From: a virus
IMG/VR virus record: IMGVR_UViG_3300030109_004106
Location: 12,934 to 57,223 of that record
Length of the DNA stretch: 44,290 nt
Direction: 5' to 3' (one strand)
Positions 1 to 44,290 of this stretch are shown here, piece after piece. The position numbers and the translations under genes are program-made. Below the pieces are notes generated by a model. The model had not been told where the DNA came from. It searched no databases and saw nothing but the letters and a program-made list of their open reading frames with translations. Position 1 is the stretch's first letter, and each line of letters starts with the position of its first letter.

Positions 1-677
1 ACGGAATCTCCACCACTAACATCGTACCAATTCTGGTCGATATAAAATCCTTGAATCCACATTTCTGGAGCGTAACCAAAGTCTTCTGCTAGATCTTGAA
101 ACGTTGATTCACCTGGTACCCAAAAATCTTCTATTGGATTAACACCGTATACTGGGTGTATTCTACCAACAGCACCAATAGTGAAATCCCAATTACCTTT
201 AGTTAATCTAAATCTAGTATCAAACGATCCAAACTTTAAATTAACTCTTTGGTTATCTGTGTATTGTAATTTAGTAACACAACTATTACCTAAATACCTT
301 AACCATAAGTTTTGATTATTAAACACCTCTCCACGTTCACGAACAAAAGAATAGTTTAATAAATACTCCCAACCAATAGCGTTACCTATAGTTACATTGT
401 CACTTACTCCATCTTCAGTTCCATAGTACCATGTCTTAACTTTATACTCATAATCCATACGAGCAATTTTCCTAAGTCCTATAGTTAAATTATAATCATA
501 TGGGTTGACTTGTGTTACGTCTTCATAACCTTTGTTTACAGCAGTGTAATCTTCTGTTTCAACAAATGAAGTACCCATTGTCATTGAAGTATAAAATGTT
601 GAGTACTTAAAAAAATCTTTTATTTGAGAAGTACAAATAGTACTTATCATTAAGAATAATAATAATAATCTTTTCAT
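1..677 (-). CDS. Secreted phage protein of unknown function, C-terminus cut off by window edge
   Basis: Reading down from the ATG at 677, the frame stays open for 225 codons to the window edge, so the gene is incomplete at its C-terminus. The N-terminus is a typical signal peptide: MKRLLLLFLMISTICTSQ, with Lys-Arg followed by a hydrophobic core and a likely cleavage after the Ser/Cys-rich stretch. The mature part is rich in Tyr, Trp, Phe and Asn, with alternating short strands (for example DYNLTIGLRKIARMDYEYKV), and looks beta-rich. I recall similar secreted proteins in uncultured marine phages, but no function is known to me. It starts 12 bases after the stop of the upstream 121-aa gene and belongs to the same late unit. 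It could be an outer-membrane or periplasmic protein made in the host, or a virion protein. Confidence 0.75.
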   Translation of the reverse strand, partial: MKRLLLLFLMISTICTSQIKDFFKYSTFYTSMTMGTSFVETEDYTAVNKGYEDVTQVNPYDYNLTIGLRKIARMDYEYKVKTWYYGTEDGVSDNVTIGNAIGWEYLLNYSFVRERGEVFNNQNLWLRYLGNSCVTKLQYTDNQRVNLKFGSFDTRFRLTKGNWDFTIGAVGRIHPVYGVNPIEDFWVPGESTFQDLAEDFGYAPEMWIQGFYIDQNWYDVSGGDS

Positions 678-689
678 AATATAATTTTG

Positions 690-1055
690 TTACGCGTCTA
701 CTTTTGCAATTAAGTATTCTATTTTTAACGCACCGTTAGATGATATAGCGCCTAACACAGTGCTTGGCTTTGAGCTAAAAAAAGCAAAATCACCTGGTAA
801 TATAGTAGCAAAAGCAACAGCACCAGTTGTTTGTAGGTGAACACTGTTAGCCGTGTTTGTATTTCTAATATAAACATAACTAGTGCCCGTGTAGTCGCTA
901 GGAACAATAGTTGAAGCTGTATCAGAGTTCAACGTTAAGTTATCACACTCTATATCGCTATATGTTATTTGGATTTCTTTTAAAAAGTTAACAGACAAAG
1001 GACCTAATAAAGCCGCAGAGCTATTTAATTTTATTAAAGCATTTAATTTAGACAT
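690..1055 (-). CDS. Small beta-rich structural-type protein, paralogue of the 153-aa protein at 43139-43600
   Basis: This 121-aa protein has no recognised domain. Its second half carries a pattern that recurs in the 153-aa protein at the far end of the late unit: SDYT, then G..YVYIRNT..T, then a short gap and LPGDFAFF, then an A-L-containing closing strand. Both also contain GPLS near the N-terminus. The shared order of these blocks suggests homologous beta-sandwich proteins, probably small virion surface or tail components. It starts one base after the stop of the DUF5675 gene and is followed by the secreted-protein gene. No membrane segment or signal peptide is visible. The function is inferred from position and composition only. 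Confidence 0.7.
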   Translation of the reverse strand: MSKLNALIKLNSSAALLGPLSVNFLKEIQITYSDIECDNLTLNSDTASTIVPSDYTGTSYVYIRNTNTANSVHLQTTGAVAFATILPGDFAFFSSKPSTVLGAISSNGALKIEYLIAKVDA

Positions 1056-1056
1056 T

Positions 1057-1548
1057 TTATATTGTTTTATATGTTATTGTTACTTTTTCACCACAATCAA
1101 TAGCTTCTGCTATTCGTGGGTATATTCTTTTATAAGCTTGAGTTGATTTACCTATAAAACCGTTCTTCGTGATTTGGTTGTTTTCTTGTGAGTCTCCGAC
1201 GAGTAAACAACCCGCTGTATGCTCGTCAGTATTTCCACAATGAATAAGTATATACTCAAAACCAGGCACATCAAGAACATGAAGCATACCAATGTGGATA
1301 TGGCCAAAACGCTTTTCATACTTCGCATGATAGCCACCAACCTTTCGTAAACCAAGTTCGTAAGTTCCTTCAGGTATTCTTGTCTCGCCATATACTTTTG
1401 TATCTCGTTGTTCATCTTCTAATGTGTATGCTAAAAATTTTCTTTGTTTAAAACTACCGTCTATTTCGTTACCTTGCTCTATATTCTCAAACAACATACC
1501 ATTAGTACTATCGGCACCACTTGAAAATCTAATTACTTCTAAGTTCAT
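1057..1548 (-). CDS. DUF5675-family protein, probable cell-wall or lysis-related
   Basis: The 163-aa protein matches the DUF5675 pattern as I know it: YTLEDEQRDTKVYGETRIPEG at about 41-61, a GTY strand, GMLHVLDVPGFEYILIHCGN at about 87-106, and HTAGCLLVG at about 110-118. The conserved His103, His110 and Cys114 sit in an arrangement reminiscent of the His/Cys centre of L,D-transpeptidase-like enzymes. DUF5675 proteins are common in phages and Bacteroidota, often near lysis or tail genes, but to my knowledge their activity is not established. The gene follows the 106-aa gene after four bases and precedes the 121-aa gene after one. A role in peptidoglycan handling at entry or lysis is plausible. 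A plain structural role cannot be excluded. Confidence 0.8.
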   Translation of the reverse strand: MNLEVIRFSSGADSTNGMLFENIEQGNEIDGSFKQRKFLAYTLEDEQRDTKVYGETRIPEGTYELGLRKVGGYHAKYEKRFGHIHIGMLHVLDVPGFEYILIHCGNTDEHTAGCLLVGDSQENNQITKNGFIGKSTQAYKRIYPRIAEAIDCGEKVTITYKTI

Positions 1549-1552
1549 ATTA

Positions 1553-1873
1553 TTATATTATTACAGATACGAGTGGAGATGTACCTGCTGTTGTTATTCT
1601 TAAGTTTAATTTTTTACTATCAAAATACCCTACATCATCAAATTTAATTGAAGTGCCAATTGGCATTACTAATCCTTGAATATAGTAATACTTATTATTA
1701 CCAGCGTTAGTACTAGCCGAAGTCGCAGCATCTTCTAAAAACAAACTTATAGTTACAGCATTAGCATCGCTGTAGTTTGATATTAAAATCTTATTTATAC
1801 TACCACCTCGTTGACCTCCTTTTGTAATTAAATCCTCTGTTGTAGCTGATGTTATTTTTTTATATATTGCCAT
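1553..1873 (-). CDS. Small beta-rich virion-type protein (106 aa)
   Basis: The protein has the alternation I recall from small virion proteins of marine phages: a lead-in with T-rich residues, a strand pair INKILISNYSDANAVTISLFL at about 26-46, a YYYIQGLVMPIGTSIKFDD segment, and a closing hydrophobic strand ending SPLVSVII. It has no Cys, no membrane helix and no signal peptide, so it is most likely soluble and beta-sandwich. It lies between the tail-fibre-like gene and the DUF5675 gene, with gaps of 11 and 4 bases, so it is probably expressed with them. The role as a tail or capsid decoration protein is inference from context. Confidence 0.7.
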   Translation of the reverse strand: MAIYKKITSATTEDLITKGGQRGGSINKILISNYSDANAVTISLFLEDAATSASTNAGNNKYYYIQGLVMPIGTSIKFDDVGYFDSKKLNLRITTAGTSPLVSVII

Positions 1874-1884
1874 ATTGTTTTAAA

Positions 1885-3045
1885 TTAAACTGCTACTATT
1901 GTTACGTAGCCACCGTGTATTTCGTCTGATCCAACCGCAACTTGTATAAATAAATAATTTGTTGAACTACTTGTTACGTCTGTTATGTTTATTTCTGTTT
2001 CAACATTACCGGTTCCTTTACTAACACCCGTTTTAGAATCTATCTGATGCTCCCAAACCTCTACAGCTCCAGTGCCTGATCCATGAATCATAACGTGAGT
2101 AGCTTTATACCCGCTTGGAATAGCTATAGTAACGTATGCAGGAAACGTGCTAAATGTTTCTAAGAAAAGATTCTCAGATGCAACTCCAGTATCATCTATC
2201 ATTAACGGTCTACCACCATCATCTGCAATAAAATCGCTATGAAGTATTTTTATTCGAGTAGTTGATCCGTGCCAACCAGCTCTAACAATACCTGTTGCGG
2301 GATCAAAAGTTATATCACCATCTGCATCAACTTTGTAGTGTGCCGCCATAGCTGCAGCGTCATGAGTTGTTATTAATGTTTCTCCGTTAGCAGAAACTGC
2401 TACTCTATAGTAATCGTCCGTGCTAGATCCAGCATCTTCATATATATAAAAATTTGTGTTAGAAGTTCCCGGTTGAATACTAGCTATATTTGCTGGTGTA
2501 CCTATAGTGGTACCACTACTACCTCTTTTGTGACTATAAAATTGTATATCACCACCATTCTGTGCACCAGTACCAAGACCACCATGTAGTTCTAGATCAC
2601 CTCCAGCTTTATCTGTTTGACCATTTGTTGCGCTACCAGCCATAACTTTAAGTGGACCACCATTACCATCACTATGAGCTCTTCTTATTATTGATAAATC
2701 ATCGTCTGTATCTTGACCTATAGTTGTGGTGGCACTTCCATCACCGCTAGTCGCGTACGTAAACGTTGATTGAGCTGTAATAGCACTAGTTCCGCTACCT
2801 GTTAATACACAGCCGCTAGCAAGTGTACTAGCTCCACTACCACCATTAGCAACAGGTAGTACACCTGTAACTTCAGATGTTAAATCAACTGAACTACCAA
2901 CCTCGGCAGCTTTAACTATTTTGTTGTTAGCATCTAAACCAAGATTACCACCACTAGCTATTGTGCCAGTTTCTGTAGCTTCTAAATAAACATCATTACG
3001 AAACCTAGATATAAGACTTTGTATGTACTGACCTATCCACTTCAT
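1885..3045 (-). CDS. Tail-fibre-like protein
   Basis: The 386-aa protein opens with a basic amphipathic helix (MKWIGQYIQSLISRFRNDVY) that I recall from tail-fibre-like proteins of uncultured marine phages and that may anchor the fibre to the tail. It is followed by TIASGGNLGLDANNKIVKAA and a phage-fibre linker, GVLPVANGGSGAST, at about 62-75. The rest is Gly/Ser/Thr-rich with repeated short beta motifs, typical of trimeric fibre shafts. The last 120 residues form a more compact, hydrophobic-strand-rich region that could be the receptor-binding tip. Its ATG overlaps the stop of the 22-aa mini-gene (ATGA), which fixes the start. It lies downstream of the injected virion proteins, where adhesins often sit. 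Host-range function is inferred. Confidence 0.75.
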   Translation of the reverse strand: MKWIGQYIQSLISRFRNDVYLEATETGTIASGGNLGLDANNKIVKAAEVGSSVDLTSEVTGVLPVANGGSGASTLASGCVLTGSGTSAITAQSTFTYATSGDGSATTTIGQDTDDDLSIIRRAHSDGNGGPLKVMAGSATNGQTDKAGGDLELHGGLGTGAQNGGDIQFYSHKRGSSGTTIGTPANIASIQPGTSNTNFYIYEDAGSSTDDYYRVAVSANGETLITTHDAAAMAAHYKVDADGDITFDPATGIVRAGWHGSTTRIKILHSDFIADDGGRPLMIDDTGVASENLFLETFSTFPAYVTIAIPSGYKATHVMIHGSGTGAVEVWEHQIDSKTGVSKGTGNVETEINITDVTSSSTNYLFIQVAVGSDEIHGGYVTIVAV

Positions 3046-3110
3046 TTTAATAATTTATAGCTACACGCTGCAACAACCATCACTGTTATACATATTGGAC
3101 AAGGGCACAT
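3042..3110 (-). CDS. Possible 22-aa Cys-rich hydrophobic mini-protein
   Basis: This is a 22-codon frame starting MCPCPICITV and continuing through a short hydrophobic run (TVMVVAAC) to a basic end. It is coupled on both sides: its ATG shares one base with the stop of the 59-aa gene (TAATG), and its TGA overlaps the ATG of the tail-fibre gene (ATGA). Such double coupling suggests it is translated. The three Cys in the first seven residues resemble the CPCWVCK motif of the neighbour just upstream. No homologue is known to me. It may be a real micro-protein or only a relay that carries ribosomes to the fibre gene. Confidence 0.4.
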   Translation of the reverse strand: MCPCPICITVMVVAACSYKLLK

Positions 3111-3289
3111 TATATTTCTAATCCAAAGTTTAATACCATCAATCTAAACCTTGTACACTTGCCTTTGTTTTTACAAACCCAGCAAGGACAAAACATTAAT
3201 TCAAATACTGTTAGTGTACTTATTCTTAATGCTATTTCGTATCTATCTTTTTTATTACCTGATCTCCAGGAGTTTATCCAATTTATCAT
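3110..3289 (-). CDS. 59-aa protein with Cys-rich zinc-knuckle-like motif
   Basis: The frame encodes 59 residues, starting MINWINSWRS and ending FGLEI. In the middle (34-45) it has CPCWVCKNKGKC, four cysteines spaced C-x-C-x2-C-x5-C, which could bind a metal ion. The rest is basic with two hydrophobic strands. Without the gene, 3046-3319 would be an unusually long gap in a unit where neighbours otherwise touch. The copy of ATGTAACTATA at 3307-3317 lies just ahead of the start, and the stop is coupled to the next mini-gene by TAATG. I do not recognise the family, and no function can be assigned. Confidence 0.6.
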   Translation of the reverse strand: MINWINSWRSGNKKDRYEIALRISTLTVFELMFCPCWVCKNKGKCTRFRLMVLNFGLEI

Positions 3290-3306
3290 AATTTACTTCT
3301 TTTATT

Positions 3307-3317
3307 TATAGTTACAT
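3307..3317 (-). promoter_or_regulatory. Copy of intergenic motif ATGTAACTATA before the 59-aa gene
   Basis: An exact 11-base copy on the minus strand, starting three bases after the stop of the 2590-aa gene and 17 bases before the ATG of the 59-aa gene. It could restart transcription of the fibre block. Confidence 0.45.
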
Positions 3318-3319
3318 GT

Positions 3320-6300
3320 TTATCGGTGAGCATAACAGTATTGACTAGAATGTGTAGTCGTGTTCTTACATCTATTACCATCAGCCTTTCTTTTTCTACA
3401 CTTATATCTTTTAGGTGCTTTCCTTTGTTCTTCTTTTTTCTTTTCTTCTCTTTTCTTTTTTCTTTCTTCTTCTTTCTTTTTCTCTCTTTTTTCTTTAACA
3501 CTTTCTTTTGCGGCTTTTAATTCTTCATCTTCAACGCCAACTGACCACCTACTCCATCCAGAAACTAAAGCAACTCTTTGCCATATATCATTATTACTAT
3601 TTAAAGCTTCTTCAACGTTGTTAGCTTTATTAACAACTCTAGCAACAGGTATGTTAGTCAAAGCTTCAGTCCAATTAGCAGCTATAGATAAATTAGGATT
3701 TTCAATTCTAAAACCTATTTCTTTACTAACACCTTTATTGTATTTTTCTGTCCTAATAGCACCTATTAGTTTTCTCATTTTACTACCAATTGGTGGTGAT
3801 AAGTTTATAGCTTCTTGTGCTATATTCCAATCATCTCTTTTCCAAGCTGGACCTTCACGTTCTTCTTTCCATTTTAATAAAACATTTTTAAGAGTAGAAA
3901 CAGCAGCACCATAAATACCTGTACCTCTAAGTAAAGTATCTAACGCTCCGTTTAACGTTCTTAATTCTAGCTTCTTTTTTCTTTCTTCATCTTCATCCCA
4001 ACCAAATAGTAAAAACATTAACCCAGTTTGAAGAGCACCGAATATTAAGTTTTGTGCTACACCGTAATATATTATAGACGATATATTACCCATATCACTT
4101 TGTATTTGATTGTAACCTGGTGTCTTTCTCCTTTTAACTAAATCAGATAATGCTTTCTTAGTTAACCTAGTCATTTGCATTGGAGTATTTTGCCAAGCTA
4201 ATATTAACCTACCCATAGGACCAGCTTGCTGCATTGATATTAGGTCTGGTCTAGAAGACTGTTGTGTTTCTTCAGCCACTTCTTGAAAATCTAAAAACGC
4301 TTGTTTTTTAGCTTCAACTTGTGACATACCTTTTTTTAAATAAGTATTAACTCTATTTCTATAAAAACCAGCACCACCAGCTGATATTGCAAAACTATCC
4401 GCGATCTGCGTTGGTTTAAAACCTTTTTCCAATAAATAAGCTAATATAGCTTCAGGTCTACTTTTACCCTCATTAAAAGCCTTTGTTATTTCAGAAGCAC
4501 TAACATCTATTTGCAATCCAGCTCTTCTTTGTTTTAACATTGGTGAATTAAAAATAAATGCAAAATCTTTCCAGTACTGAGGTTGATTAGCAAAAGCGGC
4601 ACCCGCTTTGAACAAGTTGTTGTCAGACATGTTAATAAAATTAACAGTTGATATTGTTTGCAGCGCTGCAGATCTAATATTAAAAAACATAGTTGCAGCA
4701 ACAGAACCATTTATCCAGTCTAACCACATGTTAACTTGTTTACTTTTACCACCAGGTCTATTAGTACCAGTCTCCATTCTGTATAACATATTTTCTAGAG
4801 CATCTCTAAAATCTGTACCGTATATAGCTTCTATTTTATTTAAGTTTTCTTCTGAAAATATTATATTTTTATTTTGAATCCACTCAGCTATATAATCTTT
4901 TCTACCAGCTTTAAGAACAGTGTTGCTTAGATCGCTAGCTATACTTTGTACAGCCCAATAACCTTCTGGTTGTACATAACCTTCTGGCACTCTAGATATA
5001 ACACTTAACGCGTCAGCAAAGTTTTTTAAATCAGAATTATTATTAACGTGGTTTACTAATTTTTGTATTTGTGATTCTGTTATTCCTGGTATTTCAAATC
5101 CAGCTTTGTCCCATAAATAAACTCTTATGGCGTTATCATTTGTAAAAACTGTTCCAGGTGCTTTTTTGTTTAATTTTTTACCAACTGTTTTAAATTGTTT
5201 TTTAACAGCTTGATAATCATCTGACATCGCCTGTTTGTACGTGTTCCAACCTCTAATACCTTTAGCAAATGGATCAAACAAATGTTTTTTAAACCAAGCA
5301 GCATGAGCATCACCTTCTTTACCTCTACCTAAAAATGAATAAACTAAACCTTTAAAATCTTCTGCTGATGGTGGAACAAAGAATTTTAATCTACCTTTTC
5401 CAACACCCATCTTTCTAGCTTCTTGAGCTGAAAACCTTTTGCCAGCATAAACACCTTTTGATTGCTCAAGTATTGTATTAAAATCTAAAGGAGCTTGTTT
5501 GCTAAACTTAATTTTAGCTTGCACTACTTTAGATTTGATATCTAATTGTTCTAGCACATCCTTAACGGCTTTTACGTTTGGTAGAGCATCATCTACAAAG
5601 TACATATCATTGTATCCCTCTGCAAACTTTTGTAACATCCAGTCGGCTTTAGCTTGACCAGTACTATTACCTAATCCGGTTACATTTTTTCTAGGTATAT
5701 TAATCCCGTTACTAGCTAGCCAATCATGTATAGCTTGTTCGCTTTGTGGTGCTCTAGCTGTAAGTATAAATACGTTTTCAGGTCCATACTTTTTAATTTG
5801 ATTTTTCATCTTATCAAACAATGGACCAGGTTTACCTTTAGTAACCTTATTGAAGTCACTAAAATCAAACTCATAACCATCTTTAGCTAATTGCTCTCCA
5901 ACAAACGGCCATTCATTAGATGCTATACGTTGAACATCATTACCTTTTTTAGCTATAACAAAGTTTTCACTAACACCAACTGTTTCGTCAAAATCAAAAG
6001 TTGACATACCTCTTTTTTCACTATCTACAAAAGTATAGCCTCTTGCCTCCAAATCAGCTTGTATGGCTTTATTTTGTTTTCTAATTAACTCAGCTTGTTT
6101 ATTAAAAGCATCTATAGCATTATTAACTTTATTTATATCTGATTGAGATTTTTTAATTACAGCGGGTTTACCATCTGAGTTAATATTATATACTTCAGCA
6201 AATGTTTTTCCACTTATGTGTGTTATGTTTTTAGGATTTATTCCTTCTCTTATTTTAGCAACATCTGGATGAAAATATCTATCTAGCCAAGAGTCAATTA

Positions 6301-9300
6301 GTAGATTCCAACCTGGACCCATACTCTTACCTCTCTTAGCGTTATTTAATTTTTGATTATCAAAATTATCTAATGCTATTAATTTAAAATCTTTCATAAC
6401 CAACTCGTAGGCTGTATTAAAATCATATCCACCTAGAGAAGAGTGTAGTAAATATAAATAAGATCTAGTTGCTTGCATAGAGTGTTCCCACTCGTATAGC
6501 TTTCCTTTGTAGCCTTTTGGGTTTGCTGAATGACCCAAATATTCAGCACCCATTCTATGAGGATGCTCTGTGTCTTGTCCTACTAAACTTAAGTAATTAC
6601 CCCACACCTTAGCATTGCTAGGATCTTGTTGAAGAGAGTTGTGTATTCTTTGCCAAAACTGTCCATGCATGCTTTTGTGTATTTCGTTTGCTCGCTTAGC
6701 TGTACCATCTTTTTCAGATTTTAAAATAGCTGCTGCAGTCTTACCAAATATATCACCATACGTTTTTCCATATTTATAATTTTTACCTTTACCAGTAAAT
6801 GGTTTTCCAACCTTTAAAGGATCTAGTCCTTTAGCTATTCTTTGTTTTGGTGTTAAATAACCTCCACCTTTTATATCTTCAAATATGTCAGCTCTTTTTT
6901 TATTGTAATAATCATTTATAGTTGTTTCTTTACCATCTACAACTATCTTATCTCCACCTCTATTTTTACCAAAAATTCTATTACTAGGTCTTATGACTGT
7001 TCTCGTAACAAGGTCTACTGGTAAATTAGGAATTAAAACGTTTTCAACATCGTAGAAAAAATTATCAACTTCATCTTTCGTTCTGTGTCTATATATTCCT
7101 TCTCCTTCACCTAATACCTGCTCAAGAATTTTATCAATATGACTTATACCATCTTGTTCAAAGTTAGGATCGACTTGAGCAATAATATTATCTACTTGTC
7201 CTGCACCTTTACTAAACTTTAACGCGGGTGATCTTTCGATTTGCTCACTAATGTTTTCAATAACCTTACCTGGAGTTATCTTACCTTTAAGATTTTTTAT
7301 GTTTAAATAATCTTCAACAAACTCTGGCGTTAACGCTTCTGGTGTAGCGTCTCTACCTATAGCTTTAGAAACCTCACTGATAACCTTGGCTCTATTATTT
7401 CCTCTAGTTCCAGATCGTTTACCAGTTTTAGGATCCACAACAGGAGCATCAATATAGTTTTCAAATTGCCCTGTTGTAGTGTTTAGTCTTTCATAAACTC
7501 TAACTCCAGCAGCTCTTCGCTTTTTACTTTCAGGTGTATTATTTAATATATCAGCTGGTAGTAAACCCTTCTCAACAAACTTAGATAAGTTAGTTAAGTT
7601 AGTTTGTCTACCATGATCTTTAACAAATATCTTTTCAGGTAAAAACTTTTGCATTTGAACCAATGTTTTAATTGGTATAGCTTCTAGTATTCCTTTTCTA
7701 AACTTCTTTAGCTTAGATGGATCATTTAATATTCTAGCTATTGTTGGTTCTAATAAACTTGCTAGGTTTTTTTCATAATCTCTTATAAATCCCTTTTCAT
7801 CTGCAGCTTTCGATGTAGCCAATGCTGTTCTAACTTTCTTAAATATTTCACCTTTACCTAGATTACCTATGCCAATTTCTTTTCTAAGTTTAGATTGTTC
7901 AGCTTTGCTTTCAGTATTTTCAGGTTGAACCTCTGTTTCAAAATAGTTTATATTATCTGTAAATGTTTCCATGCTAGTGTCAACATCTGCCACCTCTCTA
8001 GTTTTACCTTCCGTTGTTCTAGCATCTGTCTCAACTTTCTTGCCTTTAGGCACTTGACCTACCCCAGCTTCTTTAAATATATCATCAGCTCTAAACCTTA
8101 ACTGTCCTTGTATATAACCAAATAAACTATCATTTTCATCTACTTTACCACGCCTACCTCTATTAAAACGGTTAATCATATTGAGAAATTCCCTCGAACC
8201 AAGAACATCGTCAACAAAAGACGGTGGCACGTCTTTTACTTTATATTTAGCGGCTATCAAGTTATCCATTAAATCTTGTTTCTTTAAAGTTTTAATAGCT
8301 CTATCAGCACCAACTCTATCCCACTCCTGTTGCGTGTAGTTTTTATTAGTTTTTGGATCAACAGCTAACTTATCTACAGCTGGTTTAGAGTCTCTAGACT
8401 CTTTTACTGTAGGTTTTGTTGTTTTCTTTTTATCTGCTTTTTCAACACCCTTTATATCTGTCTCTAGTTTTACTCTTGTTATACCTCTTTTTGTTATCTC
8501 ACCTAGTATACCACTTCTATTTATATTTGTGCTATATGTTTTAATAAAATCAAATATAGCTTCACCATCTGTTAAATTTACTTTTTTAAATCCTAATCCT
8601 ACTACAAAATCTTTAAAAGGTTTTATTAATGAACCAGTTTTATTCTTGTCTAGTTTAACATAGTTTCCATGTGTTCTAGTGTCCATTAAATCAGATAGTA
8701 TTTCAAAATACTCCTCCATCTTTCCTTCTTTAAACTGACCATCTGCATCAATATCACCATTTCCACGCATTCTATTTTCTATTCTATCTATAACCCTTTG
8801 ATTACCAGATGTTACTAAATATTGCTTTAGAGCATCAACCATAGGTTTCATGCTCTCATTGTCTGTTTTAAAATTCCTAGACATTACGTAGTGTAAAATT
8901 TCATGAGCATAAACATTTAGTGCCCCAACCTCAGCAGCCTTCTGCTTGTCTATATAAATAGTTTTTGTTTTACCGTCATAAAATAAACCTTCTGCTCCAG
9001 TAGCATCTGCACCTGTTTCTTCTTTTATTGTTTTAATGTATTTATCTGTGGTTTCAAAACTCTTTAATTTAGATTTACTACCAAACCCCCATTTCACGCC
9101 TCTCTTGTCTAATATTTCACGACCTTTAAATACATCTCCAACGTATTCTTCAAAAGCCTCATCTACAAAACCATCTGTTTCTTGATTCAACTTAGCATTG
9201 AGCTGCTTTATAGCATCTCTAGCAGCTTGTCTTCCTTCGTCACTAATGTTTTCTTTAAATGCTAAATCTATTTGGTTATTACGCTCGTCTATAGTATTAG

Positions 9301-11092
9301 CATAATCTAACAGTTCGGCTTGGCTTTTGTTTTTAAATATAGAGTTTAATTCTTGTTTTTTTCTATCTTTCTTTTTATTGAGAATATCAATTCTTTTTTG
9401 AACGTATGGTTTTGTTTTATCATCTGTGTTTTCAAGATCTCTTTTTGCATTTTCTATAGATTCATTTAATTCCGCAACTTCAGCTCTCCATTTTTCAGGA
9501 GCCAAAACATATTGCACTTGTTCTCTATCGGTTTTGGTCACAGCTCTTGTTGAACCAGCTATTGGTCCACCCATCAACCCTCCGATTAAACCATCGTTTA
9601 AAGCCCCCCTGTAATAGTCTCTAAAAGTTTTTTCATCACCATATATTAACTGATCTGAGGCTTGCTGTATATTGTTTGTTACACCCTCAGCAACAGCTTC
9701 ACCAGCAAAACCACCCACAAAACCTCTAACACCTCTTTCAAGAAAACCTCTATTTGCTTCTTTTACAATCTCTTTTTTAGCCCCACTTTTAATTAATCCA
9801 GCAGAATATCTAAGAGCAGTACCACCAATTAACTCCCCAACAAACTCTCCTCCAGCTTTTATAGCTGAGTTTAACCTTATATCATTCATTACCTCGTCTG
9901 TTAGTTCTTCTGCTTCAAACCTTTCTGTAACAGCCTTAGTGTATTCGTCGCCATAAACACCCGTTCCTAAAGCCACACCAGCTACATATGGATTTGCTCC
10001 GGCTAATACTACAGAATATATATTTGAAAACGCTTGCTCACCAGCTAATCCACCAGCTTTTGAATATTCCCCTCTTTCTATAAGATCAATAACACTTAAC
10101 TCTTTACCTTCTTCATCATATTCTTTTATTGCAAATTTATTCAGTTCACTTTGAACCACATCAAAAGCTCTTAAATCTGTTAACTCTCCAGATGCCATCA
10201 TTTCTTCACGTGTTTTACCTTCTTGTATACCTTTAGCTAGCTTTTCACTTTCAATAGCTTTTATAGGTCCTTCTATAAATAAATCGGTTGCTCTGTTAGC
10301 TAATTGAGTGCCCCAACCAACCATCCAATCAGGCATAAATGAATATGCTTTTTCAACAAAGCCCGCATCATCGTGATATAATTCTGGATTATTCTTTATG
10401 TGCATGAACCTTTCTCTCGAATTCATTTCACCAAGTTGAACTGGAGCAAGGTATGCGTTGGCTATTTGATCTGCTCTTTCTTCATCACTAAGATCAGCAT
10501 TATTTTGTATTGATATAATGCGATCATTTATAGTTACTGGTTTTGCACCTGGAAATCTATTTTCAAATTCTTCTAAGTTTTCAACCTCAATCTTAACTGA
10601 CTCACCGTGAATTAAATACTCAGTAAACCTACTTGGTTTTTTGTTTTTATAAGTTTTATCATAAAGTTCTTGATACTTTTTTATTTCATCTAATCCAATT
10701 ATACTACCTAAAAACTCATCAAAATCTGTATCATTTTTTATATCAACATTTATATCTCCTCTTGCTACTTGCTTAACAAACTCTTCATCGTTAAACAAAG
10801 CAACCATTTCTTCTTTAGATTTTTCACTAACAATAGATAAATCACTATTTCCTATAGCATAGTAGCCCTGATTAATAGTAGATGAATCCAAAGAACCATC
10901 TTCCAAGTTGAAACCCGTATTTTCTTGTTGATTGTTTTGGGACTGATTCGTCCCTTGCGACTTTCCCACCTCATCAGATATTAGAGTTGGGTTATATTCT
11001 CCGTATAATTCGAAAAATTTTTCTTCATATTCAGGTGCAACATTTTTGAAATATGTTTTACCTTCAAAATCAAATTGATATCTTTTGTCCAT
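3320..11092 (-). CDS. Giant polyvalent virion protein: zincin, HAD phosphatase and C-terminal zinc knuckle
   Basis: This 2590-aa protein has a modular layout typical of large polyvalent proteins, which phages are thought to inject with their DNA. Residues 1-35 hold a short module starting FDFEGKTYF. At 458-515 lie Gly-zipper segments (GFVGGFAGEAVAEG, GLIGGLMGG) that may insert into membranes. A zincin motif HEILH sits at 730-734. Around 1700-1840 lies a HAD-like phosphatase: DFDET at 1700-1704, LTARAP at 1777-1782, Lys1815, and FVDDALPN at 1832-1839. A hydrophobic segment spans about 2337-2364. A highly charged Lys/Glu helix leads into a zinc knuckle with Cys2565, Cys2575, Cys2586 and His2589. 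I see no RNA-polymerase motif, unlike the giant proteins of gut crAss phages. It follows two other internal-virion-type genes. Enzyme activities are inferred from motifs only. Confidence 0.85.
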   Translation of the reverse strand: MDKRYQFDFEGKTYFKNVAPEYEEKFFELYGEYNPTLISDEVGKSQGTNQSQNNQQENTGFNLEDGSLDSSTINQGYYAIGNSDLSIVSEKSKEEMVALFNDEEFVKQVARGDINVDIKNDTDFDEFLGSIIGLDEIKKYQELYDKTYKNKKPSRFTEYLIHGESVKIEVENLEEFENRFPGAKPVTINDRIISIQNNADLSDEERADQIANAYLAPVQLGEMNSRERFMHIKNNPELYHDDAGFVEKAYSFMPDWMVGWGTQLANRATDLFIEGPIKAIESEKLAKGIQEGKTREEMMASGELTDLRAFDVVQSELNKFAIKEYDEEGKELSVIDLIERGEYSKAGGLAGEQAFSNIYSVVLAGANPYVAGVALGTGVYGDEYTKAVTERFEAEELTDEVMNDIRLNSAIKAGGEFVGELIGGTALRYSAGLIKSGAKKEIVKEANRGFLERGVRGFVGGFAGEAVAEGVTNNIQQASDQLIYGDEKTFRDYYRGALNDGLIGGLMGGPIAGSTRAVTKTDREQVQYVLAPEKWRAEVAELNESIENAKRDLENTDDKTKPYVQKRIDILNKKKDRKKQELNSIFKNKSQAELLDYANTIDERNNQIDLAFKENISDEGRQAARDAIKQLNAKLNQETDGFVDEAFEEYVGDVFKGREILDKRGVKWGFGSKSKLKSFETTDKYIKTIKEETGADATGAEGLFYDGKTKTIYIDKQKAAEVGALNVYAHEILHYVMSRNFKTDNESMKPMVDALKQYLVTSGNQRVIDRIENRMRGNGDIDADGQFKEGKMEEYFEILSDLMDTRTHGNYVKLDKNKTGSLIKPFKDFVVGLGFKKVNLTDGEAIFDFIKTYSTNINRSGILGEITKRGITRVKLETDIKGVEKADKKKTTKPTVKESRDSKPAVDKLAVDPKTNKNYTQQEWDRVGADRAIKTLKKQDLMDNLIAAKYKVKDVPPSFVDDVLGSREFLNMINRFNRGRRGKVDENDSLFGYIQGQLRFRADDIFKEAGVGQVPKGKKVETDARTTEGKTREVADVDTSMETFTDNINYFETEVQPENTESKAEQSKLRKEIGIGNLGKGEIFKKVRTALATSKAADEKGFIRDYEKNLASLLEPTIARILNDPSKLKKFRKGILEAIPIKTLVQMQKFLPEKIFVKDHGRQTNLTNLSKFVEKGLLPADILNNTPESKKRRAAGVRVYERLNTTTGQFENYIDAPVVDPKTGKRSGTRGNNRAKVISEVSKAIGRDATPEALTPEFVEDYLNIKNLKGKITPGKVIENISEQIERSPALKFSKGAGQVDNIIAQVDPNFEQDGISHIDKILEQVLGEGEGIYRHRTKDEVDNFFYDVENVLIPNLPVDLVTRTVIRPSNRIFGKNRGGDKIVVDGKETTINDYYNKKRADIFEDIKGGGYLTPKQRIAKGLDPLKVGKPFTGKGKNYKYGKTYGDIFGKTAAAILKSEKDGTAKRANEIHKSMHGQFWQRIHNSLQQDPSNAKVWGNYLSLVGQDTEHPHRMGAEYLGHSANPKGYKGKLYEWEHSMQATRSYLYLLHSSLGGYDFNTAYELVMKDFKLIALDNFDNQKLNNAKRGKSMGPGWNLLIDSWLDRYFHPDVAKIREGINPKNITHISGKTFAEVYNINSDGKPAVIKKSQSDINKVNNAIDAFNKQAELIRKQNKAIQADLEARGYTFVDSEKRGMSTFDFDETVGVSENFVIAKKGNDVQRIASNEWPFVGEQLAKDGYEFDFSDFNKVTKGKPGPLFDKMKNQIKKYGPENVFILTARAPQSEQAIHDWLASNGINIPRKNVTGLGNSTGQAKADWMLQKFAEGYNDMYFVDDALPNVKAVKDVLEQLDIKSKVVQAKIKFSKQAPLDFNTILEQSKGVYAGKRFSAQEARKMGVGKGRLKFFVPPSAEDFKGLVYSFLGRGKEGDAHAAWFKKHLFDPFAKGIRGWNTYKQAMSDDYQAVKKQFKTVGKKLNKKAPGTVFTNDNAIRVYLWDKAGFEIPGITESQIQKLVNHVNNNSDLKNFADALSVISRVPEGYVQPEGYWAVQSIASDLSNTVLKAGRKDYIAEWIQNKNIIFSEENLNKIEAIYGTDFRDALENMLYRMETGTNRPGGKSKQVNMWLDWINGSVAATMFFNIRSAALQTISTVNFINMSDNNLFKAGAAFANQPQYWKDFAFIFNSPMLKQRRAGLQIDVSASEITKAFNEGKSRPEAILAYLLEKGFKPTQIADSFAISAGGAGFYRNRVNTYLKKGMSQVEAKKQAFLDFQEVAEETQQSSRPDLISMQQAGPMGRLILAWQNTPMQMTRLTKKALSDLVKRRKTPGYNQIQSDMGNISSIIYYGVAQNLIFGALQTGLMFLLFGWDEDEERKKKLELRTLNGALDTLLRGTGIYGAAVSTLKNVLLKWKEEREGPAWKRDDWNIAQEAINLSPPIGSKMRKLIGAIRTEKYNKGVSKEIGFRIENPNLSIAANWTEALTNIPVARVVNKANNVEEALNSNNDIWQRVALVSGWSRWSVGVEDEELKAAKESVKEKREKKKEEERKKKREEKKKEEQRKAPKRYKCRKRKADGNRCKNTTTHSSQYCYAHR

Positions 11093-11125
11093 ACTGTATC
11101 GTTAGTTACCCGTGTTAATATTTAG

Positions 11126-13228
11126 TTATGTAATGTTTTGTAGTGTACCAGCGTTTATACCGCCTTCACCACCTTGTATATGCTTCATTAAAGCATCAGC
11201 ATATTTTTTATCTGTTTCAATAGCGTTAATGAATTTGTCAAATGCTTTTTTCTGTGCTTCAGTTGCACTATTTCTAAACCACTGCATAGGGGTTTTCGTA
11301 AATTTTTTCTTTTGCTCTGGATACCACTTATATTTACCGTTTTCTAATTTAAATCTACCAAAATTCATATCTCCCGCACTAGAATCAATAATAATATCTG
11401 TTCCAGAAACTTTAACACCATCAACCTTAACCATTCCACCCGCTATCTCAGCTGTTATTGGTCTACCATTTTCTAATATATTAGCTTTACCTGGACCATC
11501 ACCCATAACACTAAGATTACTCATCTCAGTATAATTAGTTGTGTATTGATTTTCTTGATTATTTTTAGATTGATTGTTGTTTTGTTTTTTAGGCTTGTTT
11601 TTATTTTCACCATCTTTATTATCTTTTAAACGAACAGCGTTTCTTACTTGGCCTTTTTCGTTTATTATATATTTTTGGACAGTTCCATCTTCACTAGTAA
11701 TTTCAAACTCAGAGTCTCCGTTTTTAATAGCATCTTGATAACCTTTTACAAAATCTGGTTGTAAATTAAACACCTTATTACTTCCGGGGTTTTCCGGATC
11801 TGGTGCAACAAAGCTAGTGTTCCCGTTTTTTAAAGCCTCATCATAAGCTAGCTGGATTTCTTTGTTATTCAAAACATTATACTCTTCTTTTGGATTAGTA
11901 AGCGGCTTGTAATTTCCTTCATCAAGTGGCTGTACATTTCCATACCTGTTTATTAGTTCGTCTCTTTCTTCTTTACTTTTAGCATCGTTAAGCATATCAG
12001 ATAGTTTTTTATCACCAACTGTAATATTATCATATCTACTTGAAGAAAACTCATCTTCGTCAGTGTTTAATACTATTTCTGAAGGAAAATCATCACTACT
12101 TGTTCCATCACCTGTTCCATCACCTGTTCCACCACCAGGTGTTGATTTTATATATCTACCACCTTTTGTAAATTCGTAACCAGGAGCTGTTGTTGTTCTA
12201 CCTTCAACACCGTTGTTCCAGTTTTGTTTTAAATATCCTGTAAAATAGTTAATCATTTCTTGATTAGCTAGATTAGCATATTGAGGATTGTTTATAAGCT
12301 CCATAGCTATTTGTTGAGCATCTTCTGGTGTCACATTACCACCGTTAGTATCTAAAGCCTCAATAGTTTCTTGAGATATACCTAAGCTAGCGTAATCTTG
12401 TGATTGAATTTTTTGCATTAAATCTTGATAAAAAGAAGTAGTACCAAACATGTTGTCAAACGCAACAGACTTTCTATTAGAAGTATCATTTAAAAGAGTG
12501 TTTAACTGTTGTTTTATTAGGCCTTCTGGAAACTCAACATTTTCACCTTCTTTAACCTTTAAAGATGCCTCAGTTATTTTATCTGCTAATCCACCTAGTC
12601 CAGCTTTAAAACCTGAGTCAAATAAATTTTTATCTATATTTTGATTTATGGTAGATATAGAAGTCCACTCTCCATTTATCATAACTCCCATACGTCCTTT
12701 ATCAGCACAGTTTGGCTCGTCATCTGGACAAACCTTTTGAACTAATCTACTATTATCTTTTAGTAAATCTAAATAAGCTTGTCCTTCTGGTGTTCCAGAA
12801 AAATAAGAACTAAGTGCCTCGCCTTCAGCGTTATCACCTACAGATAGCTCAGACAAGTTTAATCTTAAATCTTTATACTCAGCATAATCTTGAGCTTTCA
12901 TGTTTAAATCTCGTATAGATAAAGCTCTACCTTTATTACCACCTAACAAGTAGCCTTTTTTACCTTCCATTAGATTATCGTATAAAGCATCGTACTCAGA
13001 AGATGGCAGATGACCAGCTTCATCTAAAACCTTTTGAGCATAACCTTGATACTCCTGGTTTTTAGTGTTAACATAATTAGTAAAACCATCTGCCACACCT
13101 TGTATAGCGGTTGTTGTTCCAACGGTTCCAAACATTTTAGCTGCACCTAAATCTTGTTTAGCTCTACCTATAGCAGCTTCGCCTGCTATTAATGCACCAC
13201 CTAATGAAGTTGAAGTTTTTTTAGCCAT
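11126..13228 (-). CDS. Internal or injected virion protein (700 aa)
   Basis: The 700-aa protein begins with an Ala/Gly-rich helix (LGGALIAGEAAIGRAKQDLG), has a long helical middle, a Gly/Asp linker TPGGGTGDGTGDGTSSDD near residue 365, and then a charged C-terminal half. A KPKKQNNNQSKNNQEN low-complexity stretch precedes a final small beta region. A single CPDDEPNC pair near residue 166 may form a disulfide. No catalytic motif is visible. It sits between a 329-aa Ala/Gln-rich protein and the 2590-aa polyvalent protein. In podoviruses this position after the tail genes is where the ejected core proteins lie, so I infer an internal virion protein. I cannot name a family. Confidence 0.7.
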   Translation of the reverse strand: MAKKTSTSLGGALIAGEAAIGRAKQDLGAAKMFGTVGTTTAIQGVADGFTNYVNTKNQEYQGYAQKVLDEAGHLPSSEYDALYDNLMEGKKGYLLGGNKGRALSIRDLNMKAQDYAEYKDLRLNLSELSVGDNAEGEALSSYFSGTPEGQAYLDLLKDNSRLVQKVCPDDEPNCADKGRMGVMINGEWTSISTINQNIDKNLFDSGFKAGLGGLADKITEASLKVKEGENVEFPEGLIKQQLNTLLNDTSNRKSVAFDNMFGTTSFYQDLMQKIQSQDYASLGISQETIEALDTNGGNVTPEDAQQIAMELINNPQYANLANQEMINYFTGYLKQNWNNGVEGRTTTAPGYEFTKGGRYIKSTPGGGTGDGTGDGTSSDDFPSEIVLNTDEDEFSSSRYDNITVGDKKLSDMLNDAKSKEERDELINRYGNVQPLDEGNYKPLTNPKEEYNVLNNKEIQLAYDEALKNGNTSFVAPDPENPGSNKVFNLQPDFVKGYQDAIKNGDSEFEITSEDGTVQKYIINEKGQVRNAVRLKDNKDGENKNKPKKQNNNQSKNNQENQYTTNYTEMSNLSVMGDGPGKANILENGRPITAEIAGGMVKVDGVKVSGTDIIIDSSAGDMNFGRFKLENGKYKWYPEQKKKFTKTPMQWFRNSATEAQKKAFDKFINAIETDKKYADALMKHIQGGEGGINAGTLQNIT

Positions 13229-13247
13229 ATTATTTAAGTTAATTTTT

Positions 13248-14237
13248 TTAGTAAGCTAAACCTTGTTCGTCAGCTTCTTCTCTATAGTTTGTTGTATACA
13301 TTTTACCATTCCACTCAAATGTTCCACCAGCACCCTGTAGAATTCTAGCCGCTCTAAAAGCCTCTTCAAAAGATGTGCCAGTTCCTAGAAGATCTGTGTT
13401 TTCACCAACAGAGCCAACCACCTTAGGTGTTTCGACACCCAGGTTAAGTGCTTTACGTTGTCCTGCTAATGTGTCTTGTAATTTATCTAGTGCTGTTGGA
13501 TTAGTATCTGTTAAAAACCTTCCACCGCCTCCTTCTGGAACCGTTATATCACTAGGAATACCTCCACTTCCTTGACGATTAAATATACTACCTAAAGCAC
13601 CAGCTTCTACACCAGCCAATGCGGCTTGGCCTACGCCCTGTATCATTCCACCTATCGCAGCTGTTTTGGCCATTTTAGCTTGAGCCTGTCTATTTAAAGC
13701 AGCAGCTCTTCTTTGTTGGGCCATACCTAGTAGTGTTTCTGTTCTTTGTCGTTCTAAACCTCTAGAGTATACTTCGCCTTGTCTTTCTAAGCTTTGTAGT
13801 TGACTAGCCATAGCTCTTTCAGATCTTTGATTAGTTGCTTCTTGTCTACCTATACTAGCGGCAGATCTTTGAGAAGCTAGTTGCCCTTGTTGTGCTAGCG
13901 ATTGAGCTAGTGCTGCTATACCACTTCCACCAGCAGCCTCTCTTAAGCCTGACATTATATTAGCTTGACTTTGAGCAAATTGTTGTCTTGAAAACTCTGC
14001 TTCTTTTTGGTTTATAGTCAAGTCTTCCATAACGTTCTCCATGTTTAAATATGGATTACTAGTATCTAAATTTTTATAAGCATCTAGTTGTTGTTGGTAT
14101 TCCGCTTTAGCTCTTCTATTTTGTCTTCTAGCTCTACGCTGTTCTTTTTGAGCTGCCCTCATATTTAATATACCACCACCTATTGAGGTTAAGGCTCCAA
14201 TTCCTGCTGTGGCTATTCCTACTGCTACAAATGACAT
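13248..14237 (-). CDS. Ala/Gln/Arg-rich internal virion protein (ejection-type)
   Basis: The 329-aa protein starts with a Gly/Ala hydrophobic helix (IATAGIGALTSIGGGIL) that could enter a membrane. A very basic helix follows (QKEQRRARRQNRRAKAEYQQQ, 31-51), then a long Ala/Gln/Arg coiled-coil-like region to about 190, and a second Gly/Ala hydrophobic stretch. Composition and order resemble podovirus internal core or DNA-ejection proteins. The C-terminus has FEEAFRAARILQGAGGTFEW followed by NGK.Y.T, a compact motif I have seen at the ends of other phage virion proteins and whose role is unknown to me. It lies two bases after the cupin gene and directly upstream of the other two large internal proteins. 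Confidence 0.75.
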   Translation of the reverse strand: MSFVAVGIATAGIGALTSIGGGILNMRAAQKEQRRARRQNRRAKAEYQQQLDAYKNLDTSNPYLNMENVMEDLTINQKEAEFSRQQFAQSQANIMSGLREAAGGSGIAALAQSLAQQGQLASQRSAASIGRQEATNQRSERAMASQLQSLERQGEVYSRGLERQRTETLLGMAQQRRAAALNRQAQAKMAKTAAIGGMIQGVGQAALAGVEAGALGSIFNRQGSGGIPSDITVPEGGGGRFLTDTNPTALDKLQDTLAGQRKALNLGVETPKVVGSVGENTDLLGTGTSFEEAFRAARILQGAGGTFEWNGKMYTTNYREEADEQGLAY

Positions 14238-14239
14238 AG

Positions 14240-14737
14240 TTATTTATTTTTATTATTAATATATTCGTTATATTCTTCGTAACTTAAAGCTACGATATTT
14301 TTTTCTAACTCCTTAACATCTTCTATGTTGCTGGGATTTTTATGAGTATTATACCAGCAAGATTTTTCATGAGAATATAAAACTCTTTTTTCACCTGGCT
14401 CTGCTATTATAAAACAAGGAGCTATATATTCTTTAGTGCCCTTTTCACTAACAACACTAAGATGTCCTTCTAATAAAAAACACATGTGAAGATGTTTATG
14501 TATAGCTCCAATAACAACGGTATCTTTAAACATTGTCATTTTTCTAACGTAAACACCATCCATAAAAAAATGTTCTATTGGTATATGTTCACTATCTGTT
14601 ACTATTGGATTATCCTCTGTACCCGCTATTATAGTTTCATTATCAGCTATAGATTTTAGTTTACTTTCTAATTCAGTAACAGACTTTCTAAAATCTTTAC
14701 TAAGTTTAAAACTTGTAAGATCTATTATTTTATTCAT
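14240..14737 (-). CDS. Cupin-fold protein in the tail gene cluster
   Basis: The 165-aa protein contains a cupin-like core: a turn GAIHKHLHMCFLLEGHLSVV at 77-96 with three alternate histidines (80, 82, 84), then YIAPCFIIAEPGEKRVLYSH (104-123), with a further His132. The histidines are placed as in metal-binding cupins, though the canonical second motif is not strict. Residues 1-40 form a charged helix. Cupin-like proteins are seen in other marine phages near tail genes. Whether they are enzymes or structural is not known to me. A copy of ATGTAACTATA lies 21 bases before the start, after the stop of the 118-aa gene, which may mark separate transcription of this gene and the injected proteins behind it. 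Confidence 0.75.
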   Translation of the reverse strand: MNKIIDLTSFKLSKDFRKSVTELESKLKSIADNETIIAGTEDNPIVTDSEHIPIEHFFMDGVYVRKMTMFKDTVVIGAIHKHLHMCFLLEGHLSVVSEKGTKEYIAPCFIIAEPGEKRVLYSHEKSCWYNTHKNPSNIEDVKELEKNIVALSYEEYNEYINNKNK

Positions 14738-14758
14738 TTAATTAAATTTAACTACTAA

Positions 14759-14769
14759 TATAGTTACAT
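14759..14769 (-). promoter_or_regulatory. Copy of intergenic motif ATGTAACTATA before the cupin gene
   Basis: An exact 11-base copy on the minus strand between the stop of the 118-aa gene (14780) and the cupin start (14737), 21 bases ahead of the ATG. Confidence 0.45.
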
Positions 14770-14779
14770 TTTTTAGCGT

Positions 14780-15136
14780 TTATTTACTACTTTCTACTAC
14801 TTCACAGAAAGCTGAGTACATTTCTGCTTTAGAAGAGCTTGAGTTTACAAAGTTAACCATACCGTAATAACCTTTTATAGAACTGGTATTCACTACTTTG
14901 CTTTTTACAAAAAATATAAAGCTATCTACGCTAGGTTCAGAACCTTCAAAATCGCATTTTACAGAAGCAACGTTGCTATTAATCTGTATATCTTGTATTT
15001 TACCAACTAAATTATAACTACTAGACGAAGTAAACTCAGTGTCTTGTATATCTTGAGTTACACTGTAGTAAACAGTATCACCTATTTCTACTGATGAGTT
15101 TAGCGGAGCCGGAAGTTTTAATATTACGTAAGACAT
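14780..15136 (-). CDS. Small beta-rich virion-type protein (118 aa)
   Basis: The protein starts MSYVILKLPAPLNSSVEIGD and continues as a series of short strands separated by Ser/Asn-rich turns. KGYYGMVNFVNSSSSKAEMY near the C-terminus is followed by a final FCEVVESS strand. It has no membrane helix. Its 118 residues sit between a 557-aa beta-rich tail protein, 13 bases away, and the cupin gene. I recall similar small proteins in uncultured marine phages without assigned roles. The early VEIGDTVYY looks like the edge of a small beta-barrel. A minor tail component is the best guess from position. Confidence 0.65.
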   Translation of the reverse strand: MSYVILKLPAPLNSSVEIGDTVYYSVTQDIQDTEFTSSSSYNLVGKIQDIQINSNVASVKCDFEGSEPSVDSFIFFVKSKVVNTSSIKGYYGMVNFVNSSSSKAEMYSAFCEVVESSK

Positions 15137-15149
15137 GTTTTAATTATAT

Positions 15150-16823
15150 TTACGAGACTATAGTGTTTAAATCTAAGGTTGATGTTAGATCACTAGTTCC
15201 CCATTTATTAATTACTAAGTTAAATGTAATGGTACATATACCGTTTGTTGTTTCACTGTTTGATAGAGCAACAGCAACATTATTTATTTCAAACTCAGTA
15301 CCGCTTTCGTTAGAATCTCCAGTATTAGAAAAATCTGATAAGTTTTCTGAAGTAGAGTAAACTGGTGTTTTTGTAATAGAAAAAGCTTTAGTACTAACAC
15401 CATCAAGAGTTATAGTTACTTGGTTTACTCTTTGAACTAAACCTTTGCTTTCTAATTCTGTATAGTTTTTGTTTGGCTCTCCTGAAAAAGATAAATAAAA
15501 ACTTTGATTACCAGAACCTGGCACTGTTTGGCCATTTATAGAAAAGCCTCTAGTAGTATCTGTAAACTTTAAATTTAAAGAAGGATTTAAATATTGATTT
15601 AAAGTAATAGTTGGATCTGTAGAAGGTACATTGTCACTTAATCCAGACGTAGAACTTACATTAATATAATACTTAGTTCCTCTAATAAACCTAGCAACTG
15701 CATCGTCAGCAGCTGTAACACTACTTGATAAAAGACATTCATTAGCGTTGTCAGTATCTGGATTTAACTCAAGAACTTTTACGGTTGATGTACCACTTAT
15801 TTCTTTCATTATAATTTGATCACCAACCTCAACACCAGTTAAACTATCAAATATTATTTTATTAGTACCACTAGCAGCCATGCTACCGTTAATTGCTGTT
15901 TGTATTATTTCTTTTGTTTTTGGAAATATTTGTTCGATGTTAAACACTCCGTTTGTAGGCACGTTGTCACTAACACATCTAACCGTGTTACCATTCTTAT
16001 CTATTGTTGTTTTGCTACTTGAGTTAAACTCTTTATTTCTATTTTCAAAAAAACTACCATCTTTAATAGTAGGTCCGTTTGCCTCGTTGTACGTGTTTGC
16101 TATAACAGTATTATCATCAGCATCGTAAGCTGTGTAAACAAATGGTGTTTCAGGGGTACCTACTATTCTAACATTTTTAGTTTCTCCATTAACACTAACT
16201 ATATCTAAAGGGCTAACAATAACTCTATCTATAAATAAAGATTTTGTTATTTTTTGTTTTAAAGGCAAAACAAGCTCATATGTAGGTGTAACACCTGTTC
16301 CAGTTAAATCTGTATTAGAAGATAAATAAACATCAAGTGTACAGTTTGTTATATTGCTACTAGAGTCTACTGTTGTAGATGTTTTTTTAAGCATCAACCT
16401 TGTATCTCCCTGCACAATAGCCATGGATGTGTTTTTAGAAACCTTAACACTTGGTGGCGCTATAAAAGCCTCATCACTTTTAGAAGCTAAAACTATTTGA
16501 GCTATTTTTTGCTGCTGACCTTGCATTGGTATTGTTCCAGATATACTATATGTTGTAACTTCGCTTGTTGTTCCAGATCCAGAAACTGTATTAGAAACTG
16601 ACATTGTTTTACTTTTAGAAATAAAACCATCTGTAGGCATCAAAACTCCTCTTGCTGTAAATAAAGTTTTTTCAGAGCTAGATATATTTTCATTACCCAC
16701 CCTACCCTTAATTGAAACGGCTGCTGCATTTACAGTTGTAGATAATAGCTTACCTGTAGATACTTTTAAATCTATAGAAAAATTAGAAGTTTGGCCCTGC
16801 CTAACTGAAAAACTTTGAAACAT
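15150..16823 (-). CDS. Beta-rich tail protein (557 aa)
   Basis: The 557-aa protein is nearly all Ser/Thr/Asn/Val with repeated beta strands and no long helix, as in tail appendage or tail-hub proteins. It starts MFQSFSVRQGQTSNFSIDL, a lead-in I associate with beta-sandwich virion proteins. Segments such as TGVEVGDQIIMKEISG and ITLNQYLNPSLNLKFTDTTRG suggest several small sandwich domains in tandem. No enzyme motif is visible. It lies between the 572-aa aromatic-rich protein and the 118-aa protein in the tail block. The tail assignment is inference from context and composition. Confidence 0.65.
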   Translation of the reverse strand: MFQSFSVRQGQTSNFSIDLKVSTGKLLSTTVNAAAVSIKGRVGNENISSSEKTLFTARGVLMPTDGFISKSKTMSVSNTVSGSGTTSEVTTYSISGTIPMQGQQQKIAQIVLASKSDEAFIAPPSVKVSKNTSMAIVQGDTRLMLKKTSTTVDSSSNITNCTLDVYLSSNTDLTGTGVTPTYELVLPLKQKITKSLFIDRVIVSPLDIVSVNGETKNVRIVGTPETPFVYTAYDADDNTVIANTYNEANGPTIKDGSFFENRNKEFNSSSKTTIDKNGNTVRCVSDNVPTNGVFNIEQIFPKTKEIIQTAINGSMAASGTNKIIFDSLTGVEVGDQIIMKEISGTSTVKVLELNPDTDNANECLLSSSVTAADDAVARFIRGTKYYINVSSTSGLSDNVPSTDPTITLNQYLNPSLNLKFTDTTRGFSINGQTVPGSGNQSFYLSFSGEPNKNYTELESKGLVQRVNQVTITLDGVSTKAFSITKTPVYSTSENLSDFSNTGDSNESGTEFEINNVAVALSNSETTNGICTITFNLVINKWGTSDLTSTLDLNTIVS

Positions 16824-16845
16824 TTGTTAATTATTTATATTACTA

Positions 16846-18564
16846 TTAATCGTCTTCATCTGGTCCATATGGATTTGTAGTATTAGATGAGGTGTAAAAA
16901 ATTGGATTTGCTGTGTAAAATATATAAACATAAACAGGTGAGTTTAACGTCCAATATCCCGTAGCCTGACTTGGTGGTTCAAAAATAAAATCAGAGTTAA
17001 AAGGCATTTTTAAATCTAGTATAGAGTAAGAACCAATATTACTATAGCCATTAAAATTAGTGCCAAGTGATTGCACACCACCACTCCAACTACTACCATT
17101 TGGTTGATTTAGTGTTGGTACGGGTGTACCAAAAGGACTATTGCTGCCAGATACAAAATTTTCATAATAAAAATAATTACCACTAGTGCTAACCATAGGC
17201 CACCTTATTGTTGTATTAAGAACATTGAAAAGCATTTCACTAGTGTTATTATCTCCATCGTAATCCCAAGTATTAAAACCCCAAGCATTTTGATTGTTGT
17301 TCCATTGATCGTTATCGTTTTGCATAGAAATTCTTGGCCAAGTTCCATTAGAACTATTAGGGCTTCCCCATTGTAGATCTGGACCATAACCACCAACTGT
17401 AAACTGCCACCTTAGCTCTCCACCATTAAGAAAGGAACCGCCTATAGAATTACCATATAAACCCTGGCTACCGTAATCTTCTATATTATTTCTTGCATGA
17501 GCTACACAATTTTCGTAAGCACCTGAACCAGCTTCATCTGTGTAAGTGTTTATACCAATATCAGTTTCAGCATTATAAAATGTTGTTATAAAAGGCCTTA
17601 CAATATAGCCGTCTACAAGATCGTTAATAAATTGCACTCCTAATAGTGATGTTTGACCCTCTCCATAACCTGTTGTTGAAAAGTAATCAGTAAGTGTCCA
17701 TCCTTTATTTTGATTACTACTTGGTGCGAATGACCCATATGCGCCACTAGAGCACACTTTGTTATCAACAATGTTTAACTGTTGATCATCGTAAGGCGAA
17801 TCAGCATAGTTATAAAACGCATAACTATCACTAGGAAAATTAGAATCAGTATTGTTAACATTCAACCTTCTAAGCCACATTTTACAGTTATTAATTAGAC
17901 CAACTCTTATTGGAATAAATCTAACTTCAAAAGGAGAGTTAGTTTGATAGTCTGGAACTACTAGTCCAGTTTCTTCATCTATTGTCCACTCATCATCAAG
18001 ATCCAGTGGTACCGCCGCGCCATCTATATCTATGTTTATAGTTAAACTTTCACTTGGCATTATAAATGTATCGTAAAGTACAACTGTAATTTCTATTCTA
18101 TTATTAGGACTTGTAGGATCAACTTGGCCTACTTGATCATAGTTTTGTGGACCTGTTGTGTTTCTAATAAAAATTCTATCTACATTTGAATCTAAAGTTA
18201 TTTGATCTCCTTGAAAATTAGTCGTGCCATTTATCCAAACAAAACTGTTAACTATTTCACCTTGGTTCTGGTAGTGTGGATCTTGATAAAAATAATAGGA
18301 GGCGGTAGTGGGTTGAAGACCTCCAATAGTAAAATTATTAGCGGCAACTCCATATCCAGCATCAGGTGATATTATAGCCTTGTAGTGGCCAACTGGTAGC
18401 TCAACATCTAAAAAACCAGTTAAATCCGTCCACATCTGTCTTTGAAGAGTTGATGTAGGCGAAAAGGGACCTGTCATTACTAATGGTCCATCTCCAGCGT
18501 CTTGTAACGTTGTAAAGAAAGTGCCATCTCCATCAACTGAGCAGTTTATTAAGTTAGTTGCCAT
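16846..18564 (-). CDS. Aromatic and Asn/Gly-rich tail appendage-type protein (572 aa)
   Basis: The 572-aa protein is unusually rich in Tyr, Trp, Phe, Asn and Gly, and poor in Lys. The central part contains runs such as NDNDQWNNNQNAWGFNTWDY, the kind of surface seen in carbohydrate-binding or fibre-tip proteins. The N-terminal third has an Ig-like feel (LTINIDIDGAAVPLDLDDEW). The C-terminus ends in an acidic tail, GPDEDD. No signal peptide or known catalytic motif is seen. It follows the 2040-aa tail protein after 10 bases. A role in receptor or glycan binding is plausible but unproven; a structural tail role is the alternative. Confidence 0.6.
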   Translation of the reverse strand: MATNLINCSVDGDGTFFTTLQDAGDGPLVMTGPFSPTSTLQRQMWTDLTGFLDVELPVGHYKAIISPDAGYGVAANNFTIGGLQPTTASYYFYQDPHYQNQGEIVNSFVWINGTTNFQGDQITLDSNVDRIFIRNTTGPQNYDQVGQVDPTSPNNRIEITVVLYDTFIMPSESLTINIDIDGAAVPLDLDDEWTIDEETGLVVPDYQTNSPFEVRFIPIRVGLINNCKMWLRRLNVNNTDSNFPSDSYAFYNYADSPYDDQQLNIVDNKVCSSGAYGSFAPSSNQNKGWTLTDYFSTTGYGEGQTSLLGVQFINDLVDGYIVRPFITTFYNAETDIGINTYTDEAGSGAYENCVAHARNNIEDYGSQGLYGNSIGGSFLNGGELRWQFTVGGYGPDLQWGSPNSSNGTWPRISMQNDNDQWNNNQNAWGFNTWDYDGDNNTSEMLFNVLNTTIRWPMVSTSGNYFYYENFVSGSNSPFGTPVPTLNQPNGSSWSGGVQSLGTNFNGYSNIGSYSILDLKMPFNSDFIFEPPSQATGYWTLNSPVYVYIFYTANPIFYTSSNTTNPYGPDEDD

Positions 18565-18574
18565 ATCGTATTAT

Positions 18575-21500
18575 TTAATCGTTTGGATCGTTTTGTATAG
18601 TTAAAGTTAAATCTCCATCAGCGTTGTTATCACCAGTTCCATCATCAATGTTATCTCCGCTGTCATCATCACCACCAGATTGATTACCATCTCCGTCTAA
18701 TAAAACTGTTTGAGGGGCTGAAAGTAAAAAACCTAAACCTTGAACATTAAAATCTTCTGTTTTTATTTCATCATATTCAGTTCCTTCTAATTTATTAAAC
18801 CATTTGTTTTCTTTGTTTTTAAAATCGCTAACTTGAGCGGAAGATAAATCTGTTACAAAACTATCTACATACCAGCCTTGTTTATCCGTAAACTTATTGT
18901 AGTATTCGTTATCTGTTGCTTTAAAACTATTTCCAAAGCTATCTGTAACATCTTCAGATGTAAATTTTTCAACTTTAGCTTGACTACCTTCATAGCCTAA
19001 TGTTTTGAAAAGCTTCACAGATCCAGGTAAACTTGTAAAAACAAACTTCAAAGTAGAAAAGTGTTGACTTCCATAAAAATAATTTCTACTTACAAGATCA
19101 CTATTGTGTAAATATATTTTATTATCAACACCAGCTAGATACCTACCAGAAATAGAGCAAGCTGAATCAGGACCAAAAGATCTAAAACTAACCCAACCCT
19201 TCGAACCTTCATTCCAAGCTACAGTATTAGAACTAGACAAGACGGTTCCTCCATCATAAGCTGTTTCAGAGTTAAAACCAAAAGTAATATTATACTCTCC
19301 AAGATCAGTATCAAAAGAACCTAATATTGAGCCAGCGCCGGATAAGTTATCTTTAAACCAAGTTTTCATACCTATACTTGATATTGGAGTTAAGCCGTCT
19401 TGAGATAATCTAAGAACAGCACCTCTTTGTCTATCTGTGAAATAAAGTCTGTATTGATCAGAAGCTAAAGATCTGGGGTCTGTTGATATACCGTAGTCAC
19501 CAGCAAACGGTATTGCTTGACCTAGCACTCTATCTGTAGCAATCATTTGCGGACTACCATCAGCATTAAATAAAGCATCTTTACTAGCTAGTACTTTTAG
19601 TATTTTATCTTCAGCTAAAACTATTAAATCAGAATCTCTTGTTTTTAAAGCCTGTATTGAACCATAAGAAGGGTTTATATCTTTAGTTATTTTTTCTGCA
19701 GTATTAAACTCATTTAAGTTGTTTACTTTAGAACCAGAGTTATATATACCAGAATATATTAAACTATTTGTTTTATGTTCTTCACCATAATTAGATATTG
19801 TTGTAGAAACAGCAACACCATTACCTATTTGAGGTGAATTAAAATCATCTCTTATTCTATCAGACTCTACTCCATTTCCAAAAGCATAACAGTTAAACCA
19901 ATTTAAATCAGTTTCATATTTCCAAACATCTTCGTCAATTAAATAAATACCATTAGAACCTTGTATTTCTACATAATAATAATACCCAGTCGCCATCCAC
20001 TCTACACCTAGGGTTGTGGTCATGTTGTCTGCTTCACCGTAATAGTTAAATATAAAACAACCAAGAGGTACACCACCCGGATTATCTCCAACTACTTGAG
20101 TAGTACCAGCTGTCGCCACTGCGTTAAAAGTAGCGGTGTCTGATATTATCTGCATACCACTATCCATATTAGCAGTTGCATTTGTTTGCTCCCACACATT
20201 AGTAGATTTATTATACACCTCCATTGTAAAAGATACATCATCAGCATTTTTAGATATTCTTCTTTGATATCTAGTATTTGTCTCACTAATGTTACCAGTA
20301 CTTTTCATTCTATCTAAAACCTTAGATTTAGTAATAGTTCCATCAGCATGTTTAAAGCCCATGATGTCACCAATACCAATATCATCTTTTTGATAAAATG
20401 GACTACCAACATTATTAAGTGATTTAATTTCAACAACAACACCTTCGTTTGAAAGATCTGGTTTTAAATTATAAACGTGAGTTCCTTTGGAAATAACAAC
20501 AGTAAAAGGAGACGATATATCTATATCAGTAAATCTAACATTATCATTAGAAACAACAGGCTTAGCTTCAGATATAGATAAGGTTGACGATGGGTTAAAA
20601 CCATCTCTAGACCCAGTTATTAAACAACTAGGCGGTATAAAACTATAAGAATTAAAACTATTTAATCTTATTGGTACCGCAGGAGAAGCTTCGTAGTAAA
20701 GCTCTAAATCTACATTTTCTTTAGGTTCAGTTTCCCAAACAGCTCTATTGTTTTCAGGTATAACAATTGAACCAGCATCTACGAGTGGAACCATTATTTG
20801 CATTATTATAACACTAGTACCATCGTGTCTCATTTCACCTCTAGGATCAAACTCACTAATATCTATACCGTCGTTAGTTATTTGGCCATCAACTAGTTTT
20901 CTAAACTCAAATTGTACGGAGTGTCGATGACACCTGTTACCTCCATTACTATCACTATCACTACAAAGATTACAACCTACAGTAACATTGACATCTGTAG
21001 AATATCCACTTCCTAATAATTCATTTAAACTAGCACCAGCTAATTCGTTACCCATGCCAGGGTCTTGATTTTTAGTAAAGTTTGCAACATAATCAGTTCT
21101 TTTTATAGGCACAGAATTTCCAGTGTATGGATCTGTATCGACAATAGTATATATATTATCAGGATCATCTTTAAATCTAAATCTAGTTCCAACAGCTATT
21201 TTATCATAAAAGTCAACACCCTCACCTGTGACACCTGAGGCGCCACCAGCTTGCCAAGATGATTCATTTTTTGATGTTTGTTGAGATAATACTAATCTAC
21301 CCATAGTTCCACTTGAAGCGCCTCCTTGATCTAAGCCATCTGGTTTATAAAAACTAAAACCATCATCATCATCTTCAAAACTCCAATTTCTAGCTCTAGC
21401 TTCATCAATAAACACTCTTGAGTACTTGTTTGTTCCACCAGTGGCTTCAGCTGCAGTAACAGAATTATCTCTATGGTCTTGCCAAAAGTTTTTTGTTTCA

Positions 21501-24500
21501 TCTGCGTTATTGACAAAGTTTCCGGAAGCTTGACTTGAGCTGCCAAAACAACCAAGACCCATTGTGTTTGGATCTTTATCACCGCCTGTATCATCAAAAT
21601 CACCTATAGTACTAGTATCAGTACCAAAATCTGTATTTGGTAGATAAGTACTACCACCAGTTGTATTAAATTTATAGGTGTTATAAGTTCCAATTGAAGC
21701 TGGGTTTTCTATACTTGAAGATATGTAACCTATTTGATATTCTTCTTGAACAACGTAGCTAGTTGTAGCAGCACTTAATACTTCTATATTTTGAGATATA
21801 ACATTTTCGTTATCTTTTTCAATTAATACAAAAAATCTACCATCAAATTCAGGTTTATTTTCTACAACATCTTCTACTATTTCTAAAAAATACTCTAAAT
21901 CATTTCCAAGAGCACTTAGTGTTATTCCTAAGTTGCCAGCGTGTGTAAAATAATCTATAACTCCTTGTTTCAAAGGTTCGTCCCATCTTAAAAAACAACC
22001 ACCTGCAGCATTCTCTCCTTGTTCAGCAAAATGACTAAGAGTTTGAAATTGATGATTAGTTAAAACTTGTGTAACGTCACCACCACTATCAACAACATCA
22101 GCAACAATTCTAAATCTTAATTCACCTCTTTTCTCATAACTACCAAGAATATTACCCCATTGGTCATCGGGGAGAGTTATTGAAACGTTATTGGCACCGT
22201 TATTAAAAAGATTATTAGGTTGAGAGTCATAAGTATTAGATGAACCAGGGGTTATAAATAAGTCATCATCGGTTAATTGTATCCTAGCTAATGTTCTTCT
22301 ATCTGTTTTTACAAAGTCTGGAGCTTCATTTTCAATAGCAATTACTTTGTATCTATTAGGTTCTAAAACAGGCTCTTGTTGACCATGCTTACTTTTTAAT
22401 AATAAATATGTTTCTTCATCAACTTTATTTCTATCAGCAGAAGCAAAAGATAACCATAGATTTTTTTGTTCTTCTGCAAAATACCATCTATCCATAACAA
22501 GATTATAGTATTCTGAACTAGTTTCTTTAACATAATATTTAACATAATCCATCCAATCAAGTGGTTCTCCACTAGAACCAGTTTGAGATGTCCAGTTTTG
22601 TTTTATAGTAAAAGAATTTTGATTAGCACAAAAAGCTTTATCAACTATAACATCACCTGTTAATGCCGAGTAATTTTGTGATGAATCTTTAAATAAGTAA
22701 GAAGAAGATAATACAGGTGTTTCTCTACCATACTTATCACCAAACAAAACTCCCCACTTATATCTTCTAGATGATTTAACTGATTTCTTAGGTGTTGTTG
22801 GAGATGGTGTTGCGTTACTGTTTAAACTTTGTATTAATGAAACAGGATAGTTTAAATCGTAATTTTCAACATAGTTGCCATAAACAAGTCTATTTGCTAC
22901 TATTTCTTGAGCTACAGCCTTTCTAGGAACGTTATCGTAGGCTCTTAATATTTGATTAGAATCTACAACAGTATGAATCATGTCTGATGTTATTGTTAGT
23001 TCACCATTTTTATTAAAAGTAGATGCCGCGCTAGTTGCTGTAAACTCATCCCATTCAGGATCTACACCTCTTTGTATTTTCTTAACAACATAAATAGTTG
23101 GTGAATCAGATTTTTTTAAAAGTATTTCTACACAAGAAACATCTAAAGGTCTATTCTTGTAAAATGGTATAAAGTTTTTTATAGTTAATTCTACAATGTT
23201 ATTTACCATACCTAGATTATAACCGTGTTTAGTTTCATACTTATAATCACCTGGTTCAAACACTGTGTCGGAAAAAGGTGAAAAGCTAGAGTACTCTCCA
23301 TCGTCATATATATATCTATAACCAAATCTAACAAAATCTAATTCAAATAAGGATTTATCTTTTTCAGAAACTATAACTTCAACTTGCCAACTACCATCAT
23401 TAACACCTATAGAACCTTGTTTTTCTAATACTAAAACTTTTATTTTATTAGATGTTGTTAGTATCTCTTCGTTGTCAGTATTAACATAGGATATAAACCT
23501 AGTTCTAACAAAAATATTTGGATTACCAGGTGCGGTAAAATTTAAAACTTCATTAGCTTTGTAAAATGTTCCATTATATTGACTACCTTCTAATATACAA
23601 GTTTCACCTACTCCAACGTTTATTACTTCTCCACCTATAGTTGAAGCAAAAGTATTATTGTTACCTAGGTTAGAATCAACTGTTATTAAAGGTGAACTTA
23701 AGTAATCTTCTTTAACCTCAATGTTTGGTGGAGTTGTTGGGGCTTTTCTTATTACGGTAACGTGCTCTTCTTTTAATTGGTCGTCTACACTAGAAAACTC
23801 TACATTTGATAAAGCTACATATGGATTTACATTGTAAGTATCGGGATTTTTTACTCTTAACTTTGTGTGACTAATATAACTACTAGTTCCATGTTTACAC
23901 TTTCCAATGTGGATTTTTTTAGGTTCCGAAGATCCATCTGTCCAGTATATATAATCATCTATTATGTTTACAGCACTAATTAAATGGTAACCATTAGAGT
24001 ATGAAGAAAAGTTTAAAACTCTTTCGGTGCTAAACTTAAAAGCTGTAGCAGCAGATAAATTAGTTTCTTGATACGTAGAAAACGTAACAACATTTGTAGT
24101 TGTATTAACAGATTCTATTCTTAATACAACATTAGGTGGACTTGTTGAACCTAATATTTGAACACTCATTCCAGCTCTATAAGAACTAGCGTCTATAAAT
24201 GTTAGTGTGTTCCAAGCTGAAGAGCCATCTGGCAGGTTAGCATCTAATATAGCTTGATCTTGCGTTTGGTTTATACCGAACACATCTACAACAACAGGTG
24301 AACATAAATTACTATCTAAATCGTATTCTATTATAGAATCTATAAACTTAACATTGTTTATATTAGAACCGAATATTGGACCGTTTGTAAAAAAGAAATA
24401 AACTTTATTTCTTCTTTCATCAGCAACACTAGCTATACACCTTGTTGATAAATTAGCACTTGGACCAAAACCAGTTGTATTACCACTATCACTAAGTTCT

Positions 24501-24697
24501 TTTACTAAGTATGTACCTTTTAAGTTTTGAACAGTTCCAAAATCACCATAAGAATCAGACTCTCCATAACCTTGTTCAGAGTCTGTAGTTCTAACTTGTA
24601 TATTTAAAGCATCTCTATACTCTCCATTAGGAACAAGTCTGTGGTCAAAATCTTTATTCATTTTGCCACCAGTAAAAGTACGTTTAAGTTCTGCCAT
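18575..24697 (-). CDS. Giant tail protein with propeller-like repeats (crAss-like stabilisation/hub type)
   Basis: The 2040-aa protein opens with LKRTFTGGKMNKDFDHRLVP then NGEYRDALNIQV, an N-terminal signature I recall from tail proteins of marine and crAss-like phages. Near 248-264 it has DDYIYWTDGSSEPKKIHI, and near 1750 RLYFTDRQRGAVLRLSQDG. Both resemble blades of a beta-propeller (YWTD or NHL type). Between them are long beta-rich insertions. Residues 1242-1259 form a Cys/His cluster (Cys1242, Cys1245, Cys1256, His1257, His1259) that may bind zinc. The C-terminal 40 residues are Asp/Gly-rich. The gene follows two ring proteins with a 3-base gap, so it probably builds the tail hub or the surface of the tail tube. 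The exact role is inferred. Confidence 0.75.
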   Translation of the reverse strand: MAELKRTFTGGKMNKDFDHRLVPNGEYRDALNIQVRTTDSEQGYGESDSYGDFGTVQNLKGTYLVKELSDSGNTTGFGPSANLSTRCIASVADERRNKVYFFFTNGPIFGSNINNVKFIDSIIEYDLDSNLCSPVVVDVFGINQTQDQAILDANLPDGSSAWNTLTFIDASSYRAGMSVQILGSTSPPNVVLRIESVNTTTNVVTFSTYQETNLSAATAFKFSTERVLNFSSYSNGYHLISAVNIIDDYIYWTDGSSEPKKIHIGKCKHGTSSYISHTKLRVKNPDTYNVNPYVALSNVEFSSVDDQLKEEHVTVIRKAPTTPPNIEVKEDYLSSPLITVDSNLGNNNTFASTIGGEVINVGVGETCILEGSQYNGTFYKANEVLNFTAPGNPNIFVRTRFISYVNTDNEEILTTSNKIKVLVLEKQGSIGVNDGSWQVEVIVSEKDKSLFELDFVRFGYRYIYDDGEYSSFSPFSDTVFEPGDYKYETKHGYNLGMVNNIVELTIKNFIPFYKNRPLDVSCVEILLKKSDSPTIYVVKKIQRGVDPEWDEFTATSAASTFNKNGELTITSDMIHTVVDSNQILRAYDNVPRKAVAQEIVANRLVYGNYVENYDLNYPVSLIQSLNSNATPSPTTPKKSVKSSRRYKWGVLFGDKYGRETPVLSSSYLFKDSSQNYSALTGDVIVDKAFCANQNSFTIKQNWTSQTGSSGEPLDWMDYVKYYVKETSSEYYNLVMDRWYFAEEQKNLWLSFASADRNKVDEETYLLLKSKHGQQEPVLEPNRYKVIAIENEAPDFVKTDRRTLARIQLTDDDLFITPGSSNTYDSQPNNLFNNGANNVSITLPDDQWGNILGSYEKRGELRFRIVADVVDSGGDVTQVLTNHQFQTLSHFAEQGENAAGGCFLRWDEPLKQGVIDYFTHAGNLGITLSALGNDLEYFLEIVEDVVENKPEFDGRFFVLIEKDNENVISQNIEVLSAATTSYVVQEEYQIGYISSSIENPASIGTYNTYKFNTTGGSTYLPNTDFGTDTSTIGDFDDTGGDKDPNTMGLGCFGSSSQASGNFVNNADETKNFWQDHRDNSVTAAEATGGTNKYSRVFIDEARARNWSFEDDDDGFSFYKPDGLDQGGASSGTMGRLVLSQQTSKNESSWQAGGASGVTGEGVDFYDKIAVGTRFRFKDDPDNIYTIVDTDPYTGNSVPIKRTDYVANFTKNQDPGMGNELAGASLNELLGSGYSTDVNVTVGCNLCSDSDSNGGNRCHRHSVQFEFRKLVDGQITNDGIDISEFDPRGEMRHDGTSVIIMQIMVPLVDAGSIVIPENNRAVWETEPKENVDLELYYEASPAVPIRLNSFNSYSFIPPSCLITGSRDGFNPSSTLSISEAKPVVSNDNVRFTDIDISSPFTVVISKGTHVYNLKPDLSNEGVVVEIKSLNNVGSPFYQKDDIGIGDIMGFKHADGTITKSKVLDRMKSTGNISETNTRYQRRISKNADDVSFTMEVYNKSTNVWEQTNATANMDSGMQIISDTATFNAVATAGTTQVVGDNPGGVPLGCFIFNYYGEADNMTTTLGVEWMATGYYYYVEIQGSNGIYLIDEDVWKYETDLNWFNCYAFGNGVESDRIRDDFNSPQIGNGVAVSTTISNYGEEHKTNSLIYSGIYNSGSKVNNLNEFNTAEKITKDINPSYGSIQALKTRDSDLIVLAEDKILKVLASKDALFNADGSPQMIATDRVLGQAIPFAGDYGISTDPRSLASDQYRLYFTDRQRGAVLRLSQDGLTPISSIGMKTWFKDNLSGAGSILGSFDTDLGEYNITFGFNSETAYDGGTVLSSSNTVAWNEGSKGWVSFRSFGPDSACSISGRYLAGVDNKIYLHNSDLVSRNYFYGSQHFSTLKFVFTSLPGSVKLFKTLGYEGSQAKVEKFTSEDVTDSFGNSFKATDNEYYNKFTDKQGWYVDSFVTDLSSAQVSDFKNKENKWFNKLEGTEYDEIKTEDFNVQGLGFLLSAPQTVLLDGDGNQSGGDDDSGDNIDDGTGDNNADGDLTLTIQNDPND

Positions 24698-24700
24698 ATT

Positions 24701-25591
24701 TTACTTTATTTGTTTACCCATACCTTTTAGTACTTGAGTAAATTCTTCTAGTTTAATATTTGATAATCTTATTTTTGCTTTTCTAGTTTCAGCAAATCTT
24801 TCTTTTTTAAATCTTGCTACTATAAAAGGTGGTATATTAGATCTTGTAGATACTATAGCATAAGCTATGTGTTTATAACAAGCTTCTTCACAAAATTTAT
24901 GCACAACCATTTCTGAATCTGTACCTAAACCATCACTAACGTAATGTAAGGTGATTGTTTCACCAGCTAGATCAGAACCAAACTTTATTAAACCTCTTAG
25001 TTGATCTATAAAAAAGCTACCATTTATTTGAGAGTGTTGTGGGTCTAGTCCATATCTTCTACCTTCTTTTGATATTTCTACATCAGTAGCACTATTAATA
25101 TCATAGTGATGATAGTCTATAGGTGTTTGACTCTTAAAGCTACTAGATGTATCACTAGGTGTTTGCTCTGTTAGATCATCACCAGTAAATTGATAAACAC
25201 CATCTACTTGCGCTATGGCAAAAGGATCAGATGTTTTTCTAGCTGGATATAAAATCCTCTCAATACCATCTTTACCTATTCTAACTAATTTAACATAGTT
25301 AACGTAGTCTTGAGGAAGTATCATAGATAGAGTGTTTGGAACCTCTATTTCTTGAGACTTAAAAGATCTTAACACATCGTATGATAATTCTTGTATAGCA
25401 CGCATAGCGTGAAACCTAACATCTGTTATAGATGCTTTTGATATAATCTTAGCTTCACCAATATACGCTATCATAAAATTATTAATTATATTTTCTAGCG
25501 TTGTAAACTGATAGTTTGTTGAGCTACCGTAAGAAGCTGGATTAGTAGCGTTGTAGTAAGTGTTCTGTGTTGTTCCGTCTAATAAACCCAT
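24701..25591 (-). CDS. Tail tubular / ring protein, crAss-like type
   Basis: The 296-aa protein contains FTTLENIINNFMIAYIGEAK at about 29-48, then IISKASITDVRFHAMRAIQE and LSYDVLRSFKSQEIEVPNTL. The combination of INNFM..Y.GE.KII, DV.FHA.RA.QELSYD, then LPQDYVNYVKL (114-124) is what I remember from the ring or tail-tube proteins of crAss-like phages and related marine podoviruses. In those phages it sits below the portal and links head to tail. The C-terminal half is charged and helical (CEEACYKHIAYAIVS, then KKERFAETRKAK). It lies three bases after the next ring gene and four before the giant tail protein. Confidence 0.8.
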   Translation of the reverse strand: MGLLDGTTQNTYYNATNPASYGSSTNYQFTTLENIINNFMIAYIGEAKIISKASITDVRFHAMRAIQELSYDVLRSFKSQEIEVPNTLSMILPQDYVNYVKLVRIGKDGIERILYPARKTSDPFAIAQVDGVYQFTGDDLTEQTPSDTSSSFKSQTPIDYHHYDINSATDVEISKEGRRYGLDPQHSQINGSFFIDQLRGLIKFGSDLAGETITLHYVSDGLGTDSEMVVHKFCEEACYKHIAYAIVSTRSNIPPFIVARFKKERFAETRKAKIRLSNIKLEEFTQVLKGMGKQIK

Positions 25592-25593
25592 GG

Positions 25594-26331
25594 TTAACTA
25601 TTTTTTTGTTGTAATTGTATCTGTCTTTCTACTAAAGCAGATTGTTGTAGCTGTTGATCTTCAACTATAACACCAGCTAGTTGTAATATTCTATTAACTA
25701 AGTTTTCTTCTTCAGATTTATGAAGTTCAAAATCTACTGCTAAGTTTCTGTTGTATAGTGCTTTTTGTTTTACTAACACATAGCTCCAATTAGGTTTATT
25801 AGGCCTTGCCAAATAATTGCAGTAAACATCAGTTAGTATAGTAACAGGATATATTTGTATTCTTCTTTCTCTACCAGTATTATCATCTTGATTTATTGAA
25901 AATCTAGTGTAAACAGGTCTAGTTAGTGTTGGAGCTAGAGTTTTTGAAGATAATATAAAACCAATTTCATTTTGATCTATAATATCTATTTTGTATGATT
26001 TAGTTAAATCATTACCAGGTCTATAAAATAAACCACCTATCTTATAGTTTTCAGGTAACATAGCTATACCACCACCATTAGACATATCTAAAAGTTCATT
26101 GTATTTTTCAAAATGATCTATTTTATCTTGAACACTAGTTGCGTTGTCAGAATATATAGTATCATTAGAAGCAACTCTTCTATATCTATCTTCTTCGTTA
26201 AAATAGTTTTCGAATATTTCCATTTGAGCTTTGTCAGCTAATAAGTTAAACTCTTGAGGCGTTATATAACCTCTTTGCTCTTTATTAGCTATAGCTAAAA
26301 CTTTTTGATATACTGTATCTACACTTATCAT
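25594..26331 (-). CDS. Tail ring / adaptor protein, crAss-like type
   Basis: This 245-aa protein begins ISVDTVYQKVLAIANKEQRG, then YITPQEFNLLADKAQMEIFE and NYFNEEDRYRR, an N-terminus I recall from a short ring protein of crAss-like and marine podophages. The pattern YITPQEFN.LA..AQ..IFE..F is distinctive. The middle has IAMLPENYKIGGLFYRPGND and then a strand-rich region. The C-terminus is helical and Gln-rich (EDQQLQQSALVERQIQLQQK). Its neighbours are a second ring protein and the 53-aa Cys protein. I infer that it is one of the stacked rings between portal and tail, without knowing which one. Confidence 0.78.
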   Translation of the reverse strand: MISVDTVYQKVLAIANKEQRGYITPQEFNLLADKAQMEIFENYFNEEDRYRRVASNDTIYSDNATSVQDKIDHFEKYNELLDMSNGGGIAMLPENYKIGGLFYRPGNDLTKSYKIDIIDQNEIGFILSSKTLAPTLTRPVYTRFSINQDDNTGRERRIQIYPVTILTDVYCNYLARPNKPNWSYVLVKQKALYNRNLAVDFELHKSEEENLVNRILQLAGVIVEDQQLQQSALVERQIQLQQKNS

Positions 26332-26334
26332 TTT

Positions 26335-26496
26335 TTAATATTTTTTATAAGGAAAATTTTTATTAAGCCATTTCTTTCTAGCATCACACCCACAATCAGT
26401 GTAACCCACAGCATTAAAAGCTAATTGAGTTAAAGTTTTTATACCAGTGGCTTTTGTAAACTTTTCTACTGTATCTCCTAGTCCTCTTGGTCTCAT
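26335..26496 (-). CDS. 53-aa conserved small protein with CGC motif
   Basis: The frame gives 53 residues, starting MRPRGLGDTVEKFTKATGIK and ending KKWLNKNFPYKKY, with DCGCDARKKW at about 34-43. I recall near-identical short proteins with GLGDT.EKFTKATGI and DCGC.{2}RK..LN..FPY in many uncultured marine phages and Bacteroidota phages, which makes it very likely a real gene. It lies behind a terminator and a copy of ATGTAACTATA, and its stop is four bases before the ring-protein start, so it heads the tail block. The CGC pair may bind metal or form a disulfide. Its function is unknown. Confidence 0.75.
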   Translation of the reverse strand: MRPRGLGDTVEKFTKATGIKTLTQLAFNAVGYTDCGCDARKKWLNKNFPYKKY

Positions 26497-26520
26497 AGTT
26501 TAATATATTTTATACTATAT

Positions 26521-26531
26521 TATAGTTACAT
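26521..26531 (-). promoter_or_regulatory. Copy of intergenic motif ATGTAACTATA before the 53-aa gene
   Basis: An exact copy of the 11-base motif on the minus strand, located between the terminator at 26551-26587 and the start codon at 26496 (24 bases between). Transcription would have to restart here for the ring genes if the terminator is efficient, so a promoter is a reasonable reading. The motif does not match the known Bacteroidota TAnnTTTG element. Confidence 0.45.
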
Positions 26532-26550
26532 AATAAAGTGAAAGGTTAGC

Positions 26551-26587
26551 CTTAAATAAAAATAGCCACCCAAAATGAGTGGCTATT
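26551..26587 (-). terminator. Intrinsic terminator after the 279-aa virion gene
   Basis: On the minus strand AATAGCCAC and GTGGCTATT form a perfect 9-bp stem around a 9-base loop, followed by a T-rich run (TTTTTATTT). It lies about 20 bases behind the stop of the 279-aa gene and ahead of the 53-aa gene. Confidence 0.8.
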
Positions 26588-26605
26588 AATATTAGCTAAA
26601 AGATA

Positions 26606-27445
26606 TTAGTTTAATCTTTTTTCTATGTTTTGGTATATCTCCATACCTTCATCTGTTTTAAACCAAGCAGCTAGTGCTGAATATGGATGTTCATCAAAAG
26701 GTACATTCATTAGTTTTCTATTGTTAGAACCCCAACTAAATGTTCGCTGATCTGAAGATAATTTTATTATTCCCATTTCAGTAGCTTTGATACCAAAGTT
26801 TCTAAGCTGTACGTTTTCATCGTTAACTAACTCTAAGAATAATTCTGGGCTTCTTCTAGCGTATAACAATAAATCTCTTTTAAGTTCTTTAGAACTTAAC
26901 TCTGATACTTTAGAACCAATTTCTACTCTCATAATAGCTTCAGCTAAATCAATATCTATATTTTTAGCAGCATTTAAAGCTTCAATTTCCATTTCTAACC
27001 AAGCTATTTCGTTTTTAGCTTTAGCAACTGGTTTATCTTCATAGTATAAAACATCTTTATCTGGATGATATATAGATAGTAATTTTTGTAGTATAGTTTT
27101 TTCTTTTGATACAAATAAATAACCACCTCTAAAAACTATATGCTCTAGTCTTTGATCACCTTTCATTTCATCTACAAAAACAGTTCTTTGGTTAGATGTG
27201 TTTTTTAACTCTCTTTCATAACCAGCTTCTTCATCAAACCAATGGATATTAGCAGGTCTAATAGATCTTGACAAAGGCTTCTTGTTGCCTTTTAAATAAT
27301 AAATTCTATCTTTTATTTGCCAACCATCATTTGATTTTTTATAAGATGGTTCTACTCTTTTTGGTTGTTCTTTAACAACTGTTTCTACAGTGGTTGTTTC
27401 TTCAACCAAAGGTTCTTCAACCTTAGTTTCTTTTTTCTTTGCCAT
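26606..27445 (-). CDS. Conserved virion-associated protein next to the capsid gene (279 aa)
   Basis: The protein has an acidic, Thr/Val-rich linker (1-35), then DGWQIKDRIYYLKGNKKPLS, PANIHWFDEEAGYERELKNT at about 63-82, FVDEMKGDQRLEHIVFRGG, and helical parts with LLSIYHPDKD and IDLAEAIMRVEIGS. It ends YSALAAWFKTDEGMEIYQNI. I recall this combination as a conserved protein beside the capsid gene of marine phages. It is never annotated with a clear function. The gene is 69 bases behind the capsid stop and terminator and has its own terminator, so it forms a monocistronic segment. A structural role (capsid-associated or auxiliary) is likely. Confidence 0.7.
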   Translation of the reverse strand: MAKKKETKVEEPLVEETTTVETVVKEQPKRVEPSYKKSNDGWQIKDRIYYLKGNKKPLSRSIRPANIHWFDEEAGYERELKNTSNQRTVFVDEMKGDQRLEHIVFRGGYLFVSKEKTILQKLLSIYHPDKDVLYYEDKPVAKAKNEIAWLEMEIEALNAAKNIDIDLAEAIMRVEIGSKVSELSSKELKRDLLLYARRSPELFLELVNDENVQLRNFGIKATEMGIIKLSSDQRTFSWGSNNRKLMNVPFDEHPYSALAAWFKTDEGMEIYQNIEKRLN

Positions 27446-27462
27446 AATATAATATATAATAT

Positions 27463-27502
27463 AATTAATAAAAATATAAGGGCGATACTAGACCGCCCTT
27501 AT
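27463..27502 (-). terminator. Intrinsic terminator after the major capsid gene
   Basis: ATAAGGGCG and CGCCCTTAT form a perfect 9-bp GC-rich stem around a 9-base loop (27476-27502), followed on the minus strand by ATTTTTATT. It sits 12 bases after the capsid stop. It may cap the highly expressed capsid message, while readthrough feeds the genes behind it. Confidence 0.85.
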
Positions 27503-27514
27503 AAATGAATAGTC

Positions 27515-29020
27515 TTACTTCATTAACATAAAGTTGTTAGCACCTTGAGTAACTAAACATCTTTCAGATAAGAAGTGTAACTGCATTGCATCAAGTGCTG
27601 ATGTAGCAGCTCCAACAGAACCAGTAACCCAAGTTTTAAATCTTCGGTCATCAGTTGCAGAAGCTCTATATCTAACATGCAAAAACGGACGCTTTAAGTT
27701 TTTACCTAAAGCTTGGTCATACACAGTAGAAGTACCAGCTGGGATAATAACACCACGAATAGCAGCAGATCCTGCAATTCTGTTTATTTCTCCTCTTGTA
27801 GCTTTATCATTTAAGTATCTAAAGTCAGACTTATAAAAGTCGTAGGATCCTCTTCGGAAACCTGAGAAACCTAAATTCAAAGCCATATCTTCGTCGTTGT
27901 CAAATACTCCGTAAGAAGTACCTCCAGCTCCGTAAGAATTCATTGAAGCAAGCATGTCATCAATAGCTAGAGATGTAGCTCTATTTACAAACATCATGTT
28001 TTCTTCAATAGCACCTTGTTTATCGAACTCAGCTAATATAGCATCAAACTCTGCTAAATCAGTAGCAGCGTTAACACCTGTTACACCAGAAGTAACATTA
28101 CCTCTTGATTCAATAGCCGCGAATAAACCTTCGGTACCAGCACCATTAAGGCCAGCATCAGTACCATCACGCACGATACTACCATTAAAACCAATAGCAG
28201 AAGCAGCAGCTGTTTTCTCAGATTCTAGCATTGCCATTTCTAAGTAATCAGTAAATCTTGCTCTAGTATCACCTTCAGCTTTTAAGTACCATAGGTAACC
28301 ATTTTGTCCTTCTTCTCCAGTAACTTCAACCCATCCAATTTGTGACGCATCAGATCCAGATACCTCGTAGTAATCTTTCATGATGATTGGTTTGTTAGTG
28401 TAAGATTTGAACGTAGGTGTTAATGCTGTTCTTTTATCAGCAGCAGCTGCACCAGTAATGTCAGCGTATTTTGCTCCTTTACCATATTCAGAACCTACAA
28501 CTAATAAAACAGAACCAGATGCGGTTTCAGCGTGTGCAGATAAATCTGTAGCATCATATGGTTCAACTGTAACAGTAGCTGTTGCTGGAGTTTCTACAAC
28601 TAAACATCTAGTTACTACTCCGGCAGTTGCTATAAGTACAATGTCATTTACTCTAATACCGTGGTCAGCTACAGCGAAACCATTTTCACCATTAGCAGAA
28701 CCATCGATATCAGTTACTACTGTAAAAGTACCGTTAGTGTCAGTAGTTTGTGCTACTGTACCAACGTAAGACAAGTGTAATCTTGATTGTTCAGACCAAA
28801 CGACTTGATCAGCCGTCATAGCCTCTTCCGCACCGACTTGAGCTAAGAAACCTGAAATAGTTCGTGGACCGAATACTTCAGCTTCTTTCTCCATTAAGTC
28901 AGGCAGGTATTGCTGTCTCCAGTCATTAGTGGAGCCAGTAAAGTCTATGTAGTTACTAGACAAAGCTTGCTGCTGTGCAGATGGAACTTTATTTAGTAAA
29001 CTACCTCCTGTAATTGCCAT
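27515..29020 (-). CDS. Major capsid protein, crAss-like HK97-fold type
   Basis: The 501-aa protein has the N-terminal signature WRQQYLPDLMEKEAEVFGPR (34-53), then TISGFLAQVGAEEAM and DQVVWSEQSRLHLSY (71-85). As I remember it, this pattern is shared by capsid proteins of crAss-like phages and their marine relatives. The rest is an even mix of strand and helix as expected for an HK97-type capsid subunit, ending with RRFKTWVTGSVGAATSALDA and a short hydrophobic tail. It sits directly behind the scaffold gene and in front of a strong terminator, a classical capsid position. Length is normal for the family (about 490-510). The only doubt is the fine placement of the lineage. Confidence 0.9.
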   Translation of the reverse strand: MAITGGSLLNKVPSAQQQALSSNYIDFTGSTNDWRQQYLPDLMEKEAEVFGPRTISGFLAQVGAEEAMTADQVVWSEQSRLHLSYVGTVAQTTDTNGTFTVVTDIDGSANGENGFAVADHGIRVNDIVLIATAGVVTRCLVVETPATATVTVEPYDATDLSAHAETASGSVLLVVGSEYGKGAKYADITGAAAADKRTALTPTFKSYTNKPIIMKDYYEVSGSDASQIGWVEVTGEEGQNGYLWYLKAEGDTRARFTDYLEMAMLESEKTAAASAIGFNGSIVRDGTDAGLNGAGTEGLFAAIESRGNVTSGVTGVNAATDLAEFDAILAEFDKQGAIEENMMFVNRATSLAIDDMLASMNSYGAGGTSYGVFDNDEDMALNLGFSGFRRGSYDFYKSDFRYLNDKATRGEINRIAGSAAIRGVIIPAGTSTVYDQALGKNLKRPFLHVRYRASATDDRRFKTWVTGSVGAATSALDAMQLHFLSERCLVTQGANNFMLMK

Positions 29021-29044
29021 AATAAATTATTTTTAAATTTTTAA

Positions 29045-30226
29045 TTAATTCTTTTTTCTAATCTTAAAAGATCTATTTCTAATATCAGAAGAAGTATTGC
29101 CTAAAACCTTATATTTAACGCCCCCAATATTAGTTTCGCCGTGTGTTTTTCTAGGTTCTAAATTTATATTTTTATCTTTTACTACCCTATTTTTAGTAGC
29201 ATCTGCTTTACCTTGCTCATAAAAGTGCTTAGCAATAGCATCTGCATTCATAGCTGTAAATAAAGATTTATGATAGCCTGCAGCATCATCAATAGTTGAT
29301 TTATCTTCACCAACAAACTTGTTGATAAAATTATTAATATCACTTTGAGTATTCTTTACGCCATCAACATCTTTAACATTAAACCTATATCTTTTATCTC
29401 CGACGTTATATTCAAAACCTTTGAACTTGTCGTTGAATAAATTATTAGTTTTATCTAAAAATACTTTTTTACTTTCTTCGTTTAATTTAACTTGTTGTTC
29501 TTGATCTTTATTATATCTATTAAAGAAATCTATAGCTTTCTGTTGTTCACTAGTTAATTTACTTCCAGCTTTAATATCTTCATAGTACTTAGACTTTTGC
29601 CCGTCTAAATAGGCTCTAGCCTCGGCAACTTGCTCTTTGAGGGCTATCTTTTTTTTACGTATAGTTTTATCATCATCCATATCTTCATCAACACCAAACG
29701 TATCTTCTAATAAGAAGCTTCTTTCTTCTGCAGATAAATGAGATTTAGTTGTTCTGTAGTATTCATCTAGCACATCAGAATCATCCATCTTAGAAACATC
29801 TCTATTTAAGTTTACATAATCCGAAACATCACCGCCAGTATCTTCCATAAAGTCAACCAGCTTCTGAATATTTTCAGGTAGTGGCTTACCAGTTGATACA
29901 GCTTCTTCTACAGCTTCTTTAACTTCTTCAACTTGTTTATCTTCAACTGATTCTTCTACAACCTCTTCAACAACAGGTTGATTTACTTCTTCAACAACTT
30001 CTTCTAAGTTTTCTTTTTCTTCAACAACGGGTTCTTCTGTTGTTGGTGGATTACTTAAATCTATCTTTATAACATCAGGATTATCTGCGCTATCAAATCT
30101 TGATAAATCTATTTTGTTTTCAACATCTTCAATCGGTTGTTCAACAACTTGTTCAGTTGTTTCATTTTCTTGAGAAGTAACTTCATTGGTTACTTCTTCA
30201 ACTATATTTTCTTTTTCTTCTGTCAT
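29045..30226 (-). CDS. Head scaffold protein
   Basis: The 393-aa protein has a very acidic N-terminal third with repeated EEVVEE, EEV and EVKEAVEEA patterns, a helical middle, and a strongly basic C-terminus (IRNRSFKIRKKN). Acidic disordered start, helical centre and basic end are the usual layout of scaffold proteins, which bind the capsid through the C-terminus. It lies between portal and capsid genes, the standard scaffold position, with 24-26 base gaps. There is no protease motif in it or adjacent to it, so removal of the scaffold could depend on another enzyme. Identification rests on position and composition. Confidence 0.75.
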   Translation of the reverse strand: MTEEKENIVEEVTNEVTSQENETTEQVVEQPIEDVENKIDLSRFDSADNPDVIKIDLSNPPTTEEPVVEEKENLEEVVEEVNQPVVEEVVEESVEDKQVEEVKEAVEEAVSTGKPLPENIQKLVDFMEDTGGDVSDYVNLNRDVSKMDDSDVLDEYYRTTKSHLSAEERSFLLEDTFGVDEDMDDDKTIRKKKIALKEQVAEARAYLDGQKSKYYEDIKAGSKLTSEQQKAIDFFNRYNKDQEQQVKLNEESKKVFLDKTNNLFNDKFKGFEYNVGDKRYRFNVKDVDGVKNTQSDINNFINKFVGEDKSTIDDAAGYHKSLFTAMNADAIAKHFYEQGKADATKNRVVKDKNINLEPRKTHGETNIGGVKYKVLGNTSSDIRNRSFKIRKKN

Positions 30227-30252
30227 AATAAAATTTTATAAAATATTAAATA

Positions 30253-32655
30253 TTAGAGTCCGAACCTATCCATATTGGCTCCGCCCGTAATTATATCATT
30301 ACCTGATGACTCAAACTTTTTAAGTGAACTACCACCACTTCTTTGTTCTATCATTTCCTTTTGGTGCATAGCTTGCCTATCAACTCTTGCATCTTTTCTA
30401 TCTTCTGCAATTGATTGCTTAGAGTTTAAAACTGAAGCTTCAACCTGTTTTAATTGAGAGTTTAAACTAAACTCATGGTTCATTAATTCTTTTTTAGCAT
30501 CAATTTCTTGTTGAAGATAATTTACTCTTAATTCATTTTTAGTTTTTTCAAGTTCTGCTTCAGCTAAAGTTTTAGCTTGGGTCTTTTGTATCTCCATTTG
30601 AGTGGCAGCTTGTTGTGCTTGGTTGTTAGCTTGAGTTTGAGCTTGTATATTTTGTTGCTGCATAGCTTGATCACGCTCTTGTTTCTTTTTTCTTTTTATT
30701 TTTAAAAGCTGATTAGCTAGTTTTATATTTCTAACCTCTCTTAAATCTATAGCATCATCTAAGTCTATAAGTTTTTGAGCTAACGCTTGCTGTATGTTAT
30801 TTTCAAGTATAGCTTTTTCTTCTTCATCTGGCATTAACTCTATAAATATACCAAAATCATATAAGTGCAGTTCTTTTAACTCATCTAACGTAGCCACATT
30901 GTGAGCACCAATAGCCTGTATAAAAGCTTCTTTTGTTGGTGAGTATTCAACTATATCTGCTATACGAAGTGATAAGCACTCAGCAACCTCAGCTGTTAAG
31001 TACAACATTGATTGTAGCACATGTCTTGTAGCTGTATTGGAATTTGCTGCAGCTAGTTTTTGAACACCAACTAAAGCATTTTTATCTGGCATACTACCAT
31101 CACGAGCTTCATTTAAACCGGTTACATCACGTATCATTTGTACGTAATAATTATAAGTGGTTATTAAACTCTGTATTTTATTACTGTTAACGCCGTTGTT
31201 TATTTGCTGTATTGGTACTTTACCGGGATTACCATCACCATCAGCCGTGAAACTCCTACCAATAACACTACCAGTTTGGAAAAACATGTTTAAAGCTTCT
31301 TGTGGATTATAGTTTGTTCCATTACCAAGATCAACCTCTGCTAAACCATCAGCATCTAGGTAAACACCATCGGGTACCATACGTGCCATAACTTGCTGCA
31401 ACTTTAAATGTGTAAGCTGTATCATATCAGCAAATCCTGTAATTCTACTAACAATAGATTCTATTCTACCTTGATACATTCGAGGTGCAACAATTTGGTA
31501 ATTCATTTTAACTCTGCTAAAATCAGATTCTGATCTCATCATGTTATGGCACATGTTCCATTTCAATAGTTTGTTACAACCTAAAACATAAACACCTTCA
31601 TATAATGTTTCAATTACCCTTTCTAGTTTACTAAACTCACCATCCATACTTTTAACTGGTGGATCAAATGTATCGTCTTTTTCTATTATCTTTTCTGCTC
31701 CACTACCTGTTTTCTTTAACTTATAAACATCATTCATATGAGTTTTATAATTAAAATATAGAACTTCTACTTTGTTTTTATCCATGTTAGAGCCTGTTCT
31801 ATAAGTACCATAGTAGCTAGATCCAGATGCATCTACTATTTCTTTTATTTCAGATTCAGATAAATCTGGAAACTCTTTCACAAGTTCATTTATAGGTATT
31901 TCTTTTACTTCACCAACGTAATATATATCATCAAAATAAGGAGACTCTGTGTGAGAATAAACTATTGCAGCTGGATCTACATATTCAACACTAGCTCCCT
32001 CTGTAAAATCAAAAGTTGTTTTAGTAGCGCCAATACCTACAGTTGTTAAGTCGTACAAACACCTTCTTCTTATTAAATCATAATCACTACCTTCCATTAA
32101 TACTTTTAAAGCCTGCTCTTCTGCTAACTCAACTGCTTGTTTGTAGTCAAGCTGCATATGAAGTGCAAGCTCTTGTTCTGAATCTGGTAAAGTTTTAGGA
32201 TCATTCTCGTATAAGTCTACATTAAAATTAGCTTTAGCCACGTCATTATAAGCTTTAGCCTGCATATCTCTTAACATAGACTCCATGTATTCAGTTCTTT
32301 TATTAACGCCATGAATATCTTGAGAGTAGCAATTTATTTGATAGCTTCTTTGAGCCATACCATTTACAACAATATCAACAAACTTAGGTATTATTGGGAC
32401 TGGTTTCCAGTCTAGATTAAGGTAAGATAAATCACCGTTTATAGATAATTCGTTTTTATATTTTTGTACTGGTTGTTCACCTCTAGCATACAACCTTAAC
32501 TTATGAAAGTTCGTTATATTTTCTCTATATTTAGAGCTTGCGTCATTAAACCACTCTTGTTTTATAGCTTTAGCAACCTTCTCTCCATACTCTGTTGTCA
32601 TTTTTTCTAAATCACTAACAGCTTGAGATGGAAAATTTACAATATAATCTATCAT
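30253..32655 (-). CDS. Portal protein, crAss-like type
   Basis: The 800-aa protein starts with FPSQAVSDLEKMTTEYGEK and KYRENITNFHKLRLYARGEQ, and has the segment LDWKPVPIIPKFVDIVVNGM (80-99) that I recall from crAss-like portals. The conserved core contains RRRCLYDLTTVGIGATKTTF and VEYVDPAAIVYSHTESPYFD. Residues 652-770 form a long Gln/Ala-rich and charged coiled coil (DQAMQQQNIQAQTQANNQAQ), typical of the portal barrel or crown. It lies two bases before the terminase gene and upstream of the scaffold. The length, larger than the T7 portal, fits the crAss-like type. It forms the dodecameric vertex through which DNA is packaged and released. Confidence 0.88.
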   Translation of the reverse strand: MIDYIVNFPSQAVSDLEKMTTEYGEKVAKAIKQEWFNDASSKYRENITNFHKLRLYARGEQPVQKYKNELSINGDLSYLNLDWKPVPIIPKFVDIVVNGMAQRSYQINCYSQDIHGVNKRTEYMESMLRDMQAKAYNDVAKANFNVDLYENDPKTLPDSEQELALHMQLDYKQAVELAEEQALKVLMEGSDYDLIRRRCLYDLTTVGIGATKTTFDFTEGASVEYVDPAAIVYSHTESPYFDDIYYVGEVKEIPINELVKEFPDLSESEIKEIVDASGSSYYGTYRTGSNMDKNKVEVLYFNYKTHMNDVYKLKKTGSGAEKIIEKDDTFDPPVKSMDGEFSKLERVIETLYEGVYVLGCNKLLKWNMCHNMMRSESDFSRVKMNYQIVAPRMYQGRIESIVSRITGFADMIQLTHLKLQQVMARMVPDGVYLDADGLAEVDLGNGTNYNPQEALNMFFQTGSVIGRSFTADGDGNPGKVPIQQINNGVNSNKIQSLITTYNYYVQMIRDVTGLNEARDGSMPDKNALVGVQKLAAANSNTATRHVLQSMLYLTAEVAECLSLRIADIVEYSPTKEAFIQAIGAHNVATLDELKELHLYDFGIFIELMPDEEEKAILENNIQQALAQKLIDLDDAIDLREVRNIKLANQLLKIKRKKKQERDQAMQQQNIQAQTQANNQAQQAATQMEIQKTQAKTLAEAELEKTKNELRVNYLQQEIDAKKELMNHEFSLNSQLKQVEASVLNSKQSIAEDRKDARVDRQAMHQKEMIEQRSGGSSLKKFESSGNDIITGGANMDRFGL

Positions 32656-32656
32656 A

Positions 32657-34888
32657 TTATTTCTTTATTATTGTTGATTGAAATCCTTTATTGTTGTATG
32701 TGGATATATTAAGGTTTATTTTACTTTTTTCTTTTTTAGGATTTGGTCTATATAAGTGTCTATTGCAAGCCATTATAGCTAGGCCTGAACTTATTGAAGC
32801 ATCGTGTTTTGTTCTTTTATTTATATCGAACTTAGACCAGTCGTTTAAAGTGGCATTAAAATACATTGTACCATAAGTACCATCTTGAACTAAACCAACG
32901 TGGTCGTTAATATACATTTCAATTGCAGCAGCATGAGCTTGCTTTATATCTTCACTAGAGTTTGGTATTCCACCTACTTCTTTTTCTGCAACAGATAATT
33001 TATTCCAAATCTTATCTGGCCTATTCATACTAAAACCTCTATAACCTCTTCTACGTAAGTAGTATAATAACCTTGGTTTGTTATTCTCTGCTAATAGCGG
33101 CATACCATAAAATACTAGCGCCATTAAAACATCTTCAAAAAATATTTCAGCTGTTTGTGGTCTTGCTATATATTCAAGAAAAAAAGTATTTGCTGGCGCA
33201 TCTTCCATTGAAAACTTTGTTAAACCGTGCAAAGCTCCTTTTGATCCTTTATTATCTACTGTTCCTGATATATCGTACGAGTCACAACCAAAAGCACCTA
33301 TATGTTCATTGCCTGGATATTTTACACCGTTTTTAATTATAACATTGTTTTGTAATTTTACACCTGGCACCCAGCTTACATTAAATCTACCGTTTTGCTC
33401 AGGATTAAAAACAACTCTTGTATCTTTAACTCCACTTACCCATTGAAAGTTACCATTTGTTACTACTGATGTATTTCTATTTCCTTCGTTATAATCTATT
33501 TGTTCGTATATTTTTATAAGATTAAATAAACTATTTTTTGTTTCATCTCTAAACGCGTGCTCTTCTGTTCTAGGAAACTGACGGTAAAATTCATTTAAAG
33601 CATCTTGGTCATCTTTTAGCCCATGTGCTTCATTTTCCCAATGGTTTATAACACCTTGTTCTATCTCTACTCCATGTGGATCAAATGATCGTTGTTTAGG
33701 ATCAGTGAACACAGGTCGTCCGAATTCATCAATGAATCCCTCGTAATTCCATTCCATAGGAATAAACAAAGAATATAATCCCGACTTAGTCTGTCCATTT
33801 CTATTTCGTTTGGTAACATCTGAATCATTATATAAGTTTTTAAAGTTATCTCCACCTTTTTCTAATGAATTACTAGTTGAGCCCATCATACACTTGCCAA
33901 CTATTCTACTACCTAAACGCAAACAAGTTTTTGTAACTCTCCAATTGTTTTTTATATTATCAGGTCTTTCCCACTTACCACTTTCATCATGAACTAACAA
34001 GTTTAGCTTTTCACCATCATAACTATTATCACCTGTATTTTTCCAATCAATAGTTGTATCAAGTCCTTGTACGTCATCCATCTCTTCACGTTCACGTATT
34101 TTTTTACGCGTAAACTTTTTAGCTGGCACTCTATAAGCTAGTTCTGACTTTGGTCTATCCATACCATCTTGTATAGGTTTGAAAAAGAAAGGGTAGTTTA
34201 AACTTATTGGTACAACTTTGTCAGTAAACATTTTCTTTGCATCAGCACCTGTTTTAGATAATATACCAAATCTACTATCACTAGCTAAAGTAGCTAGATT
34301 AACTGTTTCTGAAGAACTCATAAATGAAAACCCTGATCGTCTATTTTTTAAGTAGCACATACCATAACTTCTGCTATCAGCCTTACACGCTTCCCAAAAT
34401 ATAAAAAATAATTTATTTGCTTCTCTATAGTCTGGTGCACCCACATCTATTTTGCTCCACTGTAAATACATATAGTGCGTGCCGGTTATGTAAGTTGGTT
34501 CACCATTATTCATAAACCAAAAACCTTCTTCTCTTCTTTTAAACTCTTCGTCTATATAACTGTAGTGTTCTTCTTTAAATTCAATAGGATACTCTTGCCA
34601 ATCAAATACTGTTTTGATTTTTTTAAATTCAGTTTTAGCTGGAAATTGTTTCCACTTTTGTTCTGATTTAACTTTGCTACAGCTGTATATATTATTAGGT
34701 TGTTTAGGTAGAGCTATTTTTAAACCCTGTATTTCTATAACTTCACCAACCATACCAGTTTTTGATATTACAACTATATCGTTTTCTTTGTTGTAACCAT
34801 ACTTCCACTTTTTAGATTTATTTAATCTTTTTAAAGTGTTAAGCTTTATTGGCTCTATTACTTTATATAGTTTTTGCTCGTACTTCAT
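32657..34888 (-). CDS. Terminase large subunit (TerL)
   Basis: The 743-aa protein has the ATPase and nuclease layout of TerL. Residues 181-192 (KNRRSGFSFMSS) stand in the Walker A position and deviate from the usual GKS. The Walker B strand is LNLLVHDE at 295-302, with Asp301-Glu302. The coupling motif MMGSTSN is at 334-340. The nuclease domain begins near 531 (GAFGCDSYD, Asp536) and includes a late Asp in KHDASISSG. It translocates DNA into the prohead and cuts it. Its ATG overlaps the stop of the 90-aa gene (ATGA), and the portal follows two bases behind, the usual packaging order. The length is within the range of crAss-like TerL. Confidence 0.92.
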   Translation of the reverse strand: MKYEQKLYKVIEPIKLNTLKRLNKSKKWKYGYNKENDIVVISKTGMVGEVIEIQGLKIALPKQPNNIYSCSKVKSEQKWKQFPAKTEFKKIKTVFDWQEYPIEFKEEHYSYIDEEFKRREEGFWFMNNGEPTYITGTHYMYLQWSKIDVGAPDYREANKLFFIFWEACKADSRSYGMCYLKNRRSGFSFMSSSETVNLATLASDSRFGILSKTGADAKKMFTDKVVPISLNYPFFFKPIQDGMDRPKSELAYRVPAKKFTRKKIREREEMDDVQGLDTTIDWKNTGDNSYDGEKLNLLVHDESGKWERPDNIKNNWRVTKTCLRLGSRIVGKCMMGSTSNSLEKGGDNFKNLYNDSDVTKRNRNGQTKSGLYSLFIPMEWNYEGFIDEFGRPVFTDPKQRSFDPHGVEIEQGVINHWENEAHGLKDDQDALNEFYRQFPRTEEHAFRDETKNSLFNLIKIYEQIDYNEGNRNTSVVTNGNFQWVSGVKDTRVVFNPEQNGRFNVSWVPGVKLQNNVIIKNGVKYPGNEHIGAFGCDSYDISGTVDNKGSKGALHGLTKFSMEDAPANTFFLEYIARPQTAEIFFEDVLMALVFYGMPLLAENNKPRLLYYLRRRGYRGFSMNRPDKIWNKLSVAEKEVGGIPNSSEDIKQAHAAAIEMYINDHVGLVQDGTYGTMYFNATLNDWSKFDINKRTKHDASISSGLAIMACNRHLYRPNPKKEKSKINLNISTYNNKGFQSTIIKK

Positions 34889-35157
34889 TTTGATCTACCT
34901 TCTGCAAAACCTTTAAATGCGGTTTCTTTTTTTTCTTCAACTTTACCATCAAGCATGTTTTCTTCCTCGTGTATACGGTTAAGTATTTCAAAAGCATCAA
35001 ATATAGCTAGCTTTTTTGTAGCTGCAGCATTCTTCAATCTGTCAGCTGATATATCTTCGTCTGAATCTACTATTTCTTCTCTAGCTACCTTAATTAGCTC
35101 TTCAACCGCTTTGTGCCCAGCTTGGATTATATTCTTCTTCGTTTCCTTGATATTCAT
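34885..35157 (-). CDS. Possible small terminase subunit or TerL-coupled protein (90 aa)
   Basis: The 90-aa protein is helical and charged, starting MNIKETKKNIIQAGHKAVEE, with DEDISADRLKNAAATKKLAI at about 33-52 and then LNRIHEEENML. The combination of a helical DNA-binding-like core and position directly in front of TerL (ATGA overlap) is what one expects of a small terminase subunit, though 90 aa is short. It overlaps 56 bases with the end of the GroES-like gene in another frame, so both are translated through the same DNA. I recall homologues in marine phages without a firm assignment. Other options are a packaging cofactor or an unrelated helical protein. Confidence 0.6.
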   Translation of the reverse strand: MNIKETKKNIIQAGHKAVEELIKVAREEIVDSDEDISADRLKNAAATKKLAIFDAFEILNRIHEEENMLDGKVEEKKETAFKGFAEGRSK

Positions 35158-35689
35158 ATTTAATTGTAATAAATTTATTTAAAACTCTATATAATCTTTT
35201 ACCTTCAATTACAAACTCGTATTCACTACCAGGTCTAAACCCAACTAAAGTGTTAGTATTAAAAGTTCCATCTGTATACTTAATAATACCTGTTAGTGGT
35301 TGTTCTGTATCTACAGATAATTTATTATTTGATTTTATAGGTTGTACAAAGCTGTATCCCGGCATAGCTATCCAGTCTTTTCTTTTGTAAAGGTATATTT
35401 GATCTCCAGTAATTAAATATTTATTTTCTTTCCAGTAAGATCTACTATTCTTCTCTCTACCTTTTACATCGTGCCATCTTCTAAAAATATTATGATGTAC
35501 TATTACTTCATCACCTACTTTAATAGGTGATTGAAATAACAGTGGAGTAGCGATAACTTTTGCTAATCTATTAGTATACTGATGATTAAATATTTCAGTA
35601 TTAAGTATTAATTCTTTATCATCAACACTTTTAGAGTTATTATATCTTTTACCAATAGGTGTTACAATATAATCTTTATAAGCTTTCAT
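35102..35689 (-). CDS. GroES-like (co-chaperonin fold) protein, divergent
   Basis: The 195-aa protein resembles a co-chaperonin in layout: MKAYKDYIVTPIGKRYNN at the start, NRLAKVIATPLLFQSPIKVG at about 40-59, DEVIVHHNIFRRWHDVKG, then KENKYLITGDQIYLYKRKDW and MPGYSFVQPI. The order of a short lead strand, a mobile-loop-like segment, KVIATP, KVGDEVIVHH and a closing D.IY strand is like GroES. The last 70 residues (GIIKYTDGTFNTNTLVGFRP and on) add a second barrel-like half. I recall proteins of this type called co-chaperonin-like in marine phages. It is distinct from the standard GroES at 40292. It may cap the chaperonin or be structural. The evidence is fold resemblance only. Confidence 0.55.
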   Translation of the reverse strand: MKAYKDYIVTPIGKRYNNSKSVDDKELILNTEIFNHQYTNRLAKVIATPLLFQSPIKVGDEVIVHHNIFRRWHDVKGREKNSRSYWKENKYLITGDQIYLYKRKDWIAMPGYSFVQPIKSNNKLSVDTEQPLTGIIKYTDGTFNTNTLVGFRPGSEYEFVIEGKRLYRVLNKFITIKYEYQGNEEEYNPSWAQSG

Positions 35690-35913
35690 TAGTATTCTAA
35701 ATTATACTCAACTGATATAGCCATGTTTTTATTAAAATCTTTCCAAGGTATAACAACCTTTTCTTTTTTAATATAAATACAATACTTATCTTTTTCTTCT
35801 ACTATATCACAAATTTGATGGCCGCCGTAGACCTCTTGGTCTACAGCATAGTGCATCGAATCATTTTTATAATCTTTACCTATAGTAATTTTTCTTATAA
35901 TATTATTTTTCAT
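35689..35913 (-). CDS. Small conserved phage protein (74 aa)
   Basis: The protein reads IIRKITIGKDYKNDSMHYAV then DQEVYGGHQICDIVEEKDKY and a closing WKDFNKNMAISVEYNLEY. I remember very similar short proteins (IRKI.IG.DYKN.MHY) in uncultured marine phages, where they lie near terminase. It is beta-rich with no known domain. It is coupled by overlap on both sides: its start lies within the end of the 90-aa coiled-coil gene (11 bases), and its stop shares one base with the GroES-like start (TAATG). Function unknown; perhaps an accessory protein of packaging or assembly. Confidence 0.7.
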   Translation of the reverse strand: MKNNIIRKITIGKDYKNDSMHYAVDQEVYGGHQICDIVEEKDKYCIYIKKEKVVIPWKDFNKNMAISVEYNLEY

Positions 35914-36175
35914 TTTTAGGCCAGTTTATTTCTCCAGTTTCAACATTAACGTCAAAGCTACCATATTCTTTAACTAGCATATCTTGTATATTAGACACAT
36001 TTTCTTTAGCTTTAATTAAGTTATGAAGCATCTCATGTTTTTGTACTTCTATTTTACCTATATTAAACTGCAGTCCATTTATAGCGTTTACGGATTCTTG
36101 AACTTGCTTTAAGTGTTCTTCGGATATTTTTTCTGCTTTAGTTTTAAGTTCTACAACTTTATCTTTTTTTGCCAT
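35903..36175 (-). CDS. Small coiled-coil phage protein (90 aa)
   Basis: Residues 5-70 form one long amphipathic helix (HLKQVQESVNAINGLQFNIG, then KIEVQKHEMLHNLIKAKENV) and the end is a short hairpin, YGSFDVNVETGEINWP. I recall this LQ..IG.IE.QKHEMLH pattern in many marine phages, again without a function. It starts right after a 19-base A/T leader (minus-strand AATTAAATAAAATTAAATA) that also precedes GroEL. It is the first gene of the compact accessory block before terminase. It might be a chaperone-like or assembly helper. Confidence 0.72.
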   Translation of the reverse strand: MAKKDKVVELKTKAEKISEEHLKQVQESVNAINGLQFNIGKIEVQKHEMLHNLIKAKENVSNIQDMLVKEYGSFDVNVETGEINWPKNEK

Positions 36176-36177
36176 TT

Positions 36178-36196
36178 TATTTAATTTTATTTAATT
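36178..36196 (-). promoter_or_regulatory. A/T leader before the 90-aa coiled-coil gene
   Basis: Identical 19-base copy of the leader described at 42102-42120, two bases before the ATG at 36175. Likely a translation-enhancing leader; low complexity means chance identity cannot be ruled out. Confidence 0.3.
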
Positions 36197-36207
36197 ATTA
36201 ATTTTAT

Positions 36208-36987
36208 TTACTTTTCAAAATTTAATATTAATTTTATAGGATTAATATTATATAGTTCTGAATTATCTGAAATCGTTGTTTCGATTGGATCTTCAAAAAC
36301 AAGATCTTGATGGTCTGTGTCGAAAGCAGATATGCTTTTAATTGTACCAACAGGTTGATTAGCAAGCGTGTGTATTACATCGCCCGGAGCAAATACCAAG
36401 TCAGCATCTGGATCGTCATCACCACCCTTGTCTGTAGGTACTTCAACGGCCACACCGTCTGCGGTTGTACCACCTCTTGCTAAAACTGATGTTGAGAAAT
36501 TAATACTAGTACCATCAACACTCTTTACTAATCCAGCTACATATAATTTATCATATCCGACGCTACTACCAGATTCTGGTTCTCCTTCCACAACTACACC
36601 AGCACTTGAAAACGTGGAAGTAGAACTAGTGTAAACTTCAGCGGTTACTAATTTTCCAGCTGACGTTTCAGCATCACCGTCTAAATGAAATTGTGCAATA
36701 ACATTATTAAGCCAACCACCTGAGCTAACAGAGGATCTAACACTACCAAGATTTGTTGGAGCTGTGTTGCCTATTGATTTAGCGAAAACTAAAGAAATAT
36801 CATCATTACCTTGATCAGCTCCATCTTTACCTCTAACTATAGCTGTAATACCAATTAATCTAGCCGCACCTTTAGGTATTTCAAACTCAGTCCAATTAAA
36901 AAGAATAAAACCAGCATTAAAGTCTCCAGAGTGTTGATCAAGAGCTGGTATGGTAGGCTTTACTTCTACGTTAAAATATCTATTCAT
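36208..36987 (-). CDS. Beta-rich virion-type protein (259 aa)
   Basis: The 259-aa protein starts MNRYFNVEVKPTIPALDQHS and has an all-beta composition with many Ser, Thr, Gly and Asp. There is a distinctive middle (GTTADGVAVEVPTDKGGDDD) and a closing region LVFAPGDVIHTLANQPVGTI near 196-215. It has no signal peptide and no membrane helix. It follows a 113-aa protein after 12 bases and lies before the coiled-coil gene. I recall similar small virion proteins in marine phages. A head- or tail-decoration role is likely, but nothing in the sequence proves it. Confidence 0.65.
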   Translation of the reverse strand: MNRYFNVEVKPTIPALDQHSGDFNAGFILFNWTEFEIPKGAARLIGITAIVRGKDGADQGNDDISLVFAKSIGNTAPTNLGSVRSSVSSGGWLNNVIAQFHLDGDAETSAGKLVTAEVYTSSTSTFSSAGVVVEGEPESGSSVGYDKLYVAGLVKSVDGTSINFSTSVLARGGTTADGVAVEVPTDKGGDDDPDADLVFAPGDVIHTLANQPVGTIKSISAFDTDHQDLVFEDPIETTISDNSELYNINPIKLILNFEK

Positions 36988-36999
36988 AATTTTATTATA

Positions 37000-37341
37000 T
37001 TAACAATTAGTTCTTGATAGCACAACCCCAATGTTATTTATTTCTACAGTAGCACTTCTACCACCACTTGTGAATTTATAGAAACCAGCTGTAAATCTAT
37101 TTGGATCACGAGCTCTTTTACTAGAGAAAACTACATCATTAGCTACTGGGAAAGGCGCACTGCCATTGTGGTAAAATGTATTACCTGTACTATCACCACT
37201 ACACGCGTTAGAGTGGTTAGCTGCTACGGGCCCGCAATTAAACTGTGTGTAGTTTGCCGCCCTTCTACGCTCTCTTATTCCTTTAATTATTTGCCCCTTT
37301 TGTCTAGCGCTACTTGCACCCGAACTATTACCTAATGCCAT
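37000..37341 (-). CDS. Small basic Cys-containing virion-type protein (113 aa)
   Basis: I start the gene at the ATG at 37341 (MALGNSSGASSARQKGQIIK) because it shares one base with the stop of the upstream 221-aa gene (TAATG); the ATG at 37359 would overlap that gene. The protein has a basic start (GIRERRRAANYTQFNCGP), then NHSNACSGDSTGNTFYHNG, then a beta-rich end with KFTSGGRSATVEINNIGV and a final Cys. It looks like a compact virion component. The three Cys may form a disulfide or bind a metal. It lies in the block between the holin and terminase. I cannot name a family. Confidence 0.65.
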   Translation of the reverse strand: MALGNSSGASSARQKGQIIKGIRERRRAANYTQFNCGPVAANHSNACSGDSTGNTFYHNGSAPFPVANDVVFSSKRARDPNRFTAGFYKFTSGGRSATVEINNIGVVLSRTNC

Positions 37342-38006
37342 TATATACCGAAATAACAAATTGCACCTTTTGCATTATTTTGAAATGCAGTCCACCTACC
37401 GTATATTGTTAATCCAGCTGGATATTCTTGTCCAGCAGCTGTTATACCACCAGCGCCATGTTGCTCATCTAAAAATATTAAAGCTTGAGAACTTGGAGTT
37501 ATTTGTGCATCTAACGTTAGTGTAGTCGTGCCGTTAAAAGAAACTACTTTAACACCTTGTTGACTTGGACCTTTATATATTGGAACTGGAGTTTCAGCGA
37601 TTTCTATAACCATTGCATCACCACCTTCTTCATTTGCATCATCATTTACTAATAACACGTATTGACCAACTTTAACTTTTCCAGCTCCTGAAGTTGCTAA
37701 AGTTACATCACTACCAGCGGCAATTGTTCCATCTGTTACGTGACTAGCAAAAATACCATTAAAGTTAAAATAGTTATTACCAGCTACTTCTAGATCATCA
37801 CCAGTACTTCCGGATATAGCAACAAAATTAGGTCCATTTTCATCTAGTTTTTCTGGAGTTAATATTGTTGGTATGCTAGCATCCTCTAAGAATGTTATAG
37901 CACATATAACTTTTCCCACCGGCGGTACTATTGTTTGTGCTATATCAGAATATGCGCTACCTAGTTGTCCGAAGTTATAAGCAACTCCTGTTGAATTTAT
38001 TCCCAT
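37341..38006 (-). CDS. Beta-rich head-decoration-type protein (221 aa)
   Basis: The 221-aa protein reads TIVPPVGKVICAITFLEDAS at about 26-45 and ends PAGLTIYGRWTAFQNNAKGA then ICYFGI. The combination of P..GKVI.AI.FLED and ...YGRWT...GAI.YFG is what I remember of small virion surface proteins in marine phages, sometimes numerous in the head. It has no helix longer than a few turns, and no membrane segment. It is joined to the 113-aa gene by TAATG and starts three bases after the holin stop. A head decoration or fibre role is plausible; the evidence is composition and resemblance. Confidence 0.65.
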   Translation of the reverse strand: MGINSTGVAYNFGQLGSAYSDIAQTIVPPVGKVICAITFLEDASIPTILTPEKLDENGPNFVAISGSTGDDLEVAGNNYFNFNGIFASHVTDGTIAAGSDVTLATSGAGKVKVGQYVLLVNDDANEEGGDAMVIEIAETPVPIYKGPSQQGVKVVSFNGTTTLTLDAQITPSSQALIFLDEQHGAGGITAAGQEYPAGLTIYGRWTAFQNNAKGAICYFGI

Positions 38007-38009
38007 AAT

Positions 38010-38432
38010 TTATTTATTATTTGTTTGTTCATTTTTTTTTGACGATCCTCCAAAAAAGAAATCGACAACTGTATTAACTTTGGCACTCATAGCACCGAAT
38101 ATTGTTGAGATAAAACTTATCTCAAACTCTCCAAGATCTAAATCACCCATCACAAAAACCCTAAACATCATAAAGCTTAATCCAAAGTACGCAGCCGTAA
38201 ATAACGTTGCAAGTACTTTTTGAATAAATGCGTCGTCTTTGTACATATCTCTAGCGCTCTTTCTGTCTTCGACTTCTTTTGCGAACGCTTCTTTTTCAGC
38301 TTCGAGTAATAACGTTTTGAGAGCAAGCTTGGCTTCATCTCTTTCTTTGTCCGTTGTAATAACTTTATCAAGTATTCCTTCTGCATTATTAACTACTTTA
38401 CTGAATAAACTACCAATTACATTTCCTATCAT
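38010..38432 (-). CDS. Holin, 3TM / GTA-type-like
   Basis: The 140-aa protein has an amphipathic charged N-terminal half (AEGILDKVITTDKERDEAKL), then two clear hydrophobic helices at about 70-94 (FIQKVLATLFTAAYFGLSFM) and 104-126 (ISFISTIFGAMSAKV), separated by GDLDLGEF, and a basic tail. This layout matches the holin family seen in gene-transfer agents and many marine phages. Holins form pores in the inner membrane that time lysis. It overlaps the winged-helix gene by four bases (ATGA). The endolysin partner is not clear; the DUF5675 protein or the HExxH protein could act with it. Confidence 0.75.
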   Translation of the reverse strand: MIGNVIGSLFSKVVNNAEGILDKVITTDKERDEAKLALKTLLLEAEKEAFAKEVEDRKSARDMYKDDAFIQKVLATLFTAAYFGLSFMMFRVFVMGDLDLGEFEISFISTIFGAMSAKVNTVVDFFFGGSSKKNEQTNNK

Positions 38433-38869
38433 CTTTCATTATCTTTAATCATATCATCGATAGACTTATTCATTACCTTATCGGTGTACGATTTGTTATT
38501 AAAAAATATACTCTTTTCAGAAGTAGGTATATCTTCTTCACCTAAGAGTATTCTATATATTCTACTTATTAAGTGCGAACACTTAAAGGAGGTTTTGAAT
38601 ACAGAGTATTTGATGGTTGTTCTGTTTCTGTGTCTCCACGTTTCTATCCAACCATTCCTCCTTAATTTTTCCCAACGGTTCTTATCCCAACTCATGGTAT
38701 ATGTTCCGTCAATAAATTCATTTCTTGTAAAACGCCCCTTGCAATCTAAATATATTAAGAGTTCAAGATCCGCGTCTGTTAACCCGTAAGTTTTACAGGC
38801 CCATTTTCTAACGAGCCTGTAATACTTAAGGATTTGTAAGTCACGTAAATCGTGACTAGTTAGCCGCAT
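38429..38869 (-). CDS. Winged-helix DNA-binding protein (MarR-like)
   Basis: The 146-aa protein reads LRDLQILKYYRLVRKWACKT at its start, then a helix-turn-helix candidate in LTDADLELLIYLDCKGRFTR (30-49) with NRWEKLRRNGWIETWRHRNR (64-83) as a recognition helix and a wing-like strand TTIKYSVFKTS. The DLELLIYL...R pattern is like MarR-type winged helices. It starts at the TAATG stop of the 128-aa gene and overlaps the holin by ATGA, so it is produced with late genes. A late transcription regulator, perhaps acting on the intergenic motifs, is a guess. I recall similar proteins in Bacteroidota phages. Confidence 0.65.
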   Translation of the reverse strand: MRLTSHDLRDLQILKYYRLVRKWACKTYGLTDADLELLIYLDCKGRFTRNEFIDGTYTMSWDKNRWEKLRRNGWIETWRHRNRTTIKYSVFKTSFKCSHLISRIYRILLGEEDIPTSEKSIFFNNKSYTDKVMNKSIDDMIKDNER

Positions 38870-39255
38870 TAATATCCAGCTTGACCTATAGCTACAGCAG
38901 TAACATCATGACTAAAGAATATAGTATCTTTTGTTTGGTCGTTACCTTCTATACTACTAGCGTTGTGAGTCGTAGTAGCCATATCGCCCATTACTGTTAA
39001 CGGAGCTTTATTGTGAGAATAACCATTAGCGTAAGAAACTAATTCTTGCATAACTTCTTTTAACTTACCCCTTGTTACAGTTAAAGTTACTTTTTGATTA
39101 TTCACTACGCCTTTTTTATTAAGATAAAGCTCTAGTGTTGTAATTGCAACAGGTACTATTCCAGCAATAGCATCAACAGGTATAGCAACTGAAGCCGAGA
39201 TATCATCGTCAGCATCTTCGTTTGCGACGTCTCTAAAGTAAAAAAATTTTCTCAT
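38869..39255 (-). CDS. YFR-family virion-type protein (128 aa), paralogue of the 293-aa protein
   Basis: The protein begins MRKFFYFRDVANEDADDD, as the 293-aa protein next to it begins MEKYLYFRTVPDEANDGV. The two share YFR.V..E..D, the strand L.LY, VT.G...EVMQ, and a DM.TT block, so one is probably a duplication of the other's N-terminal domain. The fold is likely a small beta/alpha domain. No catalytic residue is visible. The gene lies between the 293-aa paralogue (35-base gap) and the winged-helix gene (TAATG). I recall similar proteins in marine phages as a virion family, but a function is not known to me. Confidence 0.7.
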   Translation of the reverse strand: MRKFFYFRDVANEDADDDISASVAIPVDAIAGIVPVAITTLELYLNKKGVVNNQKVTLTVTRGKLKEVMQELVSYANGYSHNKAPLTVMGDMATTTHNASSIEGNDQTKDTIFFSHDVTAVAIGQAGY

Positions 39256-39290
39256 TTGTTTAAATTTTTAATTGTTAATAATTCAGTTCA

Positions 39291-40172
39291 CTATATTGCT
39301 ACAGCAGCTGGTCCATACCATTTAAGATATACTCCAATTTTAGGAGTACCAGTGCAGTTAACAGAACTTTCTTTTACAGTTATGTGAAAGAATGATTCTG
39401 CAGTACCTCTATCAAGTGGTGACTCGTGACTAATCAAAGTACCACCAGTAATTGTGTCTCCTAATATATCACCAGTACCAAAGTTAAGATCTGAGTTTGG
39501 AAGTGAAGCGCTACCAGCAGTATCAGCACCAATAATCTCTGTTCCAGCAGCAGCAGCATTAGAAGCTACTACAGCTGTATGCACGTTTAAAGCGCAAGAA
39601 GCGTCAGCACTACCAGATAATTCAACAGCTGTTATAGAGCCTTCAACTAGCGTTGCTTGTGCAGGTATTGAAATGCTTAAGTTAGAAAAGCAGTCGTTAT
39701 CTGCAATAGCGCCAGTTGGTATATCTACTATTTCATAGTATTCATGTACACCATGAACCGATGTTGGTTGCACAGTAATATCTCCACAAGAAGTAATACT
39801 ACCATGTATATAGCTAGCAAGTACAGTTTGATCGTTTTCAGCTGTAACAGCTGAATCAGTTGTTACCATGTCATCTGCAATAGTTATAAATCCATTACTA
39901 TGAGGACCCTCGTTAATTGCATCTGTAATAGCTTGCATTACTTCAAAGTGATCACCTTCGGTTACATTTAAATTAACAGAATCTCTTAACACGTTATCAC
40001 CTTTAGCTAACGCTGGAGTAAAGTACAAAGTAAGTACACCATCGTTTGTTGGTTGTATAGCAGTTAATGAGCTTGCTGGAAATAAAAATGAAGATGGATT
40101 ACTTGTTTTTAGACCAGTAACACCATCATTAGCTTCGTCTGGCACTGTTCTAAAATATAAATATTTTTCCAT
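39291..40172 (-). CDS. YFR-family virion-type protein (293 aa)
   Basis: Residues 1-125 match the 128-aa neighbour, including YLYFRTVPDEANDG and the VT.GDHFEVMQAITDAI segment. The C-terminal 160 residues add a beta-rich domain, starting VHEYYEIVDIPTGAIADNDC and ending SFFHITVKESSVNCTGTPKI then GVYLKWYG. Four Cys lie in this second domain. The protein has no signal peptide. It is the first structural-type gene behind the chaperonin pair, after a 119-base gap. Its position suggests a head or head-surface component whose folding could need the chaperonin. That is inference. Confidence 0.68.
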   Translation of the reverse strand: MEKYLYFRTVPDEANDGVTGLKTSNPSSFLFPASSLTAIQPTNDGVLTLYFTPALAKGDNVLRDSVNLNVTEGDHFEVMQAITDAINEGPHSNGFITIADDMVTTDSAVTAENDQTVLASYIHGSITSCGDITVQPTSVHGVHEYYEIVDIPTGAIADNDCFSNLSISIPAQATLVEGSITAVELSGSADASCALNVHTAVVASNAAAAGTEIIGADTAGSASLPNSDLNFGTGDILGDTITGGTLISHESPLDRGTAESFFHITVKESSVNCTGTPKIGVYLKWYGPAAVAI

Positions 40173-40291
40173 ATTTTTTTATTTTTTATGATTATTAATT
40201 AATTGATTTTGATTTTATGTTTATTGTTTACGGTTTATAGTTTATGTATAATCTACTTTAATAGTAATTACACACTTTTTAAGAATAGTAA
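40173..40291. other. Intergenic region with 11-bp direct repeat
   Basis: This 119-base A/T-rich gap is one of the longest in the late unit. It contains AATAGTAATTA, which occurs at 40260-40270 and again at 40284-40294 (the second copy running into the GroES stop). A variant of the intergenic motif (CATAAACTATAAA on the minus strand, near 40236-40246) is also present. It could hold a promoter for the virion genes behind GroES; no hairpin terminator was found. Confidence 0.35.
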
Positions 40292-40549
40292 TTATTCTAC
40301 TATAACTATATCTCTAGAACGTATAACTCGATACATAACATCGTTATATGCTATATCATGTCCTGCTAGTGCGTCATAATATATAGTATCACCTTTACTA
40401 ACAACAGGAACATCGTTGCCTGTAGAAATAACTTTAGATTTTTTGTATCTGTTTGTTTCATCTGTTTCATCTGTTAATATTAAACCACCAACTTTCTTTG
40501 GCCCTTCTTTTACTATATCAACTATTACGTAATCGTTAACTGCCTGCAT
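40292..40549 (-). CDS. groES: GroES co-chaperonin (phage-encoded)
   Basis: The 85-aa protein begins QAVNDYVIVDIVKEGPKKVG, with a mobile-loop-like segment containing GGLILTDETDETNRYKK around 21-37, then KVISTGNDVPVVSKGDTIYY and a closing DVMYRVIRSRDIVIVE. Length and order match a short GroES (about 95 aa in bacteria). The GLIL tripeptide region stands where the IVL loop docks onto GroEL. The gene overlaps the GroEL end by 14 bases, so both are translated together. It caps the chaperonin ring and probably adapts it for phage proteins. Confidence 0.88.
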   Translation of the reverse strand: MQAVNDYVIVDIVKEGPKKVGGLILTDETDETNRYKKSKVISTGNDVPVVSKGDTIYYDALAGHDIAYNDVMYRVIRSRDIVIVE

Positions 40550-42101
40550 TTTCTATTCTTATATTTGATATTACACAATCTGCTGACATTACGGTTAAGG
40601 CTACACTCACAGCATTTTTAAGTGCAGACTTAGTTACAAGCACTGGATCAATAATACCATTATCAACCATCTTTACAAAGTCACCAGTTATAACATTACA
40701 GCCATAACCTTCTTTCATGTTAGTATTAAGTTTCATACCTGCATTATCCATTATAGTATTAAATGGTGAAGATAAAGCATTTAACAATACCTTACCAGCA
40801 TCGCTGGTCGAAATTTTTTGAGATGCATTTAATAGTGCTATACCACCTCCAGGTACAATACCTTCTTGCAGTGCAGCCTTAGTAGCGTATATAGCATCTT
40901 CAACTCTATCTTTCTTTTCTTTAAGTTCTACCTTAGAATTAGCACCCACTTTAATTATACCAACACTACCTGACAACATAGCCAACCTATCTTCTAGTTT
41001 CTTTTTAATAAAACCATTTGATTCATCAGCTAGCTTACTATTAAGCTCATCTATTCTACCTTCAATACCTTCAGTCATACCCTCAAGGGTTAGCACGGTA
41101 TTTCTTTGTTCTGTTACAGCAAACTCAGCTTCACCTAAATGCTCTGGCTTCATAAGATCTAGATCATCTCCTAGCTCTTCATTAAATGCTGTAGCGCCTG
41201 TAAGTATAGCTAAATCTTCTGTAGCATCTTTTTTAGTAGGACCAAAGCCTGGTAAATCAATAATGTTTATTTTTATATTACCTTTTACTTTATTCATTAG
41301 CAGTGCAGCTTTAACTTGTTGAGCTACTGGAGCTACAATAAGTAAAGATCTATTGTTTTTAATAACGTATTCTAATATATCTTGTATTTTTCTTACGTTA
41401 GGTATTTCAGAAGAACATACTAGTACTAGTGGATTATCTAGTTCACATGTTTGTTTTTCGGTATTAGTTACAAAATGAGGTGATGTAAGACCACAATCTA
41501 CTTTAACACCATCTACTATTTCAACATAAGTTTCTTCGCTAGGTGATTCTTCCATCAGCACAACACCTTGTTTACCAACCTTATCATAAGCTTCAGCTAT
41601 AATAGCTCCTAGCTCTTTATCGTTGTTACACGATATAGCACTAACAGCTTCAAGCATATCACCTTTAACATCTATAGCTATGTTATTAAGATATTTAACA
41701 ACATCTTCTAGTGTTTGGTTTACTCCATCTTTTATTTCTCTGATTGTAAGACCATCTGCGACCGCAGCGTCTATTTGTTTGATTAATGCTTCAGCTAATA
41801 CTGTAGCGGTTGTTGTGCCATCACCAGCGTCACGCACTGTGTTTCTAGCAGCTTCTTTAATTAGAGTAGCACCCATGTTTTCTACCGGATCTAACAAGAC
41901 TACGCTTTCTGCAACGGTTACACCATCTTTTGTTATGACCGGTTTGCCACGACCGTCTTCGTAGATAACGCATTTACCTGACGCTCCTAATGTAGATTTA
42001 ACGGCTTGGGCAAGTTTGTTTACTCCTTTAATTACTCTATCCTTGGCTTCACCTCCAAAGTCGAGGTTCTTCACCAATTCACTTGGTAAGTTATATTCCA
42101 T
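40536..42101 (-). CDS. groEL: GroEL chaperonin (phage-encoded)
   Basis: The 521-aa protein has the full chaperonin layout: TKDGVTVAESV at 58-68 (Asp59 as in the nucleotide pocket), the ATP-binding segment DAGDGTTTATVL at 91-102 (Asp94), a complete apical domain, KEKKDRVEDAIYATKAALQE with the catalytic-like Asp402 within RVEDA, and GGGIALL at 418-424. The ATPase residues are therefore kept. It ends ADCVISNIRIENAGS and lacks the Gly/Met-rich tail of bacterial GroEL, a small oddity. It is followed by GroES with a 14-base overlap. The protein folds other proteins in the cytoplasm. The presence of a full pair suggests the phage needs it for its capsid or giant tail proteins. Confidence 0.93.
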   Translation of the reverse strand: MEYNLPSELVKNLDFGGEAKDRVIKGVNKLAQAVKSTLGASGKCVIYEDGRGKPVITKDGVTVAESVVLLDPVENMGATLIKEAARNTVRDAGDGTTTATVLAEALIKQIDAAVADGLTIREIKDGVNQTLEDVVKYLNNIAIDVKGDMLEAVSAISCNNDKELGAIIAEAYDKVGKQGVVLMEESPSEETYVEIVDGVKVDCGLTSPHFVTNTEKQTCELDNPLVLVCSSEIPNVRKIQDILEYVIKNNRSLLIVAPVAQQVKAALLMNKVKGNIKINIIDLPGFGPTKKDATEDLAILTGATAFNEELGDDLDLMKPEHLGEAEFAVTEQRNTVLTLEGMTEGIEGRIDELNSKLADESNGFIKKKLEDRLAMLSGSVGIIKVGANSKVELKEKKDRVEDAIYATKAALQEGIVPGGGIALLNASQKISTSDAGKVLLNALSSPFNTIMDNAGMKLNTNMKEGYGCNVITGDFVKMVDNGIIDPVLVTKSALKNAVSVALTVMSADCVISNIRIENAGS

Positions 42102-42120
42102 TATTTAATTTTATTTAATT
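42102..42120 (-). promoter_or_regulatory. A/T leader before groEL, shared with the gene at 36175
   Basis: The 19-base run AATTAAATAAAATTAAATA (minus strand) sits directly in front of the GroEL start, and an identical 19-base copy is at 36178-36196, before the 90-aa coiled-coil gene. No Shine-Dalgarno sequence is present. An A/T-rich leader is the usual signal in Bacteroidota, so this is likely a translation-initiation region. Confidence 0.35.
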
Positions 42121-42124
42121 TAAT

Positions 42125-42493
42125 TTATTCTTTTTCAGCTGCTATTGCTTCAGCTTCCCACGGATGGTTAGGGTGACCTTCCGGCCACCTACCATTTGGT
42201 CCGTCGATAACGGCTTCGCCGTCTACTTCTTTGCGAAAGTAAAGTTTACCTTCCCACATTACTGTATCATCATTGTATGAAGCTCTACCCTCTTCCATTT
42301 GCTCGATGTGTTTCATCTCGTGCTTGATAGCTCTTCTACCTAAATTGCTATTTAAGTCAACATCTTCATCTATATATATAGTGCCATCCATATTTGCCTC
42401 TGCTATTACGTCATTATCTAGTTTTTTCTTAAATAATTGCGTTTTACCAGGTATATTATACTTATTTCTTGATGATCCTAACTTAAATGCCAT
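42125..42493 (-). CDS. HExxH metallopeptidase-like protein
   Basis: The 122-aa protein has the zincin motif in IKHEMKHIEQM: HEMKH is at 58-62. A possible third ligand Glu lies in PWEAEAIAAE near 111-120. The arrangement of HExxH then E..EA about 50 residues on is like minigluzincins and the DUF4157 group. It starts MAFKLGSSRNKYN, as the 102-aa protein two genes away starts MAFKLKRNRKANKK. It starts one base after the stop of the 97-aa gene, upstream of GroEL. It may act as a head-maturation or cell-wall protease. It is too short for a classic prohead protease, so the role is open. Confidence 0.7.
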   Translation of the reverse strand: MAFKLGSSRNKYNIPGKTQLFKKKLDNDVIAEANMDGTIYIDEDVDLNSNLGRRAIKHEMKHIEQMEEGRASYNDDTVMWEGKLYFRKEVDGEAVIDGPNGRWPEGHPNHPWEAEAIAAEKE

Positions 42494-42494
42494 G

Positions 42495-42788
42495 TTAATT
42501 GAAAGTTTTTACGACTTTTGGGCCCTTAACGTACTCTAATTTCTTCTCAAAGTGCTCAACACTGCCGTTTATTGCAGCTTCTGCGCCTTCCATAGTCTCT
42601 CTACGCGTAATATCTACCCAAGATTCTTCGTTATCGGGCTTATTTACCTCTGTTTGGTAAAACCCGTTAGGTAATTGTGTTATTCTCCAGTTTTTTTTGT
42701 CAGCTAAGTGCCTCCACTCTGCTAATTGCTTGTCTGAAATTTTAGGTTCTGTAGTATATGTACTACTTTTATAGTATATGTATGTCAT
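42495..42788 (-). CDS. Small phage protein of unknown function (97 aa)
   Basis: The protein reads MTYIYYKSSTYTTEPKISDK, then LAEWRHLADKKNWRITQLPN, then GFYQTEVNKPDNEESWVDIT and RRETMEGAEAAINGSVEHFE. It appears alpha/beta with a charged C-terminal helix and no membrane segment. I do not recognise a domain. It lies one base before the HExxH gene and after the 102-aa protein. It could be an accessory of the peptidase, but nothing in the sequence shows it. Confidence 0.6.
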   Translation of the reverse strand: MTYIYYKSSTYTTEPKISDKQLAEWRHLADKKNWRITQLPNGFYQTEVNKPDNEESWVDITRRETMEGAEAAINGSVEHFEKKLEYVKGPKVVKTFN

Positions 42789-42830
42789 GTTTTTGGTTTT
42801 ATTAATTAAATGGTATAAGGATTTTCCTTA

Positions 42831-43139
42831 TTACTTTTTTCTATTATCTATTCTTCCTCTTCTATACATACCTGCAGCTGATTGCAGGTGTCCCATGTTT
42901 AAATCTTCTAGATTATTATCTCCATTATAAATAGAAATAGATTGTTCGTTTTGTTTTTGGTTGTTTAGCTTTTTGGTTTCTATTTTGTTAGTACGCTTTT
43001 TATCTAAAGCAACCAATATTCTATCCATCTCAGCCTCTTCAGCTTCAGTTAAAGACTTTTTAGCTTTTAATTCTTTTAGTCTTTTTAGTAAAACTGTTTT
43101 TTTATTTGCTTTACGGTTTCTTTTTAATTTAAATGCCAT
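42831..43139 (-). CDS. Small basic coiled-coil protein (102 aa)
   Basis: I start at the ATG at 43139 (MAFKLKRNRKANKKTVLLKR) because it shares one base with the stop of the 153-aa gene (TAATG). The upstream ATG at 43169 would overlap that gene. The protein has a very basic start, then a charged helix KKSLTEAEEAEMDRILVALD, an Asn/Gln-rich linker, and an Arg-rich end GMYRRGRIDNRKK. It shares MAFKL with the HExxH protein. It may bind nucleic acid or be a small virion protein. The family is not known to me. Confidence 0.6.
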   Translation of the reverse strand: MAFKLKRNRKANKKTVLLKRLKELKAKKSLTEAEEAEMDRILVALDKKRTNKIETKKLNNQKQNEQSISIYNGDNNLEDLNMGHLQSAAGMYRRGRIDNRKK

Positions 43140-43600
43140 TATGCTGTACCTGTTCTTACGAATACCCAAGATTCTAATGCAGCACTGTAATCACCATTAG
43201 CATCGTAAACTATATCAGCTGTACAATCCCAAGGAAAGAAAGCAAACTCGCCACCTTTAAGCGTCATTAATCTAGTCGTGTTAGCAGCACCTAAAATGTG
43301 AGCTGCACTACCATGTCCTATTGATATTTCATGAGTAGCTGTACTACTTGTATTTTTTATATATACAAACGCTCCATCTGTACCAGCTGCACCAGAAGCA
43401 GTATAATCACTAGCATCCCAAAGAACACCAGCATCAGTAGAAGCTGTGTGATCTGCTTTAACATCTAATATTTTTGTTTCAACTTTAGTAACATCTAATG
43501 TATCTGAAGCCGCTAAAGATAATGCAAAACTTAAAGGTCCTGGAGTACTGGCTGTACTAGCGTTACTTGATACTGTTACTCCTGCTGTTATTGTTGCCAT
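43139..43600 (-). CDS. Small beta-rich structural-type protein (153 aa), first gene of the late unit
   Basis: The 153-aa protein has an Ala/Ser/Thr-rich start, TPGPLSFALSLAASDTLDV, and then ASDYTASGAAGTDGAFVYIK NTSSTATHE, LMTLKGGEFAFFPW and a closing strand, SAALESWVFVRTG. The blocks VYIKNT..T and GEFAFF recur in the 121-aa protein at 690-1055, so the two are probably paralogues that sit at the two ends of the late unit seen here. A small virion surface protein is likely. It is the first minus-strand gene beside the divergent region. The motif variant at 43636-43646 lies 35 bases ahead of the ATG and may mark the late promoter. Confidence 0.72.
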   Translation of the reverse strand: MATITAGVTVSSNASTASTPGPLSFALSLAASDTLDVTKVETKILDVKADHTASTDAGVLWDASDYTASGAAGTDGAFVYIKNTSSTATHEISIGHGSAAHILGAANTTRLMTLKGGEFAFFPWDCTADIVYDANGDYSAALESWVFVRTGTA

Positions 43601-43635
43601 ATATTCTGTTTTAAATATTAATTTCCTATATTGAA

Positions 43636-43646
43636 GATAATTACAT
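43636..43646 (-). promoter_or_regulatory. Variant of the intergenic motif before the first late gene
   Basis: ATGTAATTATC, 9 of 11 bases identical to ATGTAACTATA, on the minus strand 35 bases before the ATG at 43600. This would place a late promoter at the head of the unit. Confidence 0.35.
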
Positions 43647-43694
43647 AGTACTTTGTATATTTACTACCGTATTATAAATATTGGAGTATAGTGC

Positions 43695-43754
43695 AGCCCC
43701 CCTCCCCCCACTAAGCCCCCCTCCTACAAAAACCAAATATACACACCCACCCCC
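43695..43754 (-). repeat. G-rich (minus-strand) quadruplex-prone tract with 11-bp direct repeat
   Basis: The plus strand carries C6 runs at 43697-43702, 43704-43709 and 43716-43721, then CC at 43723-43724, CCC at 43746-43748 and C5 at 43750-43754. The element AGCCCCCCTCC occurs twice (43695-43705 and 43714-43724). On the minus strand this is a run of six-base G tracts with short loops, enough for a G-quadruplex. It stands out sharply in an AT-rich genome. Confidence 0.75.
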
Positions 43755-43813
43755 ATACAACCTTTCCAAACCTTTTCAATCTTTTCAATTTATATATTTT
43801 TATATATTTCTTC

Positions 43814-43849
43814 ACAAACTAACTACGACTATATTTAGATAATATATAT
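43814..43849 (+). promoter_or_regulatory. Promoter-like 36-bp repeat, copy 1 (before the 19-aa gene)
   Basis: This 36-base element starts ACAAACTAACTACGA and contains TTTAGATAATATA. The second copy at 43933-43968 matches it in 28 of 36 bases by my count. Each copy lies a short way before a plus-strand start codon (20 and 30 bases from its end), which suggests tandem promoters for the plus-strand genes. Confidence 0.5.
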
Positions 43850-43858
43850 GTAACTAAA
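43848..43858 (+). promoter_or_regulatory. Variant of the intergenic motif on the plus strand
   Basis: ATGTAACTAAA, 10 of 11 bases identical to the motif, overlapping the end of the first promoter-like repeat and ending 11 bases before the ATG at 43870. Confidence 0.3.
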
Positions 43859-43869
43859 AAATACTAAAT

Positions 43870-43929
43870 ATGATATTCACATGTATAACATTCTTAATAA
43901 TTGGTTTTGCAATAGCATTACATTGGTAA
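43870..43929 (+). CDS. Possible 19-aa single-span membrane peptide
   Basis: A 19-codon frame, MIFTCITFLIIGFAIALHW, nearly all hydrophobic and long enough for one membrane span. It lies behind the first promoter-like repeat, and the second copy of that repeat follows its stop, as it would if each copy served one gene. Tiny membrane peptides are known in phages, but chance frames of this length are common in AT-rich DNA. The promoter-like context is the main support. Function unknown. Confidence 0.4.
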   Translation: MIFTCITFLIIGFAIALHW

Positions 43930-43932
43930 TCT

Positions 43933-43968
43933 ACAAAGTAAATACGAAATTAAATAGATAATATAAAT
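43933..43968 (+). promoter_or_regulatory. Promoter-like 36-bp repeat, copy 2 (before the 72-aa gene)
   Basis: Second copy of the element described at 43814-43849; it reads ACAAAGTAAATACGA and TATAGATAATATA is very similar to copy 1. It ends 30 bases before the ATG at 43999. The two copies would drive successive early genes. Confidence 0.5.
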
Positions 43969-43998
43969 ATAAATAATAACTTAATAAAATAAATAATT

Positions 43999-44217
43999 AT
44001 GACTTTAAAAAGATTTGTAATAAGAAAGTCCTTAATAGGCAAGAACGAAGTAATAACTTTCACAAACAAAAAAGGTGAAGTAGTAAAGTATAATCACGAC
44101 GAAGTATATAATACTCATAAAGATAGATTTGAAGCGATGAATTGTTTCGCTAAGTATAAGTCGTACACTAATACTAACGCTATGCCAGCTTTCTGTAGAG
44201 ATATGAAGATATCATAG
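43999..44217 (+). CDS. Small conserved phage protein, plus strand (72 aa)
   Basis: The 72-aa protein reads LKRFVIRKSLIGKNEVITFT then NKKGEVVKYNHDEVYNTHKD and ends with AFCRDMKIS. It is basic, with a beta hairpin likely in NEVITFTNKKGEVVKYN and two Cys in the second half. I recall close relatives in uncultured marine phages near the start of early genes, without a known role. It is preceded by a promoter-like repeat and an A/T-rich leader, and is the first clear gene of the opposite transcription unit. It may take part in host takeover, as early small proteins often do, but this is inference. Confidence 0.75.
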   Translation: MTLKRFVIRKSLIGKNEVITFTNKKGEVVKYNHDEVYNTHKDRFEAMNCFAKYKSYTNTNAMPAFCRDMKIS

Positions 44218-44236
44218 TAATATCTCTACTAAATAC

Positions 44237-44284
44237 TGTGACACTTGCCTGTTACTCTATATAACTTAACTAGCTAATGTCACA
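44237..44284. repeat. Short inverted repeat behind the 72-aa gene
   Basis: TGTGACA at 44237-44243 and TGTCACA at 44278-44284 are perfect reverse complements, 34 bases apart. The distance is too long for a tight hairpin terminator. It could be an operator pair or chance. Confidence 0.25.
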
Positions 44285-44290
44285 CTATAA

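Follow-up and report, generated by a model that had tools for sequence, protein, structure and literature searches.

Large polyvalent proteins of phages and conjugative elements have been described by Iyer et al. 2017 (PMC5512222). Their zincin domains carry an HExxH motif plus a glutamate in a later helix, and these zincins have been suggested to process the giant proteins themselves (PMC5512222). In a survey of jumbo phages, RNA repair is described as involving HAD phosphatases together with polynucleotide kinases (PMC7824862). Giant proteins labelled structural are also known from cultured flavophages, i.e. gp21 of elemo (3694 aa), gp74 of Gundel_1 (2482 aa) and gp101 of phi38:1 (1691 aa).

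We analysed a window of 44,290 nucleotides, covering bases 12934-57223 within a 57,223-base IMG/VR virus record. The giant ORF in this window has an ATG start, and its translation contains HEILH at residue 730, DFDET at 1700, LTARAP at 1777, K1815 and FVDDALPN at 1832, all of them where the initial annotation had placed them. The features are collected in Table 1.

Table 1. Features of the giant ORF and of the two genes upstream of it, in positions of the window.
Feature	Position	Strand	Evidence
Giant polyvalent-type protein, 2590 aa	3320..11092	-	motifs; 24 close relatives and hundreds of wider ones
N-terminal module of ~45 residues (YxxxGKxYxxxVxxExExFF)	10958..11092	-	starts most relatives, duplicated in some
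Glycine-rich/hydrophobic segment, residues ~340-515	9548..10075	-	part most commonly shared with cultured giants (Gundel gp74, phi38:1 gp101, elemo gp21)
Zincin-like metallopeptidase domain (predicted), residues ~672-870	8483..9079	-	conservation, model
HEILH, residues 730-734, predicted zinc ligands and general base	8891..8905	-	motif
E793, predicted third zinc ligand	8714..8716	-	invariant, 138/138 relatives' segments
HAD phosphatase domain (predicted), residues ~1695-1860: D1700, D1702, T1778, K1815, D1834, D1835	5513..6010	-	conservation, profile match, fold
Conserved helical C-terminal region, residues ~1890-2540	3473..5425	-	conservation, AlphaFold model, Foldseek
Hydrophobic segment inside the C-terminal region, residues 2337-2364	4001..4084	-	hydropathy
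Zinc-knuckle-like end C-x9-C-x10-C-x2-H, residues 2565-2589	3326..3400	-	optional among relatives
700-aa protein preceding the giant, second in the presumed ejection cassette	11126..13228	-	sequence in 29/78 loci, otherwise position only
329-aa protein, first in the presumed ejection cassette	13248..14237	-	70/78 loci; similar to Gundel gp72

The giant ORF and its relatives

The whole giant ORF gave no Pfam, PHROG or NCBIfam match above the cut-off, and none at E 1e-3 against 50,697 phage records. Searching the zincin and HAD segments by profile, as the initial annotation had proposed, likewise gave nothing above the cut-off in Pfam, NCBIfam or the PDB sequences. Pentatricopeptide and thioredoxin-like PDB matches in the HAD and zincin profile searches were artefacts, with no true homologue among them.

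Searching IMG/VR with the HAD domain gave 331 relatives, many of whose contigs are fragments. The HAD lies within a giant ORF in 80/80 of the best 80 of these 331 relatives, and HExxH is also present in 77/80, where composition would predict 0.012 per protein. This corresponds to roughly 80-fold over expectation in relatives that were chosen by the HAD alone, without regard to HExxH, and that are not independent of each other.

Three relatives have the giant gene broken into two ORFs, and the break always separates the zincin part from the HAD part (L024:3286-13126, 1525+1661 aa; L040:479-10580, 1566+1708 aa; L138:881-12501, 2290+1546 aa). These may be frameshift errors or genuine splits. An unsplit version closely similar to L024 is found in L021.

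The N-terminal module can also be written in a form of ~35 residues, YxVxGxxYxVxxxxExxFLxxxPxA, which has a second site in the giant at about residues 155-195. It is doubled in several relatives (L012, L016, L018, L021), and as a guess it could be a packaging tag.

Gly-zipper patterns, which the initial annotation had placed at 458-515, were seen as [GAS]xxx small-residue repeats at residues 346-356, 415, 460 and 497-509. The hydrophobic segment that it had noted near 2337-2364 coincides with a hydropathy peak (19-residue window) beginning at residue 2345 (1.56), and a further peak, absent from that annotation, begins at 361 (1.43). The cysteine knuckle was found to run as C2565-x9-C2575-x10-C2586-x2-H2589; many relatives have it, but not all.

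Local BLAST of the family giants against the cultured giants gave E 1e-16 to 1e-18 for the glycine-rich segment and E 1e-8 for the C-terminal region, values which relate to a small set and in which the best partner is a relative, not the window protein itself. With Foldseek, the model of the C-terminal region matched giant viral proteins whose names refer to large-polyvalent-protein or ART-PolyVal domains.

The zincin, HAD and kinase domains

Sixteen aligned zincin segments of 13-28% identity have invariant columns, among them H, E, H and a single E further on. In a set of 142 distinct segments whose selection considered HExxH alone, this downstream glutamate (E793 here) was kept in 138/138. 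Since it is invariant, it marks the zincin as a gluzincin, and residues ~672-870 are predicted to form a gluzincin metallopeptidase, in line with the zincin proposed by the initial annotation.

Besides three strands, the AlphaFold model of the zincin has HExxH in one helix and E793 in a later one, the strand and helix layout also described for polyvalent zincins (PMC5512222). The highest-probability PDB match listed was the minigluzincin selecase 4qhi, a weak match (probability 0.20, E 2.9). For the HAD model, the top listed PDB probabilities belonged to HADs (1zjj 0.41, 3bwv 0.28, 1vjr 0.28; E >1), and a 219-aa viral protein was a fold match with a TM of 0.60 to itself. Both models are of low confidence (pLDDT 61 and 63, the latter for the zincin) with PDB fold matches at E >0.1, and the fold support is therefore modest.

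One relative (L048) has HExxxH in place of HExxH, a variant mentioned by Iyer et al. (PMC5512222). Another (L003) shares 74% identity with the window protein from residue 889 on and 28% before, and therefore the zincin half has been exchanged between viruses. Elsewhere in the window (42125-42493), a small protein of 122 aa carries the zincin-like motif HEMKH.

The HAD motifs, i.e. DxDx[T/V], a motif II T/S, a motif III lysine and a motif IV DD, are all present, and the catalytic residues are invariant in 18 aligned domains and nearly so in 80. Few parts of the giant are as well conserved as this region. A profile of the domain gives a full-length match over 162 columns to a standalone HAD encoded by a phage of 462 kb (probability 91.6), and matches the PHROG 'polynucleotide kinase' at 1e-4 to 0.07. 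Residues ~1695-1860 are hence predicted to be a HAD phosphatase, as had been proposed. Both enzyme assignments are based on conservation among the relatives. A separate HAD in elemo gp51 was considered as a counterpart and rejected, with motif I alone aligning.

In a further scan, 58 loci were found to have a P-loop kinase adjoining the HAD. In 55 of these, the kinase interrupts the HAD between its motifs I and II, and in a second arrangement (L165, L166, L167) the HAD is whole and the same kinase follows directly. Kinase and HAD are joined in one protein in these 58 relatives; the giant of the window itself has no kinase. The kinase matches Pfam AAA_33 and Zeta_toxin, and the PHROG 'polynucleotide kinase' at 1e-7. 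Presence of the kinase changes about 7 times on a partial tree of 70 sequences, compared with about 25 changes when the labels are shuffled; the kinase therefore clusters, yet has been gained or lost on several occasions. By profile comparison, T4 PseT gave no detectable match.

The RNA-ligase family PF09414 was not enriched beside the kinase (3/24 kinase-bearing contigs, 7/23 HAD-only contigs), and RtcB occurred in none. The count for the ligase PF09511 is uninformative, since its control also gave nothing. Ligase co-occurrence does not favour RNA repair.

Virus affiliation and gene neighbourhood

The major capsid protein and the terminase match Elemovirus, Cellulophaga, Maribacter and Tenacibaculum phages and an uncultured Manatee Spring podovirus, at identities of 39 to 64% among the matches listed. 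No crAss phages are among the organisms counted in these matches, and a crAss affiliation was rejected; an RNA polymerase match is absent as well. Judged by these sequences, the marine virus is a podovirus-like relative of the flavophages (Elemovirus, Gundelvirus, Callevirus) and is not crAss-like. The initial annotation had pointed to a missing RNA polymerase domain as setting this phage apart from gut crAss phages. Pfam indeed finds no such domain, but its absence is not distinctive here and the contrast was misplaced.

Within bacterial and archaeal genomes, the HAD was found on two contigs only, from two bacterial bins. These are probably viral contigs, and therefore no firm host assignment is made.

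In the cultured relatives, a giant 'structural protein' occupies the same position after the tail genes. It is preceded there by proteins of ~200 aa and 450-550 aa, and in the window by proteins of 329 and 700 aa. The 329-aa protein resembles the 'structural protein' gp72 of Gundel (E 1e-5), and lies upstream of the giant in 70 of the 78 loci whose flank is long enough. We presume that the genes for the 329-aa, 700-aa and 2590-aa proteins form an ejection cassette. The gp14-gp15-gp16 ejection proteins of T7 make up a similar small, middle and giant three-gene cassette after the tail genes, the likeness being one of size and position only.

Because of homology and synteny with the flavophage giants labelled 'structural', virion packaging of the giant is likely; the main text of the Gundel paper makes no mention of mass spectrometry.

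Other genes were also observed. GroES (85 aa) adjoins a GroEL-like protein (521 aa) at 40292-42101 of the window, as in elemo and Manatee Spring phages. A DUF5675 protein (Pfam E 2e-26), possibly involved in lysis, is encoded at 1057-1548. A PAP2-family phosphatase gene (L026:9309-9863) belongs to the genome part beyond the window, and L026:8869-9303 encodes a protein of 144 aa of odd composition, consisting mostly of repeated K/M-rich words (AMKMKK).

Proposed function and comparison with known systems

Motifs, conservation, architecture, synteny and homology to annotated structural giants are directly established. We think it reasonably probable that the giant is a polyvalent protein and the largest member of a three-gene ejection cassette, which is ejected, is cut by its zincin and acts through its HAD on nucleotides or nucleic-acid ends; here the virion location in the window virus, the proteolysis with its target and the phosphatase substrate are what we infer. 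The protein would begin with a short N-terminal module, followed by a membrane-active segment rich in glycine, the gluzincin, the HAD and a helical C-terminal region. Packed in the capsid, it would be ejected together with the DNA, and its glycine-rich and hydrophobic segments, partly embedded in the membrane, may help to form the passage. The zincin would then cleave the giant itself, or a neighbouring virion or host protein, so that modules are freed in the cell. A freed HAD would dephosphorylate nucleotides or nucleic-acid ends early in infection, and in the relatives the fused P-loop kinase could provide the matching phosphorylation.

The initial annotation had read the combination of protease and phosphatase as an early attack on the host. 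Zincin and HAD would then hit host proteins or metabolites and shut down or reprogram the cell, and the kinase of the relatives would be a zeta-toxin-like UDP-GlcNAc kinase weakening the wall. Such a wall-weakening role has been proposed for zeta-like kinases in polyvalent proteins (PMC5512222). The Zeta_toxin match at 1e-9 besides AAA_33 and a UniProt relative bearing the name UDP-N-acetylglucosamine kinase agree with it, and the zincin half is swapped and highly variable, as an arms-race module would be. However, polynucleotide-kinase PHROGs match the kinase about equally well, no host target is known, and the pairing with a phosphatase is left unexplained. The kinase next to the HAD in 58 relatives points to nucleotide or nucleic-acid end chemistry rather than to host attack, and for zincins of this class the giant itself is the proposed substrate (PMC5512222). 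Self-processing together with such end chemistry is at least as likely as an attack on host components, which we consider unlikely.

In a mainly structural role, the giant would serve as a tail or internal scaffold and its enzyme domains would act in assembly only, the zincin as a maturation protease and the HAD as a minor or vestigial activity. The label of the cultured homologues would agree with such a role; neither domain occurs in phi38:1 gp101 or in the Panino giant, and the core function is therefore independent of both. We find a mainly structural role improbable, as HAD catalytic residues fixed across 80 loci and a kinase repeatedly gained or lost (about 7 changes on the partial tree) are unlike a vestigial activity. 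Far less credible still is a reading of the motifs as products of chance or as degenerate relics within a giant helical protein. Low-confidence models and libraries with no match above the cut-off would fit this, but HExxH about 80-fold above expectation, an unselected glutamate kept in 138/138 and a HAD region ranking among the giant's most conserved parts argue strongly against it.

In a bolder and less probable reading, the particle would deliver a ready-made enzyme that heals nucleic-acid ends: the HAD would remove 3' phosphates, the kinase of the relatives would phosphorylate 5' ends, and the zincin would release the module after entry. If so, broken phage DNA, or host tRNAs that defence nucleases have cut, could be repaired before phage gene expression, which would mean virion-borne repair or counter-defence rather than attack. 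More generally, the giant may allow the virus to bring in its zinc protease and phosphatase, along with the kinase where a relative has one, as ready-made enzymes at infection. The zincin-HAD(-kinase) architecture is defined here for an abundant and mostly uncultured phage group (331 IMG/VR loci match the HAD), is linked to the giants of cultured flavophages, and offers two enzyme sites open to mutation and assay.

Polynucleotide kinase-phosphatases (T4 PseT, PNKP) are similar in that a P-loop kinase adjoins a HAD, as in the 58 relatives. They differ in that the PseT profile is unmatched, the window protein has no kinase and the domains lie inside a giant protein. N4 virion RNA polymerase is likewise a giant that is ejected and carries a fused zincin (PMC5512222), whereas no RNA polymerase domain was detected in the giant of the window.

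The giants of Tenacibaculum phage Gundel_1 (gp74), Flavobacterium phage elemoA (gp21), Cellulophaga phage phi38:1 (gp101) and Maribacter phage Panino share the genome position and a homologous glycine-rich segment. A zincin is found in elemo gp21 (32.6 bits) and HEFGH in Gundel gp74 and in Manatee, whereas HExxH is absent from the giants of phi38:1 and Panino. None of these giants of Elemovirus, Gundelvirus and Callevirus, nor that of Panino, has a HAD or a kinase. By sequence comparison, the giants appear to be layered, with the glycine-rich core being the widest, the zincin present in some cultured giants and the HAD confined to the group of the window.

Compared with the large polyvalent proteins, the giant has no Pfam LPD domain (LPD14 was seen in one relative in each of two alignments), and the main text on that class (PMC5512222) contains neither 'phosphatase' nor 'polynucleotide kinase'. 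It shares with them the very large size, the multidomain make-up, a zincin hub of HExxH and later-helix glutamate, and presumed injection. As had been proposed, the protein is of the large polyvalent type by its size, its domains and its homology and synteny with giants labelled structural. The best reading is that the zincin-HAD giant adds to the polyvalent-protein class, joining unlike activities in one very large multidomain protein as that class does.
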